From NCBI GenBank assembly GCA_002731275.1, contig PCBK01000132.1, positions 1-64,000 of the forward strand: a stretch of DNA of 64,000 nt, in the 5' to 3' direction. The notes under the pieces are model-generated. The model had not been told where the DNA came from. It ran no database searches and saw only the letters and a list, made by a program, of their open reading frames with translations. Every line of letters starts with the position of its first letter. Position 1 is the first letter of the stretch. The position numbers and the translations under genes were made by a program. Shown piece after piece: positions 1 to 64,000 of the stretch. This stretch comes from Deltaproteobacteria bacterium. GTDB lineage: Bacteria > Myxococcota_C > UBA6777.

Positions 1-165
1 ATGAGACGAAGACAGAAGGTTGTTGCTGAAGCCACAGGCTTTGTGATTCGTCGTCGGCGTAGCGATGCTATGCCTTCTCCTCATGCCTTGCCTGAGGCCC
101 CATCCACTACTGCCCTCTTGTCTTCGCTTTTTTCCATCCGACGGCCTCAGCGAAAGGAGTTGTAG
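1..165 (+). CDS. 3' end of an unidentified gene (cut by window edge)
   Basis: The frame is open from base 1 to a TAG at 163-165. The 54 visible residues are Arg-rich at first (two RRRR-type clusters) and then Pro/Ser/Ala-rich, with no recognisable domain. The AAAGGAG that serves the next gene (153-159) lies inside this frame and the next ATG follows the stop directly, which is the usual arrangement of two translationally linked genes; that is the main reason to call it coding. Base 1 happens to be an ATG, but the true start may lie upstream. Confidence 0.4.
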   Translation: MRRRQKVVAEATGFVIRRRRSDAMPSPHALPEAPSTTALLSSLFSIRRPQRKEL

Positions 166-963
166 ATGCCGGATAAAAACTCCACCGCATCTTTTCATAT
201 CGTCCTCTCAGGCTGGTTTGTGCTGGGCCTGTTGCTCGCCGTTGTCCTGTTGTTTGGGACATTGTCTGGCTACATCTCGCCGAGGACATCATTAATATGG
301 GCGAGTGTCGCGTTTGCGATGTTGTTCTTCTTTGGTCGCTCAAAGCGTCCGAGTATCGCCTCATTGTTTCAGTATGAGACCTCCGAACCTTTGCTCGAAG
401 GGATGGCCGACAATTTACGTTCGTTTGTGGTCGCGTCGACTGCGGGTGACCATATTGACGCTCTTACAGCATATAACATGAGCGTGATCCACGCTTACTA
501 CGGCGAATTTTCCGAGGCGCGTATGTACATCGCGTCGATTGATTGGTCCAATCGACCTGGAGAGGTCGCGGTGATGGAGTTTCGGGCGTTGGCGTTGTTG
601 CATTATCTCGACGATGAAAACTTCCAGGAGGGGTTGAGTTATGCGCGCCAAGCGAAAGCCATGATCCCCGTTGATGACGCAGCACCCAATGCCTTTACGA
701 TCACACAAGATGCCTATGTAAAGGTTGGTGAGGTGTTGACAAAACAATTTGAGCGTGACGTGCTCCATGTTTTGGAGGGGTATCTTGATTCACTTCAAAT
801 CTTCCCCCAAATATTGATTTGGTGGGCGCTTGGGTGTGGGTATACGCAGCTCCAAGAGGAAGAACGCGCCGCGACTTTCTTTGCATTGGCCAAAGATACC
901 GCACCACATTGTCCCACATTCCACGACATCCCATCTTCTTGGTCTCTTGATTCCTCATCTTGA
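166..963 (+). CDS. Membrane-anchored TPR-like protein, unknown function
   Basis: 265 residues. Two hydrophobic helices near residues 12-34 and 41-58 form an N-terminal membrane hairpin; from about residue 65 the protein is helical and soluble with TPR-like helix pairs (around 100-130, 135-165 and 215-245; patterns such as GEFSEARMYI and WALGCGYTQL). TPR-like domains bind proteins; the partner is not evident. Start supported by AAAGGAG 6 bases upstream. It is directly joined to the truncated gene before it, so the two are probably co-transcribed. No closer family recognised. Confidence 0.75.
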   Translation: MPDKNSTASFHIVLSGWFVLGLLLAVVLLFGTLSGYISPRTSLIWASVAFAMLFFFGRSKRPSIASLFQYETSEPLLEGMADNLRSFVVASTAGDHIDALTAYNMSVIHAYYGEFSEARMYIASIDWSNRPGEVAVMEFRALALLHYLDDENFQEGLSYARQAKAMIPVDDAAPNAFTITQDAYVKVGEVLTKQFERDVLHVLEGYLDSLQIFPQILIWWALGCGYTQLQEEERAATFFALAKDTAPHCPTFHDIPSSWSLDSSS

Positions 964-1052
964 CGAACCTCGGTCCTCCAGCTTACAGTAGTGACGAACG
1001 GATGAAGCAAAGCCCGCATTTTCCGTCCCGATACATGAGGAGATTCTCTTAA

Positions 1053-1820
1053 ATGAGTCAGTACATCAGGTCATCGCGTGAGCGCGTCTTTTACGGTCTA
1101 CTCGTCCTGGGGGCGACGTTGTTGAGTGCCTGTGTTCCATATGCCTGGATCGCGCCTCCAGTCCGCACCCATTTGGCGGTCGGTCATGCTGCAAAAGTTT
1201 CGGGCCCTGCGGCAAATAAAGGTGAAAATGATCAACCTTCGGCTGTATCCCTCTCTGTCGCTGTGCACCCTTTGGGGATGTTTCCTTCGTTGAAGCGACG
1301 TCCTTTCGATATTGGCGTTGGGTATTTGATGTATCCACATAACAGTGAAGAAGATTCCCAAACAAGTCATATGTTCTTGCACGGTCCATACCTCGAACTG
1401 AGTTGGCACTTGGTGCAGGGGTTCTTGTTTGACAGTTCGCGTTGGGGAGGGCGTGTGGGTTTACACATCCAGCCGCGTTTTTTGATGAGTGATCTGGCTG
1501 GACGCCAAACGATGGGGTTTGGTGCGAGCGCAAAGCTGTCAGGGGAGCTCGTCTTTATCACGAAGGGTGATCCCTTTGCGGGCTGTGGTCTTGATGGTTG
1601 TAACTTTGGGTTTCTGTTTGGTGAATTGACCTTTGGGTTGAGTATCGAATCAGGGGCGATTTTCATCAACAATTCGACCTTTGTCGACACGAGGGTTGGC
1701 TTTGTCTTGACGATCCCCTTGACGATGGGGGTTGGGTTCTTCTTTACGGATAGACGGCGACGAGGAAGACGTGGACGCCGGAGAGGAAGACGACGACGTC
1801 GATATCGTCGAAGAGATTGA
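1053..1820 (+). CDS. Lipoprotein, probable beta-barrel or beta-rich envelope protein with Arg-rich tail
   Basis: 255 residues. A basic N-terminus and hydrophobic stretch end in a lipobox (LLSAC, Cys about residue 27), so lipid attachment is likely. The central part alternates polar and aromatic/hydrophobic residues and is rich in Gly, as in small outer-membrane barrels (GVGYLMYP, GPYLELSWHL, VGFVLTIPL). After the last predicted strand comes a tail of about 22 residues that is almost only Arg, Gly and Tyr, strongly basic for an exported protein. GAGG lies upstream of the ATG. Family unknown; membrane assignment is an inference from composition. Confidence 0.7.
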   Translation: MSQYIRSSRERVFYGLLVLGATLLSACVPYAWIAPPVRTHLAVGHAAKVSGPAANKGENDQPSAVSLSVAVHPLGMFPSLKRRPFDIGVGYLMYPHNSEEDSQTSHMFLHGPYLELSWHLVQGFLFDSSRWGGRVGLHIQPRFLMSDLAGRQTMGFGASAKLSGELVFITKGDPFAGCGLDGCNFGFLFGELTFGLSIESGAIFINNSTFVDTRVGFVLTIPLTMGVGFFFTDRRRRGRRGRRRGRRRRRYRRRD

Positions 1821-1844
1821 GTGGGAGTTCATAGGGGAGAAGTG

Positions 1845-2906
1845 TTAGGATTCCATCTCTTGCAGGAAGTAGTTGAGGGCGTTTGTAAGCTCTGTGAGGG
1901 AGCTTGTGCATCCTGCGCGGTCTGTGTGGCCGCCCCCTGTCACAAAAGGTGAAGAGCGAATGACACCTGCACAGTTGTATGTGGAGTGTTTGGACATGAC
2001 CGCGTAGTGGACGAGGTCGGCTTTTTCATCTTTTTGGTAGAGCACATATGGGCCCGAGAAGTCGAGCTTGTTGTATGCATCTTTGAGCAACATCGCGACG
2101 AGAGCGTGATTTGTGTCGTCAATCTCGATCAAGCGAGTTTGGGCTTCGATGTCGCGCTTGACTTGTGTTGCGTACAGCTCTATTTGCTTTTTGAGGACGA
2201 TATACTCGCTGTGTAAGCGACTCTCTTCGAAGGCGGCCAAGAGCCCTGCGGTCTTGTTTTCTTCGTAAGCTGCACGTGTTCGTTGAATCACATCATCGAA
2301 CAAGTCGTCCGTTCGTTGGGGGTTGTAGGGACCGAGTGGTTTTGTCAGACCAACGATGCTCAAGGCGTTGGCCATCTCTGCGAGCCTGGATTGGTGTTCT
2401 TTTTCAGCCTCTTGAAAGTCCGGCCACGAATCAAACTTTGCGTCCCCAAACAGCGAAATGAGCAGGTAAGGGTGATCTTTGGGAGCTTGACCAAAGAGGT
2501 TGAAAATTTGCAGTCCTGCGGCGTAAAGTTCTGCGTTGTCGGGGTCGTAGACGCGTGGGTTGTGGTGGTGAACGCCTTCTTCAAACATCTCCATAAACCC
2601 CGGTGGGATCTGGTGGTGGTCGAGGTAAAGAAGGGTGGTCGCGCCGTTGATCTCTTTGAGCTGTGGGATGTTGCTCGGGGTTAAGTCGAGATAGATGACG
2701 CGGTATCCGTTGGCGATATCTTCTTTGAGCTGCGTGTACTGGGAAGGGCAGAAGTCCCGCATGGAGTTGTCAACGCTGTAGAGCCTAGTTTGTGCGTTTG
2801 GGATGTGGTTGAGCAGGATGTTGATGGTGCCGTATCCATCTCCATCTGGGTGGTATGCGATAGCGTACTTATCGTGCTCTTTGAGCTTGTCGGCGGTTAA
2901 TTGCAT
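1845..2906 (-). CDS. DHH/DHHA1-family phosphoesterase
   Basis: 353 residues from the ATG at 2906. Signature elements of the DHH superfamily are visible: HPDGDG (residues 19-24), a DLTPSN segment, LYLDHHQ (DHH at 96-98) and a C-terminal GGGHTDRAG (324 on), the DHHA1 substrate-binding motif. Members are metal-dependent phosphodiesterases or exopolyphosphatases acting on small nucleotides, short RNA or polyphosphate; the exact substrate cannot be read here. An upstream in-frame start (3113) would overlap the divergent cutA gene and adds 69 residues with no family likeness, so it is rejected. Only 87 bp separate this start from cutA. Confidence 0.88.
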   Translation of the reverse strand: MQLTADKLKEHDKYAIAYHPDGDGYGTINILLNHIPNAQTRLYSVDNSMRDFCPSQYTQLKEDIANGYRVIYLDLTPSNIPQLKEINGATTLLYLDHHQIPPGFMEMFEEGVHHHNPRVYDPDNAELYAAGLQIFNLFGQAPKDHPYLLISLFGDAKFDSWPDFQEAEKEHQSRLAEMANALSIVGLTKPLGPYNPQRTDDLFDDVIQRTRAAYEENKTAGLLAAFEESRLHSEYIVLKKQIELYATQVKRDIEAQTRLIEIDDTNHALVAMLLKDAYNKLDFSGPYVLYQKDEKADLVHYAVMSKHSTYNCAGVIRSSPFVTGGGHTDRAGCTSSLTELTNALNYFLQEMES

Positions 2907-2993
2907 GGGTTTGCCCTTTATCGTATATCGTGTGTACAAGTATTTGGATGGAATCCGATGGGAGTATACACCAACCGAGCAGGAGAGAGAAAG

Positions 2994-3317
2994 ATGCGAG
3001 TTGTGTTTTGTAGTGTGCCTGTGGGTGAGGCCAAAGGTCTCGCTCGAAAGATCATCGAGGCCCGTGTGGCTGCTTGCGTGCAAATTGTCCCCCAAGTACA
3101 AAGCGTGTACCACTGGAAGGGCGATGTCTGTGAAGACGAGGAGGCGCTTCTGTTGATCAAGACGGATGCATCTGTGTTACAGGAGTTGACGACGTTGATC
3201 AAGCAAGCGCACTCTTACAGCGTTCCAGAGATTGTCTCCGTCGCCATCGAAGATGGAGAGGGGAATCTCGATTATTTGCAGTGGCTTCGACAAGAGGTTG
3301 GACAAACGCAAAAGTAG
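2994..3317 (+). CDS. cutA: CutA-type divalent ion tolerance protein
   Basis: 107 residues, the usual length for CutA. The conserved core is clear: an N-terminal beta strand VVFCSVP, then EARVAACVQIVP, YHWKG, a KT after LLLI, and the C-terminal PEIVSV, with a closing YLQWL. CutA proteins form trimers resembling PII signalling proteins; a copper-tolerance role was proposed in E. coli but the general function is unsettled. The ATG at 2994 has AGGAGAGAG about 5 bases upstream; longer reading upstream has no family match. Divergent from the DHH phosphoesterase with a short shared control region. Confidence 0.93.
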   Translation: MRVVFCSVPVGEAKGLARKIIEARVAACVQIVPQVQSVYHWKGDVCEDEEALLLIKTDASVLQELTTLIKQAHSYSVPEIVSVAIEDGEGNLDYLQWLRQEVGQTQK

Positions 3318-3465
3318 GTGGTACAACATACCTCTTTCACACATGTGTCATTGCATGTGTGGGTGAATGAAGGCGTTTGTTTACATGGATACGTCTTTCA
3401 TTTACGTGTTGTGTATTTTGTTGGTCACGTCTGTGATATCTGCATATCAGTGAGAAGGGATTGCT

Positions 3466-3768
3466 ATGAAGCCACCTCGAAGAAAACCACTACGTCAAAA
3501 GAACACAAACAATCCTTATGATTTTGATACCAACAGCGCCAAAGAGCGCGAGATCGCGCTGCTCGCTGCACAGATCACAAACGCCCAACTGCAAGCGAAC
3601 AATTGGTTCAAAACCCCCGCTCCCAACCTGCGCGCCGAAGACTGCGAGAACGTGGAGGAGTGGGTTGATAAACTATTCAAGGCCAATCTCGAACGCATTC
3701 GTCGTTACACAGACCCACGTCGCAATCGCGGTTACACACGCGGTTCGCATTTGCTGTTTCGTGGATAA
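3466..3768 (+). CDS. Small hydrophilic protein, unknown function
   Basis: 100 residues, highly charged and basic at both ends (KPPRRKPLRQK at the start, RRNRGYTRG near the end). The middle (about 25-80) is predicted helical with a DCENVEEWVDKLFKANLERIRRY segment. No signal peptide or membrane segment, no Cys pair. AAGGGA sits 7 bases before the ATG. Codon use resembles the neighbours and the reading frame is free of stops, but I know no family. It stands alone between cutA and trkA, same strand as both. Confidence 0.6.
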   Translation: MKPPRRKPLRQKNTNNPYDFDTNSAKEREIALLAAQITNAQLQANNWFKTPAPNLRAEDCENVEEWVDKLFKANLERIRRYTDPRRNRGYTRGSHLLFRG

Positions 3769-3951
3769 ATGCTCACAGTGTGCACACATCCTCCACAAAC
3801 ACCTCGCCCCCTCTCTCATCTCCCGGATATGTTCCAGCCCAACGGTTTAAGTGACTGGAACAGGTCTTTTTCCACCGTCGTATTTTTTCTCCTTGCAGCG
3901 GCTTATCTTCTGCGATTTGCCATCTATTATCGAGACATATAGGACACAATT

Positions 3952-5307
3952 ATGGGACATATTATCATTGTTGGTGCCGGCGAGGTCGGATACAACACTG
4001 CCGAGCGTCTATCTCATGAGCAGTGGGATGTCACCGTCATCGATCAAAACGCTCGACTTTTGGAGCGCGTTGTCAACACGCTTGATGTGCAAGTCGTCGA
4101 AGGCAATGGTTCCTCGCCTCAAGTGCTGAAGGAAGCAGGGATCAGTCGCAGCGAGCTGTTGGTCGCTGCGACTGACTCCGATGAGACGAATATCGTCGCC
4201 TGTATGGTCGCGAACGCATACGCTCCCCAAACGTGTCAGAAGATTGCTCGGATTCGTAATCCTGACTATACCGATGATAAGGCTCTTCTTGGACGTGGTC
4301 AGTGGGGGATTGACTTTCACATCAACCCCGAATCCGTCGCGGCCAAGAAGATCTTGAAGCTGTTGAATACACCACAAGCCACGGATATTTTTACCTTCGC
4401 AGAGGGCCGTGTGCTCGTTGTTGGGTTGGGGATGCCTAAGAACTCTCCCTTGCTCGGCAAATCGCTCGCAGAGATCGGCTCTATGTATTCGGAGAAGCAC
4501 TTTCTTGCCGTCGCCATTGAGAGGAATGATAGTGTGATCATTCCACGTGGGGACAATCGACTCCACGAGGGGGACACGCTCTTTGTGGTCACGCCACCCA
4601 AGAATCTTCAGTCGTTGATCGAGAGTATGGGGATTCCTTACAAGCCTGTGAGACACGTCGCGATCTATGGTGGTTCGCGTATCGGCCACTTTCTCGCCAG
4701 TCGTCTTGAGAAAGAAGGGATCTCTGTCCGTATCATCGAGTCTGATCGCGATAAATGTCAGGCCATGGCCGAATCCCTCCATCGCTCGGTAGTGCTTCAT
4801 GGATATGCGACGGATCGGACGTTGTTGCGAGAAGAAAACATCCACAAAATGGACGCCTTTATCGCTGTCACCGAAGACGAAGAGTCGAACATCCTGTCAT
4901 CGTTGCTCGCCAAGAGGATGGGGACACCGAAGGTCATTTCGCTCGTCAATCAGCTCTCATATGGTCCACTTATCCGTAATGTTGGGGTTGACGCTGCGAT
5001 CTCTCCTCGTCACCTCGCGACGAGTATGATCTTGCACTTTATTCGTCGAGGAAAAGTCTTACAGGTCGATGCTCTTGGCGAAGAGCAGGCTGAGGCCATT
5101 GAGTTTGTCGCGGATGAAAAGAGCTCCATAGTGGGTATCCCTCTTGCAGAGGCCAATCTTCCCAAAGATGCTGTTGTAGGCGCGATTGTGAGGGATGATC
5201 AAGTCTCTGTAGCGAGCGGGAATACAGTGATCCAACCAGATGATCGTGTGATAGTCTTCGCCCTTCAACATGCAGTTGCCGAGCTTGAGCGACGTTTCTC
5301 TTCATAA
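3952..5307 (+). CDS. trkA: Trk potassium uptake regulator TrkA
   Basis: 451 residues with the classic duplicated RCK layout: N-terminal Rossmann domain with VGAGEVG (7-13), first RCK_C at about 140-225, a second Rossmann domain from about 233 (YGGSRIGHF, the usual GxGxxG slightly altered) and a second RCK_C at about 370-450. TrkA is the cytoplasmic nucleotide-binding subunit that gates the TrkH/TrkG potassium channel. The next gene, 12 bp downstream on the same strand, encodes TrkH, so they form an operon. AGGA precedes the ATG. Length matches the family (about 450). Confidence 0.95.
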   Translation: MGHIIIVGAGEVGYNTAERLSHEQWDVTVIDQNARLLERVVNTLDVQVVEGNGSSPQVLKEAGISRSELLVAATDSDETNIVACMVANAYAPQTCQKIARIRNPDYTDDKALLGRGQWGIDFHINPESVAAKKILKLLNTPQATDIFTFAEGRVLVVGLGMPKNSPLLGKSLAEIGSMYSEKHFLAVAIERNDSVIIPRGDNRLHEGDTLFVVTPPKNLQSLIESMGIPYKPVRHVAIYGGSRIGHFLASRLEKEGISVRIIESDRDKCQAMAESLHRSVVLHGYATDRTLLREENIHKMDAFIAVTEDEESNILSSLLAKRMGTPKVISLVNQLSYGPLIRNVGVDAAISPRHLATSMILHFIRRGKVLQVDALGEEQAEAIEFVADEKSSIVGIPLAEANLPKDAVVGAIVRDDQVSVASGNTVIQPDDRVIVFALQHAVAELERRFSS

Positions 5308-5319
5308 GTGTAGGATTCC

Positions 5320-6804
5320 ATGATACGACCTCGTTTGATCGTCCGCTTCTTGGCGGTGTTGTTGTTGATGATTTGTGTTGCGATGGTGCCGTCTTGGTTG
5401 ATGGCCTTCCTCTCGCAATCCAAAGAACATATCTGCTTTCTGCTCCCTGTGTTAGGAGTCTCTATCATCAGCGTAGGGACTTACTTTGGCCTTGATTCGA
5501 GTGATCGTGGTGAGATTTCGCACCGTGAAGCGTTTGTGATCGTGACCTCTGGTTGGCTCGTTGCGGCGGGGCTTGCGGCGGTCCCTTATTGGCTGTTTGG
5601 TTGGATTGGCGGCGGTGCCAAGTTTTTTCCGGACTTTGCCTCCGCCTATTTTGAGTCGATGAGTGGTCTGACGACGACAGGTGCGACGATTTTGCCTTCC
5701 ATCGAAGATCTGCCTGCGAGCCTCTTGTTTTGGCGTTCGATGACGCACTGGCTTGGTGGGATGGGGATTATCCTGCTTGGGGTGGCGATCTTGCCCTTTC
5801 TGGGGATTGGTGGGATGCAGTTGTTTCGGGCGGAAGTGCCTGGCCCCTCTGCGGACAAATTGCGACCCCGGATCGCAGAGACTGCGAAGAGTTTATGGTT
5901 TGTGTATCTGACTCTGACGGCACTTGAGACGGTCTTTTTGATGTTTGGTGGTATGAGCTTATTCGACGCTGTGTGTCACGCATTTGCGACTGTTGCGACG
6001 GGGGGATTCTCCACAAAAAACATCAGTGTAGAAGGTTTTCACTCCGTCTACATCGAGATGGTTATCACCTTCTTCATGTTCCTCGCTGGGATGAACTTTG
6101 CGTTGCACTTCTTTTGGATGAAGGGCAAGTTTAAGCCCCTTTGGAAAAACGAAGAGTTGCGATTTTATAGTTTTGTGTTTGTCGTTTGGACCGTCGCGAT
6201 GGGGGTGACTCTTCATCTCGCGGGGTACTATAAGTCTATCCTCCAAGCGTTGCGCTACACGAGTTTTCAGACCATCTCGCTACTGACTTCAACGGGCTTT
6301 AGCTCGTGTAACTTTGAGCTTTGGCAGGGTGTCTCGACTTTTGCGATCACGTGGTTGGTGTTGTTGATGTTTGTCGGGGGGTGTGCCGGTTCAACGGGCG
6401 GTGGTGTCAAGTGTATTCGCGTGTGGTTGTTGTTTAAGGTGGCCTCACGAGAGTTGTTGCGTTTGATCCACCCACGTGTGGTGCGACCGATTAAAGTCGA
6501 CGGTGGTGCCGTCTCTGAGGATATCCTGTTTTCGGTTGTTGGCTTTGTCGGGTTGTACTTGTTGTGTACAGGTATTTGCACTTTGGCGCTCACTTACTTT
6601 AATATCGATATCGTGACGTCATTTACCGCTGTTGTGTCGGCAGTCGGAAACATTGGACCAGGGCTTGGGAAAGTTGGACCCTACGATAACTACAGCTTTT
6701 TTCCAGCGCTTGGAAAATGGATCTTGATCTTCTGTATGTTGTTAGGAAGACTTGAGCTGTACACTGTTTTGATTTTGTTGGTCCCCAGCTTTTGGAAACG
6801 TTAA
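5320..6804 (+). CDS. trkH: Trk potassium uptake channel TrkH/TrkG
   Basis: 494 residues, polytopic membrane protein with about ten hydrophobic segments. The four pore-loop selectivity-filter segments of the SKT superfamily are recognisable: TTTGATI, ATGGFST, TSTGFSS and VGNIGPGLG, each followed by a transmembrane helix. Forms the inner-membrane potassium pathway regulated by TrkA, whose gene ends 12 bp upstream. ATG preceded by a weak AGGA. Length fits TrkH (about 480-500). Confidence 0.95.
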   Translation: MIRPRLIVRFLAVLLLMICVAMVPSWLMAFLSQSKEHICFLLPVLGVSIISVGTYFGLDSSDRGEISHREAFVIVTSGWLVAAGLAAVPYWLFGWIGGGAKFFPDFASAYFESMSGLTTTGATILPSIEDLPASLLFWRSMTHWLGGMGIILLGVAILPFLGIGGMQLFRAEVPGPSADKLRPRIAETAKSLWFVYLTLTALETVFLMFGGMSLFDAVCHAFATVATGGFSTKNISVEGFHSVYIEMVITFFMFLAGMNFALHFFWMKGKFKPLWKNEELRFYSFVFVVWTVAMGVTLHLAGYYKSILQALRYTSFQTISLLTSTGFSSCNFELWQGVSTFAITWLVLLMFVGGCAGSTGGGVKCIRVWLLFKVASRELLRLIHPRVVRPIKVDGGAVSEDILFSVVGFVGLYLLCTGICTLALTYFNIDIVTSFTAVVSAVGNIGPGLGKVGPYDNYSFFPALGKWILIFCMLLGRLELYTVLILLVPSFWKR

Positions 6805-6836
6805 ACAGGCCCCTCCAGGCTTGAAGGAGTGAAACC

Positions 6837-7601
6837 ATGTCGCGCTTTTCTGTCGTGCCACTCGGTGTGGGTGATGCTTTCTCCACACGGTACTATTCTT
6901 CATGCTTGCTGTTGGAAGCAAAGGGGACGAAGATGTTGATCGATTGCCCCCATCCCATCAGAAAGATCTTCAAGGAATCAACTGCATCACTTGAAGAACC
7001 TGTCGACGTTGGTGATATTGACACTGTCCTCCTCACCCATCTACACGCTGATCATTGCTCTGGAGTCGAAGGTTTTGCCTTCTTCTCCTTTTTTGTGCTG
7101 AAGAAAAAAGTCCACCTCGTAGGGGCGCCTGTTGCTGTCCAGGATCTTTGGAACAAACACCTCGCTGCAGGGATGGAGAATGTCCGAATCATCGATAAAG
7201 AAGCAAAAGAAGGTGTTGTTGTTACGCAGCGAAGTTTTGACGACTTCTTCGACTTTGATCCTCTTAGTATGACCGAGCCGACAAAAGTAGGTCCATTTAC
7301 GATCGCTTGTCGCGAGACTATCCATCACATCCCGACCACCGCGCTCAAAATCTGGGTGGACGACAAGTGTCTCGGTTACAGCGCCGATACTGCGTTTGAT
7401 CCTGGACTGATTGAATGGCTTGAAGAGGCTGATATGATCATTCATGAGACCAATCTCGGAACCCACACTCCATACGAAGAGTTGATGTCCCTCCCTGAGC
7501 ACATTAAAGAAAAAATGCACCTGATTCACTACCCCGATTTTTTCGAACAGGAGGAGCGAGAGCTGCGCTTGCTTGTCGAGGGAGAAAAAATCGTGATCTA
7601 A
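6837..7601 (+). CDS. Metallo-beta-lactamase-fold hydrolase (RNase Z-like)
   Basis: 254 residues. The metal-binding motif THLHADH (about 62-68) is followed by SADTAF (third metal Asp region), an IIHETNLG segment and a C-terminal LIHYPD with the last His. This arrangement, including the HETN(x)H element, resembles the RNase Z/ElaC and phosphorylcholine-esterase branches of the superfamily; a true tRNA 3' processing role is not certain because the exosite arm is not obvious. Good AAGGAG before the ATG. 32 bp downstream of trkH on the same strand, possibly the same transcript. Confidence 0.85.
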   Translation: MSRFSVVPLGVGDAFSTRYYSSCLLLEAKGTKMLIDCPHPIRKIFKESTASLEEPVDVGDIDTVLLTHLHADHCSGVEGFAFFSFFVLKKKVHLVGAPVAVQDLWNKHLAAGMENVRIIDKEAKEGVVVTQRSFDDFFDFDPLSMTEPTKVGPFTIACRETIHHIPTTALKIWVDDKCLGYSADTAFDPGLIEWLEEADMIIHETNLGTHTPYEELMSLPEHIKEKMHLIHYPDFFEQEERELRLLVEGEKIVI

Positions 7602-7821
7602 GTCATTGAGTGTACACACAACTGTGTTACTCTGAAACTTGCAATGGTTGTTTTGAGCATCTTGAAAAAATGTGACTTCACAAAGAATCATGTTATGTCA
7701 TCAGCGCTCGCTGAATGATTGGAGTTGTGGAGTGCTCAAGCATCGTGAATGCTACAGACGCTCGAAGTGACAGTCTCGTTAGCCTGGAAAGTGTAACAAA
7801 TCTGCCTTGGGTTGGTGTGCT

Positions 7822-9087
7822 ATGGGGATTTTTGACAAAAAGAAGCTGGAAAAGCTGCGCGCTGCTGAAAAAAAGCAAGCAGGACATACGATCCTACTCG
7901 TCGATGACGAGGTCTCAAACCTGCAGGTCTTATCGACTTTGCTCGAAGGGCGCTTTCACGTCCTCACTGCCGAAGGTGGCGAAGAGGCTTTACGTCTCGT
8001 TAAGAACAGCAAACGACCCATCAGTTTGATTATCACCGATCAGCGAATGCCTGGCATCAAGGGGACTGAATTCTTACAACAGATGATCGAACTGAGCCCC
8101 AAGACGATTCGAATCATGCTCACAGGTTATTCCGATATCAACGCAGTGATCGATTCGATCAACCGCTCTCACATCTTCGAGTTTATCCACAAACCTTTTG
8201 ACTCCGATGAGATCTTGCAAGCCGTTGAGCGGGCCATCTGTTCATTTGAATCGGCCCGTGAGGCTGAGCTCTACCAGTCTGATCTCGAAAAGAAGATCTC
8301 AGAGCGCACCAAAGAACTCGAACGAAAAAATCGTGAGCTTGAAGAAGCATATGCAGAGCTCGCCAACAAACACGAAGCGCTCAAAGTTGCCCACAAACAA
8401 CTCGAAGAAATAAGCCTTACAGACGTTCTCACCGGTTTGAGAAACCGTCGCTATCTGATCGACTACATGAAGTCGGAGCTTGGTTTGTTGCAACGTTTTC
8501 TCGACAAACACGGCGCGGAAACCAAGCAAAAACCTTTTCATTTTGGGTTCTTCATGTTGGATCTCGACAACTTCAAGAATATCAATGATACGTATGGTCA
8601 TGGTGTCGGGGATCAAGTGTTGTTGCACATCTCCCAGCTGCTCAATCACGCGTGTCGCTCTTCCGACTTTGTCGTGCGTTGGGGAGGGGAGGAGTTTTTG
8701 GTGGTGGTTCGCAACACACCAAATGAAGACATGTCCATTCTCGCCGAGCGTTTTCGTTCGCTCGTTGAGCAGAAACCGTACTCTTTTGAGGGTGGAGGGG
8801 AGCTAAAGATGACATGTTCATTGGGATACGCTCCTTTCCCGTTTTGTTGGCGTGCATACTCGTTGTACGATTGGGAGGAGTGTGTTGCGCTCGCGGACGC
8901 TGCTTTGTACGCCGCAAAGCGCTCGACAAAGAACGCTTGGGTTGGTTTGCTGCCAGGCCCCGACTTCCCACTGGACAAGACGTTTGAAGACTTTCGTGAA
9001 AACCTGCCTGCCTTGATCGATACCAAACAGTTAATCGTGACTTCCTCACACAAAGAACCCGTGCCATTAGAGTGGGGACGTGCTTGA
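7822..9087 (+). CDS. Response regulator with GGDEF domain (diguanylate cyclase)
   Basis: 421 residues. A CheY-like receiver (about 22-140) has the acidic pair VDD, the phospho-acceptor Asp in IITDQRMPG and the switch Lys in IHKPFD. A long coiled coil (about 150-200, heptads of ELERKNREL type) leads to a GGDEF domain with intact GGEEF, preceded by RSSD exactly five residues earlier, the product-inhibition I-site. So it should make cyclic di-GMP when phosphorylated and be feedback-inhibited. A TTG at 7807 in frame is a possible alternative start. No kinase is adjacent. Confidence 0.93.
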   Translation: MGIFDKKKLEKLRAAEKKQAGHTILLVDDEVSNLQVLSTLLEGRFHVLTAEGGEEALRLVKNSKRPISLIITDQRMPGIKGTEFLQQMIELSPKTIRIMLTGYSDINAVIDSINRSHIFEFIHKPFDSDEILQAVERAICSFESAREAELYQSDLEKKISERTKELERKNRELEEAYAELANKHEALKVAHKQLEEISLTDVLTGLRNRRYLIDYMKSELGLLQRFLDKHGAETKQKPFHFGFFMLDLDNFKNINDTYGHGVGDQVLLHISQLLNHACRSSDFVVRWGGEEFLVVVRNTPNEDMSILAERFRSLVEQKPYSFEGGGELKMTCSLGYAPFPFCWRAYSLYDWEECVALADAALYAAKRSTKNAWVGLLPGPDFPLDKTFEDFRENLPALIDTKQLIVTSSHKEPVPLEWGRA

Positions 9088-9164
9088 GTTGTCTGCTGGG
9101 AATCAATTGGGGTGTGTTGGTGTTCAAGAAGAATTCTATTTGTTGGATACATTTGGAGGTCTAG

Positions 9165-9497
9165 ATGGCTCGAAGACGTCGACATAGGGAACATTTTGAT
9201 GATGGTGTGTATGATGACTACGACGACTACGCTGGGGATTACGTCGAAGAAGAGGTCATCGTATACGAAGAGGTCCGCTCAAGTCGCTCGAAGATCCTCG
9301 CGGGTCTACTTCAAATATTCTTTGGATGGATGGGGTTGGGGCGCTTTTACCTGGGGTATACAGGTTACGGTATTGCCATGTTTATCTCATCGATGTTGAG
9401 TCTTGGTATGATCGGCAGTGTATGGGGTCTGATTGATGGCATACGCATCATCATGGGAGATGTTCCAGACGCCGATGGATTGTCTCTCAGAGATTAA
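9165..9497 (+). CDS. TM2-domain membrane protein
   Basis: 110 residues. The first 40 are charged (RRRRHR, then a run of Asp/Tyr and Glu/Val). The rest matches the TM2 domain: a first helix AGLLQIFFGWMGLGRFYLG with the characteristic G-x-GRFYLG turn, and a second helix ending WGLIDGIRI. TM2 proteins are small two-helix inner-membrane proteins of unclear role. GGAGG lies upstream of the ATG. It stands alone after the diguanylate cyclase. Confidence 0.85.
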   Translation: MARRRRHREHFDDGVYDDYDDYAGDYVEEEVIVYEEVRSSRSKILAGLLQIFFGWMGLGRFYLGYTGYGIAMFISSMLSLGMIGSVWGLIDGIRIIMGDVPDADGLSLRD

Positions 9498-9513
9498 CTT
9501 TGTAGCCTACTCG

Positions 9514-11709
9514 TTATGGAATAAGGATGACGTAGAGTCCCATGGGATCTTTTGAGCGAGGGTGGAGGATGAGTTTGTTTGTACCAAACTCAATGGAGGG
9601 GATGCCTATGCTGCGAATGGACATCAGGGCACCCATCTGCTGTTTGTAAATTGTACTACCTACAGAGTATTCGTGAAACCCGCCAGAGTTGACAGTTGAG
9701 GTGAAGGTCCACTTCATGTTTGGGTCTGAGAACTGGTTTTGGTACTTGATCGTTTTGGCTGTATTCGTTTTGATGCTCGCGTTTCTTTTGAGCGAAGCGA
9801 CCCAGAAATTAACTGGGAGCAAAGTCGGCTGGTTTTTGTTGTTGTACGGTCGGACGATACACTCTCCTGATGAGTTGATGTTGGTGGAGACGTGACCTGG
9901 ATTTTTCCCGACAATGGTCGCAAAGAGCGCGTGAGAAGAACTGTTACAATTTGGGTGTTTGAAAGCATAGATCGTACCTTCATTTCGCGTCTGAAGGTTT
10001 GTGATGTGGTTGTGCCCGAAAAGAAGAGCTGGTTTTGCTCTTGTCGATGAGGGGGGAGCGATCTGTCCCCAAGATTCATCGGGGTATTTGTGGGGAAGCA
10101 TCACGATGTAGTTTTTTTCGCTGTGTGTCGTGCCGATGAAATCCTTTGTGTAGATTTTGTAGTGACCACTTTCGCAGTTGATGCTGTAAGAAATTCTTGG
10201 GTGATTGCCATATCTGATCGCGTTGAGAAACATAGGTCTATTGGTGCAATCAAAGATAGCTGTTTTGCGACCATCTTTGAATTTGTCTGGAGATATGTAC
10301 TGCAGATGACGCGAGCTTTGTGTTTTTCTGTTGAAGTAGGCGTATTGAGGGCCGCATACCTCGTCAGTCATTCCATCGCAATCGTCGTCTTTATTGTTGC
10401 AGACCTCTGTTGCTGGTTTACCCGGCGTCACTGGGCAAGTGACGCCTTTTCCATCCGCAGTACATACGAATTTGCTGTTTCTCTTGCAGAGTCCTTTCCC
10501 AAGGGAGCAATCTTTGCCTTTGTTTGCAAAGTCTTCATCAATGTTTCCATCGCAGTCATCGTCTTTTCCATTGCACAACTCATTTGTGGCGAAGCGGAGC
10601 TGTTTGCAGGACTTTTTACCTGCGCTGCAGGTGATCACACCCTCTATGCAAATACCCGATTTTCCAGATACAACGCACTTCGCACCTTTTCCAGGGTATG
10701 TTTCGTCGGTTTTTCCGTCGCAATTGTCATCCTGCCCATTGCACACTTCGCTTGTCGGTGAGACTGCGCCCACACATGTTCCCCAGTGCCCTTTGCTGTC
10801 GCATGTTTGCGTTCCTTTTTTGCAAACACCAACATCGCTCACACCGCAGGATTGCGTTTTGCCAGTGATGCACATACAGCCTTCGTCTGTTCTGCCATCA
10901 CAGTTGTCATCTTTCCCATTGCATGATTCTGTCGATGGTTCTGTGGCGCCAGTACATGCACCCCATACCCCATCCTTGCATGTTTGTGTACCGACCTTGC
11001 AGTTTCCCTCACACAGAAACACATCACCTGTTGCGACACACCCATTTGAAGAGGAGGGGAAGCAGTCACGCTTTTCTTCGTTGAGACACTGGCACTCCGT
11101 GATGGGGTCGACTTTTCCGTCACAGTTTTCATCCGTTCCATCACAAGTTTCTTTGCGTGGGGTGACTTCGTTGTTGCAAGCGCTCCATTGCCCACCTACA
11201 CACGTTTTGATACCTGGAACACAGCTCCCGACACCCTCGGTTCCTCGCGGTCCGGTGTAGCAAGCCTGTTCGTTCAGGTTGTCGACTTTTCCGTCACAGT
11301 TGTCATCAAGTCCGTTACATTCTTCAGCCTGAGGTTCGTTGAGGGCTTGGCACTGCGTCGTCCAACGTCCTTGCACACATACAATCACCCCATCCCCACA
11401 GATTCCTTCTCTTTGTGCGATGGAGCATTTTTTGACGCTCCCTGCAACACACTCTTCTTCGAGTTGTTTTGTCTCTTCTGGTGGCGGCGTGTCCGCTGTG
11501 GGGATGTCTGTTGTAGTGATGTCTGGAGTGGGCTCAGTAGATGGCTCTGTAAAAGTGCGTTTGGCGACACAGTTGTAGAGGATGCACTGTTGTGAAGAGG
11601 AGCAATCATCGTCGTTGTCGCATTTGATAAGATCACCGACGCATCCTATTTGTGTGAGTGAGATAGACAGGATACACAGTGTCCGCGCCAATTTTTTGAA
11701 TATGTGCAT
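9514..11709 (-). CDS. Lipoprotein with six MopE-type metal-binding repeats
   Basis: 731 residues. Signal peptide with lipobox (QIGC), then a Cys pattern CxxDxDCxxxxxCxxxxC, a Thr/Pro/Glu linker, and six repeats of the form CNGxDDNCDGKxDE spaced by 40-60 residues with Cys/Gly-rich spacers. The last 280 residues carry no repeat and look like a beta-rich domain. MopE of Methylococcus, the namesake of the motif, binds copper, but for most members the ligand (calcium or copper) is untested. Surface exposure is inferred. A larger paralogue is encoded at 18245-21388. Confidence 0.88.
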   Translation of the reverse strand: MHIFKKLARTLCILSISLTQIGCVGDLIKCDNDDDCSSSQQCILYNCVAKRTFTEPSTEPTPDITTTDIPTADTPPPEETKQLEEECVAGSVKKCSIAQREGICGDGVIVCVQGRWTTQCQALNEPQAEECNGLDDNCDGKVDNLNEQACYTGPRGTEGVGSCVPGIKTCVGGQWSACNNEVTPRKETCDGTDENCDGKVDPITECQCLNEEKRDCFPSSSNGCVATGDVFLCEGNCKVGTQTCKDGVWGACTGATEPSTESCNGKDDNCDGRTDEGCMCITGKTQSCGVSDVGVCKKGTQTCDSKGHWGTCVGAVSPTSEVCNGQDDNCDGKTDETYPGKGAKCVVSGKSGICIEGVITCSAGKKSCKQLRFATNELCNGKDDDCDGNIDEDFANKGKDCSLGKGLCKRNSKFVCTADGKGVTCPVTPGKPATEVCNNKDDDCDGMTDEVCGPQYAYFNRKTQSSRHLQYISPDKFKDGRKTAIFDCTNRPMFLNAIRYGNHPRISYSINCESGHYKIYTKDFIGTTHSEKNYIVMLPHKYPDESWGQIAPPSSTRAKPALLFGHNHITNLQTRNEGTIYAFKHPNCNSSSHALFATIVGKNPGHVSTNINSSGECIVRPYNNKNQPTLLPVNFWVASLKRNASIKTNTAKTIKYQNQFSDPNMKWTFTSTVNSGGFHEYSVGSTIYKQQMGALMSIRSIGIPSIEFGTNKLILHPRSKDPMGLYVILIP

Positions 11710-11881
11710 GATGCAACCACTCGATGAGGGGGACTGGGGGGAGGTGACTCTCGGATACTCCGCTACCCTTGATGATTATCATTTGCATCAAGTGTATAGA
11801 ATGAAGAGTTTTCTTTCAAGAGGTTAGACGAAGGAAGGTAGAAGGGGGGCTTTGGATGCTTGCGAAGAGGCGGGACATTCG

Positions 11882-13567
11882 CTACTTTTTCTTCTTCTTG
11901 GCCCATGTATCGCGAAGCGTGACGGTTCGGTTGAAAACCATTTTCTCATCAGTCGAGTCAGGATCGACACAAAAGTACGCTTTGCGTTCAAACTGGACCC
12001 TATCGCCTGGCTTAAACGTTTTGACATAGGGTTCAGCGTAGCAAGTCTCGAGACGTACGAGCGAATCCGGGTTGAGGTGATCGAGGAAGGAGCCTCCATC
12101 TTTGTTGTCATCGGGGTTTGCTTTGGTAAACAGTCGATCGTACAGTCGCGCCTCGATGACTTCGGCGTGTTGTGCTGAAACCCAGTGAAGTGTACCACGT
12201 ACCTTTCGATTGTCTGGAGAGGAACCTCCTTTTGTTTCGGGGTCGTACGTACATCTCAGCTCCACAACATTTCCATCATCATCTTTGATGACATCTGTGC
12301 AGGTGATGTAATATGCGTACCGGAGTCGGACTTCTCGGCCTGGACCAAGGCGGAAGAACTTTTTGGGTGGATCTTCCATAAAGTCTGCACGCTCGATGTA
12401 AAGCTCCCTGGAAAAGGGCACCATGCGTGTGCCTGCTTCATCATCTTCCGGGTTGTTGATAAATTCGAGCTCTTCGACTTGATCTTCCGGATAGTTTTCG
12501 ATGACGACTTTGATTGGATCGAGGACCGCCATCACCCTGTGTGTGATCTTGTTGAGGTGCTCGCGGATCGCGTGCTCAAGCTGTGCGATATTGACGACAC
12601 TGTTGCGTCTCGCGAGGCCAATTCGATCACAGAAGTTGCGAATCGACTCAGGTGTATAGCCTCTCCTGCGAAGACCACTGAGTGTCGGCATTCGGGGATC
12701 GTCCCAGCCTGTCACATGTCCTTCTGTCACAAGTTGGAGCAGCTTTCTTTTGGACATCACAGTGTGATCGAGCGCCAACCTTGCGAATTCGATTTGTTGT
12801 GGATTGGCAGGGACTTCCACTTGTTCGAGGAACCAGTCGTACAACGGACGGTGGTTTTCAAACTCAAGCGAACATAGAGAGTGTGTGATATGTTCGAGTG
12901 CGTCGGAGAGGCCGTGCGTAAAGTCGTACATCGGGTAGATGCACCACTTGTCGCCTGTGCGATGGTGGTGGATGTGCCGGATGCGGTAGATGATGGGGTC
13001 ACGCATGTTCATATTGGGGGAGGTCATGTCGATCTTGGCGCGCAAAACGCGCTCACCATCCTTGAACTCGCCAGCCTTCATACGCTCGAATAAGTCGAGG
13101 TTTTCTTCGACGCTTCGGTCTCTGTATGGGCTCGCTTTACCGGGCTCAGTGAGTGTTCCACGGTACTCTCGCATCTCTTCGGGGGTGAGGTCACAGACGT
13201 ATGCCTTCCCCGCGTTGATCAAGTCGATTGCGTAGTTGTATAGTTTTTCGAAGTAATCCGATGCAAAGAAGGGCTTCTCGCCCCAATCAAAGCCCAGCCA
13301 TTTGATGTCTCTTTGGATCGCTTCGACATACTCGGTGTCTTCTTTGACGGGGTTGGTGTCATCAAAGCGAAGGTTGCATTTTCCGTTGTAGTCGATCGCG
13401 AGCCCAAAGTTTAGGCAGATCGACTTGGCGTGACCGATGTGCAAGTATCCATTCGGTTCGGGCGGGAAGCGGGTGTGGACACGGCCTTCGTTTTTGTTGT
13501 TTTTGAGGTCTTCATCGATGATATCGCGAACAAAATTTGAGGGGAGTTTGGACTCCGTTTTACTCAT
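11882..13567 (-). CDS. glnS: Glutaminyl-tRNA synthetase
   Basis: 561 residues, standard for bacterial GlnRS. Class I signatures: [15 protein letters not shown] (HIGH variant, about 36-50) and VMSKRKL (KMSKS-type, about 270). The middle has the GlnRS/GluRS catalytic sequence features ([24 protein letters not shown]). GlnRS rather than GluRS because of its length and C-terminal anticodon beta-barrels with [11 protein letters not shown]. The protein ends in a Lys tract. It charges tRNA-Gln directly, so this lineage does not need the transamidation route for Gln. ATG at 13567 has GGGAGCAG upstream. Confidence 0.96.
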
Positions 13568-13997
13568 CGTTTTCTGCTCCCTTCATGCGAGCGAATGGGT
13601 AGTTTGAAAAAGGGTAGGTCGACAAGCGCAATGATCTGCAAACGTGCTTGGGCCTACGCCCGGCTTTTGTATATACACGGATGTGTACGGAGTGCCAGGC
13701 TTCGGAGAGATCTCGGTGTGATGAGATCATCAAATGCGTTCGCTTTCATAGCATATTCTGTCGCTGTTTGCCAGATGAAGGGTGAGTTTTTGCACCCTTT
13801 GCGTCACGACCGTCCCCAACGAGTGGATCTGGAATGGTCTAAAGTTGTGTGTGGCTACGCTGGATTTCGCCACTGGGAAAGTGTGGATGACGCAAAGGAG
13901 TCTCCTGCTGTGATGAGAAGAACGTGAACATCGAACTGCGGCTTCGCAGTTCTTTGGATGAATACGTTCCAGTCACTCGATGAGTGCGTTTCTTTTT
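13568..13997. other. Intergenic stretch between glnS start and murB end
   Basis: 430 bp. It must hold the glnS promoter (minus strand). A plus-strand reading of about 110 codons (13595-13927) begins inside it but has no recognisable domain and a composition unlike the neighbours; I do not call it. A GGCTTCGC-type small stem near 13940 may be part of a terminator for nothing obvious. No repeat or RNA gene recognised. Confidence 0.5.
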
Positions 13998-15092
13998 TTA
14001 TTTGTTTTCAAAACCGAGCAGCACAGGTTCTTGCACAAGCTCTACACCAGCGGCTTTTCGGACGTGTTCTCTTATATGCTCAGCGAAGGTCATGAGCGCT
14101 TGCGTCGAGCCATTTCCCTTGTGCACAATCGCGAGGGTGTGGTTGTCAGATAGGCCAATGGGACCATCGCCGTAACCTTTGTGCAGTCCTGAACGATCGA
14201 TTAACCACGCCGCTGAGAGTTTACTTTGACCTGGACCTGCGGGGTATCGAGGCATCTTCTCTCCTTGCTTGAGCGTGTGTTTCATCTTCTCTGCGACTTG
14301 ATCAGCCTGTTTATCGGAGATGATAGGGTTGACAAAAAATGACCCCGCGCTCTGGCTATTGGGGTCATTTGGATCGATGACCATCGACTTCTTCTTGCGC
14401 AGGGAAAGTACTTGTTGTCGGACTGTTTGCAGACTTTGTGGTGATGTTTGCTCCTGCACACTCCTTTGCAGCTCTGGGTAACGAAGTGTAGGAGGGCCAT
14501 CTTTGGTCAGTGAAAAGGTGACAGAGAGCACGATATAGCGACCCTTTGGTGATTGTTTGAGCCGGGAATCTCTGTAGCCAAACGCGCATGCTTCTTTGTC
14601 CCATGTCTGGATTTGATGACTCTCTCTGTCCAAGATTTCGGCAGACATGAACGTTTCGCTTACGTCTTGACCGTACGCCCCTATATTTTGAATAGGAGCT
14701 GCGCCGACGTGACCTGGAATGCCAGACAAGCATTCGACACCCGCAAGGTCCTGTTTTACAGACCATTCGACAAATGCGTCCCACTCGTGCCCTGCGTCAA
14801 CTCGCACATACACATGTCCTTGATCTTCTCGCAGTATTTGTTTGTCTGAGGCTGCATATTGAAGGACCAATCCAGAGATCCCTTTATCAGCGACGACGAC
14901 GTTGCTCCCTCCACCTAGAATGGTGACAGGTAGGGCGTGTGTATCGGCCCATACAAGACAGGCAAGTAGGTCGTCACGTGTTGTTGGGGTCGCAAAGAAT
15001 TGTGCCGGACCACCTAACCGAAGGGTTGTTTTGTCAGCCATGGAAACTTGTGACGAGACAGGCAGTGTCGGAGGGATGGAGAGCGTGGACAT
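13998..15092 (-). CDS. murB: UDP-N-acetylenolpyruvoylglucosamine reductase MurB
   Basis: 364 residues from the ATG at 15092 (AGAGG 6 bases upstream; a GTG seven codons earlier lacks a site). FAD-binding elements GGGSNVV and GIPGHVGAAPIQNIGAYG, the type I Tyr loop (FGYRDSRLK) and the catalytic Ser in SAGSFFVNP are intact. It reduces enolpyruvyl-UDP-GlcNAc to UDP-MurNAc in peptidoglycan synthesis. E. coli-like type I by the YRDS segment. Not clustered with other mur genes. Confidence 0.95.
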   Translation of the reverse strand: MSTLSIPPTLPVSSQVSMADKTTLRLGGPAQFFATPTTRDDLLACLVWADTHALPVTILGGGSNVVVADKGISGLVLQYAASDKQILREDQGHVYVRVDAGHEWDAFVEWSVKQDLAGVECLSGIPGHVGAAPIQNIGAYGQDVSETFMSAEILDRESHQIQTWDKEACAFGYRDSRLKQSPKGRYIVLSVTFSLTKDGPPTLRYPELQRSVQEQTSPQSLQTVRQQVLSLRKKKSMVIDPNDPNSQSAGSFFVNPIISDKQADQVAEKMKHTLKQGEKMPRYPAGPGQSKLSAAWLIDRSGLHKGYGDGPIGLSDNHTLAIVHKGNGSTQALMTFAEHIREHVRKAAGVELVQEPVLLGFENK

Positions 15093-15223
15093 GTGAACCT
15101 CTTTGTTTTTCACCCAATGGCCTTTTTTGGGGGTTGGCCGAAGAAAATCGTCTTGATTTGTTCATACCACGTGGGAGGTCAGGCGTGTAGTTTTTGGCAG
15201 TGGGGTCGCTCCGGTTCGGGAAC

Positions 15224-18157
15224 TCAGCGCCACTGTTGTCGGCGCTCGATACGTTTTTCTCGTAGGATGAGCAGCTCTCTATGGGTCATCTGCTCCCGCA
15301 GTTGCTTTCGGCGTTGTTGTTGCTCGTTTTTTGTGTTGGGGACGATGCCGTAGAGTTGGGTCTCTTTGGATTGCAACTGGATGGTGATTGTCGAGGACTG
15401 TTGTGGGACGATTTGTCCTGTGATGAGATTGGTGACAGTTGAGCGAGGGGGAATGTTGAGGGTTTGTGTTCCACCTATGACACCGTGCGCGACGATCATC
15501 GATCCGTTGCTCGCGATGAGATTGCCAGGAGGTGCGAGTGTTTTCGCGCCTGCATGTTTGGCGATGCTGTGCATCAAGTCGGGACCCATGCCACCTGGCT
15601 TTGCAATATAGACAGAGGTCCAGTCTTTGAAGGACTTGAGCGCGATAGCGATCTCGCCGCCTGTCGAAAATTTTCCAAGCGCTGTGGCTTGATCGTCAAG
15701 GATACTAAACTTAGGACCTATAATCGACGGCATTGCCGCACCTTGCCATGGACTGAGTGCTCCAAAGTGCTGGAGTGTGTTGGGCATCGCTTCGATGTTG
15801 AGGACGTGGATCGTCTTGTCGTATTGGAGAGTGAAACCTGTCAGTCCCTCTGCATTGTCAAGGGACATTCCCCGTTCATCGATATAACCTGCTCCAGAGA
15901 ACCATACAAGCGTCTTGTTTTTGCGTTTGAGTTGACTGTCGATGTACTTCCTCGTGGCCCTTGTGACGTATGTGCTGTTTAAAAAGATGTAGACTTTGTA
16001 GTCCGGAAATCCCTTTTTGGGGAGATCTTCCATACTGTACACATCGAAAGGCACGCCACTTGTCCAGAGCGCTGAGCGTATGACGCTCGTCGCTGCAAAC
16101 TGTGAGTGTCCATGTATCCATCTGGGAGAGAATGCGCTGCTCGGCTCGTCGACCAAGACGACCACGTCTGGTTTCATTCGACGTCTGTTGTGCTTGAGCG
16201 CCCATTTTGCGATCTTGACGCTCTCTTTGAGCCCTCGTTGGGCGTAGTCTGTATAGAACGACCCGCCACCCAGCGCGTGATACCAGATTCCCATGCCGAG
16301 AACGTGGGCCATACCGACTTCTCGTCGGTGGACGGAGTGGAAGTCTTTTTCATTGCGGAGGCTACCGATCGTAAAGTAATCGTAAGCGTCATTCACATAT
16401 GAAGAGACGTTGGTTCGCAGGTCAAGCTCCAAAAAAGGTTGCTTTTTGTGCATGAGGAGGGTGTTGACCATCATGCTGTATCCGCCTGCCCAGCCTGGTT
16501 TTCTGTAAAAACCGTAGTCAAGAGGTGATACATACAAGTCTACATATGGGGTCGTGTGGCGTTTTCTGGTGCGCCAGTGGTTGTTGAGGCGTCCGTAAAG
16601 ACCGTCTTCATAGTAGCTTCCGACGATGATCGGCTTGCCTGCGAGTTGTTTGACGTGTTTTGCGTACATTCCGACGAGTCGAGAGGTTTCATCACTTTGA
16701 AAGTGAAAATAGTCAATTGCTGGCCTGTCATCGATAGGGTGGTAGTAGTTTTTTTGCAGGCCCAGTCTGGTTTGAACGGAAGGGATGGAGGCCTCGTCGA
16801 ATGTCGTGTTTGTGTTCCAGGCTTGTTGAAACGCCGACAGGGTTTTGTATTTCTTTTTTAACCACAGGCGAAACGCTGTTTTTCCGGCGGGGCTGTAGTC
16901 GCTAAGGTTGGCCGTCCCTTTGCGATCCCACATCCCCCATTGTCCGTCATCACCACCGCCGAGGAAAATACCCACGATGGCTTTGTAGTAGGGTTTCTTT
17001 TTGATGTGTTGAAACCATGCCTTGATCGCGTGCTTCATGTCTCGCTGGAAAACCTGTGAGAAGGTCGATGGACAATACCACTCAGCGTTCTCCTTGAGGA
17101 TTGGGGCTGTCTTGTCTCGGTAGTCGTAGTTGTGAAACATCCGACATACTGCGAGTTTGCCATTTTCACTCATGGCGACTTCGCTGGGGTGTCGTTTGCC
17201 CCAATCTGGATCAGGCGCGAGGGCGAGTTTGACGATGAGGTGGATCTTTGGGTCTGCACGTAACGCCAACTCAATACGTTTATCCGATGCGGAAAAGTCG
17301 TACGTTCTGTGGCCTGTCCATTCGACAGGGACGCGCAGTGGTTTGTAGATGTCGAGTACGCCAAAACGAACATTTACGGTTTGGAGCTTGATCCCTGCTT
17401 GTGAGATCAACTTGTTCATCGCTCTTCTAGGGCGCCAAAACGTCCCCCTGTAGCAAATGGGGGGGGCGATGGAGTGGTTGATCTGGATCCTGGCCGAAGG
17501 ACGTCTCACCACTCGCGCGAAGGACGCTTTGCGCCGGCTAAGTATACGCAGCATCTTTCGTCTTGACATTCTTGTGTCCATCCCACCGGGGATACGCTTA
17601 CGCTTCTCTTTTCTTTGCACTTCAAACCGGATGGACTCGATCTCGATGTGACAGGGGTTTCCTTGGATCATGATCGATGTGGACAGATACTCCGTTGTGT
17701 TGAGTGTTGGTAAGTACACGTAGCGGGGTTGTCGGCTGTTTTTGTGTGGGAGGATGACTTGGGCTTCTCGGTGGATTTGGCCGTAATTCGTGCCGCGGGA
17801 TGTGAGGCTCGCGTGTTGGCGAACAAATACATTCATGAAGCTTGCATACTTTGCTGACGTGACACGAAACCAGATGGTCAGCTTGTAGGACTTTCCCGGT
17901 TTGGTTTTGATGTACGGTAAGTTGAGATACACATATCCTTTACCGTTCTTGTAGTTGACTTCGTATCGTTTGTTTGCCTCATTATACCCGAACGTTGCGT
18001 CCGTATCGGTACCTTTGTACGGTGTGATACGTGAAAGAGGGAGGTCTTGTGGTGTCTTTCGGGTTGGGCGAGGGATGATGTCGCTCGCAAATCCGACAGT
18101 TGGGGAAAGTAAGACGCATATGAAGAGAAAGTATCGAAGTTTCTGAAGTGTATTCAT
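15224..18157 (-). CDS. Secreted glycoside hydrolase family 42-like protein
   Basis: 977 residues with a signal peptide (cleavage after about residue 24, VGFAS). An N-terminal beta-sandwich (about 40-185) resembles a carbohydrate-binding module. From about 250 a TIM-barrel follows with the beta-galactosidase-like sequence KKKYKTLSAFQQAWNTN and later a trimerisation/GATase-like domain (DYKVYIFLNSTYVT, about 700). At the site where GH42 enzymes carry the acid/base Glu of an NEYG-type motif this protein has GGGDDGQWGMWD; the nucleophile may be the Glu in FLELDLRT. Activity is therefore uncertain; substrate unknown. Basic C-terminal tail. Flanked by the two MopE lipoproteins' region. Confidence 0.75.
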   Translation of the reverse strand: MNTLQKLRYFLFICVLLSPTVGFASDIIPRPTRKTPQDLPLSRITPYKGTDTDATFGYNEANKRYEVNYKNGKGYVYLNLPYIKTKPGKSYKLTIWFRVTSAKYASFMNVFVRQHASLTSRGTNYGQIHREAQVILPHKNSRQPRYVYLPTLNTTEYLSTSIMIQGNPCHIEIESIRFEVQRKEKRKRIPGGMDTRMSRRKMLRILSRRKASFARVVRRPSARIQINHSIAPPICYRGTFWRPRRAMNKLISQAGIKLQTVNVRFGVLDIYKPLRVPVEWTGHRTYDFSASDKRIELALRADPKIHLIVKLALAPDPDWGKRHPSEVAMSENGKLAVCRMFHNYDYRDKTAPILKENAEWYCPSTFSQVFQRDMKHAIKAWFQHIKKKPYYKAIVGIFLGGGDDGQWGMWDRKGTANLSDYSPAGKTAFRLWLKKKYKTLSAFQQAWNTNTTFDEASIPSVQTRLGLQKNYYHPIDDRPAIDYFHFQSDETSRLVGMYAKHVKQLAGKPIIVGSYYEDGLYGRLNNHWRTRKRHTTPYVDLYVSPLDYGFYRKPGWAGGYSMMVNTLLMHKKQPFLELDLRTNVSSYVNDAYDYFTIGSLRNEKDFHSVHRREVGMAHVLGMGIWYHALGGGSFYTDYAQRGLKESVKIAKWALKHNRRRMKPDVVVLVDEPSSAFSPRWIHGHSQFAATSVIRSALWTSGVPFDVYSMEDLPKKGFPDYKVYIFLNSTYVTRATRKYIDSQLKRKNKTLVWFSGAGYIDERGMSLDNAEGLTGFTLQYDKTIHVLNIEAMPNTLQHFGALSPWQGAAMPSIIGPKFSILDDQATALGKFSTGGEIAIALKSFKDWTSVYIAKPGGMGPDLMHSIAKHAGAKTLAPPGNLIASNGSMIVAHGVIGGTQTLNIPPRSTVTNLITGQIVPQQSSTITIQLQSKETQLYGIVPNTKNEQQQRRKQLREQMTHRELLILREKRIERRQQWR

Positions 18158-18244
18158 TGATCAACTCTTTATCTGATCGTTGGGTGGACTGACGTTACAA
18201 TCTTAACGTATGCATCGCTTCTTTGGATTTCAAAAATGTGTCCC

Positions 18245-21200
18245 TTATCGAAGAAAGAGCACACTGAGCGCGCTTGTTGTCTTCCCAAAACGATTGCTGG
18301 AACGTTTGTACACGTCGATGTTGACACCTTTTGAGGGGTAGCTCAGGACCATCGGGATGGTTGGCGCAGGTTTACCTTGTTTGTACGGTGACGCCATGAT
18401 CGCGGGTAAGCTACTGAATCCAGTGCCCAAAGCGTTATACGTGAGCGTGTACGTGTTGCTATTGAAGGAGGTTGACCAGGCTCCAGGGACGCCAAAACCG
18501 TTGCTTCCCATGATCGTCGCATTTGAGCTGATGACTGCCCAAGCAAATTGACTGGGGTTGGGGAACCAGAAAGAAAAGCTTCGGTTTGTTGGCGCTGCAG
18601 AAGTATTGGTGATGTACACTTTGCACAACGGTTGTCCATTGTGCTCCTCTACTGAAGGAACAGCGATGATATTCGCATAGCGTTCGTAGACCGTGACAAA
18701 GAACGGAACGTTCTTCTGACACGCGGGGGTATTGATGATGTATTCTCCCGTGCCTACGCGTGTGACAGAAGGAATATGAGGGTGGTTTGCGGTTGTTGGT
18801 GCGTGTGTTCTGAGTGGGCAAGGTTTGTTGAGTGGGCAGTCTGGTGTGTTTTCGCTTTGGCTGCTGTTTGTGACTTTACCCTTTGTGACACCCCACACTC
18901 CGTGCTCGGCCTTTGTCGGCGTGATCACGTGAAAGTTGCTTGGATTGGAGATGCTCGAACCAATCGCATCAAAGTAAATTTTGGTTTGTTTGCTGTGGTT
19001 ACAAAAATAACTCGAAGTGATAACTTTTGGGACTGTTGGGTAACGAATCGCTGGCAGGACAAAGGACGCAGAATTGTGGCAGTCAGGAGCGTACGTGCCA
19101 TCGCTGTCGAAAATAAACCAGGATTCATTGATGTCTTTGTTTGTGGATTTGTATCCTCTGGTGTAAGAGTTACGAGCAGATCTTACTATGAATGGGATAT
19201 CTCTTGGACCACAAAGTTCATCCGTCCGTCCGTCACAGTCGTCATCTGCGCGGTTGCAGAGCTCTGGTTTTGGTGTGATTTCTTTCTCACATGTTCCCCA
19301 ACTGCCGCTATTACAGGTCTGTACGCCATCCTCGCAGCTGCCGACCTTTCGCGAGGCAGGTGGTCCTGTGAAGCACAGTCTTGACTCTTCGTCTTTACAC
19401 GCGCCGCATGAGATTCCGTTGTCAACCTGCCCATCACAGTCATTATCGAACCCATCACATTTCTCAATGGATGTTGCGCTCTTGAGCGTTGTTTTACAAA
19501 AAGTGACACCACTTCTACATACGATCTGGCCAGATGACTGACATTCTCCTTGTCCGCTTGTACAGGATTGGCCTTTGGATTTGAAGTCTTCATCGATCAA
19601 TCCATCGCAATCATCATCGCGATTGTTGCATACCTCGGGGTTTGACTTACTCGCTGGAAGGCAGATAAGTGTTCCGCCAATACAGTATCCAAAGCCCTTA
19701 TCACAGGGGGATGCGAGGTTGGTGTTGCAGGAGACATTGTCAACTTTGCCATCACAATCGTCATCTACCGCATTGCATGTTTCTTGCTTGGGTTTGACGA
19801 CTGGTTCACACTGGAGTGCACCAGCCTTACATAGGAATTGTCCTGCAATACAAGGTCCGAAAGCTCCAGAAACACGACAGGAAGTCTTCTCTTCTGGGTA
19901 AGATTCATCGATCTGGCCATCACAGTTATCATCCTTGCCATTGCAGGTCTCTGTTTGGGGACGGATGGTTTGGACACAAGTGAGTGTATGGTTGACGCAG
20001 CGAGTTTCTCCTGTCGCACAGGGGCCTTTTTTGTTTATGACAGTACAAGTTTTTCCTGTGTCTGTGAGATCATTGTCGACTTTTCCGTCGCAGTTGTCGT
20101 CGATGTTGTTGCACGTTTCCTTGGTGGGTTGTCCTGGATTTGTATTACATAGTGTACCTTGCGTGTTGGCTGTGCACACATAGACGCCTGTTTTTTCGCA
20201 AGCTCCGGTTCCAACGACACATGCCTTGCCTTTGTTTCCGAAGTCTTCGTCGACTTTCCCATCACAGTCATCGTCCAAGTCGTTGCATGTATCCTTGGTG
20301 GGGGTGACTTGGCTCATGCATGGTCCCCATTGACCCGTTGAATCACATGTTTGCGTCCCTTTTTTGCACGTGCCTGTATCGCTTCCACAAGGTTGTGTTT
20401 CCTTTGCGATGCAGATGCAGCCTTCATCTATTTTTCCATCACAATCCTCATCCTGGCCGTCACACCTCGTTTCTTTGTTGGGATCGTTATGGAGGACTGG
20501 TTTGATTTCGCCTGTGCAGGCGCTCCATTTACCTTTCGTACATGTTTGTGAGCCTGCTTTGCAGGTTCCTTTTCCTTGTGTGCCTGCTGGACCGGTGTAA
20601 CATTCCTTGGGAGGGAGGTCATCTATTTTTCCGTTGCAGTCGTCATCTTCGTTGTTGCACGCTTCTTGTACTGCAGGGAGGACTTGCCCTTCACATGTGC
20701 CTGTCCAGGCTCCTTTTTCACATTTTTCGGTGCCTTGTTTACATTGACCTACGTCCTTCGTGCTTTGTGGACCTGTGTAGCAAGCTCTTTCTTTGATGTT
20801 ATCGATGACCCCATCACAGTCGTCGTCTTTTCCGTTGCAGTCATCAAGGCTCTTGGGGAGTACTTGTTGTTCACAAGTTGACCACGTACCTGCTTGGCAG
20901 TGTTTTGTGCCTGATTTGCACTCTCCGACGTTACGGGTCTCCTTTGAACCTTCGTAGCAATCCTCTTGAAAGTCATCGATTTTTCCGTCACAGTCGTCGT
21001 CCTGATCGTTGCATTCTTCTTTTTGTGGGGTGATTTGCCCTGTACACTCTCCCCATTTTCCATTCTCACAAAGCTGTGTTCCTGCCTTGCAGATCCCCTT
21101 GTTTTCTGTGTCCTTTGGGCCTGTGTAGCATGCTTGTGTGGCACCTTCGATACACTCTTGTGGAGGTTGCGTGTCGGTTGATGCGTCTTTGGTGACTTCG

Positions 21201-21388
21201 TACCCTGACTTTGCAAATTCTCCAGCCGTTTTGTACTTCACGATACATGTGGACTGTATGCAGACCTGACGCTCTCCACAGTCAGCATCTTGTGTACATG
21301 TTGTTGGAGTGACAAATCCCGACTGAGAGCAGGCTGTGCTAAGAGAAAAAGCGAAGAGTGCGACGAGGAGGTACCATTGTTTGTTCAT
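18245..21388 (-). CDS. Large lipoprotein with eleven MopE-type metal-binding repeats
   Basis: 1047 residues. Signal peptide with lipobox (LSTAC), then CTQDADCGERQVC, and eleven CNxxDDDCDGxxD repeats between about residues 125 and 715; spacers often contain CYTGPxGT and a GxCKxGTQxC pattern. The last 320 residues form a repeat-free, Ser/Asn/Pro-rich, probably beta-sandwich domain. Paralogue of the 731-residue protein at 9514-11709, with the same start and end layout but nearly twice the repeats, consistent with repeat expansion. Likely cell-surface and metal-binding by the family; partner and metal unknown. Confidence 0.88.
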   Translation of the reverse strand: MNKQWYLLVALFAFSLSTACSQSGFVTPTTCTQDADCGERQVCIQSTCIVKYKTAGEFAKSGYEVTKDASTDTQPPQECIEGATQACYTGPKDTENKGICKAGTQLCENGKWGECTGQITPQKEECNDQDDDCDGKIDDFQEDCYEGSKETRNVGECKSGTKHCQAGTWSTCEQQVLPKSLDDCNGKDDDCDGVIDNIKERACYTGPQSTKDVGQCKQGTEKCEKGAWTGTCEGQVLPAVQEACNNEDDDCNGKIDDLPPKECYTGPAGTQGKGTCKAGSQTCTKGKWSACTGEIKPVLHNDPNKETRCDGQDEDCDGKIDEGCICIAKETQPCGSDTGTCKKGTQTCDSTGQWGPCMSQVTPTKDTCNDLDDDCDGKVDEDFGNKGKACVVGTGACEKTGVYVCTANTQGTLCNTNPGQPTKETCNNIDDNCDGKVDNDLTDTGKTCTVINKKGPCATGETRCVNHTLTCVQTIRPQTETCNGKDDNCDGQIDESYPEEKTSCRVSGAFGPCIAGQFLCKAGALQCEPVVKPKQETCNAVDDDCDGKVDNVSCNTNLASPCDKGFGYCIGGTLICLPASKSNPEVCNNRDDDCDGLIDEDFKSKGQSCTSGQGECQSSGQIVCRSGVTFCKTTLKSATSIEKCDGFDNDCDGQVDNGISCGACKDEESRLCFTGPPASRKVGSCEDGVQTCNSGSWGTCEKEITPKPELCNRADDDCDGRTDELCGPRDIPFIVRSARNSYTRGYKSTNKDINESWFIFDSDGTYAPDCHNSASFVLPAIRYPTVPKVITSSYFCNHSKQTKIYFDAIGSSISNPSNFHVITPTKAEHGVWGVTKGKVTNSSQSENTPDCPLNKPCPLRTHAPTTANHPHIPSVTRVGTGEYIINTPACQKNVPFFVTVYERYANIIAVPSVEEHNGQPLCKVYITNTSAAPTNRSFSFWFPNPSQFAWAVISSNATIMGSNGFGVPGAWSTSFNSNTYTLTYNALGTGFSSLPAIMASPYKQGKPAPTIPMVLSYPSKGVNIDVYKRSSNRFGKTTSALSVLFLR

Positions 21389-21513
21389 GGGATTGGCTCA
21401 TTGGTTTGGAGCTTTGTTGATGTGTAACGACTTCAGTCATAAGACCTTGTCATGATACAACAGTCTCGTTTTTTTTGGGAGATAATTGGAATTGGAGAGG
21501 GGGGAGGTTTGGT

Positions 21514-21963
21514 TCAGGAATCTTGGCAGATGATTTTGCAGGAGTCTGGTTGGTAGAATGCCTCCAAGGCTTTTGAGCAAGAGGCTTCGGACCAATCTTT
21601 CATACATTGTTGGGCTTGCTCTGGGTGGTAGACCTTTTTGGACTCACCTGAGCAGTAGTTTGCCTCGGTCTTTTCCTGGCAGTTTTCACCTTCGATGGTC
21701 ACTTTGAAGCCACCCGAACCATATGTTCGACCGTTCTTCATGCGGTCGAGACATTCATCAACATCTTTTCCCCATGTCGCGAGGAAGGTGCTGTTTTGTT
21801 TGTCACTTTCGGCGGTACATTCGTGAATCTTTGTGCACCAGTTGCGATGGATATTCTCACAAAGACCGATAGGACCAAGTCCACATGCTGTCAGGAGAAA
21901 AAAAGCACATGAGGCGATACCCATGATGAGCCATTTGGGATGGAAAGATGGTATGAAGTGCAT
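21514..21963 (-). CDS. Small Cys-rich lipoprotein
   Basis: 149 residues from the ATG at 21963. Signal peptide with lipobox LLTAC (Cys about 27), then nine or ten Cys in the mature part (CENIHRNWCTKIHEC, ENCQEK, NYCSGE and a final CKIICQDS) suggesting disulphides in the periplasm or at the surface. No named family. A TTG four codons upstream is an alternative start. It follows the 21976-22428 gene by 12 bp on the same strand, so one transcript is likely. Confidence 0.7.
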   Translation of the reverse strand: MHFIPSFHPKWLIMGIASCAFFLLTACGLGPIGLCENIHRNWCTKIHECTAESDKQNSTFLATWGKDVDECLDRMKNGRTYGSGGFKVTIEGENCQEKTEANYCSGESKKVYHPEQAQQCMKDWSEASCSKALEAFYQPDSCKIICQDS

Positions 21964-21975
21964 GTGTTTACCCAA

Positions 21976-22428
21976 TTACTTTGTTTTGATGAAAACCAGC
22001 TCGGATTTTCTTTTGGTGGAGAGGTTGACGCAGTAAATCTGTTTGCCGTTGGGTGTGCATTCGATTTTGGAGGTCTTTGTTTTTTTCGTTTTTTTGGATG
22101 TCGCGGTTGTTGTGAGGTGGAGCTTCCCTTTCTCCATCTTCCACGTGCCTGTTGCGGACTGCTCGCGTTGTTTTCCCATAAAGACGACCTTGGCGTACAT
22201 CTCTGCTTTTCCGTCCTTCTTCAAGGTCATTCTCATGGTCATCGATTTGAGCATGGCGACGCCCATTTGTGCGAAGCGTTTTTTGGTTTTGGGAAGCTTC
22301 GCCATTTTCTTTTTCATTTTTGCGAGCATGGCTGTTTTATCGAGGTTATAGACTCCAGCGCCGCTTGCAAAACAGGGGGTCGCGATGAGGAGTGAAAAAC
22401 AAAGGATCATGGTCGTTCTTACAAGCAT
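21976..22428 (-). CDS. Exported basic protein, possibly lipocalin-like
   Basis: 150 residues. Signal peptide (about 1-22, ending CFASG). The mature part is rich in Lys and Thr, begins with an amphipathic helix containing several Met (MLAKMKKKMAKLP) and continues as alternating short strands (MRMTLKKDGKAEMYAKVVF, GTWKMEKGKLHL) ending in a two-Cys segment (IECTPNGKQIYC). The GTW-x-x-xG pattern is common in lipid-binding or lipocalin-type periplasmic proteins, but this is only a shape argument. First gene of a two-gene unit with the Cys-rich lipoprotein. Confidence 0.65.
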   Translation of the reverse strand: MLVRTTMILCFSLLIATPCFASGAGVYNLDKTAMLAKMKKKMAKLPKTKKRFAQMGVAMLKSMTMRMTLKKDGKAEMYAKVVFMGKQREQSATGTWKMEKGKLHLTTTATSKKTKKTKTSKIECTPNGKQIYCVNLSTKRKSELVFIKTK

Positions 22429-22529
22429 ATATCGCTCCTATCAAAAAGGTTTCTTTCATTGGCTGCGATGGTAGAGAGTCCCTTGTTGAAAGTCAAGTCC
22501 GACCCTACAACGGAAGATCGTTTGTGCTA

Positions 22530-22558
22530 TTGACTCGACTAAAGTGCTATGGTAACGT
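22530..22558 (+). promoter_or_regulatory. Possible sigma70-type promoter upstream of the zinc-ribbon gene
   Basis: TTGACT at 22530 and TAACGT at 22553 are separated by 17 bases; the -35 is good, the -10 is poor (matches at three positions). It lies 44 bp before the ATG at 22602 and would read into that gene. Confidence 0.25.
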
Positions 22559-22601
22559 CTTGAATTATCAATTAGAACATCATTTTGTTGAGGTGACCAA
22601 G

Positions 22602-23051
22602 ATGAAGCGTATCGTTCGTGTTTCTCGCCAGGGTTTGACTGAATGTCCTGGTTGTCATGCCCACGTCAAAACGGAAGAAGAACTCACACTGACACACTGT
22701 CCGTTTTGTGAGACATCCCTTCTTGCTCGTGATCAAGCACAGGGTGTCATGGGGGTCGCGCGAAAATTTGCAGGCAGCAAGACCGGCCTGTTGGCTGCGA
22801 CATTGTTTGGGGCGAGTCTGGTCGCCTGTTCTCCTGGACCCGGAAACAACGATGGGAATGTCTCAAAAGAGGCGACACCTGACGCGGGGGTCGCGCCGAT
22901 GTACGGCTTGCCTGCTGAGCCAGCAACCGAACAGGCTCCTGATGGTGGGAACAACGCGATGTACGGCTTACCTGCTGAGCCTGTCCGTGAGACGATGCCT
23001 GGCGAGCCCAATCAGGCTGCTTATGGACTCCCTCCCGATCAAAATCCCTGA
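22602..23051 (+). CDS. Zinc-ribbon protein with internal lipobox-like membrane segment and YGLP repeats
   Basis: 149 residues. The N-terminus holds CPGC (15-18) and CPFC (33-36), a four-Cys zinc ribbon. A hydrophobic segment at about 61-75 ends in LVAC (Cys 76), like a lipobox or single membrane pass but placed after a cytoplasmic-type domain. The tail is Pro/Ala/Asp-rich with repeated YGLPAEP (two copies) and a final YGLPPDQ. Start chosen at the ATG with TGAGGTGA upstream; a longer upstream frame has no domain. Function unknown; the order zinc ribbon, membrane, repeat tail is odd. Confidence 0.75.
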   Translation: MKRIVRVSRQGLTECPGCHAHVKTEEELTLTHCPFCETSLLARDQAQGVMGVARKFAGSKTGLLAATLFGASLVACSPGPGNNDGNVSKEATPDAGVAPMYGLPAEPATEQAPDGGNNAMYGLPAEPVRETMPGEPNQAAYGLPPDQNP

Positions 23052-23176
23052 CGCCGACTTTCTCCCTGTATCCCTCGTCACCCCACACGGACTGTTTTCC
23101 TGTCCCATCTTCTTCCCATTTGACGCCAAACTTGCTAGGTTCATTCTTTCGATTTCAGTTACTCCAGGAGTTCTTG

Positions 23177-24649
23177 ATGGAAGAATTACTTCGCATGTCC
23201 GCAACAACGCTCGCCAAAAAGATTCGGGCACAGGACGTCTCAGCTCGCCAAGTCATCGACACGCACATTGATCGAATCCAAAAAGTCAACCCACACCTCA
23301 ACGCTGTGGTTGCGCAGCGGTTTTCTCAAGCCAGGCAAGAAGCCGAGCAAGTAGACCAAGCGATCAAAGATGCAGCTCCAGATGATTCGTTTCCTCCGCT
23401 CTTTGGGGTTCCTTGCACGGTCAAGGAGTGTTTTTCGCTACAGGGAATGCCTCAAACAAGTGGGCTGGTCGCGCGGGAAGGGCTTATCGCAGAAGAGGAC
23501 GCGACGACCGTCTCCAGATTGCGTGCGGCGGGCGCGATCCCATTGGGGGTCACCAATCTCTCAGAGTTGTGTATGTGGATGGAGAGTGACAATCGAGTGT
23601 ATGGTCGGACAAACAACCCATACCTACCCACGCGTATTGTCGGAGGTAGCTCTGGGGGAGAAGGTGCCATCGTCGGCGCTGGAGCGTCTCCTTTTGGGTT
23701 GGGGTCGGATACGGGAGGGTCCATTCGTATGCCGGCGTTTTTCAATGGCGTCTTTGGTCATAAGCCCAGTGGTCGTCTCGTCCCCGCGACAGGCCAGTAC
23801 CCCTCCGCTGAGGGCGAGGTCCTGCGATATCTTTGTACGGGACCCATTTGTCGGCGTGCTGAGGATTTGATGCCGTTGTTAAAGATCCTCGCTGGCCCTG
23901 ATGGCGCGGATTCGGAGTGTGTGGAGATGAAGCTCGGTGATCCTGACGCGGTCGATTTTTCGAGACTTCATGTCATCAACGTCCCGAGCAACGAGCGCCA
24001 GCGAATTGCTCCCTCTTTGCAGATTGCACAGGCTCGTGCTGCCCGCCATCTCGCATCATTAGGGGCCACTGTGCAGCGCAAACGCTTCCCATTGTTGCGG
24101 TACTCTGGAGAGATTTGGGGGGCGTCTGTTGGTCAAGGGCAGAAAGGGAAGTTTCGTGAGATGTTACAGCGCGAGTCGACTGGAGATTTGCTTCTTCAGA
24201 CGGTGCAATTGCTGTTTGGTCGATCACCACATACACTGCCAGCTCTTGCCCTCGCATATCTCGAAAAACTTGAGTCTCTCGCACCGGATCTCTCCTCCGA
24301 GTTTCTCAACAAAGGGGTCGAACTCAAAGCCCAAATTTTCGACGCGCTCGGAGAAAATGGGTTGATGCTGTTCCCCTCTCACGTAGGACCTGCGCCAGAG
24401 CATGCGAGTCCGCTCTTCTCGCCCTTTAACTGGACATACACAGCGATCCTGAATGTATTGGAGTGTCCTGTGACACAAGTTCCTTTGGGGTTTGATGAGG
24501 ATGGTTTGCCTGTCGGTGTACAGGTCGCTGCAATGCCTGGAAACGATCATCTGACCATCGCAGCTGCGATCGCTCTCGAAGAGGCGTTTGGTGGTTGGAA
24601 GATGCCAATGATGGGGAGAATGTCTTTTGCACATCCATCATGGCAGTGA
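23177..24649 (+). CDS. Amidase signature-family enzyme
   Basis: 490 residues from the ATG at 23177, which has CCAGGAG 5 bases upstream (an earlier in-frame codon at 23120 lacks a site). The Ser-Ser-Lys triad is present: Lys in TVKEC, Ser in GSDTGGSIR and the Gly/Ser-rich GGSSGGEGA. The sequence GVPCTVKE and the NPYLPTRIVGGSS stretch recall fatty-acid-amide-hydrolase-type amidases more than GatA. It hydrolyses an amide of unknown identity; no gatB/gatC is adjacent. Its stop lies 3 bp from the convergent kinase gene. Confidence 0.9.
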   Translation: MEELLRMSATTLAKKIRAQDVSARQVIDTHIDRIQKVNPHLNAVVAQRFSQARQEAEQVDQAIKDAAPDDSFPPLFGVPCTVKECFSLQGMPQTSGLVAREGLIAEEDATTVSRLRAAGAIPLGVTNLSELCMWMESDNRVYGRTNNPYLPTRIVGGSSGGEGAIVGAGASPFGLGSDTGGSIRMPAFFNGVFGHKPSGRLVPATGQYPSAEGEVLRYLCTGPICRRAEDLMPLLKILAGPDGADSECVEMKLGDPDAVDFSRLHVINVPSNERQRIAPSLQIAQARAARHLASLGATVQRKRFPLLRYSGEIWGASVGQGQKGKFREMLQRESTGDLLLQTVQLLFGRSPHTLPALALAYLEKLESLAPDLSSEFLNKGVELKAQIFDALGENGLMLFPSHVGPAPEHASPLFSPFNWTYTAILNVLECPVTQVPLGFDEDGLPVGVQVAAMPGNDHLTIAAAIALEEAFGGWKMPMMGRMSFAHPSWQ

Positions 24650-24652
24650 AGA

Positions 24653-26956
24653 TTACTGTCGCAAGCAGTAATCCGAGGGGAGCGAGACACCACGTTTGAG
24701 CAAAGGTCGCAGCAACAGCATCTGCTTTTTCTCTGGACGAAACGCAAAGAAGCATCGAATGTGGTTCTTTTTTTCGATCAAAATGAGCACATTTTTACGT
24801 TCTCTTGGGATAAACAGATGTGTACCAAACAGACGTACGCCTTTTTCTGGGCGGATCGTGTATGTCTTGGTATATCCTGTCGGATAGATGCGAATGGCCC
24901 GAAAGAGAGAGCTTTGTGTCTTTTGGGTTGGGGATTGTGCAGGAGGTGGAGGGACGTTGTCTTGTTTGTGTGAGGATGTGTGGGCGTAATCCTGGGGAGG
25001 TGTCGCGATGGTCTCGGTCTTTTTGCTAAGTAGGAACCACACCAAGAAAACACCGATGACACCTATAAACAAATACAAAGGCCAGGGCGTCGGTTGTTTA
25101 AGTGAGGGAGGGAGCGTCTGGACTTCTGCCAGATCAAATAACGAAGGTGCATCCGCAGGCATAATGAGAGGAGAAGATTGTGTGGGTGTGTTGACCTTGA
25201 AAATGGGGCGGGGAGGTGTCAGCTCTGGAAATGAGGTCATATGGTCGAGTCCTGCAGGCATCGGAAGAGCCTGGAGACCGTGGTGGGTGCCCATGTGAGG
25301 TGGGTAGGGGAAGTTCATACCAAAGTCCGTCACCGCTGCGGATGGACGCTTGGTCGTTTTTTCGTCTGGGATGGCCTCAAGGATGCCTGAGTTTCCTTCG
25401 GGGAGATCGTTTTCTTCGATGTTCTTCAGTGTCGGCGGAGGAGACAACTTATTTTTGGCTGGAGGAGCGATCATGGTCGACGCTGCCGATATCGACTCGA
25501 ACTCTTTGGGAGGAGGTCCGTTGAGATAGGTCGCGTGTGAAAGAATGGCCTCTACCGCCTTGAGATCGTCTCGTGTTAACGCGACGTTGGGACTCGCAAC
25601 AAACCCAAGCTTGGGAGGTGTCTCCTGCTGCTCTTTGGATTCTTGCTCTTTGGTTGCCTGCTCTTTTGCCTCTTGTTCTTGTTCTTTTGCTTCTTGCTCT
25701 CTTGCTTCTTGTCCACGAGGAAAAGACGTTTGCACATGTTCGCTGTTTTCGATGGAGGGAGGGAGATGTGCGAGAGGTGGAAGTTCGAGGTTGGAGAACT
25801 CCGATGTCCTTTTGATCGGTGATGTCGACGGCTGTGTCGGAGTTGACTGTAATTGTTCGGTGTCAGCGGGAGGTGCGTTGGATGATAGCTCTGTGGTTTG
25901 CTTGCCAAGCGGTTGTGGTGAGATACTGATACTCTCATCGTGAACGATCGTATCTTTGCCTTGGTTGTCGAGGACTGTTGGAGCGCCACTTTCGTAATAC
26001 CCTTTATCGGGTGAGGGGGGAGAGCTTGTGACGGCAGTGCTTTCGATGGCGGGGACGTTGAGCAGCGCTTTGGCAAATGCTTCCATCGACTGATAGCGGT
26101 CGTCGGGGTTTTTTTGCAGCGCTTTTTGAAGGACTTCGTCGATCTCCTCGGGGAGCTCTTCGCGAATTTCACGAATGAGTGGTGCTTGCTGGTTGATGTG
26201 TTGGTTGAGGATCTCGATTTGGTAGAGAGGACCTGTATTTTCCGTTTGAAAAGGGGGGCGCCCCGAGAGCATCTCGAAGAGGATGCAACCAAGCGCGTAA
26301 ATGTCTGCGCGTTTATCGATGGGACGGCGGTCTTTGCGGAGTTTGCTGTCCATCCCCATGATCTGCTCTGGGGACATGTACAGCGGCGTCCCCATCGTAG
26401 AGCCTGTCTTGGTGAGATTGGAGCCTGCTTGTTGGGTGTGGGCAATCCCAAAGTCGAGGATCTTGACGAAGTCGGCTTCGCCTCGGTGGACTGTGAGTTG
26501 GATATTGGAAGGTTTGAGATCCCTGTGGATAACGCCTTCTCTATGGACGGTCTCCATCCCTTCGCATGTGTCGCTCGCGATTTTCAGACACCATGCGAGT
26601 GGCAGACCATTTGGTGCTTTTTGTATACGCTCTTCGAGGGAATCTCCTTGCAGATACTCCATCACGTAGTAGACGACACCGTCTTCGTATCCGTAATCGT
26701 CGTAAATTTTGATGATGTGTTCGTTCTGTCCGCCTAGAGCGTGTGTGACACTGATCTCTCTGAGAAATCTTTTACGAGTGTCTTTGTTGGCGACGTACTC
26801 GTCTCGTAGGATTTTGAGCGCTCTTGGTTTTTTGAGTTGGACGTGTTCTGCGAGGAAGACATATCCCATCGCCCCTGCGCCAAGCATCTTTTTGATTTGA
26901 TACTTACCAGCGACGATTTTTCCGACAAGAATGGACTCTATGAGTTGTTGACTCAT
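24653..26956 (-). CDS. Transmembrane Ser/Thr protein kinase
   Basis: 767 residues. Complete kinase domain (about 19-290): Gly loop LGAGAMGYVF (25-34), Lys in ALKIL, HRDLKPSN (144 on), DFG (168-170), GTPLYMSPEQ. A long low-complexity linker rich in Ser/Pro/Thr and a Glu/Gln/Lys repeat (EQEAKEQ units, about 430-465) leads to one membrane helix (about 630-648, LYLFIGVIGVFLVWFLL) and a short basic exterior domain. Typical of the Pkn kinases of predatory Myxococcota. A close paralogue follows on the same strand. Confidence 0.93.
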   Translation of the reverse strand: MSQQLIESILVGKIVAGKYQIKKMLGAGAMGYVFLAEHVQLKKPRALKILRDEYVANKDTRKRFLREISVTHALGGQNEHIIKIYDDYGYEDGVVYYVMEYLQGDSLEERIQKAPNGLPLAWCLKIASDTCEGMETVHREGVIHRDLKPSNIQLTVHRGEADFVKILDFGIAHTQQAGSNLTKTGSTMGTPLYMSPEQIMGMDSKLRKDRRPIDKRADIYALGCILFEMLSGRPPFQTENTGPLYQIEILNQHINQQAPLIREIREELPEEIDEVLQKALQKNPDDRYQSMEAFAKALLNVPAIESTAVTSSPPSPDKGYYESGAPTVLDNQGKDTIVHDESISISPQPLGKQTTELSSNAPPADTEQLQSTPTQPSTSPIKRTSEFSNLELPPLAHLPPSIENSEHVQTSFPRGQEAREQEAKEQEQEAKEQATKEQESKEQQETPPKLGFVASPNVALTRDDLKAVEAILSHATYLNGPPPKEFESISAASTMIAPPAKNKLSPPPTLKNIEENDLPEGNSGILEAIPDEKTTKRPSAAVTDFGMNFPYPPHMGTHHGLQALPMPAGLDHMTSFPELTPPRPIFKVNTPTQSSPLIMPADAPSLFDLAEVQTLPPSLKQPTPWPLYLFIGVIGVFLVWFLLSKKTETIATPPQDYAHTSSHKQDNVPPPPAQSPTQKTQSSLFRAIRIYPTGYTKTYTIRPEKGVRLFGTHLFIPRERKNVLILIEKKNHIRCFFAFRPEKKQMLLLRPLLKRGVSLPSDYCLRQ

Positions 26957-27082
26957 GCTCTCTTCGCATCCTTTGCGAATCGAAGGGGTGTGATGGAATC
27001 ATGACCTTATTGAACACAATCCGTAGAGTACCAAGGCTTTCTTTGTCCGTCAAGCGCTTGCTTGGGGAGAATGTGAGGAATG

Positions 27083-28600
27083 TCAGTTGAAGAAGAAAAA
27101 GAGGCTCGCGATCAGCAAGGTGACTGACGAAAAGATGATCAACGCCAGGATGAGCTGCTGTCTTTTTGAAGATTCTGTGTTTGGAGAGGCGGGTCCACCA
27201 CGCGTTCCAAGAAGGGAGGTCGCTGTCGGGAGCGCGACAATGTTTGTACTCTCTTGTTGTTGTAAGAACTCTGGCTCAGGAAGAGCCTTGGGAAACAGTT
27301 CGTCATAAGAGGCCATATTCGATTGGCTTCCTGGAGCTGTATATGCGGACAGGTCGTCCTGTGTTCTGGAGTAAAGATCAAAGTGCTCTACTCTCTCGCC
27401 TGCATCTTGAGGCGGCTTCAATGTATCGGGATTTTCGACATGTTCTAGTGGAAGCTCTCCTTCATCAACAGACAGATCAAGGTGCTCGAAGGGTAGCTCT
27501 ACTGGAGAAGACCATGAGGAAGAAGATTGGTTGTGTGTTGGGGTTTCTGCCGGGAGGGAGCCTGGTGCGGTTGTTGTTTCCTGTGGTAAAGCGCCTTCCT
27601 CTTCATCTTCATCTGAGTGGGTTGACTTCTCTTCAGGTGGCGTCATGTCAAGCGCAGGCAAGACTTGCGTGGAAGGTGCGTATCCTTCATCAAATTGGGG
27701 GGTCGGGACGTTGGAGAGGGCGAGCGCGAAATCTTGCATCGATTGGTAGCGCTCGTCGGGATTTTTTTGCAGCGCTTTTTGGATGATATCATCAAGCTCA
27801 ATGGGAAGATCCGGTCGAATATCAAGCAGCGAGGGGCTGGTCTCTGTCAGGTGTTTGTGGAAAATTTCGATTTGCCGAAGAGGTCCAGTGTTCGGGACAA
27901 AGAAGGGAGGGCGTCCTGTCAGCAGCTCGAAGAGGATACACCCTAGAGAGTAAATGTCAGTCCTGCGATCAAGACCCTTTTTATCGACAGAGTTACCGGC
28001 TTTCATGCCTGTAATTTGTTCGGGTGACATGTACAAAGGCGTACCGAGCGCCGAACCTGTTTTAGTGAGCTGGACTTCCTGGTGTTCGAGACGTGCGATA
28101 CCAAAATCCATGATTTTGACAAAGTCTTCGTCGTTGTGTTGGGTCAAAAAGAGATTGGATGGTTTGAGATCTCTGTGAATAATGCCAGCGTCGTGGACGA
28201 CTTGCATCGCTTCGCAGATGTCCTTGGTGATCCGCAAGACCCAGGAGAGGGGGCATCCATCGGGGTGCGTTTGAAGTCGTGCTTCGAGTTCTTCACCTTC
28301 GAGGTACTCCATTACGTAGTAGCATGTACCTTCTTCCACGCCGTAATCGTCGTAAATCTTGACGATGTGATCATTGGCGCTCGCGATCTCGTGTGTCAGT
28401 TTGATCTCTCGAAGAAACCTCTGTCGTACCTTCTCATTTGCGATGAGCTCGTCTTTGAGGATTTTGATCGCTCGATGTCGTCCAAGGGATGTATGTGTGG
28501 CGAGGAATACGTAGCCCATTGAGCCAGTTCCAAGCATCCTTTCAAGGCGATACTTCCCTGCAATGACTTTGCCTATGAGTATGGATTGCACGATTTGCAT
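27083..28600 (-). CDS. Tail-anchored Ser/Thr protein kinase
   Basis: 505 residues. Kinase domain with LGTGSMGYVF, HRDLKPSN, KIMDFG and GTPLYMSPEQITG, all catalytic residues intact. After about 290 an acidic, Pro/Ser-rich linker, and at the very C-terminus a membrane helix of about 20 residues (LILALIIFSSVTLLIASLFFF) with no exterior domain, a tail anchor. The kinase domain is very similar to the 767-residue kinase 126 bp downstream on the same strand, so the pair looks like a tandem duplication with different C-terminal halves. Confidence 0.93.
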   Translation of the reverse strand: MQIVQSILIGKVIAGKYRLERMLGTGSMGYVFLATHTSLGRHRAIKILKDELIANEKVRQRFLREIKLTHEIASANDHIVKIYDDYGVEEGTCYYVMEYLEGEELEARLQTHPDGCPLSWVLRITKDICEAMQVVHDAGIIHRDLKPSNLFLTQHNDEDFVKIMDFGIARLEHQEVQLTKTGSALGTPLYMSPEQITGMKAGNSVDKKGLDRRTDIYSLGCILFELLTGRPPFFVPNTGPLRQIEIFHKHLTETSPSLLDIRPDLPIELDDIIQKALQKNPDERYQSMQDFALALSNVPTPQFDEGYAPSTQVLPALDMTPPEEKSTHSDEDEEEGALPQETTTAPGSLPAETPTHNQSSSSWSSPVELPFEHLDLSVDEGELPLEHVENPDTLKPPQDAGERVEHFDLYSRTQDDLSAYTAPGSQSNMASYDELFPKALPEPEFLQQQESTNIVALPTATSLLGTRGGPASPNTESSKRQQLILALIIFSSVTLLIASLFFFFN

Positions 28601-28829
28601 GTTTGCTCTTCAAGACCATCTGAGAGTGTGAGATTGAGCTTCTTTCTTGCTTGAGCTTACCCGATGTTCAAGGGCGCGTCAAGACGGGGAAAATAACACC
28701 GTTTGTCTGCTTGGTATGGTTTTGATTTGTTCACACAGATGCGGACGTTACAAAGGAGCTGTGTGTTTCTGTAGAGGGGGTGGCTTTAGAGCAGAGAAGG
28801 CTGTGGAGGAGGTTTTGGAGAGGTCGATA

Positions 28830-29141
28830 TTAGATGTGTTCGATGTGGTCTGGGAGGGGACTGAAGAGAGGTGTTTGGTCTTTGGCTGGACGGAACAAGA
28901 AGTACGCAAAGGAACCGAAGAAGACAAACATCAAAGAAAGGAAAGACCAGTCCATCAAGTAACTGACGCCTGCAGTTGTGACGACGACAAATGTCGTGTA
29001 CGCACGTTTTAAGGTGCTCTGATGGGTTGCCTGTTGCTTGGCGACTTGGACGTGTGATGTTGTGGTTTGCGTTGTGGGTTGGAACATCCACAAGCTACTG
29101 AGAAGGCACATACCTAGTAAAAATCCAGTCCATTTCATCAT
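28830..29141 (-). CDS. Small two-helix membrane protein
   Basis: 103 residues. Hydrophobic segments near 4-20 (a possible signal anchor, LLGMCLLSSLWMF) and 55-86 (VVVTTAGVSYLMDWSFLSLMFVFFGSFAYFLF, probably two short passes), with a short soluble tail. AAAGGAAAGAGC gives a good ribosome site right before the tandem ATGATG. No family recognised. The strand opposite reads as about 120 codons but lacks any such support. Confidence 0.6.
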   Translation of the reverse strand: MMKWTGFLLGMCLLSSLWMFQPTTQTTTSHVQVAKQQATHQSTLKRAYTTFVVVTTAGVSYLMDWSFLSLMFVFFGSFAYFLFRPAKDQTPLFSPLPDHIEHI

Positions 29142-29208
29142 TGCTCTTTCCTTTGTCTGTATTGGTTCCGCGATGTGGTTTGTGGGCTAAGCAGGAAGTG
29201 TGCCAATG

Positions 29209-29236
29209 TTGGACTTGGAAGAATCCCCTTTATATT
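29209..29236 (+). promoter_or_regulatory. Sigma70-type promoter for a possible small RNA
   Basis: TTGGAC at 29209-29214 and TATATT at 29231-29236 with a 16-base spacer, the best promoter-like pair noticed in this part of the window. No plus-strand gene follows within 500 bp, but a terminator-like hairpin with a T run does at 29299-29341. Confidence 0.45.
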
Positions 29237-29242
29237 CAGAGA

Positions 29243-29341
29243 AAATGCTTTTATATGCTGACGAGTGCCACCCCAGGGGTGGGAACTTTGGTTCGCACCT
29301 GCAACCCCCAGGTGCCACACTCCTAGGAGTTGCAGTTTTTT
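29243..29341 (+). ncRNA. Candidate structured small RNA
   Basis: About 95-100 nt between the promoter-like pair at 29209 and a terminator at 29341. It contains two further self-complementary elements: CCACC with GGTGG (loop CCAGG, about 29268-29282) and GCACCTG with CAGGTGC (29295-29315). No ribosome site plus long frame is present. Does not resemble SRP RNA, 6S, tmRNA or a known riboswitch that I can recall. Inference from promoter, structure and terminator; strand plus. Confidence 0.4.
29299..29341 (+). terminator. Rho-independent terminator
   Basis: CTGCAAC (29299-29305) pairs with GTTGCAG (29329-29335) and is followed at once by six T (29336-29341). The loop holds a second small palindrome ACTCCTAGGAGT. 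The T run is only on the plus strand, so it ends plus-strand transcripts. Confidence 0.6.
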
Positions 29342-29344
29342 GGT

Positions 29345-29791
29345 TCACATGAGGTCAACACCTTTGTATTGGATAAAGGCGTTGAGGTGGAACTTTTGCA
29401 GGTCTCTTGTGTTGTGAAAACCCATCTTTTTGTAGAAGGCGACTTGTTGTTCGCGGTTGTCCGTTAACAGGACACGTTGTTTGACGTGTTCATATCGATC
29501 AAGGCAGCGTTGCATGAGCTGTTCTCCGAGTCCTTTCCCCTGCATGGAAGGGAGCACGAGGATATCTTGGAGGTACATCATATAGGCGTCGTCAGAGAGA
29601 CACCTCGCGAGTCCGATGAGTTGATCCTCTTTCCAGGCTGTGGTCACAAAGCTCGAGTGGGTGATCGCGTTGGGCAGAAGGTCCGGATCGGAGGTGTAGT
29701 TGGTCCAACCAACCGCATTGTACAAATTCAATAGTTGTTGTTGATTGATTTCTTTGCTATTTTTGAAAGTGATGTTTGAATCGTGTTTCAA
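29345..29791 (-). CDS. GNAT-family N-acetyltransferase
   Basis: 148 residues when started at the TTG at 29791, which has AGGAAAG 6 bases upstream; a longer frame to 29929 has no family match and would overlap the divergent LRR gene. The acetyl-CoA site is clear: VLPSMQGKGLGEQLM (Q/RxxGxG/A type) and the late FYKKMGFHN turn. LYNAVGWTNYT near the start is typical of a branch of small GNAT proteins. Acceptor unknown. Confidence 0.85.
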   Translation of the reverse strand: MKHDSNITFKNSKEINQQQLLNLYNAVGWTNYTSDPDLLPNAITHSSFVTTAWKEDQLIGLARCLSDDAYMMYLQDILVLPSMQGKGLGEQLMQRCLDRYEHVKQRVLLTDNREQQVAFYKKMGFHNTRDLQKFHLNAFIQYKGVDLM

Positions 29792-29843
29792 TTTTGACTT
29801 TCCTATGTGACTTGGATAGTGTGTCTCTTCTTGTGTCCGAACT

Positions 29844-31454
29844 ATGGGTGGTTTCAATGAATATGATTTGGGATGGAGTGAAGCGCAAAGCATGATAGAT
29901 GAACATGATGGAATTGCGCAACTTCGCACGATTTTGCTACAAGAGCCGGGACGTGAGCAGTGGCAGCAGCTGTGTCAGATTCTACTAGAGTGGCCCAATG
30001 CCTCGACACTCAGCGCCGCAGTTCACTATGTGTTGCCTCATCTAGAGAGCTGGCCAGATACTTTAAGGCGTCCAGGATACGGATGGGTTGCAGACCTTCA
30101 AGCCAACGGATTTCGTCCGTACTGGGAGGTCGTTCGTTGCCTCGATATGTTTACAACTCCTGACGTTTTTGAGCGCCTTCAAGAGCATGCACATCGACTC
30201 ACTATACGAAAATTCCGCTGGAATAGTTCGAAACATACACTCGATTCCTTCCTGGAGTTGTTATCCTACCCCTTACTGTCACAGATCGAATCTCTCGATG
30301 TCTCAGAGAGACAACTCCACGATGATGGGCTCGCGACGTTGTTGGAGCATCCAACTGTTGGGGGGGTCAAACGTTTGCGTCTGGAAGCTTGTCATTTGAG
30401 CGCACATGGTCTACAAAAGCTTCTCCAGGCGCCGGTCTTTTCAGCTCTTCACACTCTTGACATCAGCCGCAATGGACTGGGGAACAAAGGCATGAAGTAT
30501 CTCGCCGACTTTGAAGGTGAGAGCGCGCTTCGATGTTTGAAGATGGATTACTGTGGGCTGAGCAAAATGGGAGCTCGCTACCTCTCTTTTTCATCCCTTT
30601 TGTCAGGGCTTGAGTCTCTTTCTATTTCAGGAAATCCCTTGCTCGACTCTGGTATCCGCATTCTCTCGGAGAGAGCGGATTTCACTTGGTTACGTTCGTT
30701 GGCATTGTCCGAGTGTGGAATTGGTGCGGATGGGATTCGTGCGTTATCAAAGGTCTCGTTTCCGGCGCTACAAGAGCTTCACCTTCACCAATCTGTCCCG
30801 GGAGATGTCGGCGCGATAGCTCTTTCACGTGCGAGTTTGCCGTCTCTGGTACGTTTGTCGCTGGGTTTTTGTGGCCTTGGTGATGAGCAGCTCGCCGCGT
30901 TGTTGCAGGCCCCATTTTGGCCTCAACTCGAAGAGATCTTTTTGTCACACAACGACATCTCCGATGATGGTTTCTCTCTGATGGGGCGCTCTGTACCACC
31001 GCGTCTACGGATGTTGAATGTCTCCCAAAATCGCATCACTGACCAAGGGATGGAGTCGTTTTTTGTCAAGGGACATTTTCCCGATCTGGAGAGACTCTAC
31101 ATCGAACATAACCAGGTTGGAGACGCTGGTCTCTTGGCGATGGCACAGGCAAAGATGCCGCGTTTGAGGAGTATACAGGCGTCCTCCTGTAATGTGGGAG
31201 ATCACGGTATTTTCTCTCTTTGTCGGGCGTCTTGGAGCCAGCAACTTCACATTCTTTGGTTGTGTTGTAATCGGATCGGAGAGGAAGGGGGGCGAGCGCT
31301 CTTTGAGCTCGCCGAACGTGCCTCATTTGGAGAGCTGAATCTCGCGAATAACAAGCTCCCCAGCTCGTTTGTGGCAAACGCTGAAGGGCATCCCTTGCGT
31401 AAAAAGATTCGTTTTCTCAATTTGCTTGGAAATATGGGAGAGTGGGGGGGTTAA
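29844..31454 (+). CDS. Leucine-rich-repeat protein (ribonuclease-inhibitor type)
   Basis: 536 residues. After an N-terminal helical part (about 1-130) the protein consists of about 12 LRRs of 24-29 residues with the RI-type core, for example LHTLDISRNGLGNKGMKYL and LEEIFLSHNDISDDGF, ending near 515. RI-type LRRs bind proteins. No signal peptide, no membrane segment, so probably cytoplasmic. The ATG at 29844 lacks a clear ribosome site; the ATG at 29892 (residue 17) is possible. Divergent from the GNAT gene and meets the HMA gene tail to tail (31451-31454). Confidence 0.85.
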   Translation: MGGFNEYDLGWSEAQSMIDEHDGIAQLRTILLQEPGREQWQQLCQILLEWPNASTLSAAVHYVLPHLESWPDTLRRPGYGWVADLQANGFRPYWEVVRCLDMFTTPDVFERLQEHAHRLTIRKFRWNSSKHTLDSFLELLSYPLLSQIESLDVSERQLHDDGLATLLEHPTVGGVKRLRLEACHLSAHGLQKLLQAPVFSALHTLDISRNGLGNKGMKYLADFEGESALRCLKMDYCGLSKMGARYLSFSSLLSGLESLSISGNPLLDSGIRILSERADFTWLRSLALSECGIGADGIRALSKVSFPALQELHLHQSVPGDVGAIALSRASLPSLVRLSLGFCGLGDEQLAALLQAPFWPQLEEIFLSHNDISDDGFSLMGRSVPPRLRMLNVSQNRITDQGMESFFVKGHFPDLERLYIEHNQVGDAGLLAMAQAKMPRLRSIQASSCNVGDHGIFSLCRASWSQQLHILWLCCNRIGEEGGRALFELAERASFGELNLANNKLPSSFVANAEGHPLRKKIRFLNLLGNMGEWGG

Positions 31455-32059
31455 AGTTTTGTGGGCTGGCCTTTGCCTTTGATGGGGTTGGCACCATATC
31501 CTTTTTTCTTCAACGCCTTTTGGATATTGAATATCCCTTGGGGAGTACACAGTTTCTCGATCGCGATAACATGTGCTGTTTTTGTGTTGTAGACCACTTT
31601 GACGTCACGGACGCCTTTTACACCGTAAATTGCCTGCGTCACGCGCAGGGGGCAGCTAGAGCTTCAAGTCATCCCCGTGATCTTGAAGTTGATTTTGCAC
31701 CGCTTCTCGTTTGGAGCGGGAGGCGCTTTTTTGCCCTTGGCGACAATCGCGGCGATTGAGTTGCCTTCGCGTACGAGTTTAAACCGCGAACGGTTTTTTG
31801 GTTTGGGTTCGAGTGGTTTGATCACTCGTTTGAGGACGAGTCTTTTGATCGGGGACGTTCGCTTTTTGCTCTTCTGAACTTTTGTGTTTGTTGTCCGTCT
31901 GACCGTTTGTTTGTTCGCAATGGTGGTCGAGCTTTTCCTGACACATCCCATCGACAAACCAGCCAACACAACACAACACAACCATCCAATTACCTTGCGT
32001 GAATGTGTTTGTATCACTTGTACTTTTGCTCCATTTTTCTCAGTCCTGGCCTTCAACAT
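31451..32059 (-). CDS. Lipoprotein with HMA domain and in-frame TGA: candidate selenoprotein
   Basis: Read from the ATG at 32059: signal peptide with lipobox LSMGC (Cys 39), a basic linker, then an HMA-like domain from about 121. The GMT at 129-131 that normally precedes the first metal Cys is followed by TGA (31664-31666), then SSSC, and the frame continues without a stop through the rest of an HMA domain (RVTQAIYGVKGVRDVKVVY, AHVIAIEK) to 31451. Read with TGA as Sec the product is 202 residues, with motif U-SSS-C in place of CxxC. A bacterial-type SECIS hairpin follows (see 31633-31649). The alternative is a nonsense-mutated pseudogene. Confidence 0.6.
31633..31649 (-). promoter_or_regulatory. 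SECIS-like hairpin downstream of the in-frame TGA
   Basis: On the minus strand CCTGCG, loop CGTGA, CGCAGG: a perfect six-pair stem with a five-base loop whose second base is G followed by U. The loop begins 21 bases after the TGA, inside the spacing that bacterial SECIS elements use, and like them it lies within the coding sequence. E. coli fdhF, the best-studied case, has a G-U in its loop at almost the same distance. Confidence 0.5.
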
Positions 32060-32193
32060 CGTCTTGACTTGCACTCGTTGGAGTGTACTCCAGCGCGTTC
32101 TATCGCGCAAGGAACTCTTATGGCTGAAAAGATCTCTATTGAGTTGTGTGCGTATACAATCATTCCAAACGATAGCTTTGATAGGAGTCAGTG

Positions 32194-33135
32194 ATGTTCG
32201 TTCGTTTTGTGATCTTTCTGTGTGTGTTGTGTCTCTCTCCTTGTTCCCAGTCACATGCCGTCAAGTCACCACCTTCCCGTCGTGTAAAAACCAAGAAGTC
32301 GCCTGCAAAACCCTCCCTTTTGTATCTCTCCCGTGCCTTCCATGATCTCTTTGTGTTGGGTATCCTCACCAGCCGGGATCTACTGTTATGTGAGGCACAA
32401 AGGGGCGCAAAAACGATAGGTGAGAGACTGCGCGTCAGGACGAACGCGTCGATGTCAATTCAGGTCACACGTGCGTACAGGTATTTTCTCTCCCTCGTTC
32501 GCAAACATTTTCCCGAAAACAAGGACCTTTGGAATGCCTTGTCTACACAAAACAAACACCTTGAGGAAGCCGCAGAACAATTGGCTGAGTCGATTGTGAG
32601 AGGAAAAGTGAGGTCTGAGACGTTGAAAATGCTCCGGCAGGTCAAGAAGGTTGCCTGGGTGGCAAAGCCCCTCTCCAAGTCTACACAGGCCAAAGTACAG
32701 GCTCTTATCGATGCGATTGAAGGGGCTGGAACAGGCAATGAGATGTTGGTGTATTATCGACTGCATCAGTGGAAGCCATTGCTCGTACGTCCTTCGATGG
32801 CCAAGGGGATGACCACTTGGAAGGCCTTTCTTGCTGGTGTGAAACGTCAACAAACAGTGTTCCAGCGTCTTGCGCCTGTGATGGCGAAGTCCGCACGTAA
32901 AGTGTTTGCGTCTTTTGCGACACATGCCTCGATGTTTGTGGTTGTCGCGAAGTTGATGCGTTCATCCTCAAAAAGTACAAAGCACCAAAAAGCGTTGCAA
33001 AAGGTACACGCTCAGTGGTTTCAGTCCCTTAAAAAGGCGAATTCGAAGTTTGTACATATCTGGCATCTCGCTAAGAATGAACGCTTTTTGAAAGGGAAGC
33101 CGCAAGGTGAAAAGCATTCAAAAGAGGGGCGGTGA
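32194..33135 (+). CDS. Exported helical protein, unknown function
   Basis: 313 residues. Signal peptide (about 1-22, CSQSHA); the mature chain is basic and helical throughout, with many Lys/Gln/Ala and heptad-like segments, no Cys pair and no membrane segment. AGGAG 6 bases before the ATG at 32194 (a GTG one codon earlier is a worse fit). Divergent from the HMA gene with 134 bp between starts. No family recognised. Confidence 0.7.
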   Translation: MFVRFVIFLCVLCLSPCSQSHAVKSPPSRRVKTKKSPAKPSLLYLSRAFHDLFVLGILTSRDLLLCEAQRGAKTIGERLRVRTNASMSIQVTRAYRYFLSLVRKHFPENKDLWNALSTQNKHLEEAAEQLAESIVRGKVRSETLKMLRQVKKVAWVAKPLSKSTQAKVQALIDAIEGAGTGNEMLVYYRLHQWKPLLVRPSMAKGMTTWKAFLAGVKRQQTVFQRLAPVMAKSARKVFASFATHASMFVVVAKLMRSSSKSTKHQKALQKVHAQWFQSLKKANSKFVHIWHLAKNERFLKGKPQGEKHSKEGR

Positions 33136-33378
33136 GAGAGTTTCAGATGAGACATGAGGGGGGATGACACTTTGACATGACTCTGGCAGCGAAGTCCAAA
33201 TGAGTGATCGGCAGGGGAGTGTAAGCTGATCTCATTCTTGACATCGATATCTATTGTATGTTAGCCCATTTGACCTGGTCACGATGAAGATAGTGGCGTG
33301 TCCTTCGTGTGTTGTAAGGCTGCTTTAGGGAACATCCTTGGAGTCGCCATCGTGGTATTTCTACATGGAGTGGTGTCT

Positions 33379-34203
33379 ATGAAGAGTATTCTTTGGTTTT
33401 TTCTCAATGTCAGTCAGGTGGTCTTTTTTCTCATTTGGAGTTTCATTCTGCAAACCACCTCTATCCTGATCTTTTTGCTCTCAGGCAATCAAACTTTTCC
33501 TCTACTGATTGCAAGGAATATGTGGTCTCCGCCGCTGATCTGGATCACTGGCTCACAGATTGTTGAGGTGCGAGGGATAGAACAGGTTGATTTGACAAAG
33601 CCCCATGTCTTCGTTTGTACACACCAATCTACACTCGATATTGCCGCTTGCTTTATCGCCATCCCCGTTCCATTGCGCTTTGTCGCCAAAAAAGTCCTCC
33701 AGTACATTCCATTCTTGGGGTGGTATATGACCGCGACAGGGATGATCTTTGTCGACCGTGGCCGGAGTGAACGTGCCATCCGTTCTCTCAAGCGAGCCGG
33801 TGAGTTGATCCGTAATGGTGCCAGTATCATCGGTTATCCCGAAGGCACGCGCAGTGATGACGGGAAGGTGCGCAAGCTCAAAAAAGGGAACTTTATCGTC
33901 GCGATTGAGTCTGGTGTTCCCGTTGTCCCTATGGCCATCGAAGGCACACGACTGATCATGCCCAAGAACTCATTTCGTCTCCGCCCTCATGATATTAGAA
34001 TCAATGTTGGAAAACCCATTCCAACGGAGGGATATACATACGAAGACCGCGATGAATTGATCGAAAAAGTCTACCGCGAGATGATCAAACTCAACATCGA
34101 GATCGGTGGTTTGGGTGCAGCTGATCCCAAGGACAATCCTCCCTCTTTTCAGCAACCTATCGAGATTGAATCAGACAAACAATCGAGTGAACTTGCGGCC
34201 TGA
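33379..34203 (+). CDS. 1-acyl-glycerol-3-phosphate acyltransferase (PlsC family)
   Basis: 274 residues from the ATG at 33379 (TGGAG 8 bases upstream). An N-terminal hydrophobic anchor (about 4-36) precedes the acyltransferase signatures HQSTLD (HX4D, 82-87), FVDRGRS, and YPEGTRS (153-159) followed by PVVPMAIEG. Transfers an acyl chain to lysophosphatidic acid or a related lysolipid at the inner membrane. Tail of about 40 residues acidic and Ser/Gln-rich. Not linked to other lipid genes here. Confidence 0.92.
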   Translation: MKSILWFFLNVSQVVFFLIWSFILQTTSILIFLLSGNQTFPLLIARNMWSPPLIWITGSQIVEVRGIEQVDLTKPHVFVCTHQSTLDIAACFIAIPVPLRFVAKKVLQYIPFLGWYMTATGMIFVDRGRSERAIRSLKRAGELIRNGASIIGYPEGTRSDDGKVRKLKKGNFIVAIESGVPVVPMAIEGTRLIMPKNSFRLRPHDIRINVGKPIPTEGYTYEDRDELIEKVYREMIKLNIEIGGLGAADPKDNPPSFQQPIEIESDKQSSELAA

Positions 34204-34218
34204 TCAGTCCCTTCTTGG

Positions 34219-35163
34219 TTAGGGCTTTGTGTAGTGCATGATCTTCAAGCCTTTCTCCGGGTCGATATCCTCGAATGGAGGAGGTGGGAGCAAGCAACTC
34301 ACAGCGCGCCAATCCGGACATCCCTCCTGAAAACACGACTCGATAAATGACGTCCCCAAGTGTGTTGCGTTGAGGCAGGCGAGGACATCACACTGTTCTG
34401 CTGCCAGCGAAGGTAATCTGCGCACAACCCGCACATAGTCTTTTTCGGCGACAAAGCTCCCTCTCTGGCGTGTGGGGGGATCGATAATGATGATGTCGAA
34501 AGGTCCATATTTACGAAGTTTGGACCATGACTTGAAAATGTTGTGTTGGAGGAAGGTGACGTTGTCCAGCGACTGTGCGTTGTGTTGGTGATTGCGTCTA
34601 CCTGTTTGCAGTACATTCTTGTTCATATCGATGTTGACGATGGACGTTGCTTCAGCCGCGTGGGCAACGACTGAAAATGCACAGGTGTAAGAGAAGAGAT
34701 TCAACACACGCTTGCCTTTTGCCCGCGCTTTGAGCCAACTCCGTCCGTACTCCATATCCAAAAACAATCCGATATTCTGCGAGCGTCCGAATTGAATATG
34801 AAATCCCAAGCTGTCTTCGATCGCGACGGGATGCTCTGGAAATTGCCCAAAGAGTAGATGTGTTGGTGTCCCTTGTTCTCCCCTCATCTGTAACAACCCG
34901 TTTTGCAACACACACGGCGTTGGCAGCGCGCTGAATGTGTCACGTAGCGCCTCTGCCAGCTGTTGAATGTCATGCGTGTCGACAGGGTCGTATGAACGAA
35001 TCCATAGTGTCTCTCCATACTTGTCGATGCTCAAAAAGGACGCGTCTTCGATTTGGTGTCCTCGACCATGGAACAAACGTTGGGAGTGTTTAGGACGCTC
35101 TGTGATCTGTGTAAGGCATCGAGAGATGATCGTGTCTTGAAGTGAGGGGGGCAGTGAGTGCAT
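34219..35163 (-). CDS. Class I SAM methyltransferase, RlmI-like
   Basis: 314 residues. Resembles the 23S rRNA m5C methyltransferase RlmI family: GLFLDMEYGR (their FLDxR signature), motif I VLNLFSYTCAFSV, a post-I acidic NIDMNKN, and motif IV IIIDPPTRQRG. The N-terminal PUA domain typical of RlmI is shorter here, so target and base are unproven. It is the gene immediately before the tRNA-like array (516 bp away), on the other strand, which makes a tRNA/rRNA target worth considering but not shown. Confidence 0.8.
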   Translation of the reverse strand: MHSLPPSLQDTIISRCLTQITERPKHSQRLFHGRGHQIEDASFLSIDKYGETLWIRSYDPVDTHDIQQLAEALRDTFSALPTPCVLQNGLLQMRGEQGTPTHLLFGQFPEHPVAIEDSLGFHIQFGRSQNIGLFLDMEYGRSWLKARAKGKRVLNLFSYTCAFSVVAHAAEATSIVNIDMNKNVLQTGRRNHQHNAQSLDNVTFLQHNIFKSWSKLRKYGPFDIIIIDPPTRQRGSFVAEKDYVRVVRRLPSLAAEQCDVLACLNATHLGTSFIESCFQEGCPDWRAVSCLLPPPPFEDIDPEKGLKIMHYTKP

Positions 35164-35681
35164 AAAGTACCTTTACTTTCAGGTGTTTCAAAGAAAATGT
35201 TCAAAAGATCATTTTTTTTCGAACCAATTTTCACGCGCATCGTATCAACATGCAAAGACGAAATAAAGTCTGAAACTTCAAACAATGCCTTAGGAGGCTC
35301 ACTTTCAACAACTTCACATTTTCCAACCCAACAAACCTCTTCAGATACCAAGCACAAAAGACTCTCCGTATCACCGGGGTCAATTCCCCATCAAAGAGTC
35401 ACTCTCCACTGTGCAACACTCTTCATAAAATCCAAACATTTTCGATTCAGTCGGCATTTCCACCTATGGGGATGTGTACCTGACTGAAGTGCTCTCTGTT
35501 ATCCAAGCAGACTGATATTTTGCTCTCGTACTTCGGGGAGAGTCCCTGTTGCGCGAATGAAATGTTGACTTCATCCAACAGTCTCACTTTGAGTGATGTC
35601 TCGTTTGGGCAGGTATATAGGGATAAATGCGCCTTGACATTGTTGGGGCCATTGCGTTCTCGACGTACATTCTTCGGTATA
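35164..35681. other. Leader region between the methyltransferase and the tRNA-like array
   Basis: 518 bp with no supported gene. A TTGACA at 35634-35639 lies 43 bp before the first tRNA-like unit, but I see no convincing -10 at the right distance. An ATG-started reading of about 110 codons (35158-35487) is Ser/Thr/His-rich without any family feature and is not called. This stretch should hold the array promoter. Confidence 0.45.
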
Positions 35682-35752
35682 CACGATGTGATGTAAGGGC
35701 AGCATAGGGGTCTCATAAACCCTTCGTGCGGGTTCGACTCCCGCCATCGTGA
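35682..35752 (+). tRNA. tRNA-like unit 1 (class A), anticodon CAT
   Basis: 71 nt. Acceptor CACGATG/CATCGTG is fully paired; anticodon stem GGGGT/ACCCT with loop CTCATAA (CAT at 35714-35716); T stem GCGGG/CCCGC; discriminator A. Met or Ile2 by anticodon, Gly by body length. Confidence 0.75.
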
Positions 35753-35756
35753 CGAT

Positions 35757-35827
35757 TGCGATATGGTGTAAGGGTAGCACGGAAGCCTCATAAGCTTCAG
35801 GATCGGGTTCAACTCCTGATATCGCCT
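35757..35827 (+). tRNA. tRNA-like unit 2 (class B), anticodon CAT
   Basis: 71 nt. Acceptor TGCGATA/TATCGCC: six pairs plus a T1-C72 mismatch; anticodon stem GAAGC/GCTTC, loop CTCATAA (CAT 35789-35791); T stem TCGGG/CCTGA with one G-T; discriminator T as in tRNA-Gly. Confidence 0.75.
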
Positions 35828-35841
35828 GAAAAACAAGTGAC

Positions 35842-35912
35842 TGCGACATGGTGTAAGGGTAGCACAGGAGGCTCATATCCTCCAAGAGCGGGTTCGACTC
35901 CCGCTGTCGCCT
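35842..35912 (+). tRNA. tRNA-like unit 3 (class B), anticodon CAT
   Basis: 71 nt. Acceptor TGCGACA/TGTCGCC with T1-C72 mismatch; anticodon stem GGAGG/CCTCC, loop CTCATAT (CAT 35874-35876); T stem GCGGG/CCCGC. Confidence 0.75.
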
Positions 35913-35925
35913 TTTTGTCGGTGAC

Positions 35926-35996
35926 TGCGATGTGGTGTAAGGGTAGCACGCGAGGCTCATAACCTTGAGGAGAAGGTTCGACTCCTTCCATCGCTT
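35926..35996 (+). tRNA. tRNA-like unit 4 (class B), anticodon CAT
   Basis: 71 nt. Acceptor TGCGATG/CATCGCT with T1-T72 mismatch; anticodon stem CGAGG/CCTTG (one G-T), loop CTCATAA (CAT 35958-35960); T stem GAAGG/CCTTC. Confidence 0.7.
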
Positions 35997-36006
35997 GGAT
36001 GTATTA

Positions 36007-36075
36007 CACGACGTGATGTAATGGCAGCATGGAGGCTCTTAAGCCTTCGAGCAGGTTCGAATCCTGCCGTCGTGT
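36007..36075 (+). tRNA. tRNA-like unit 5 (class A), deviant anticodon loop
   Basis: 69 nt. Acceptor CACGACG/CGTCGTG and T stem GCAGG/CCTGC are perfect, but the anticodon arm is two bases short: stem GGAGGC/GCCTTC leaves a six-base loop TCTTAA, so no standard anticodon (nearest reading CTT). Probably a non-decoding member or a decaying copy. Confidence 0.55.
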
Positions 36076-36079
36076 CGAC

Positions 36080-36150
36080 TGCGACATGGTGTAAGGGTAG
36101 CACGGAAGCCTCATAAGCTTCAGGGTCAGGTTCAACTCCTGATGTCGCCT
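36080..36150 (+). tRNA. tRNA-like unit 6 (class B), anticodon CAT
   Basis: 71 nt. Acceptor TGCGACA/TGTCGCC with T1-C72 mismatch; anticodon stem GAAGC/GCTTC, loop CTCATAA (CAT 36112-36114); T stem TCAGG/CCTGA fully paired. Confidence 0.75.
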
Positions 36151-36162
36151 TTTATCAGTGAC

Positions 36163-36233
36163 TGCGATGTGGTGTAAGGGTAGCACACGAGGCTCATAAC
36201 CTCGGAGAGAAGGTTCGACTCCTTCCATCGCCT
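36163..36233 (+). tRNA. tRNA-like unit 7 (class B), anticodon CAT
   Basis: 71 nt. Acceptor TGCGATG/CATCGCC with T1-C72 mismatch; anticodon stem CGAGG/CCTCG, loop CTCATAA (CAT 36195-36197); T stem GAAGG/CCTTC. All internal stems perfect. Confidence 0.75.
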
Positions 36234-36255
36234 GAGAAGATAGTGAATCGATATA

Positions 36256-36326
36256 CACGGTGAGGTGTTGTGGGAACATAGGAGGCACATTTCCTCCTGT
36301 CGCAGGTTCGACTCCTGCCATCGTGA
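36256..36326 (+). tRNA. tRNA-like unit 8 (class A), anticodon CAT with A33
   Basis: 71 nt. Acceptor CACGGTG/CATCGTG (one G-T); D arm differs from all others (GTGT, loop TGTGGGA, ACAT); anticodon stem GGAGG/CCTCC, loop CACATTT: CAT at 36288-36290 but A instead of the near-universal T at position 33. The most divergent unit. Confidence 0.6.
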
Positions 36327-36330
36327 CGAC

Positions 36331-36401
36331 TACGATGTGATGTAAAGGCAGCATAGGGGCCTCATAAGCCCTTCGTGCGGGTTCGACTCCCGCCATCGTG
36401 A
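36331..36401 (+). tRNA. tRNA-like unit 9 (class A), anticodon CAT
   Basis: 71 nt, duplicate of unit 1 with four differences. Two of them change the last anticodon-stem pair from T-A to C-G together (GGGGC/GCCCT), a compensatory change. Position 1 is T (T-G wobble with 72). CAT at 36363-36365. Confidence 0.75.
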
Positions 36402-36405
36402 CGAT

Positions 36406-36476
36406 TGCGATATGGTGTAAGGGTAGCACGGAAGCCTCATAAGCTTCAGGAGCGGGTTCAACTCCTGATATCGCCT
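36406..36476 (+). tRNA. tRNA-like unit 10 (class B), anticodon CAT
   Basis: 71 nt, duplicate of unit 2 with one difference, which breaks the first T-stem pair (G-A). T1-C72 mismatch retained. CAT at 36438-36440. Confidence 0.7.
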
Positions 36477-36490
36477 GAAAAACAAGTGAC

Positions 36491-36561
36491 TGCGACATGG
36501 TGTAAGGGTAGCACAGGAGGCTCATATCCTCCAGGAGTGGGTTCGACTCCCGCTGTCGCCT
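36491..36561 (+). tRNA. tRNA-like unit 11 (class B), anticodon CAT
   Basis: 71 nt, duplicate of unit 3 with two differences (one turns a T-stem C-G into T-G). Loop CTCATAT, CAT at 36523-36525. Ends 3 bp before the stop codon of the convergent caspase-like gene; no terminator between them. Confidence 0.75.
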
Positions 36562-36564
36562 GAA

Positions 36565-38118
36565 TTAGATCCAGGTCTCGTGGATCGTTTGTGGATCGAG
36601 GTTCCACAAGCCGTTGAGGAGGGGGAGAAGGTCTTGTCCTTCTTGTGTGGGGTTTTCTTGCAATGTATTGCGGAACAAGTCGATTTTTTCCAGCGCTTCG
36701 CTTCGTGAGAGCTGCTCAAAGTCCGGGGTTTTTAATCCAAGTGATGAAAAACCACTTGCGATTTTATCGGCGTGAGCGTCATGAAAGCGATGTCTGATGT
36801 GTGAGTTGTAGTAAAGCCCACGGATCGTTTGGTCTCTTCGTTCTTCCAGTGCCGTACGTTCTTCTGTCGTCAATTCGGGGTGTTGAAGGGCGTCTTGGAT
36901 TTGGTTGTAGTATTCGCGAAGTGGTCCACGTTGGCTACTTACGACCTCTTCTTGTCCAAGGAAGAATGACTGGAATGTACTCTCACCAGCCTCAATTCCT
37001 TGTCGAACTGTTTCGATATCAGGGCCTTCAAAGGCGACTTTCTGTTCGTATGTTGAGACGTCGAGATTGTTGGCTTTTCTGATCCCTCGGCGTTGGAGAC
37101 TCTGCATCGCTGGCTCGACTGTCCCTTCGCCTCTTGTGGCTTTTTCCCAGGATGTTTGGTGGATCGTGGCACCACTTCCTGTCCCTGGCGCTGAGCCACT
37201 GTATGCCCAGATTGTCTTGATATTTGGGAACATCCCTTGGAACATATCTCGTTTTGATTGCCCCCCTGAGTAACATGCCGAGAGGTGAAGGTCTTCGACT
37301 TGGGAAGCCGCGTTGGGCATGGCTTTGGCGAGGTCACCGAGCGCGTCCCATGAGAGGCGTCCGTTTCCATCTCCCCATACGGCTGAACCCACGTGGTGTC
37401 CGGAGACGACCATTCGTGAAGGAATGGATTCACCTTTCTCACCTTTGGCCCAAACTTGTGCGATTTGTGCCATCTCGTCACGTCCATCACGATCCGTCTT
37501 TTTCAACACATCTGCGATCTGTTGACTTTGTTCTGCTGGCAAGCCGAGTGTTCCAACAAATCCGCTCCGACCATCTTCTGTTGTGAGGTCGTATGTCTCA
37601 CCACCTACACGGATTTTGTCGTCCCCAATCTTCGAATCGGTGATCGCCTTGATGTTCGCGCCACTTTTTCCGAGCTCACGGATCTCGTGTTTGGCACCAG
37701 CACTGTATTTGGTCTCATTGCCCATGCCGACAAACAAAATGTCATCGTTTCCGGATGCTGATGGGGTTGGTGGATCATTTTTCGAAGGGATATCTTGCAA
37801 GCTATCTTTCTGGAGGAGCATACCGAGAACTGTCGCCGTTTTGCCTGCTCTTGTTGCGACTTGTTGACCTTGAGCGTCTGTCGTTGTCGCGACGAGACTT
37901 GCGCGTCGACCGTCTCTGTCAAAGTGGTCAGCTGCCCAGAAGGCTTCTTTGGCTTCCAGTACACCGTCTGCGTTGAGATCCGAGCGGCGAAGACGATCCA
38001 TGCTCACGCCGGCTTCTCTCATCTGTGCTCTCGCCTCAGCGTCTCCCTCAAGTTTGTCGAGATCGATCTTTCTTCCTGCTTGTTCTGCGACAAAATGTCG
38101 TCGGTGTAGTTTGGTCAT
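36565..38118 (-). CDS. Caspase-like protein with N-terminal EF-hand
   Basis: 517 residues. An EF-hand loop is readable at 47-58 (D-L-N-A-D-G-V-L-E-A-K-E) with a second weaker one after DRDG (about 67-70). The centre (about 125-330) has a caspase/clostripain-type His-Cys pair: VVSGHHVG (His 241/242) after a hydrophobic strand and LHLSACYSGG (Cys 282) after the next strand, 40 residues apart as in that fold. The C-terminal 170 residues are helical. No signal peptide. The fold call rests on these two motifs only. Its 3' end abuts the tRNA-like array; upstream lies a repeat-rich stretch. Confidence 0.65.
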   Translation of the reverse strand: MTKLHRRHFVAEQAGRKIDLDKLEGDAEARAQMREAGVSMDRLRRSDLNADGVLEAKEAFWAADHFDRDGRRASLVATTTDAQGQQVATRAGKTATVLGMLLQKDSLQDIPSKNDPPTPSASGNDDILFVGMGNETKYSAGAKHEIRELGKSGANIKAITDSKIGDDKIRVGGETYDLTTEDGRSGFVGTLGLPAEQSQQIADVLKKTDRDGRDEMAQIAQVWAKGEKGESIPSRMVVSGHHVGSAVWGDGNGRLSWDALGDLAKAMPNAASQVEDLHLSACYSGGQSKRDMFQGMFPNIKTIWAYSGSAPGTGSGATIHQTSWEKATRGEGTVEPAMQSLQRRGIRKANNLDVSTYEQKVAFEGPDIETVRQGIEAGESTFQSFFLGQEEVVSSQRGPLREYYNQIQDALQHPELTTEERTALEERRDQTIRGLYYNSHIRHRFHDAHADKIASGFSSLGLKTPDFEQLSRSEALEKIDLFRNTLQENPTQEGQDLLPLLNGLWNLDPQTIHETWI

Positions 38119-38470
38119 ATCTGGAACCCTTGTAAGAAAAAATGAATAGATTCAAATGCTCTATATATCGATAAAACAGCCTGTGGGCTGCTCAAAATGT
38201 CATTCTTTTTGTCATGGTGAACTACGCACAAGATAGCAAAATATATACATTTGTCAACAGATTCAGCAAAGAAATCATAGGGGGATTGCCGAACCCAATG
38301 TCAATGGTGAGGTTTCTTGTTTTTCTTACAATGTGAGCGTTGTATTGCTGTGTTTTGAAATGATTTGTGTTCGTATCCTTCATCCGACTTTCGCTGATTT
38401 GATATCCGGTGCTATAGAGTTCGTACGATATATCCGAAGATTTGGCGACACATGGGGCAAACGATATGCA
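38119..38470. other. AT-rich upstream region of the caspase-like gene
   Basis: About 350 bp with low GC relative to the neighbourhood and TATATA-type runs. A small stem CAGCC/GGCTG occurs near 38179-38192. The caspase-like gene promoter should lie here; no gene or RNA recognised. Confidence 0.45.
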
Positions 38471-39880
38471 CGAGGGATACTCGGAAACTGATCCGGCGGA
38501 CGTTGCACCAGCTCGCTGGACCGGATTTGAACCCCTGCGGGGTTGGGGCTTTACCACTGACAGAACCCTTTCTGGAGGGGCTTCTCTTCGTGGCTTATTT
38601 GCTTCGTACGCTTTGCAACGTATGCCTCAACAAACTCACAATCTCCCAGCCCCTTTGAAAAAGGGGGGTTTTAGCCGGTATATACGGGGGATTCTAGATT
38701 TCTGTTCCGGTGGACGTTGCACTCGTGTCTCCGCAAACTCCCCTGATTCCACTATTTCGTCCCTCACTTTCAGGCGGATATAGCAAGCCATATCCTTGGA
38801 TTCCTTTTTGCTCACGGGATTGCAGTGGGTTTTTTGCGTCTTCACTTGCAATCATCCACCTCGACAAACTCTCCACCCTGTCACTTCGTGACTTCCCTCC
38901 TCTCAACCCTTTCGAGAGGAGGGGCTGTTTTACCGATATATACGGGGGATATTAGAGTTCTGATCCGTCGGACGTTGCACTTGCGTCCAAGGCAAGCGCC
39001 CTCATCGGGCTTATTTGCCTCGTACGCTTTGCAACATACGCCTCAGCAAACTCTCCACCCTGAGCCTCCGGCTCCTCCCTCCTCTCAAGCCTTTCGAGAG
39101 GAGGGGCCATTTAGCCGGTATATACGGGGGGTAGCTTGAATGCTGTTCCGGCGGACGTTGCACTTGTGTCTCCGCAAACTCCCCTGATTCCACGAGTTCA
39201 TCCCCTCCTTGTAGACGTATGTCGCAGGCGACATCCTTATATCGCCCCTTTACTTGCTTCATTGCAGTGGGTTTTTTGCGTCTTCACTTGCAATCATCCG
39301 CCTCGACAAACTCTCCACCCTGAGCCTTCGGCTCTTCCCTCCTCTCAAGCCTTTCGAGAGGAGGGACCATTTACCCGATATACACGGATGTTTCGTTTGC
39401 ATTGCGATATATCGTTTGATATGCATCGCTCCCCTTGTCGACCGAAGCAAAGCGCAGGTCACACAGGGGGAGCTGGCGGGCGAAGCCCGTCTGAGGGGGT
39501 CTTGCATCGCTCCCCTTGCCAACAAAGTTGAACAGCAGGGGAATCTGCCGACCACAAGGGAGGCTGAGGGAGGTCTTTTCACGCTCACAAGCTCCAACTC
39601 CCGTGCATGTCGTTTGAATGCTCCCCTTTCCTCTTCCAGAGGATGGAGAGGAAGGGGAAAGAGCCGGCAGGCTCAGGGGGATGGAGAGGTTTGTAGAAGG
39701 GGTGGTTGCAAAGTGCATGAAGCAAATGACAACCGCATATGTTGTCCGAGCAATCGAGTATGTGGAGGATGTCGCTTGCGACATACGTATTGCAGTAAGG
39801 GATTGTAACGTATGTTCGGGTGCACTTTGCGAAGGCACAAGTGCAACTGCCCCTGGATCAGCATTCTAGCGAAATGTCGT
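38470..39880 (-). repeat. Palindrome-rich repeat array, copy 1
   Basis: At least four copies of a 165-250 bp unit (about 38490-38690, 38700-38940, 38955-39120, 39140-39380), best read on the minus strand: a CGTATATA-CGG border, a hairpin of CCTCTC/GAGAGG type, often a second small palindrome GTCACGAAGTGAC, the block GATTGCAAGTGAAGACGC, and GTGCAACGTCCGCCGGA at the end. A different element with GGGGAGCGATGCA borders lies at 39420-39535, and a diverged one at 39600-39870. Readings of 60-130 codons across it share only the repeat and are not genes. Confidence 0.8.
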
Positions 39881-40045
39881 TGCATATCGTTAACAAGATA
39901 GACAGTTTGGTCAAAAACCGTGTTTTGAAGCTTGCATCATAGCTTGAGTGTCGATTGTTTTTGTTAAAAATTGGATCTTGTGAGGTGGGCAGGATAGCCT
40001 TGCGAAGTGAACAAGGAATGTGTTTTTTGACAGAGGATGTTTGTG

Positions 40046-40399
40046 ATGAGTCGTGTATTTGGAAGTGCTGAATTGTTTGATGTGAAAGCTTTTTGGGGTG
40101 ATGCAACACAGCCCGATACTGTGCTCGTGTTGCGTTGTGAAGGGAAACAGACTCCCTTCTCCTATCTCCACGCGCGGGCGTTTCTCGTGCAAGCCGAACA
40201 ACTTGAGACGCCAACAGCCGGCCACCCTGTGATCATTGGACAGTTACTTGACCACGCCGAAGATGACGAGCTCCCATGGCTCTCTCGAAATCCCTCTTTC
40301 CGTCACTCACGAGAACACGCGACGGATACACCACCCCCCATGGATTCATACACGCCCCTTGTACATTCCCTCGTCCTCGAATTGCTTGAAGATATCTAG
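40046..40399 (+). CDS. Small cytoplasmic protein, unknown function
   Basis: 117 residues from the ATG at 40046 (AGAGG 9 bases upstream; an ATG three codons earlier is too close to the site). Begins with mixed alpha/beta sequence (VFGSAELFDVKAFWG, TVLVLRCEG), then a His/Pro-rich acidic part (LLDHAEDDELPWL) and a hydrophobic C-terminal helix. No family recognised. It is convergent with the ubiB-like gene, 8 bp apart. Confidence 0.55.
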   Translation: MSRVFGSAELFDVKAFWGDATQPDTVLVLRCEGKQTPFSYLHARAFLVQAEQLETPTAGHPVIIGQLLDHAEDDELPWLSRNPSFRHSREHATDTPPPMDSYTPLVHSLVLELLEDI

Positions 40400-40407
40400 C
40401 GATAGTC

Positions 40408-42114
40408 TCAGCGGAAGGGAGGCTTTTTCTCTTCTCTGTTGAGATGGCCAGAGCGATTGATCGCCCGAAGCAATCGGAATCCCATATATGCACTCATGAG
40501 CATCCCCACGCTCCCAAAGAGTGACAGATCTTTTAGCGCCGAACCTCCTATAAAACTCGACCATAGCGGTGGAGCCTTCAAGCTCAACATCAGCGCAGAA
40601 CCCAAGAAGAGGGCGCTTGTGACGAGTCCTATGACGACCCTGTTGACCGATGGTTCCAGTCCTTGGTGATCGAGAGGGATGTAGAAATCTCCCTTTTGCA
40701 CGGACTCGGTGATATCGAGCATTTGCCCAGGAAGGATCTCAATGACACGGCTCAGATCGTTGTACACCCTGTGAAGTTTTTTCAGGTAACGATCAGGTGA
40801 GAGGCGACGTGCGACCAATTCTTGTTGGAAGGGCTTCATGACTTCGATCAGGCTAAAGTCTGGGTCGAGGTAACGCGAAGTCCCTTCGAGGGTGATCAAG
40901 ACCTTGATCAACATACCAATTTGTGCAGGCAATACGATGTGATATCGGCGAATGATCTCCATCATCTCATTGAGCGCACCGCTGATATCAAACTCGCTCA
41001 AAGATTGGGTCGCATAGTAGGCGACAAAGTCGGTGATATCTGCGCTCAGATCTTCTGTGTTGATATGCTTGGGGACCTCACCGACTCGGATAATCGAGCT
41101 TGTCAGTGATGCTGCGTCCTTGTGGACAAGGCTCATCAACATGTCCTCGATATCTTCTCGCAACCGCTCACTTAAACGTCCGACCATTCCGAAATCGATG
41201 AGCCCAACGACATTGTCATCCAAAAGAAAGAAGTTACCGGGGTGTGGATCTGCGTGGAAGCTACCGTAACTAAAGATCATCTCCAGGAAGATCTTGGCTC
41301 CTGTCACCGCGACCTCTTTGAGATCGTAGCCAGCTTCCTCCAGTTCTTTTCGGGACGTGAGCTTGTGTCCCCTGATGTGTTCCATCGTGAGGATCTTGTT
41401 GGTCGAATACTTACCGTAAGCCTTGGGAATTTTGACCTTTGGGTTTGTGCTGAAATTACGTGAGAAGGTCTGGATGTTTCTCAACTCCCAGCTAAAATCA
41501 AGTTCCCGTTCCAGTGTCCTTTTGAACTCTTCAACTGTCGCACGTGGTTGGTAAAGCGCAAACTCCGGGATACGCTCTGCGAGCTGTGCGAGGCTGACGA
41601 GAATGCTCAAATCCTCTTGGATTTTTGGGCAGATGCCTTTATGGCGAACTTTGATGACGATATCTTCGCCTGTTTGGAGCTTGCCAAAATGGACTTGGCC
41701 GATAGAAGCTGACGCAACGGCTTCTAAATCAAGGGACGCAAAGAGGTCTTCAATGGGGGCGTCGAGTTCTTCTTCTATCGTTTGTTTGATGTATTCCGGT
41801 GGATCAGCGGGGACATTGGACTGAAGCTTTTTGAGCTCATCCGAGAGGTCCGCGCCAAGCAAGTCAGGGCGGGTGCTGAGTACCTGTCCCAATTTGATAA
41901 AGGTGGGACCGAGCTCTGTCAGGACCATCCTAATGCGCTCTTCAAAGGAGTACTTTGAGAGGATATCGCCGTTGGCTGTTTTGAGAATGGAGTCCGCCAA
42001 TTCGAGTTGCAGTTTGCTGATCCATTCAGCGAGTCCATATTTGCTCATAATCATGACAATTTCAGTGAGCCTGTTTGCGTCACGATAGAGCTGGGGGATG
42101 GAAGATAATTTCAT
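40408..42114 (-). CDS. UbiB/ABC1-family atypical kinase
   Basis: 568 residues. The signature series is present: KLGQ in [17 protein letters not shown] in place of the Ala-rich loop, an ExD in the ERELDFSWE segment, HADPHPGN and DFGM. Two hydrophobic helices at the C-terminus (about 500-550) anchor it in the membrane. UbiB proteins are ATPases/kinase-like factors for isoprenoid-quinone biosynthesis. No other ubi gene is nearby. ATG at 42114 with AAAGG upstream. Confidence 0.92.
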
Positions 42115-42137
42115 CGAGAAAACCTTTCGTTGGTCAC

Positions 42138-43922
42138 TCAGAAGTGCAATGACACACGCAAATCGAAGTTGATGTACTGATCGACGGCGCCGCCAACGAT
42201 CAAGGGGTCATTCTGTTCGACATTCATCGCGAAAAAGTACCTGACATATTCCGCGCCAACCTGTACACCGAGCAAAGGCATGATCCGAATGAAGAGGTGT
42301 GCGCCGACATCCAACCCTCCGCCTGAGATTTTGGGGAAGTACGTATCAGAACCAAGCTCACCTGTCGAAAGTGGGATGCGGTAATTTGCCGAACCTCGTA
42401 CAGCAAATGTCGAGTTGATATTCCACTTGACTGCGGCACCGAGCCTCACAGTTTGGTAATCGACTGCTGGGATCAACAGATTCGGGTTGTTGCTTGCGCC
42501 TGTGTCGAAGCTCTGGCCACCAAAAGCGACGCGTGGTTGAAGGAAGACTGGACCGACTGGAATCTTTCCAGTGATACCGACATTCCAACTAAGCGCGCTG
42601 GCTTCATAGACGGACTCACCTTGTGCCGTCGCTTGGACCGAGCGGACACCCACAGTATAGTGGACGCCACCAAAGAGACCGACATAAGTCGCCGGTCCTT
42701 TGGTAAAGTGAGCGGCTGGATACCACTCAAGGTCGATCGAAATCGTGGGGGCAAAGTTGAGATTGTAGGCGTTGAGTTTTCCGTAGAGATCATCTTGGAA
42801 TGTAAGACTTCGTGTATACATTCTCGTCCCTACTGCGAGGAAAAGAGGTGTCTCGCCTTTGCGCTGGATCGTTTTGTTCAATCCTCCTGGTGTCTCTGGA
42901 TCGTCGACTTGGCCACCGTTGTTCATTGCCTGGTTTTGGCGACTGTTTGGGGGAGGAGTGGAGCCGTTACCTTGTGTCGAGGTGCTGTCATTGCCGAGGT
43001 TGAGGTTTAACCCTCCACCTCCATCCGTTTTTTTTGTATTGGAGGCTCTTGGAGTCGGAGCAGCCGCGATCGCTGTGTTCTCGCTCTTTGGCAGCAAGAC
43101 AACAAGGCGTCTCCTTGGGAGATTGATCTTATAGGTTTGGACGACTGCGTCGCCTTTGCGAAGTTCTACATTGTAACTTCCAGGGCGCAGACGACCTTTG
43201 AAGGGAGATGTGCCGCAAGAGACGCCATTGATGGAGACCTCGTAGGAGCCTCCCACCCAAAGTGTTCCTCGTTTTCTTCGAGAGCGTGGACGGAATTTTC
43301 TCCAGCAAGTGAAGCGATTGACTTTTGAGACTTGTTTTTTCCACTGCTTTGCACAGGCGCGCCAATTCCTTTTTCGGAGCCTCTTGTTTCTTCTGTAGTA
43401 TTTTCTTTTCAGCCTGTAGAGCGTTCTCTTGGTGCGTCGGGAGACTTTGCGTAGCCGTCTTCTGTTAATTTTTTCGAGATAGTCGAGGTTGTTGTGTGTT
43501 TGGTTGTAGCGCACACAGGCATCCTCATCGCTTTTGGCTTTTTGGTAGTCTGCGGGCACTTTTTCGGCGGCCTCTTTGGCCATTTTTTTGACCTCACACC
43601 GTGTTCCGTACAGACGAATTTTCTTTCGTGCCCATCGTCGATATTGCTTGTATATCTTCCAGAATTTTCGTTTGTACCGTCGACTCCACTTGCGCGCTTG
43701 TGTGTTTGTCTCTTTGAGTGTCGATTGGAACGCCTTGAGTCGCTCTGTCGCGCCGCAACTATCTCGTCTTGCGCCTGACACTGCTCTACTTGACGCACTT
43801 GAGAGGGTTTTCTTCGCTTGCCGATACTCGCTACGTGAAGATGCGTTTGCTTCTTGGTATGGAAAACTTGCGAGAAAGATGAGTGCTGTGAATCGCCATA
43901 AGGGGTGCAAGTTTATGTGCAT
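42138..43922 (-). CDS. Outer-membrane protein with basic helical region, PEGA-like domain and beta-barrel
   Basis: 594 residues from the ATG at 43922 (AGGAC upstream). Signal peptide (to about 28), then 200 residues of extremely basic Arg/Lys/Tyr-rich helical sequence with scattered Cys, a PEGA-type beta domain (about 225-275, SINGVSCGTSPFKGRLRPGSYNVEL), a Gly/Asn/Thr linker and a C-terminal 200-residue domain of alternating strands ending in LRVSLHF, the aromatic C-terminus of outer-membrane barrels. Function unknown; the order of parts suggests a periplasmic arm bound to a barrel. Confidence 0.75.
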   Translation of the reverse strand: MHINLHPLWRFTALIFLASFPYQEANASSRSEYRQAKKTLSSASSRAVSGARRDSCGATERLKAFQSTLKETNTQARKWSRRYKRKFWKIYKQYRRWARKKIRLYGTRCEVKKMAKEAAEKVPADYQKAKSDEDACVRYNQTHNNLDYLEKINRRRLRKVSRRTKRTLYRLKRKYYRRNKRLRKRNWRACAKQWKKQVSKVNRFTCWRKFRPRSRRKRGTLWVGGSYEVSINGVSCGTSPFKGRLRPGSYNVELRKGDAVVQTYKINLPRRRLVVLLPKSENTAIAAAPTPRASNTKKTDGGGGLNLNLGNDSTSTQGNGSTPPPNSRQNQAMNNGGQVDDPETPGGLNKTIQRKGETPLFLAVGTRMYTRSLTFQDDLYGKLNAYNLNFAPTISIDLEWYPAAHFTKGPATYVGLFGGVHYTVGVRSVQATAQGESVYEASALSWNVGITGKIPVGPVFLQPRVAFGGQSFDTGASNNPNLLIPAVDYQTVRLGAAVKWNINSTFAVRGSANYRIPLSTGELGSDTYFPKISGGGLDVGAHLFIRIMPLLGVQVGAEYVRYFFAMNVEQNDPLIVGGAVDQYINFDLRVSLHF

Positions 43923-44052
43923 AGGATTGTCCTGTTCTCGGTTCAATGGACCATCTCGGGGAATGTTTCTGGCTCTTTGTGGTGGCGAGAATATCATGAA
44001 AGGCGTGAAAGAGGAAGAGTTTTGCAGGGAGCAGTCTTTCCTTGAGGGGGCT

Positions 44053-45291
44053 CTAAGGCAGCGGGTGTTGTTGGAAGAATGTCCACATCGTTTCGCTTGC
44101 GTTGATGTCCTTGGTCGTTTTGCCTAACCCTGGCACAGGAAACCCACCTGGCCAAGTGTGACCACCACCTTGGGTTGTGCACAGGCGCACCTTTGTCCCG
44201 GCCTGACATCCACTGTACTCTTCACAAGTGGTGTCACCTTTTTTGAAGACTTGTTGGGGAGCGCTGTTGCACTTGTTGTGTGTGTAAAAGTGCTTGACGC
44301 TGTTTGGGACGGAGATCCAGCCGATAAGGGGGTAGCCATTATAGGGGACAATCGCGTCAGAGGTCCCGTGGAAGGCTATCACCGAGATCGGACGGACGGG
44401 TTTACAAGGGGACGACAACAACAATCCAGCGACGGGAGATACTGCTGCGATACGATCGGACAATTCGCAAGCGAGCCTGTACGCCATGTACGCACCATTT
44501 GACAGGCCTGCCGCAAACACTCGCTTTTTGTCAATACACAGCTTGCCTTCGATGTAGTCGAGCATTTTTCTCACAAAGTCTACATCTTTTGATTTGAGCA
44601 GACTACTCGCCGGAGAACAACACAGACCGCCATTCCAGCTATTACTTCGGCCTTCAGGGTGGACAGTGATGAATCCCTTTTTGTCTGCGACAGCGTTCAT
44701 GTCCGAGATAAATTGTTGCTGCCAAGCGTTGGAGTTGACGCCGTGGAAATTCAAGACAATGGGGGTTCTCTGTGTCGGCTTGTATGATTTGGGGATGTAC
44801 ACAGTGAACGTTCGTGTCACTCCATCATGTTTGATGGTCCAACTTTTCGATCCGCTTATCGCGGACAGAGCGTTGCAACTTCCTGTGGGAGGAGGCTCTG
44901 GTGGCAACTCGACTGTCGGTTCAGGAGTCACCGAATGGTCAGGTTGCTTGGGTGTGTCTGGGAGCGTCGGTTCGGGTCCTGCGTCTCTTACTGTGGGTTC
45001 TGGACCTGTCGGCTCAGGTCCCGTAGGCTCTGGGCCTGTGGGCTCTGGGCCTGTCGGCTCTGGCCCGATCGTCTTTTCGTTGGGTGGAGTGGTACGTTCT
45101 TGTGGTGTGATGATGCGTTCGTTTGTTGTGGATGATTCTGATGGGCGAGTGTATTCGAAGGAGGCTTCATAAGACGCCTGTCCATCTTTTTGGCTTTGGT
45201 TGGGGATAATCGTGCCGGTACATCCGGAAATGAGCACGATGAGGAGGGGTGATAGAAGGGTGGTGTATCTCTTTGTCATCTTGATTGCCAT
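44053..45291 (-). CDS. Lipoprotein esterase of the PHB depolymerase family (copy 1)
   Basis: 412 residues. Lipobox LISGC (Cys about 24), a linker with four tandem GPEPT units (about 85-105) that mark a recent short repeat, then an alpha/beta-hydrolase: LNFHGVNSN, nucleophile elbow AAGLSNGAYMA, Asp in HGTSDAIVPY, His in GGGHTWPGG. The GLCCSPAS stretch after the first strand is shared with the paralogue at 45335. Family members cleave polyhydroxybutyrate, feruloyl or acetyl esters; substrate open. No strong ribosome site at 45291. Confidence 0.88.
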   Translation of the reverse strand: MAIKMTKRYTTLLSPLLIVLISGCTGTIIPNQSQKDGQASYEASFEYTRPSESSTTNERIITPQERTTPPNEKTIGPEPTGPEPTGPEPTGPEPTGPEPTVRDAGPEPTLPDTPKQPDHSVTPEPTVELPPEPPPTGSCNALSAISGSKSWTIKHDGVTRTFTVYIPKSYKPTQRTPIVLNFHGVNSNAWQQQFISDMNAVADKKGFITVHPEGRSNSWNGGLCCSPASSLLKSKDVDFVRKMLDYIEGKLCIDKKRVFAAGLSNGAYMAYRLACELSDRIAAVSPVAGLLLSSPCKPVRPISVIAFHGTSDAIVPYNGYPLIGWISVPNSVKHFYTHNKCNSAPQQVFKKGDTTCEEYSGCQAGTKVRLCTTQGGGHTWPGGFPVPGLGKTTKDINASETMWTFFQQHPLP

Positions 45292-45334
45292 CTTGTTGAG
45301 GAATGTCTGTCAACATATGAGGGCAATCATAGCA

Positions 45335-46438
45335 TCAAAGTGGGTGTTTTTGAAAGAACTTCCACATTTCTTTCGTGGCGTCAATGTCCCTTGTCGTGAT
45401 TCCGAAGCCGGGAATTGGGAAGCCGCTGGGCCATGTGTGCCCCCCATTTTTTGTGGTACATAGGGTGACCGCTGTGTTGTCTTTACACCCATCGTACTGA
45501 TCACAGTGCGTGTCATCCTTCTCGAAGATCCTGTTTGCTGCTGTTTGGCATTCGTTGTGTTTCACAAAGTGATCAACACTCGATTGTACTGAGTTCCACC
45601 CGAGCAGTGGGTATCCTGCGTAGGGAACAATCGCATCACCTGTGCCGTGGAAAGCCATGACCGAGATGGGGCGCTTGGGTTTGCAGGAAGAGGCAACGAG
45701 AAGACCTGCGACTGGAGCGACCGCAGCGATACGATCGGACAATTCACACGCGAGCCTGTAAGTCATGTAGGCACCATTTGAGAGCCCCGTTGCGAAGATG
45801 CGTTTTTTGTCTACACACAACTTTTTTTCGACATAATCGAGCATTGCGCGTACAAAACCGACATCATTGACGAACATTGGGCTGCTCGCAGGGGAACAGC
45901 AAAGGCCACCATTCCAACTGTTTCCGACACCTTGGGGATGAATGGTGATAAATCCCTTCTCTTTTGCGAGGCTGTCCATGCCACTGATGATCTGTTGTTG
46001 CGCTGGGTTTGAGCCGATCCCGTGGAAGTTGAGCACGACAGGCATCGACTTGTTGGGTTTGTATTGTGGCGGGATGTAGACAGTGAATGGTCTCGGTGTG
46101 AGGTTGTGGTAGATCGACCAAAATTTCGTTCCAGTGATGGCATCAAGCCCTTCACAGTCGTTTGTTTCGTCGGGTGTGTCTTTGGGTTGTGGTTCTGGGG
46201 ATGGCTCGGGGGTCGGCTCTTCGGCGATGGGTTCATTGGCATCAGCCACGTTTTCTTCGGGTGTGGATGCGTCTTGATCGTCTTGCGTTGGTTGTTCCTG
46301 TGTGGAGGATTCTTTTTGCTGTTCGCCTTGAGCAGGGCTCTCTTTTGCCTGCTCTTGGGAGACGACTGGATTTGTACAGGCGATGGGTACGCTAAAGAGA
46401 AAGAAGAGACAAAGCATGAAAGATATGCGACCGGGCAC
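45335..46438 (-). CDS. Lipoprotein esterase of the PHB depolymerase family (copy 2)
   Basis: 367 residues when started at the GTG at 46438, which has TTGGAGA 6 bases upstream and gives a good signal peptide with lipobox VPIAC; the longer frame is not supported. Gln/Glu-rich linker, then the same hydrolase core as copy 1 (LNFHGIGSN, ATGLSNGAYMT, HGTGDAIVPY, GGHTWPSG). About 60-65 percent alike by eye in the catalytic half. The two genes lie in tandem on one strand with 43 bp between, so a local duplication with diverged linkers. Confidence 0.88.
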   Translation of the reverse strand: MPGRISFMLCLFFLFSVPIACTNPVVSQEQAKESPAQGEQQKESSTQEQPTQDDQDASTPEENVADANEPIAEEPTPEPSPEPQPKDTPDETNDCEGLDAITGTKFWSIYHNLTPRPFTVYIPPQYKPNKSMPVVLNFHGIGSNPAQQQIISGMDSLAKEKGFITIHPQGVGNSWNGGLCCSPASSPMFVNDVGFVRAMLDYVEKKLCVDKKRIFATGLSNGAYMTYRLACELSDRIAAVAPVAGLLVASSCKPKRPISVMAFHGTGDAIVPYAGYPLLGWNSVQSSVDHFVKHNECQTAANRIFEKDDTHCDQYDGCKDNTAVTLCTTKNGGHTWPSGFPIPGFGITTRDIDATKEMWKFFQKHPL

Positions 46439-46658
46439 TGATATTCTCCAATCAGCGTCGAAGGTGAGTGACGAAGTGTTGGTGTACACGATGAAAAGCA
46501 CTCGCACCCTTTCGGCTATGGTGGGCGTAAGAATGTGTATTGCAATGTAGATGTTTATGTCTTGCAATGAGTGTATTATAGGCAGTGTGAATGGATTGTC
46601 TAGAGCAGAGGGGCTGGGAAGTGTTATGGATGGTCAGGCCGTAAGGAGAAAAAATCCC

Positions 46659-47927
46659 TTAGCCTTTTTGTTTGAGGTTCAACTCACGCATAATGCGTTC
46701 AAATTCTCGTTGGAAGGTGTCTTGTGCGCTGCTGTCCTGAGTGGGATCATTTTTTCCCCACTTGTCGACACCGAACCAGACGTCTTCAGTCATGATCTCT
46801 TCGCCGTTTGCGAATTTGGCAGAGGAGCGCATGAGTTTTTCACCGCGTTCGTTGGTTTGGACATCGCGCTTGACGCTGATCTCAGTAATACCCAACTCTT
46901 CGAGTGTTTTCATCTCGCCGGCTTCGACTTTCGCGTCACCGTCATCGATCCACATCTCCAGACCTTTGAGCTCATCGCCGCTGATCTTGCCGTCGTTGTT
47001 GGCGTCGCGAAGTTTCAATTTGGCGATACCGTCGCGGTATTTTCCACCTTCGTCACCGAAGAGGCGTGTTCCGTCCATGTTTTCGGCAGCTTTTCCATCA
47101 GAGTTGTCGACGAGCATACCGTCTCCGTCGCCTGCCATCCACTCGATTTTATCCATTTTTCCGTCACCGTCGAGGTCGAAATCGACAGTGCGACCCATTT
47201 CGTACTTTCCGTTACGGTTTTCAGCGGTCGAACCACCTGTGACACCGATTTTTCCATCGCGGTTGAGGTCGAACGCGAGTGGGTCACCACTTCCGTCTCC
47301 ACCACCGTCTCCACCATCTCCACCGTCTCCACCGGAGAATCCACCGCCATCTCCACCGTCTCCTCCGCCGAATCGACGTCCGGGTCCACCGGGCTCTCTT
47401 GGGGAGCCAAACTCAGGTGTGAAAGTGGGGCGCTCTTTTTCTTCTGGGAACTCAGGCTCTTTACCTACTTCTTCTTCAACTTCGTTTTGGTTGACGATGG
47501 CTTCTTCAACGGTCTCTTGCATCTCGTTGAGAAATTTCATCATGTCAGCGAGCTGTGAAGCTGTCTCTGGATCCCCTGCTGTTTCAGGCAATGTGGGGGT
47601 GTTCTCTGGGCCACTTGGGAGTCTGTTAAGTTCTTCGGATGTTTCGGGAAGTGCTGGAGGCTCGAAACCTTCAGCGGACCCTGGGGGGTTGAGAGAGCCA
47701 TTGCTACGCAACTCATTGAGCATCTCTCTTGGAGAGACAACAGGCATGCCATTTTCTGTGGGGCTTGTCGGAGCTGCTTCAAAAGAGTTTTCGATACCTT
47801 TGAATCCTTCGAGGCGGTTGGTCAATTCTTCTTGTGAAGCGGACCAGTGCTCTTGACCTCTTGCGTTGGCTTGCTCCATCACATTGGCAAAGAATGTCGT
47901 GTGTTTCATGATTTGATTTGTTTTCAT
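46659..47927 (-). CDS. Calcium-binding protein with RTX-associated EF-hand-type domain
   Basis: 422 residues, very acidic. The C-terminal 200 residues match the domain seen at the end of many type I secreted toxins: DPLAFDLNRDGKIG, VDFDLDGDGKMDKIEW, LRDANNDGKISGDEL and ITEISV, each Asp loop of the DxDxDG type. Upstream is a Gly/Asp low-complexity run (GGDGGDGGG, about 180-215) and a Pro/Glu-rich first half. No signal peptide and no C-terminal type I secretion glycine repeat, so export route unclear. ATG at 47927. Confidence 0.8.
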   Translation of the reverse strand: MKTNQIMKHTTFFANVMEQANARGQEHWSASQEELTNRLEGFKGIENSFEAAPTSPTENGMPVVSPREMLNELRSNGSLNPPGSAEGFEPPALPETSEELNRLPSGPENTPTLPETAGDPETASQLADMMKFLNEMQETVEEAIVNQNEVEEEVGKEPEFPEEKERPTFTPEFGSPREPGGPGRRFGGGDGGDGGGFSGGDGGDGGDGGGDGSGDPLAFDLNRDGKIGVTGGSTAENRNGKYEMGRTVDFDLDGDGKMDKIEWMAGDGDGMLVDNSDGKAAENMDGTRLFGDEGGKYRDGIAKLKLRDANNDGKISGDELKGLEMWIDDGDAKVEAGEMKTLEELGITEISVKRDVQTNERGEKLMRSSAKFANGEEIMTEDVWFGVDKWGKNDPTQDSSAQDTFQREFERIMRELNLKQKG

Positions 47928-48175
47928 GACTCGTTCCTCTCAGTTTTATGTTTCGAAAAGTGATATATTTTTTACACTCGCAGTGGAGTGTTTTTTGAAT
48001 CATTTGGTGATCTCTGTCACACTGATAGTATCGGCATCACCGCAAAAGGGTTGCTTACTTTTCTCAGATGGTTTGTAAGTTCTTTTGTTGGTTGTACTTT
48101 TTGTCGAAAAAGAGTGTTGTTTTGCTCGCTTTTGAGGCCTTTTTTCACCAGCGCGAATGCAAAGGGATGATCGTC

Positions 48176-49816
48176 ATGGATACATTTGAGGAAAAAAAAC
48201 AATTTATCTTCGATAAGATCGAGGAGTTAGCGGTGTTGCATCCTATGGATTACCATCGCTCGATGCGTGCGAGAAGCGGGGGGAGTACGCGTTGGCTCAT
48301 CGATCTGCGCAGGTTGTTTCTCCGCTCCGACACACTCGATTGTATCACCGATGTCTTCTGGGATATTCATGAAGAGAAAATGCCCTTTCAAGTCGGAGGA
48401 CTCGAAGTGGGGGCGATCCCTCTTGTGACCGCGATCGTGATGAAAGCCGCACAGCGTGGGATCAATGTAAACAGCTTTCTCGTGCGAAAAGAGCGCAAAA
48501 CGTCCGGACTGTGTAACCAAATCGAAGGTCTGCTCAATGAACATCCCATTCTCGTCGTCGATGATCTGATCCACAGTGGCTCCTCTGTTGAGCGCGTCCG
48601 TTTGGCACTTGAGCAAGAGGAGCGAAAGATCACCGAGGCGTTCTTTTTGATCGACTATCAAGTCCAAAGAGCCCGAGAGTGGTCTGAGACTCACAATATT
48701 CCATATCGCTCTCTGTTTGGGCTCGATGAGTTCTCGCTCGTGTTGTCTGCGACGGATCGCAAGACATGGCCCCAACCCAACCTCGAATGTCTCTGGTACT
48801 ACCAGGCCAAAGACCCTAACTATGTCTTTAACTTTCCGAACTCTGCGCCTGTTTGCGATCAAGACCATGTCTACTTTGGCAGCGACGATCACTTTGTCGC
48901 GCTCAACAGAAAGAACGGATACACCTCTTGGGAGTACAAAACGGGTCGGATGAAGAAGGGGATCTTTTCCAGCCCACTTCTCCACAATGGTCGCGTGTAT
49001 TTTGGTGCGTACGATGGAAATGTATACTGCTTACAAGCCAAAACTGGAAAACTCGTCTGGCGTCACACAGAGTCCGATTTTATCGGCTCATCGCCTGCTT
49101 ACTCAGCCAAGCATAACATGATTTACATCGGCGCTGAGTACCAAAACCCATTACACAGAGGCGCGCTGCTCGCCCTTGATGCGGACACCGGGAAGCAACA
49201 TTGGTGGAAGCCTGTGAAGGAGTTCTTGCACGCAACACCATTGTATATAGATGAACACGATATGGTTGTGTGTGGAACCAATGAAGGATATGTGATGGCG
49301 TTGAACGCCAAAACAGGGAAGGGTTTGTGGTCTTACCAAACAGAGGGTTCGGTCAAGCACGGTATCGCTTTCGACAAAGAGCGCGGGCGGGTGTATTTTG
49401 GCTCTTTTGATGGCTCTATCTATGGTCTCGATGTCAAAGACGGCAAAGAAGTGTTCAAGCTCCAAACCCGAAACATCGTCTATGCGACGCCGTTAATCGT
49501 CGATCACCTTCTGTATTGTCCTTCTACGGAGAAAAGACTTTACGTGATCAACCTCGACACCTGTGAGATCCACTACAAGTACGATGCACGATCAAAGATG
49601 TATTCATCCCCTGATCTTCTCGATGGTGTTGTCTATTGGGGTTGTAATGATGGTACTCTTGTCGGGGTCGAGCCGATGACGCAGGATATCAAGTATTGGA
49701 CGAGGGTTGCCGAGCGGCTTTTGAGTAAGCCCACTATGGACGAAGACGGTACGATCTTTATCAACGGGGCTGGTGGGACATTGTACGCCTTCAAGCGGCT
49801 TGAAGCCAAGGAGTAG
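48176..49816 (+). CDS. PyrE-like phosphoribosyltransferase fused to a PQQ-type beta-propeller
   Basis: 546 residues from the ATG at 48176 (AAGGGA 8 bases upstream; the ATG at 48167 is too close). The first 220 residues are orotate-phosphoribosyltransferase-like: SGGSTRWLIDLRR, FLVRKERKTSG and the PRPP loop ILVVDDLIHSGSS (about 125-137). From about 225 to the end are at least seven PQQ/quinoprotein-type blades (VYFGAYDGNVYCLQAKTGKLVW and similar). No signal peptide. A propeller normally faces the periplasm when it binds PQQ, so a cytoplasmic, cofactor-free binding or assembly role is more likely. Standalone gene. Confidence 0.85.
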   Translation: MDTFEEKKQFIFDKIEELAVLHPMDYHRSMRARSGGSTRWLIDLRRLFLRSDTLDCITDVFWDIHEEKMPFQVGGLEVGAIPLVTAIVMKAAQRGINVNSFLVRKERKTSGLCNQIEGLLNEHPILVVDDLIHSGSSVERVRLALEQEERKITEAFFLIDYQVQRAREWSETHNIPYRSLFGLDEFSLVLSATDRKTWPQPNLECLWYYQAKDPNYVFNFPNSAPVCDQDHVYFGSDDHFVALNRKNGYTSWEYKTGRMKKGIFSSPLLHNGRVYFGAYDGNVYCLQAKTGKLVWRHTESDFIGSSPAYSAKHNMIYIGAEYQNPLHRGALLALDADTGKQHWWKPVKEFLHATPLYIDEHDMVVCGTNEGYVMALNAKTGKGLWSYQTEGSVKHGIAFDKERGRVYFGSFDGSIYGLDVKDGKEVFKLQTRNIVYATPLIVDHLLYCPSTEKRLYVINLDTCEIHYKYDARSKMYSSPDLLDGVVYWGCNDGTLVGVEPMTQDIKYWTRVAERLLSKPTMDEDGTIFINGAGGTLYAFKRLEAKE

Positions 49817-49830
49817 GTCGTTGAAGTCTC

Positions 49831-51291
49831 TTAGAGCTCAAGGACTGTGATGGAGGGTTTGTTTTGGCTTGGATCGGGGTTGAATCCCTTGACGAGGAGG
49901 ATGGATTGGCCTTCATTGGCAAATTCCAATCTCTTGGTCAGATGTCTCGCGAGTTTATCGAGCTGATATAGATCTGCTTCTTCGAAGTAGATTGGTGTCA
50001 CACCCCACATCAGTGAGAGTTTTCTGCAGGTGTGGATATTTGAGGAGAACGCGACGAGTGGTGCTGCCGGTCTCGAAGCGCTTAGTACTCTGGCTGTTGT
50101 GCCTGTTGTGGAGGGGACGAGTATCGCGCGGACCTGAAGATCTCTGGACAGCATCGCGGTCGCGTTGGCGATCGCGTCACGCAGGGGATTGCTCAGTGTG
50201 ATCGAGGCGGGGGCTTGTGTTGCGAGTGAACCAAAGTAGGCCTTGTTCCAGATGTGGCCTTCGGCTTGCTTTGCGACGCGGCTCATCAACTGGACAGCTT
50301 TGATGGGGTGTTTCCCGATCGCGGTCTCACCTGAAAGCATGATCGCGTCGACACCACTTCGGACTGCATGGGATATGTCGGCGACTTCGGCGCGTGTTGG
50401 TGTTGGGTTCTCAATCATCGTCTCGAGCATTTGGGTGGCGACGATGACAGGGCGGTTTCGTGAGCGTGCGTAGTTGACGAGCTCGTCTTGGATGAGTGGG
50501 ACTTGTTCGACTGGAAGCTCCACACCAAGGTCACCACGTGCGACCATCAGTACATCAGCCTTATCAACAATACCCTCAATTCTTTCAACCGCTTCCGGCT
50601 TCTCTATCTTGGCGATGATTCCCGTTCTCTTGCGCTTTTTCTTGATCAAATCACGAAGTTCGTCGAGGTCTTGGGGTTTTCGGACAAAGGAGAGGGCGAG
50701 GTACTCGACACCTAGATCCAGCGCAAAGACTGCGTCTTCAAAATCTTTCTCTGTCATGGATGGAGCGGAGATCTCGACTCCTGGGAGGTTGATACCTTTG
50801 CGGCTACCCAGCTCACCTCCGTGGACGACGACACATTCGACCTCTGTTCCATCGATAGATTCAACAGTCAGCTCCATCGTCCCGTCGGCGAGTAGGACGC
50901 GATCTCCGGGGCTCAGGTCGTCCGCGATTTGTTCATATTGGGAGGGGATCAGTCCATCTTCGCCTTCAACGTCTCTTGTCGTGATGGTGACTTGTTGACC
51001 TGGTGTGAGAGTGATGGGGCCATCTTTGAATTGTCCGGTTCTGATCTTGGGACCACATAGATCCGCGATGATACCGACTGATGTATTGAGCCTGTCGGAG
51101 GCTTCACGGATGTATGTATGTGCCTGAATATATCCGTCGTAATCACCATGAGACATGTTGAGACGAAACAAGTTGACACCAGCTTCGATCAACTGCTGAA
51201 TACGCTCCGATGCAAAAGTTGCTGGCCCCAATGTGGCGATGATCTTGGTACGTTTCGTTTTGAGAAGTTGAAACGTTGTATCTACTGTCAT
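49831..51291 (-). CDS. pyk: Pyruvate kinase
   Basis: 486 residues from the ATG at 51291 (AGGAAGAG upstream; a longer frame to 51360 is not supported). Conserved sites: LRNMSHG-type FRLNMSHG, GPKIRTG, IAKIEKPEA, ARGDLGVELP, the Glu/Thr ATCHL-like VIVATQML and the SGETAIGKHP. Catalyses PEP plus ADP to pyruvate plus ATP. Convergent with the PRTase-propeller gene. Confidence 0.96.
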   Translation of the reverse strand: MTVDTTFQLLKTKRTKIIATLGPATFASERIQQLIEAGVNLFRLNMSHGDYDGYIQAHTYIREASDRLNTSVGIIADLCGPKIRTGQFKDGPITLTPGQQVTITTRDVEGEDGLIPSQYEQIADDLSPGDRVLLADGTMELTVESIDGTEVECVVVHGGELGSRKGINLPGVEISAPSMTEKDFEDAVFALDLGVEYLALSFVRKPQDLDELRDLIKKKRKRTGIIAKIEKPEAVERIEGIVDKADVLMVARGDLGVELPVEQVPLIQDELVNYARSRNRPVIVATQMLETMIENPTPTRAEVADISHAVRSGVDAIMLSGETAIGKHPIKAVQLMSRVAKQAEGHIWNKAYFGSLATQAPASITLSNPLRDAIANATAMLSRDLQVRAILVPSTTGTTARVLSASRPAAPLVAFSSNIHTCRKLSLMWGVTPIYFEEADLYQLDKLARHLTKRLEFANEGQSILLVKGFNPDPSQNKPSITVLEL

Positions 51292-51447
51292 GTCTCTTCC
51301 TGCCTTGTTCGTTGTCCTGTTTGCGAGTCCTGTTCTGATCAATTTTTGACGGGAAGTCAATCAAAAAAGTTCCCTGTCGCAAAAAGGTAACAAAAAGACA
51401 ATAGCAATCGAAGGAGTTTCTTTTTTTGTGGGGCTTGGTTCGCGGGA

Positions 51448-52434
51448 TTATGTCAGGGGAATACCGAAGAGGAAGCCACAAAGAATGGCGCAGAGGCTGA
51501 CGCTCATTGGGATCGTAAAGTTGTCGTCAATGCGTTGGCTGTACATTTCAGCGAGTGAGCCTGCAAAAGACGGGATAAATGCGAGGAGCAGCATGTGAGG
51601 CAGGGCGATGTGTGGTGCGTAGATCCACATCACGAGCATGGAGGCGGCAGCGCCTGCGAAGATAAAGGCCAGCATACCTTCGAGGGTGCGTCCAGCGTTG
51701 ATCTTGATCTTCCCAAACTTTCGACCAATCAGCGCGGCGAAGGGATCACCTACAGCGAGGACAATGACCGCGAGCGCGGAGGCCATTCTTGGTGAAAAGA
51801 TGGTCAATAAAAGCAAGGCTGTTGCGTACCACGTCGCAGAGTTGACTCTGTAGTGCTCGTGGGGGTGAGCGATGGGACCAAAGACCTTCATCAGAGTCTT
51901 GTGGATAAATTCACTGTGGCGTCTGGTTGCTTCCATCGTCCAGGCCCAAGCTGTCACACCGATCATGACCCAAAATTGAGTCGCTGGTGCGAGGAGGTGC
52001 TGTAAAATCATCAGGACCATGATCCCCGAGGAGACGTGGAAGAGGTTGCGCTTGTAGTTTGTGGGACGAAGGCTTGGCAGGTGTATGTCCTGCATACGTA
52101 AATTTGCCGCGAGGGATTCGTAGACAGGGACGAGTTTTTTGCGAAATGCACGCCACTCTTGTTTGAGCGCATCGGATGAGATGCCCTCAAGTGATGGGGC
52201 TGATGTCATCAGCTGTCGTAAATGTTCAAGGCGCTCTTTTAATGTTTGCGACCAGTCCGAGGTCGATTCAGTGTCGAGTTCCTGAAGTGTTTTGATCAGC
52301 TTCTCTTTGAGCAGACGCAGCCTGTCTCGAATCTGGTCGGCGTCTTGTGACCAACCCGAGGTTTCGAGGCGTTTGATCAACGCATAGAGCTCTTCTGCGA
52401 TGAATTGACTATCTGTACAGACGGCTTGTACCAT
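51448..52434 (-). CDS. Polyprenol/dolichol kinase-like membrane protein
   Basis: 328 residues. The C-terminal 200 residues have about seven membrane helices and the family signature VGDPFAALIGRKFG followed by GRTLEG (dolichol kinase/SEC59, phytol kinase and CTP-dependent diacylglycerol kinase branch). The N-terminal 120 residues are soluble and coiled-coil-like, an extension not standard in the family. It would phosphorylate a polyisoprenoid or diacylglycerol with CTP. ATG at 52434. Confidence 0.85.
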   Translation of the reverse strand: MVQAVCTDSQFIAEELYALIKRLETSGWSQDADQIRDRLRLLKEKLIKTLQELDTESTSDWSQTLKERLEHLRQLMTSAPSLEGISSDALKQEWRAFRKKLVPVYESLAANLRMQDIHLPSLRPTNYKRNLFHVSSGIMVLMILQHLLAPATQFWVMIGVTAWAWTMEATRRHSEFIHKTLMKVFGPIAHPHEHYRVNSATWYATALLLLTIFSPRMASALAVIVLAVGDPFAALIGRKFGKIKINAGRTLEGMLAFIFAGAAASMLVMWIYAPHIALPHMLLLAFIPSFAGSLAEMYSQRIDDNFTIPMSVSLCAILCGFLFGIPLT

Positions 52435-52541
52435 GAGTCTTCTTCCTATCTTGTTTCGTCCTACTTATAGCGTGGTGTTTTTGTCCCCACACCCACCAAG
52501 AAAGGGTACCAAACTCCCACCACACCATCAAGTCTACTTTG

Positions 52542-53162
52542 TCATAATTTTGTCATAGTGTACCAGATAAAGTATCCACCGATCCCACAGAGTAAGATAC
52601 CAAACATTCGATTTATCCAATGATATACCTCTGTTTTGATGAAGGGTCTGACTTGTTTCGCGAGAAAGGCTTTGATGACGTCTGTCGTGAAAATCACGAA
52701 GATACTGCCCGCAAAAAAGACTGTCACTTTCAGAGGTGTGGCACCGTACTGGTTGTCGAGCAAGCCTATCGCCATAATCCAGTACACAAACACAAAGGGG
52801 TTGACGAAGTTGACCAAAAATCCCTTTGTAAACCAACCCATAAACTCCTTTGTTTGTATGCCTTCATCGCTCGCTTTGGGGGGACTGTTGTTGAGCAGTG
52901 TCGCCAACCCAAATACAATGAGCAACACACCCCCAATCCACCCAAAGTAAAACTGGCTACTTGGGTGTTTTAACACCTGCGATAATCCGATGTAGCAAAG
53001 AAAAATGCACAATATATCGCTTACTGCGATGCCGAGCGCGGCGGCAAAGCCTGCGAGAAACCCATGTCGTAATGCGCCCTGCAGGATCGTCAAAAGGACC
53101 GGACCCATCAAGAAAACAGCCGGAACTCCTAGCAACATTCCTCTGAAGAATAATTCAAACAC
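52542..53162 (-). CDS. LysE/RhtB-family exporter
   Basis: 206 residues from the GTG at 53162, which has GAAGGAG 5 bases upstream; the longer frame to 53213 reads into the repeat border. Six membrane helices with the family features PVLLTILQGALRHGFLAG near the start and FVNPFVFVYWI after the acidic loop. LysE proteins export amino acids such as lysine, arginine, homoserine or threonine; substrate not predictable. Confidence 0.88.
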   Translation of the reverse strand: MFELFFRGMLLGVPAVFLMGPVLLTILQGALRHGFLAGFAAALGIAVSDILCIFLCYIGLSQVLKHPSSQFYFGWIGGVLLIVFGLATLLNNSPPKASDEGIQTKEFMGWFTKGFLVNFVNPFVFVYWIMAIGLLDNQYGATPLKVTVFFAGSIFVIFTTDVIKAFLAKQVRPFIKTEVYHWINRMFGILLCGIGGYFIWYTMTKL

Positions 53163-53239
53163 GCAGTCTCCTTCGTACGCTCTCGAAAGCATTGGTATAG
53201 GGGAGTTGTCCACTATACCAATGCTTGGTATGGGGTCAA

Positions 53240-54620
53240 TTTTAAGGCTGCGAAACCCCCTTGATGGGCTTTATCTTCCCTCTCTGGCCCTTCGGAGAAG
53301 GAAAGGGGGGTTGTTATACCGTGTACGCGGGGGCTTTTTGTGTGATACCAACCAAACAATTCCAACCACACGATCATTCAAGATCTGTCTCCAGAAACAT
53401 TCGTTGGGAGAACGCGCCCAAAGGATACGAATAACATCATATATGTACGGATATTGGAATACCAATGGCCTTCCTGGGATACCAATGGCCGTTCACCCAG
53501 GTTAAAACCTGGGCCTATGGAGAGGGTACGCGATGCCTACGGCATCGCATCGTTCGGAATTGGGCAGGTCTAAAGACCTACCCTCAAAGCAAGGGGGGCG
53601 ATGCAAGACCCTCTCAGTCCGAGCGAATGCTCGTCCAGCTCCCCCTGTGTGACCTGCGCTTTGCTTTGGTCGACAAGGGGAGTGATGCAAGACCCCCTCA
53701 GTCCGACCTGCGGTCGTCCAGATCCGCCTACTCAACTTCGTTGGTAAGGGGAGCGATGCATATCAAAGGATATATCGCGATACAAACGAAAAACCCGTGT
53801 ATATCGGACATCAGCATAAACGCCCTTCGCGTCCGATTTATAACCCCGTGTATATCGGATGGATGTCAGTAAATTTGGGTGGCCGATAAGCCGGTATATA
53901 TCGGTTGGAATTCAGTAGGGTCGGGCCTTGTGTCCGACCTCAATCTTCGTATCTATCGGTTGAATGGTCCCTCCTCTCGAAAGGCTTGAGAGGAGGGAAG
54001 TCACGAAGTGACAGGGAGGAGAGTTTGTTGAGGTGGATGATTGCAAGTGAAGACGCAAAAAACCCACTGCAAGTAGGCGAGCAAAAAGGAATCCAAGGAT
54101 ATGGCTTGCTATATCCGCCTACACGAAGGGGATAAACTCGTGGAGTCAGGGGAGTTTGCGGAGACACAAGTGCAACGTCCACCGGAACAGAAACCTAGAA
54201 TCCTCCGTATACATCGGTTAAGTCCTCCCTTCTCCCAAGGCTGGAGAAGGGTTGGGGATGAGGTTTGTTGAGGCGGATGATTGCAAGCGCACGAAGCAAA
54301 TAAGCCCGACGAGGGCGCTTGCTTTGGACGCAAGTGCAACGTCCGCCGGAACAGTTTTTAAGCTAAACACCGTATATATCGGTTGAATGGTCCCTCCTCT
54401 CAACCCTTTCGAGAGGAGGGAAGTCACGAAGTGACAGGGAGGAGAGTTTGTTGAGGTGGATGATTGCAAGTGAAGACGCAAAAAACCCACTGAAAGCTCG
54501 AAAGCAACTGGGCTCTACAAGGATATGGCCTTGCTATATCCGCCTGGAAGAAGGGGATTGTTTGGTGGAGTCAGGGGAGTTTGCGGAGACACAAGTGCAA
54601 CATCCGCCGGATCAAATGGA
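53240..54620 (+). repeat. Palindrome-rich repeat array, copy 2 (inverted relative to copy 1)
   Basis: Same family as 38470-39880, now read on the plus strand: units at about 53945-54190, 54205-54355 and 54370-54615, plus a GGGGAGCGATGCA-type element at 53595-53770. Within units the block from GTCACGAAGTGAC to the AAAAAACCCACTG is nearly identical over about 70 bp at 53998 and 54420, and again (complement) at 38823-38900. Hairpins CCTCCTCTC/GAGAGGAGG recur. Opposite orientation of the two arrays makes the 13 kb between them a possible invertible segment. Confidence 0.8.
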
Positions 54621-54625
54621 AAAAA

Positions 54626-54907
54626 CTAGGGTTTGGGGGTTTTGCAGTGTTGTTGAAAGCATCCTTGGACACATGAGCGATTGTGTTGGTCAAATTCCTT
54701 TTCACACTGTGCTTTGAGTCTTCGGGATTGGATGTTTTTGATGAGGATGCGTTCACATGCCTGTATCTTTTTGACGCCGTTTTGATTGCAACGCAGGACA
54801 CACGTTGTGTAGGGGCTCTTGCACTGCTGTGCGTGGCTCTGTGGGGGGTTCCATGCGAAACTCGTCAACCCAAGCATGAAGGCTACGATATACTTGATTC
54901 CTTTCAT
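54626..54907 (-). CDS. Small secreted four-to-six-Cys protein
   Basis: 93 residues from the ATG at 54907 (AAAGGAG 8 bases upstream). Signal peptide (to about 26, QSHAQ), then spaced Cys: CKSPYTTCVLRC, ACERI, QCEKEF and SCVQGCFQQHC. The Cys pattern C-x6-C-x3-C and SCVxxCxxxxC is shared in type with the larger Cys-rich protein at 57761. Likely disulphide-bonded in periplasm or outside. Start of the coding region abuts repeat array 2 at its end. Confidence 0.7.
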   Translation of the reverse strand: MKGIKYIVAFMLGLTSFAWNPPQSHAQQCKSPYTTCVLRCNQNGVKKIQACERILIKNIQSRRLKAQCEKEFDQHNRSCVQGCFQQHCKTPKP

Positions 54908-55006
54908 GATGTCGTCTCCTTTGTGTTCGTTGTACATAGGAGATATCGTGGGGTTGCTTGAAGTGATGATGAAGTCTCTCGGGTGTTTGTGTGAAAAATA
55001 TGTGAT

Positions 55007-56644
55007 TCACAGCTCTGTGTGGTGATACTGGAGCCTGAAGTCGCCGATATACAGTTGGTCTCCTTCTTTCATCAAGGTTGGTGCGGTGACTTTTTGGCCG
55101 TTGAGGTAGGTGCCGTTTGTGGATTTGAGGTCAATGACGACAAAGCCGGCGTCTGTGGGGACAACTTTTGTGTGGCGTTTGCTGACATTTCCATTGGGCA
55201 GCACGATGTGATTGCCTCTCGTGCGACCAATCGTGACCTCCTGGCAAAGTTCAATGGATTCCTTGAGCTCTGAACGTGCGTCGAAGATGTCGATCCTGCC
55301 TCTTTGTCCTTTCCCTTGCGCAAATGATTGCATCATCGCCTCTTGCGCCTGGTTTATCCGTCCTTGCATGGGAGAGGAGGGCGCGGAGGCGACGAGTTGT
55401 CCAGGCATCTGCATCTCTGCTTGTGCGAACTGTCGAAATTCTCGGTGCCAATTGAGATCTGGATGTTTCATGTAATTCTCTGATTCATCTGTCAACTGCT
55501 CAAACCAGTCTCTGATCTCGCTCTCTTCGTCCTCATAGTCTCGATGTTGCTGAAGTCTTTGCAGGACACCTTCGAGGGCACGAGCGGCTTCGATGAATTT
55601 TCCTGTGGATGCCAGTGTTTGTGCTTGTTTCCAGATCATGCCTGTCTCCAACAACAAGATCTGTTTTGAGACATCTGGGTGAAGGGTCTTGGGAGGAGCA
55701 TTCATTGTATCGATGGTAAGAGTGGCTTCTACACATTGTCTTGTCTCTTCATTCGGAGGGGTGTACTCCAACTCGACAATGCAAGCTGGGCCCGAGATGT
55801 TCGACTGCTCCCCTCCACATTCAATGTCCATCAACAGCGCAGTCTCTTGACCGGCGATCATATCCGAGAAGGGGATCTCAATACCTTTGTGGGTGTAGCG
55901 GGTCGCGAACGTTCCTCGAATCCCCAGAATCGTCGTGCCGTTGGTTGGACGAATGTAACAGCGTGTTCTCTTGGCGACTGTGCTGAAGAGTCCACCAAGC
56001 TCCATCGCGAAGGCATTTGTGACTGTTTCTGGACTATCAATGAAAGTATATCCGCCCCCTCCAGCTTCAGAGAGTTGTTTGAGCATGGACTCATCGTGTC
56101 CCGAGCCAAATCCGAATGTGCTGACTGTTGTGTGTCTTTTCAGTTCACGGACCAGAAGTGACAGATCTTCTGCAGACGATGGCCCCTCATTAGGCATCCC
56201 ATCACTGAGCAAGAGCACGCGACTGGACGCCTTCCCACATCGCTCTGGCTGCTGGAAGAGTGCTGTACGAAGGCCTTCATACATCCCTGTGCCTCCGTAT
56301 GCTTTGATCTCTTTGAGGGCTTTTTTGAGCATCTTTTTGGCTTTTTGGTCAAAGGTGGAGAGAGGGAGCCATGTTCTTGTCTCACTTGCAAAACTGACGA
56401 GGGCGAGGCTGTCTCGTTCTGTGAGATGCTCGGCGAGGGTTTGGATGGCAAGCAAGACGAGCTCGAGAGGTTGGCCTGTCATCGAGCTCGAAGTGTCGAT
56501 ACACAAGGTCAGGTGGAGGGGGGAGCGGGTCTCTGGTGCGTCTGTATCAGCGATACATTCGAGAAGGACAGGCATTCTTGTTGGGGAGTCTTTGTGGATG
56601 GAGTGAAAACCAGGAGTGAGCTGAAGTTTGATGGGGTGTTGCAT
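55007..56644 (-). CDS. VWA-FHA domain protein
   Basis: 545 residues from the ATG at 56644 (AAAGGA upstream). A von Willebrand A domain (about 45-215) has the full MIDAS (DTSSSM, plus downstream Thr and Asp in SDGMPNEG), a helical middle, and a C-terminal FHA domain (about 455-545) with GRTRGNHIVLP, SKRH and STNGTYLNG. No signal peptide, so a cytoplasmic scaffold that reads phospho-Thr, which suits the Ser/Thr kinases at 24.6-28.6 kb. Partner not shown. Confidence 0.9.
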   Translation of the reverse strand: MQHPIKLQLTPGFHSIHKDSPTRMPVLLECIADTDAPETRSPLHLTLCIDTSSSMTGQPLELVLLAIQTLAEHLTERDSLALVSFASETRTWLPLSTFDQKAKKMLKKALKEIKAYGGTGMYEGLRTALFQQPERCGKASSRVLLLSDGMPNEGPSSAEDLSLLVRELKRHTTVSTFGFGSGHDESMLKQLSEAGGGGYTFIDSPETVTNAFAMELGGLFSTVAKRTRCYIRPTNGTTILGIRGTFATRYTHKGIEIPFSDMIAGQETALLMDIECGGEQSNISGPACIVELEYTPPNEETRQCVEATLTIDTMNAPPKTLHPDVSKQILLLETGMIWKQAQTLASTGKFIEAARALEGVLQRLQQHRDYEDEESEIRDWFEQLTDESENYMKHPDLNWHREFRQFAQAEMQMPGQLVASAPSSPMQGRINQAQEAMMQSFAQGKGQRGRIDIFDARSELKESIELCQEVTIGRTRGNHIVLPNGNVSKRHTKVVPTDAGFVVIDLKSTNGTYLNGQKVTAPTLMKEGDQLYIGDFRLQYHHTEL

Positions 56645-56897
56645 GTCATTGTCCTTTCTGTTGGTGACCTTCAAGTCTCAAATTGTTCTCGTCACCGCTT
56701 TGTGCAGAATGGATGCCATGCCCTCTATGTCATGTTGATGTTCTCTCTTGATAGACGTTTTTCTTATTTGTTTGCAGTTGTTTGTCTGTTCTGTTGAGGA
56801 GTCTCATGATGGAAGTGATGTGTCCAAATCTTGGACACTGTGCAGGATCTGGACGGGTAAGAATTGGACACATCAAGGCAACCTCTCAAGCCCACCT

Positions 56898-57524
56898 TCA
56901 GCGTTTCTTTTTGATCAACATGAACGTGCACGTTGTTTGTTGTGCGTGGATTTTACAGATGGCCTTGGTCCCCATCTTGAGGGGGATGGAGGTTTTTGTG
57001 CGTTTGAGTGTCTCTGTCCCCTGGATCACCATCGCTGTTGGGATTTGTTCTGTCTGAAAGAGCAGTTTAAATCCTATCTGGATCGTGTTTTTCCCTTTTT
57101 TTATGGGGAGTTTGTTTGCTGTGAACCTGAAATCCCAGTTGTATTTTTTCTGTCGAGGATTGCCTCTGTACGAGCTGTTTTGTACTTCTTTGAAGGTCCA
57201 CTTTTGGGTCTTGCCGTTGACGATCAGAGTGGGTTGAAGTGTCAGGTACTTGCGCAAATACAGGCCGAGCTTTTTTCGTTCATTGGGTTCGAGTTTGCGA
57301 TTTTTGTTTTGATCAAAGAGCCTGTGCCACAGGATGACTTTCGGGCTCTTTGGTAGTAACAGGTTGATGTAGCATTCGATTTGATCGCCATGTGGGATGA
57401 GATGGACGATGCGCGCCTGTTGGAGCTTGTGAGCGGATGTGTGGGAGGGGATGCCTGCGGTGAGCACAAGCGCAACGAGGAGCGGGCGCCAAAAGAGGTG
57501 AATGGTTCTGTATGTTATGTACAT
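56898..57524 (-). CDS. Exported protein with EF-hand-like loop, unknown family
   Basis: 208 residues. Signal peptide (to about 30, SHTSAH). A single DQNKNRKLEPNE loop (about 72-83) looks like an EF-hand calcium site in an otherwise beta-rich, Lys-rich protein (WTFKEVQN, KYNWDFRFTANKLPIKKGKNTIQIGFKLLF). AAGG-type ribosome site weak. The pattern resembles periplasmic domains that follow an exported SecDF- or nickel-resistance-type context, but I do not recognise the family. Confidence 0.6.
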   Translation of the reverse strand: MYITYRTIHLFWRPLLVALVLTAGIPSHTSAHKLQQARIVHLIPHGDQIECYINLLLPKSPKVILWHRLFDQNKNRKLEPNERKKLGLYLRKYLTLQPTLIVNGKTQKWTFKEVQNSSYRGNPRQKKYNWDFRFTANKLPIKKGKNTIQIGFKLLFQTEQIPTAMVIQGTETLKRTKTSIPLKMGTKAICKIHAQQTTCTFMLIKKKR

Positions 57525-57760
57525 CTGGTTCCTTTTCTTGATGTCGTTTCAGAAGACAGATGACCTATGTATAATGATTGGGTGGGAGGGTGCAATGTCC
57601 TCTAGAGAGATGGTGTTAAAAAACACATGTTTCTGTGTGAATGTGTTGAGCCTGTTGTGGGACACGTTGGTTTTTGGCTTTCTTTTCCGACTGATTTGAC
57701 CTATATACAGAAGTCCTGAGTGTCTTTTTTGGCCCAAAAGCTATCTGTTTACAGGAGATT

Positions 57761-58486
57761 GTGTTGAATCAATTGGGGTTTTTCTCTCTACTGACTTTTT
57801 GTTTGCTGCTGTTACCACAATCGGTGTCCGCATCGAAGCAAGCCTGCAAAGCATCCTATAAACAAATGACGGCTGCCTGTGACAGCAAATACAATCGCGT
57901 CAAATCTTCATGTGACCGTTCATTGCGAAATGCAAAACCCAATTGTCGCAGATTCTCTCTTGGAAAACGACAGCAATGCAAGACTCTACAAGCTCAAGAG
58001 AAAAAGTCTTGCCAACAACAAGCACCAGCCGCAAGTGACGTACAGGCTTGCACAAGTCAAAAGACAACGTCACTACAAAAATGTAATGCGAAAGGTCGCG
58101 CAACCTCTAATTGCAAAAGTGCTTTTTCCACATGTCAGCGGGCCTGTCGTGATGAACAGCTTGCATCTTGTCTGAACACCTGTCGGGACAAGCAACTCGC
58201 CTGTACACGTGGGATCGAAGATCAACAGATGACTTGTCGCTGGAAGGCTCTACAGCAAGAGAGGGATTGCAAATATCGATTGCAAGACAGAGAATTAAAG
58301 CGTGTGTATGCGTGCCTACACAAAGTCGCAGCTGCACAGACGACATGTCTTCGAGAAGCGAATAAGCAAGAGTTGAAGTGTCTCTTCGACGCGTACCAGG
58401 AACAACGCAAGTGTTTGCGACGCAAATGGGACCAAAGAAGAGCTTGTTACATGCGAGCACTACGTACCTTACAGGCATGTAAATAG
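57761..58486 (+). CDS. Secreted Cys-periodic protein
   Basis: 241 residues, signal peptide (to about 24, SVSAS). The mature chain carries about 22 Cys in a regular spacing of 8-13 residues between Arg/Gln/Lys-rich helical segments, for example CRDEQLASCLNTCRDKQLAC and CRWKALQQERDC. This suggests a stack of short helical repeats each tied by Cys, perhaps a metal or heme-free redox array. AGGAG 5-8 bases upstream; a GTG (57761) and TTG (57764) are both possible starts. No family known. Confidence 0.7.
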   Translation: MLNQLGFFSLLTFCLLLLPQSVSASKQACKASYKQMTAACDSKYNRVKSSCDRSLRNAKPNCRRFSLGKRQQCKTLQAQEKKSCQQQAPAASDVQACTSQKTTSLQKCNAKGRATSNCKSAFSTCQRACRDEQLASCLNTCRDKQLACTRGIEDQQMTCRWKALQQERDCKYRLQDRELKRVYACLHKVAAAQTTCLREANKQELKCLFDAYQEQRKCLRRKWDQRRACYMRALRTLQACK

Positions 58487-58561
58487 TTTCTGAGATGTCG
58501 ACGTCCGCTTCGCTTTCGGCGCAGAGGGCATTTTTCAGTTCGTTGAGTTGGGAGGAATCCT

Positions 58562-59743
58562 ATGACAATCGCTACCAAAATCCAAACTTCATTGCGCAGC
58601 TCGTCGCTCATTCGTCGCGTCGCAGACGAGGCTCTGAAGATGAGACAGCAAGGCAGAGAGGTCTTTGATCTCAGCCTCGGCAACCCTACCATTAACCCCC
58701 CCGATGCTTTTTACAACGAACTGCAAACGCTGCTTGAGGAGCGGCCCAGCGGTGGACATCGGTATATGCCCAACAACGGCTACGACTTTGTCCGTGACGC
58801 TATCGCCCAGCAGCTCCAAAAAGACTACGATTTGCCCTTCCAACAAAATCACATCGTGATGGGAGTCGGAGCGGCTGGTGTGATCAACACCGCACTGAAA
58901 GCCCTGCTCGACCCTGGCGATGAGGTCATGATCTTCTCTCCGTTCTTTGTCGAATATGGCTTTTACATCGACAACCACGACGGAAAAACTGTGATCGTTC
59001 CAACAGATGATTCATTCCAGTTGGACATCGAGGCGATCAAAAATGCGCTGACACCCCGCACCAAAGTGATCTTGCTCAATACACCCAATAACCCGACAGG
59101 GGTGGTGTATGAGGCCGAGAAATTGTCTCAGCTTGGTGTCTTGCTCTCCGATTATTCCGAGCGCAACGGTCAGGACATCTACATCATCAACGACAGCCCA
59201 TACCGTCGCATGGTCTACGGGATGGACGCAGCCCCCGAACCCTTCCGCTATTACGACAACTCGATACTCGCGACCAGTTACTCAAAGGATCTCGCCATCC
59301 CCGGTGAACGTATCGGTTACGTCGCGATCTCACCTCGTTGTAAATTTGCCCCCGATATCTTCGAAGCGATGGCGTTTTGTTCTCGCATTCTCGGCTTTGT
59401 CAACGCCCCCGCGTTGATGCAGCGCGCGCTGCCAAGGCTCCTCAACGAGATGGTCGATCTCTCCTGGTATGCCCAAAAACGCGAGCGTTTGTTAAGTGAA
59501 CTTCGGCGGATTGGATACGAAATTGTCGAGCCAAATGGTGCCTTCTACATCTTCCCGAAGGCCCCTGGTGGGGATGACATGCTCTTTTACCAAAAGCTGA
59601 AGGAGCAGGGTGTGATGGTCGTTCCTGGGAGTGGATTCGGTGCGCCGGGATACTTCCGCATCGCTTACTGTCTGGATGATAGTATCATCAACGGTGCGTT
59701 GCCTGCTTTTGAGAGTGTCTTCAAAGAGCTCTCCGGTTCTTGA
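58562..59743 (+). CDS. Class I/II pyridoxal-phosphate aminotransferase
   Basis: 393 residues. GGGAGG 6 bases before the ATG. PLP signatures: NNPTGVVYEAE, the Asp/Tyr in IINDSPYRRM, and the Lys in SYSKDLAIPGERIGY. Similar to aspartate/aromatic or glutamate-pyruvate type enzymes (fold type I); the amino acid is not predictable. The 3' end overlaps the convergent gene by 23 bp. Alone on its strand here. Confidence 0.9.
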   Translation: MTIATKIQTSLRSSSLIRRVADEALKMRQQGREVFDLSLGNPTINPPDAFYNELQTLLEERPSGGHRYMPNNGYDFVRDAIAQQLQKDYDLPFQQNHIVMGVGAAGVINTALKALLDPGDEVMIFSPFFVEYGFYIDNHDGKTVIVPTDDSFQLDIEAIKNALTPRTKVILLNTPNNPTGVVYEAEKLSQLGVLLSDYSERNGQDIYIINDSPYRRMVYGMDAAPEPFRYYDNSILATSYSKDLAIPGERIGYVAISPRCKFAPDIFEAMAFCSRILGFVNAPALMQRALPRLLNEMVDLSWYAQKRERLLSELRRIGYEIVEPNGAFYIFPKAPGGDDMLFYQKLKEQGVMVVPGSGFGAPGYFRIAYCLDDSIINGALPAFESVFKELSGS

Positions 59744-60446
59744 TCTCCACCTCTTTCGTCCCCTGACCCTCCACAATCCTCACAATCGTCAAGACTCTGT
59801 ATTTTCTGAACAATCTCCTCCAAGGCAATCGTCTTTTGGACGCCCCAACCAACAACAGGTGGTGCTTCAAACGACTGGCGCGTTTGAGTTTGTAGCGAAG
59901 ACGCACTCTCTTGAGGTCTTGTTTACGCGGCGATAAAGTCTTTTTGAGCTGTTGGAGGATCTTTGGACAGGGGTACTCTTTGTGCATGTATCGATCAGGC
60001 TGGAAGATCAGTGACCACGATGTGACCCCCACCAGCTTTGCCGGGTGCATCTTGGCGAAGCGACTCTCGTAGGCGCTGTAGCTTCCTCGTGTGGGGTAAA
60101 AGTGCAGAGAGCATCGTTTGGGGAGAACGAGGGTGTTATCTCTGGCATGTTCGAGACTTGGGAAGGGGGTTGGGACCGCAACTTTGAGATGTTTGTGTAC
60201 AAACAGGAGCTTGTAACCTCTTTGCCATCCACCATTCCACTGAATACTGCGAAGGTTCGACTCTTTCCATTCGACATCCCAATGTGTTGAGAGCTTTTTG
60301 ACGAAGGGGCTCGCCCACGCTTTGAGCGTCTTTTTGAACGGGTCTACGCGCTTTTTTGCGGTACGTTTACGCTTCGCGTGGCTCGCTGAGGGCAGCGACA
60401 ACAAAAGAAAGAGGGCGATGTATTGGAGAGTGTGTATATGTTTCAT
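59721..60446 (-). CDS. Exported basic protein, unknown function
   Basis: 241 residues from the ATG at 60446. Signal peptide (to about 24, SASHA), then a Lys/Arg-rich chain of mixed alpha/beta with aromatic residues (WDVEWKESNLRSIQWNGGW, SLIFQPDRYMHKEYPC). No Cys pair pattern and no repeat. A longer frame upstream lacks a ribosome site. Overlaps the aminotransferase gene tail by 23 bp. Confidence 0.6.
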   Translation of the reverse strand: MKHIHTLQYIALFLLLSLPSASHAKRKRTAKKRVDPFKKTLKAWASPFVKKLSTHWDVEWKESNLRSIQWNGGWQRGYKLLFVHKHLKVAVPTPFPSLEHARDNTLVLPKRCSLHFYPTRGSYSAYESRFAKMHPAKLVGVTSWSLIFQPDRYMHKEYPCPKILQQLKKTLSPRKQDLKRVRLRYKLKRASRLKHHLLLVGASKRRLPWRRLFRKYRVLTIVRIVEGQGTKEVEIKNRRAL

Positions 60447-60802
60447 GTGTTTTTTGTGTTCCGTCTGTGAGGAGGTTGTCGTTTTTTGTCCTCTCAATTT
60501 GTGGAAGTTGTCCTGTGAATGCAAGTCCAAATGTCTGTGTAGGCCGATGTTGTGCTGGGGATTGCTTTGTTAAGCCTTTTTGGGGTAACATTCTTTTTTT
60601 TGAAATGATTGTTGCTCAAATGTGTATTTTTGGATAACAATACAAGAATGTCTGCGGTACTTTCATTGCCTCGAACCTCTGCTCCTTTTTTTTGCAGGGG
60701 TTGTCACTCTTTTGAGCGCGTCGGGGTATATGTTAAGGTAAAGTTTTCTTACGAAAGGATAGACGTCATTTTTGAAGGATGGCATCTGACAGGGAGGTTA
60801 TA
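60447..60802. other. Intergenic region before the VWA/MopE gene
   Basis: 356 bp, T-rich on the plus strand, with divergent transcription on either side. It must hold promoters for the basic exported protein and the VWA/MopE gene. I see no RNA gene, repeat or riboswitch here. Confidence 0.45.
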
Positions 60803-62794
60803 ATGCACCGCTTGGTGGGAGTTTTCATTTTCATCTTAGGCATTTTTTGGTCTTGTAGTGTGTTCGCACAGACCCAACCCGCACACTGCCGTGCACCCAA
60901 CCTTTTGCTCGTGGTCGACACCTCGGGGAGTATGACACAGGCCGGTAAAATCGACGCTTTGAAAGCCGCGATCGAACAGGCCGTCAACTTGTTCAAAACC
61001 AAATTGCGCTTTGGCTTGATCCACTTCTCCAATGGGAAGGCCAACTACGTCGTCCCTGTGGGCCCAACTGACGTGAAAAACGCGACAGAAGCTGCGGCGC
61101 ACGCTCAAAAGATCATCACCACCGCCAAAAATCTTCAGGCGATTGGTGATACACCGATGACCGCCGCGATGCGACTCGCACTCGATAAGTACAAAACGGA
61201 CATCATCCCCAACGATCCCATCCACAAAGACCCAAACGCCAAAATTCCCCGTCCCTGTTACATCCTCTTGATGACTGACGGTGAACCTACTGACGGTGAT
61301 CCCAAAGCTGAAATCGCAAAGCTCCGCAAGGTGACCGTCGACTCCCGCTCCTACGATATCAAAACATTCGTCGTAGGGATGGGAACGGATCAAGATATCC
61401 GCCCCTTTACACTTCACGAGTATGCGAAAGCTGGTGGGACCAAGAGTTTCTATCAGGCACTCACCAAAGAAGATCTCGCCGACGTATTCAAAACCATCTC
61501 ACAAAGTGTCTCCACCAACGCCGAAGTCTGTAACGGTATCGATGATGACTGTGACGGTGTGACCGACGAAGACCTCAAACGTGAGTGTAGCAGTCAGTGT
61601 GGAAAGGGCGTCGAGATCTGCAACAACGGCAAGTGGACCGCATGTAACGCGCCCACTCCCCAAACCGAAGTCTGTGATGGTTATGATAACGATTGTAACG
61701 GTCAAATCGACGAAGGTTTGATCCGCGACTGTACAACCGCATGTGGTGCCGGTAAACAGAGCTGTATCCACGGTGACTGGAGTCTTTGTAACGCACCCCA
61801 ACCTGAGCCAGAGATCTGTGACGGAAAAGACAACGACTGTGATGGTCAAATTGACGACGCTGTGCAGGCCTGTCCAAGTGGTAAGTGTATCGAAGAGTCC
61901 GGGACATTTAAGTGTGATGTCGATTGTAAAAGTGGTGAGTGTCCTTCGGGATTCATCTGCGACAACGCGACACAAAAATGTAAAGAGTTGCCCTGTCGGA
62001 ATGACCCATGTCGCGCCGGTGAGGTGTGTGTAAACCGACCGAACTTCCAACATGACTGTATCGATCCTTGCCAGGGCGTCCAATGTCCTGCTGGCCAAAC
62101 GTGTGGTAAGAGCGGGACATGCATCAACTGTTATGATCCTGCGACACCTTGTGCTCCTGGTATGATCTGTCTGGAAGGTCGCTGTACACTCGACAGCTGC
62201 TACAAAGTCAAATGTGGTCCCGGACAGGGATGTCGTGATGGGAAATGTTTCGACACCTGCGCCGAAAAATCTTGCCCCAATGGCCAAGTCTGTCAGACTC
62301 TTGATCCCAAAAAACCCCGCGCTGCCTGTATTCCTGATCCTTGCTATGGTGTGACATGTGCCAATGGCCAAGCTTGTGTGGACGGCAATTGTGTGTCCAA
62401 TAAGTGTCAGGCTGCGGCAAATTGCGCGTCTGGGCAGGTCTGTGATCCCACAACAGGGCTCTGTCAGGACAACCCCTGTCAACGCACACACTGTCCCACT
62501 GGGACGGCATGTGTGAAGGGAGAGTGTGTCAAAGGCAACGGCTCCAATAACCCCACCTCTGGCGCACAATGTTCAACAGATCCCGACTGTGCCTCTGCTG
62601 GCAAGACACCAGACGGTCGTGGTTATGTATGTAACAACGGTTTCTGTGTCCCTCCCGGCAGTGTCGGTGGCGGAACAGCTTGTGCCTGTCTCGTCGCGCC
62701 TGGCGGCATGGCACCCTCTAACCCCATCTTCTTCTTCGGCGTCCTGTTCTTCTTTGTCTTTATCCGTCGTCGTCTCCAAGGCCGTGTTGGTTAA
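60803..62794 (+). CDS. Surface protein: VWA domain, three MopE repeats, Cys-rich region, MYXO-CTERM-like anchor
   Basis: 663 residues from the ATG at 60803 (GGGAGG 5 bases upstream). Signal peptide to about 26. VWA domain (about 35-230) with MIDAS VVDTSGSM. Three CNGxDDDCDGxxDE repeats (about 245-360), then about 220 residues of EGF-like CxxGxxCxxGxC units, and at the C-terminus a double Cys (TACAC) before a membrane helix (IFFFGVLFFFVF) and RRR, as in the Myxococcota sorting tail. Likely cell-surface anchored, metal-binding. Confidence 0.9.
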   Translation: MHRLVGVFIFILGIFWSCSVFAQTQPAHCRAPNLLLVVDTSGSMTQAGKIDALKAAIEQAVNLFKTKLRFGLIHFSNGKANYVVPVGPTDVKNATEAAAHAQKIITTAKNLQAIGDTPMTAAMRLALDKYKTDIIPNDPIHKDPNAKIPRPCYILLMTDGEPTDGDPKAEIAKLRKVTVDSRSYDIKTFVVGMGTDQDIRPFTLHEYAKAGGTKSFYQALTKEDLADVFKTISQSVSTNAEVCNGIDDDCDGVTDEDLKRECSSQCGKGVEICNNGKWTACNAPTPQTEVCDGYDNDCNGQIDEGLIRDCTTACGAGKQSCIHGDWSLCNAPQPEPEICDGKDNDCDGQIDDAVQACPSGKCIEESGTFKCDVDCKSGECPSGFICDNATQKCKELPCRNDPCRAGEVCVNRPNFQHDCIDPCQGVQCPAGQTCGKSGTCINCYDPATPCAPGMICLEGRCTLDSCYKVKCGPGQGCRDGKCFDTCAEKSCPNGQVCQTLDPKKPRAACIPDPCYGVTCANGQACVDGNCVSNKCQAAANCASGQVCDPTTGLCQDNPCQRTHCPTGTACVKGECVKGNGSNNPTSGAQCSTDPDCASAGKTPDGRGYVCNNGFCVPPGSVGGGTACACLVAPGGMAPSNPIFFFGVLFFFVFIRRRLQGRVG

Positions 62795-62839
62795 GGCTAG
62801 TCCTCCCAAAACTCCCTCCTCACCACGCAACGAGCGTTC

Positions 62840-63562
62840 ATGCGTTATCTACTCCTGATCACATTCTGTCTTCTGCCTCTCGATGCTTCTGCACGTCTGT
62901 ACATCGACGTTCACGGCGGCGGCTCTTTCTCTTCGCCTTATCGTTATCTCGACAGCAACGAACCAGCCATCCAAAAGTGGATCTCTTTTGATGAGAAGTG
63001 GGGTCTCTCTGGAGGTGTGAAGATCGGTCTCGATATCTATCGCGAGTCCTTTCGCTTTGGTGTCTATGGCGGGTTTTCCGCGAGATACAATGTCGCGCGT
63101 TATGAAAAAGATTCTTCAGGCGCCATCCAACGAGAACCTCTTGGTGAGATGTTCTCGCTCCCCATCTTGTTTTACTTTGAGCACCAGATCGGCCCATTTC
63201 ATTATGAACTTGGCCTCGGTCCTTTCATCACGCGCACCAACTTTGTGACAGGGCTGGAGCCTGCCTTCACTGTCGAAGGGTATTTTGGGTATGTGTTTGC
63301 CGTTGGTTATCAGGCGCGTCTTAACGATTTGATGAGCCTCGTCTTTCGGCTGGAACTCTTACTCAATATGCCTGTGGAGCTGCCTTCGTACTTGCCTGCG
63401 TCTCTGCAAAAGTCCAACACCGACTACCAAAAGGTCGAATACAACGTCCTGGGATTTCCCTACTTGTTCTTCAACGTGCAGTTGACGATTGGGCTTCGCT
63501 TCCACCTCGCCCCATCCCTCCGGATCCCTCTTGAAAAGTGGCTGCCTTCCTGGAAGGTCTAG
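62840..63562 (+). CDS. Outer-membrane beta-barrel protein
   Basis: 240 residues. Signal peptide (to about 19, DASA), then alternating strands with aromatic girdles (LYIDVHGGGSF, FRFGVYGGFSARYNV, FFNVQLTIGLRFHL), typical of an eight-stranded or similar small barrel. It follows the VWA/MopE gene by 45 bp on the same strand and probably shares its transcript. The C-terminal ends LEKWLPSWKV without the usual final Phe, which weakens a Bam-type signal. Confidence 0.75.
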   Translation: MRYLLLITFCLLPLDASARLYIDVHGGGSFSSPYRYLDSNEPAIQKWISFDEKWGLSGGVKIGLDIYRESFRFGVYGGFSARYNVARYEKDSSGAIQREPLGEMFSLPILFYFEHQIGPFHYELGLGPFITRTNFVTGLEPAFTVEGYFGYVFAVGYQARLNDLMSLVFRLELLLNMPVELPSYLPASLQKSNTDYQKVEYNVLGFPYLFFNVQLTIGLRFHLAPSLRIPLEKWLPSWKV

Positions 63563-64000
63563 CGCTCAGAGAAGATCATCCCCCAACTGAAGAGCAGGTT
63601 TGGGTTGTTGTAGTTGAACCCATCCCCAAACGCGTATCGATAATTGACCCTCATTTCAACCCCGATATACCGACCCTTCTTCTTAAAGATAAAGTCGGGG
63701 CATTTGATCCGGACGCCCATCCCCACGTGGACGATGGGGTGTGTGTAGAGATTGAAGAATTGCGCCTCGAATTGGTTATGTGTTGTGAGCATCTCCCTCG
63801 AAAATCCTGCCCCCGCAAAGACAAACGCGTTAAAGAAGGTCGGGCTGTCTGGTTCGAGGAAGTGCAGCTCGCTGCCGATGGAGGTGACCTGGATGCGCCG
63901 CATTTTTCGGTCATCGAGTTGATTGGTGATCTGATTGGCGATGCGATTCTCTGTGTGGTATGTCCTCAAAAAGAATGAGACTCTCGATGTCCCACGGAAG
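63559..64000 (-). CDS. Outer-membrane barrel candidate, 5' end outside window
   Basis: The frame runs open to the window edge, so the start lies beyond 64000. About 147 residues are visible, with beta-barrel-like strands (ELHFLEPDSPTFFNAFVFAGAGFSRE, YIGVEMRVNYRYAFG) and a final segment LFSWGMIFSER. The strands and its position next to the barrel gene at 62840 (overlapping stops by 4 bp) suggest a related outer-membrane protein. No signal peptide visible because of truncation. Confidence 0.6.
   Translation of the reverse strand, partial: FRGTSRVSFFLRTYHTENRIANQITNQLDDRKMRRIQVTSIGSELHFLEPDSPTFFNAFVFAGAGFSREMLTTHNQFEAQFFNLYTHPIVHVGMGVRIKCPDFIFKKKGRYIGVEMRVNYRYAFGDGFNYNNPNLLFSWGMIFSER

What the first reader, a model, noticed from the sequence alone, without database searches (positions are those of the whole stretch)
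35682..36561. Array of eleven short tRNA-like genes, ten reading CAT
Seen directly: eleven 69-71 nt units that all fold as cloverleafs with a Gly-type short D arm, TTCRANY T loops and no encoded CCA; ten have CAT where the anticodon should be, inside a CTCATAA-like loop. Known: bacteria normally carry only a few CAU tRNAs (initiator, elongator Met, Ile2), with longer bodies. Ten divergent CAU-type genes with a non-Met body is outside that. Inference: they may feed a non-ribosomal use of Met/Ile-tRNA, act as decoys for an anticodon nuclease, or be substrates of a nearby enzyme. Mere decay is unlikely because stems covary.
Basis: partly seen in the sequence, partly recalled or inferred. Interest (0 to 1): 0.9.

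Follow-up and report, generated by a model that had tools for sequence, protein, structure and literature searches.

The report
Ten-copy virus-type methionine tRNA array
A large-genomed, uncultured bacterium carries eleven small tRNA genes in a row, ten of them with the methionine anticodon CAU; they are well-preserved tRNAs of a type usually seen in viruses, seven have an acceptor end like the tRNA that starts proteins, and why so many are kept is unknown.

Summary
Window 35682-36561 (+) contains eleven tRNA genes in one 71-nt frame. Ten carry CAT; unit 5 has a 6-nt loop (TCTTAA), and unit 8 has A33 and a poor D arm. Structure is under selection: 96.1% of stem cells pair, covariation is 0.51 against 0.24 in shuffles, and recent duplicates show two compensatory double changes (P 0.008).
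The array is absent from the four other genomes held of this phylum. Among 385 other genomes no comparable run of CAU genes appeared (pattern search; at most two adjacencies, against six here).
The short body is not itself new. It is a common virus-borne CAU tRNA type, and the units group with viral CAU tRNAs rather than the host's own Met genes. Seven units have an unpaired 1-72 with G2-C71, C3-G70 and G4-C69, the main formylation determinants, but lack A73, R11-Y24 and the GGG/CCC anticodon stem.
Best reading: laterally acquired virus-type CAU tRNA genes, expanded by segmental tandem duplication and kept as auxiliary Met/fMet-type tRNAs. Whether they feed translation, buffer tRNA-depleting toxins, or do nothing is not settled. 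No VapC/PIN or PrrC/RloC-type gene was found in the genome; expression is unproven.

The parts
35682..35752 (+). unit 1 (type A): CAT, C1-G72, A73
35757..35827 (+). unit 2 (type B): CAT, T1.C72 mismatch, G2-C71/C3-G70/G4-C69, T73
35842..35912 (+). unit 3 (type C): CAT, T1.C72 mismatch, T73
35926..35996 (+). unit 4 (type D): CAT, T1.T72 mismatch, T73; 25-nt anticodon/variable stretch identical to a viral CAU tRNA (L158)
36007..36075 (+). unit 5 (type A relative): no CAT, 6-nt anticodon loop TCTTAA, C1-G72, T73
36080..36150 (+). unit 6 (type B): CAT, T1.C72 mismatch, compensatory 6-67 change relative to unit 2
36163..36233 (+). unit 7 (type D): CAT, T1.C72 mismatch, T73
36256..36326 (+). unit 8 (most divergent): CAT but A33, degenerate D arm, C1-G72, A73; below Rfam gathering score
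36331..36401 (+). unit 9 (type A, duplicate of unit 1): CAT, T1.G72, A73; compensatory 31-39 change
36406..36476 (+). unit 10 (type B, duplicate of unit 2): CAT, T1.C72 mismatch, T73; stem pair 49-65 broken
36491..36561 (+). unit 11 (type C, duplicate of unit 3): CAT, T1.C72 mismatch, T73
35682..35912 (+). segment A-B-C, duplicated at 36331-36561 with identical spacers (7 differences in 213 unit bases)
34219..35163 (-). left neighbour: SAM-dependent methyltransferase (PF10672), divergent from the array
36565..38118 (-). right neighbour: 517-aa protein with no Pfam match, ending 4 nt from unit 11 and convergent; conserved in relatives without the array

Best explanation
The array is a set of real tRNA genes of the virus-borne, short-D-arm CAU type, obtained by lateral transfer into the chromosome and multiplied there by segmental tandem duplication (A-B-C-D / A-B-D-E / A-B-C). 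Shown: cloverleaf structure maintained during and after duplication, CAU kept in ten of eleven, restriction to this one genome, similarity to viral CAU tRNAs. Inferred: the genes are transcribed, trimmed, given CCA and charged with Met (the CAU anticodon suffices for E. coli MetRS), so they form an auxiliary Met-tRNA pool added to a complete canonical set. The seven units with an unpaired 1-72 and G2-C71/C3-G70/G4-C69 could also be formylated but should be poor initiators (no GGG/CCC stem) and poor EF-Tu substrates. The most plausible advantage is dosage: buffering Met/fMet-type tRNA against depletion, including by tRNA-attacking toxins of phages or competitors.
For: Structure and covariation. 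In recent duplicates 1 pair changes status against 4.3 expected (P 0.044), with 2 compensatory double changes against 0.15 expected (P 0.008). Viral CAU tRNAs are the best-scoring non-array relatives: up to 74.6 bits, against 67.9 at best in 385 other genomes; tree and identity searches agree. Unique in phylum; no comparable array among 385 genomes. Canonical initiator and other CAU tRNAs present elsewhere in the genome. Formylation and MetRS determinants from PMC9976931. Amplification of a tRNA segment as protection against tRNA cleavage is documented in phage T6 (PMC13096335).
Against: No expression data; no sigma-70-like promoter or terminator found near the array. T73 and an A15.A48 contact in the mismatch class may impair charging or folding. 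Units 5 and 8 show decay. Met (2.2% of codons) and AUA (7% of Ile) usage in the window is ordinary, so no codon demand is visible. No phage genes nearby. The viral loci were fetched with a pattern taken from the array, which biases the nearest-relative comparison.
Confidence: 0.45

Rival explanations
1. Decoys: the units are not mainly for translation but soak up an anticodon nuclease, acetylase or other toxin that attacks initiator-type CAU tRNA (VapC-like), delivered by phages, plasmids or competitors.
For: Seven units copy the initiator acceptor end but lack A73, R11-Y24 and GGG/CCC, so they resemble initiator tRNA without being good initiators; the anticodon loop CTCATAA/T is conserved in nine of ten CAT units; initiator tRNA is a known VapC target and phage tRNAs are proposed to counter such enzymes (PMC4105405; PMC10264068).
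Against: No PIN/VapC or AAA_13 anticodon nuclease found in this genome; no defence gene cluster beside the array; PMC10264068 argues that phage tRNAs escape cleavage by loop changes and avoid tRNA-fMet, the reverse of a decoy.
Confidence: 0.2
2. Relic: tRNA genes from a lost virus or mobile element, duplicated by chance and drifting slowly, with no present function.
For: No promoter-like site; units 5, 8 and 10 carry damage; restricted to one genome.
Against: Outside pair 1-72 only two stem cells fail in the gapped alignment, one of them from the alignment of unit 5; compensatory changes occur even among recent duplicates (small numbers).
Confidence: 0.22
3. A dedicated pool of Met-tRNA or fMet-tRNA for a non-ribosomal reaction: the mismatch class is weak for EF-Tu and for initiation and so diverted to an enzyme that uses aminoacyl-tRNA.
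For: The mismatch class lacks features wanted for both elongation and initiation; tRNAs specialised outside translation are known for Gly in staphylococci (own knowledge).
Against: No aminoacyl-tRNA-using enzyme in the neighbourhood; no CDPS match in the genome, though that search had no positive control.
Confidence: 0.06
4. Extra Ile2-type tRNAs: C34 is converted to lysidine and the array boosts AUA decoding.
For: CAU is also the gene-level anticodon of tRNA-Ile2.
Against: AUA is only 58 of 832 Ile codons in the window's long genes; the mismatch class with T73 fits Ile identity poorly (own knowledge).
Confidence: 0.04

Closest known systems
Virus-borne short-D-arm CAU tRNA genes (GTGTAAnGGTAGCAY...CTCATAA)
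   Same: Body length, D arm, anticodon loop, AGGA variable loop; many have an unpaired 1-72 and G2-C71/C3-G70 acceptor.
   Different: In viruses one to a few CAU genes per locus, mostly A73 and often GGG/CCC stems; here ten, mostly T73, none with GGG/CCC, in a chromosome-like setting without phage genes.
tRNA array units (Tran et al. 2016 definition, as given in PMC5966550)
   Same: Dense tRNA genes in a row, redundant with the main set, similar types in phages and chromosomes.
   Different: Eleven genes, below the 20-gene definition; one anticodon instead of many isotypes.
Bacterial initiator tRNA-fMet
   Same: CAU, unpaired 1-72 with G2-C71, C3-G70, G4-C69 in seven units.
   Different: No A73 in those units, U11-A24 instead of R11-Y24, no three G-C pairs in the anticodon stem, short D loop.
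SegB-driven amplification of phage T6 tRNA-Tyr against Septu (PMC13096335)
   Same: Segmental tandem multiplication of a tRNA-bearing stretch.
   Different: Bacterial genome, diverged copies, no homing endonuclease seen nearby.

Membership tests
tRNA gene (Rfam RF00005) | score above gathering cut-off with full cloverleaf | tested here: met
   10 of 11 units at 43.9-58.8 bits against 29; unit 8 below the cut-off though found by ARAGORN
tRNA gene (Rfam RF00005) | expressed, CCA-added, charged | not testable with these tools
   no RNA data
Bacterial initiator tRNA-fMet | unpaired 1-72 with G2-C71, C3-G70, G4-C69 | tested here: inconclusive
   met in 7 of 11 units, not in units 1, 5, 8, 9
Bacterial initiator tRNA-fMet | A73 and R11-Y24 | tested here: not met
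   mismatch class has T73; all units have U11-A24
Bacterial initiator tRNA-fMet | three consecutive G-C pairs (29-31 with 39-41) | tested here: not met
   no unit has GGG/CCC; the genome's own initiator does
Virus-borne short CAU tRNA | GTGTAA-type short D arm with CTCATAA loop, grouping with viral CAU tRNAs | tested here: met
   support moderate (83/95), single origin not rejected (p-AU 0.48)
tRNA array unit | at least 20 tRNA genes at 2 or more per kb | tested here: not met
   11 genes in 0.88 kb; definition
Prophage or phage tRNA cluster | lies among phage genes | tested here: not met
   none of the ten tested genes around the array resembles a phage gene in Pfam

The most novel reading that the evidence does not exclude
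A bacterium has domesticated virus-type initiator-like CAU tRNAs as a multi-copy decoy or reservoir: formylatable but non-initiating, non-elongating tRNAs that protect the initiator tRNA pool from toxins or feed a non-ribosomal use of fMet-tRNA.
Probability: 0.18. Interest if true: 0.85.

Novelty: new variant of a known kind. Interest (0 to 1): 0.52.

Why it matters
tRNA-targeting toxins and phage tRNAs that counter them are an active field, but a bacterial genome holding ten structure-conserved virus-type CAU tRNAs in one array has no counterpart in the collections searched here. If the mismatch class is charged and formylated but excluded from the ribosome, it would be a natural test of whether bacteria keep sacrificial or reserve initiator-like tRNAs.

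Tried and rejected
Phage (36 records with weak, partial matches) and plasmid (1) DNA searches found no similar array; E. coli none. Resident VapC/PIN: none in this genome although relatives have them. AAA_13 (PrrC/RloC type): none. CDPS: none, search uninformative because no control rang. Conserved synteny with the 517-aa gene: neither the array nor other tested window genes found beside the orthologue in two relatives; its profile finds nothing useful in the PDB. PADLOC: only generic kinase hits and a weak methyltransferase hit. Altered genetic code: TAA, TGA and TAG are all used as stops. Assembly-edge artefact: the array lies mid-contig (36 kb into 71 kb).

Full report
Observation. ARAGORN finds eleven tRNA genes in the 64-kb window, all at 35682-36561 on the + strand. 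Rfam's tRNA model matches ten of them above its gathering score. All fit one 71-nt frame with a 7-bp acceptor, 4-bp D stem with 7-nt loop, 5-bp anticodon stem, 4-nt variable loop and 5-bp T stem; unit 5 is 69 nt. Ten have CAT at the anticodon. Unit 8 has A33 and a poor D arm; unit 5 has a 6-nt loop TCTTAA.

Two acceptor classes. Units 1, 5, 8 and 9 have C1-G72 (T1.G72 in unit 9) with A2-T71; A73 in three and T73 in unit 5. Units 2, 3, 4, 6, 7, 10 and 11 have T1 facing C72 or T72, then G2-C71, C3-G70, G4-C69, and T73. The unpaired 1-72 with these three pairs is the main formylation signal of bacterial initiator tRNA, with A73 as a minor determinant and R11-Y24 also named (PMC9976931). The array units have U11-A24 and no GGG/CCC anticodon stem, so they are initiator-like at the acceptor end only. 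The genome's own initiator, on another contig, has T1.T72, A73, GGG/CCC and an encoded CCA.

History. By similarity the order is A-B-C-D / A-B-D-E / A-B-C. Units 1-3 and 9-11 are a recent duplicate segment with identical spacers. Across the five closest pairs of copies there are 16 differences, 10 in stem positions; one base pair changes status (4.3 expected, P 0.044) and two base pairs changed on both sides with pairing kept (0.15 expected, P 0.008) (small numbers, and two of the pairs share unit 2). Over all units 96.1% of stem cells pair; excluding pair 1-72, two cells fail. Eleven pairs show double changes, and the covariation score is 0.51 against 0.24 in shuffles and at most 0.17 in slid controls. 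Structure has been selected; the between-type part of that signal may predate arrival in this genome.

Distribution. The genome is 10.75 Mb in 200 contigs and its phylum holds only four other genomes here; none has the array. A pattern for two neighbouring CTCATA-loop tRNAs gives six adjacencies in the array and at most two in any of 385 other genomes, where those that are tRNAs are ordinary pairs such as initiator plus elongator. In viral contigs the longest run was three different CAU tRNAs, although that scan was truncated.

Origin. The short-D-arm CAU body is common in viral contigs (89 stretches for one strict pattern). Closest non-array sequences by identity are viral CAU tRNAs; unit 4 shares a 25-nt identical anticodon-variable stretch with L158. 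A covariance model of the units scores up to 74.6 bits on viral CAU tRNAs and 67.9 at best in the 385 genomes, where the best hits are Met and Gln tRNAs. In a 60-row tree the array falls inside the viral CAU group, apart from the host initiators; one origin is not rejected (71 columns, moderate support). The viral loci were chosen by a pattern from the array, so lateral origin is likely, not proven. A further CAU gene, at C108:8553 beside a gene with CTA in the anticodon loop, falls near units 1, 5 and 9 in the tree.

Surroundings. Left is a PF10672 methyltransferase, right a 517-aa protein with no Pfam match, both on the minus strand; further genes encode kinases, LRR, acyltransferase and ABC1-kinase proteins. 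The 517-aa gene has relatives at 60, 55 and 50% identity in two family genomes and a Schekmanbacteria MAG, none with tRNA genes in the DNA scanned around them, and no other tested window gene lies beside it in the two family genomes. Nothing ties the array to a neighbour. No promoter or terminator consensus was seen, which is weak evidence.

Function. Ten CAU genes are redundant with a canonical set. Codon usage shows no special need for Met or AUA. CAU alone allows efficient charging by E. coli MetRS, so a Met-tRNA pool is the simplest working role. The mismatch class could be formylated but should enter neither initiation nor elongation well (inference from known determinants). That makes a buffer or decoy against toxins that attack initiator tRNA attractive, and phage T6 provides a precedent for tRNA multiplication under attack by a tRNA nuclease (PMC13096335). 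Against it, this genome has no detected PIN or AAA_13 nuclease. The mechanism remains inference.

Verdict. Real, unusual, structurally constrained; a new variant of known virus-type tRNAs arranged in a copy number not met elsewhere in what was searched; function open.

Noticed in passing
G000:C41:46150-46871 (L009 2151-2872), G000:C81:25789-25906 (L038 790-907), G002:C201 (L341 1466-1576), G004:C152 (L342 1451-1565): tRNA genes of about 111-120 nt with an insert in the anticodon region that shares a hairpin motif GTGnGYTTTGTAsAAARCnCCwCAGCAmY; five copies in this genome and related copies in two relatives. No Rfam intron family matched; possibly an undescribed tRNA intron type. Deserves its own study.
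   Followed up: partly
G000:C108:8553-8726 (L045 554-727): A CAU tRNA followed by a tRNA-like gene with loop CTCTAGA (anticodon CTA, amber-suppressor-like).
   Followed up: partly
G000:C5:45742-45815 (L034 743-818): tRNA with anticodon TTA (would read UAA), 64 bits, although TAA is the commonest stop codon in the window's long genes.
   Followed up: no
G000:C65:108-1308, C200:28337-29011, C98:7851-8131, C3:242648-243295: Further dense tRNA clusters, many genes of short type, among chromosomal genes, including six Ser tRNAs in a row with three GCT; 103 tRNA matches in this genome against 49-66 in relatives.
   Followed up: partly
window 36565-38118 (-): 517-aa protein with EF-hand-like motifs and a SGHH...SACYSG pattern suggestive (by eye) of a caspase-fold cysteine peptidase; no Pfam or PDB match.
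   Followed up: partly
G002:C138:88465-88867: Three nearly identical tRNA genes, similar in score to the initiators of relatives, spaced about 160-170 bp apart; anticodon not read.
   Followed up: no
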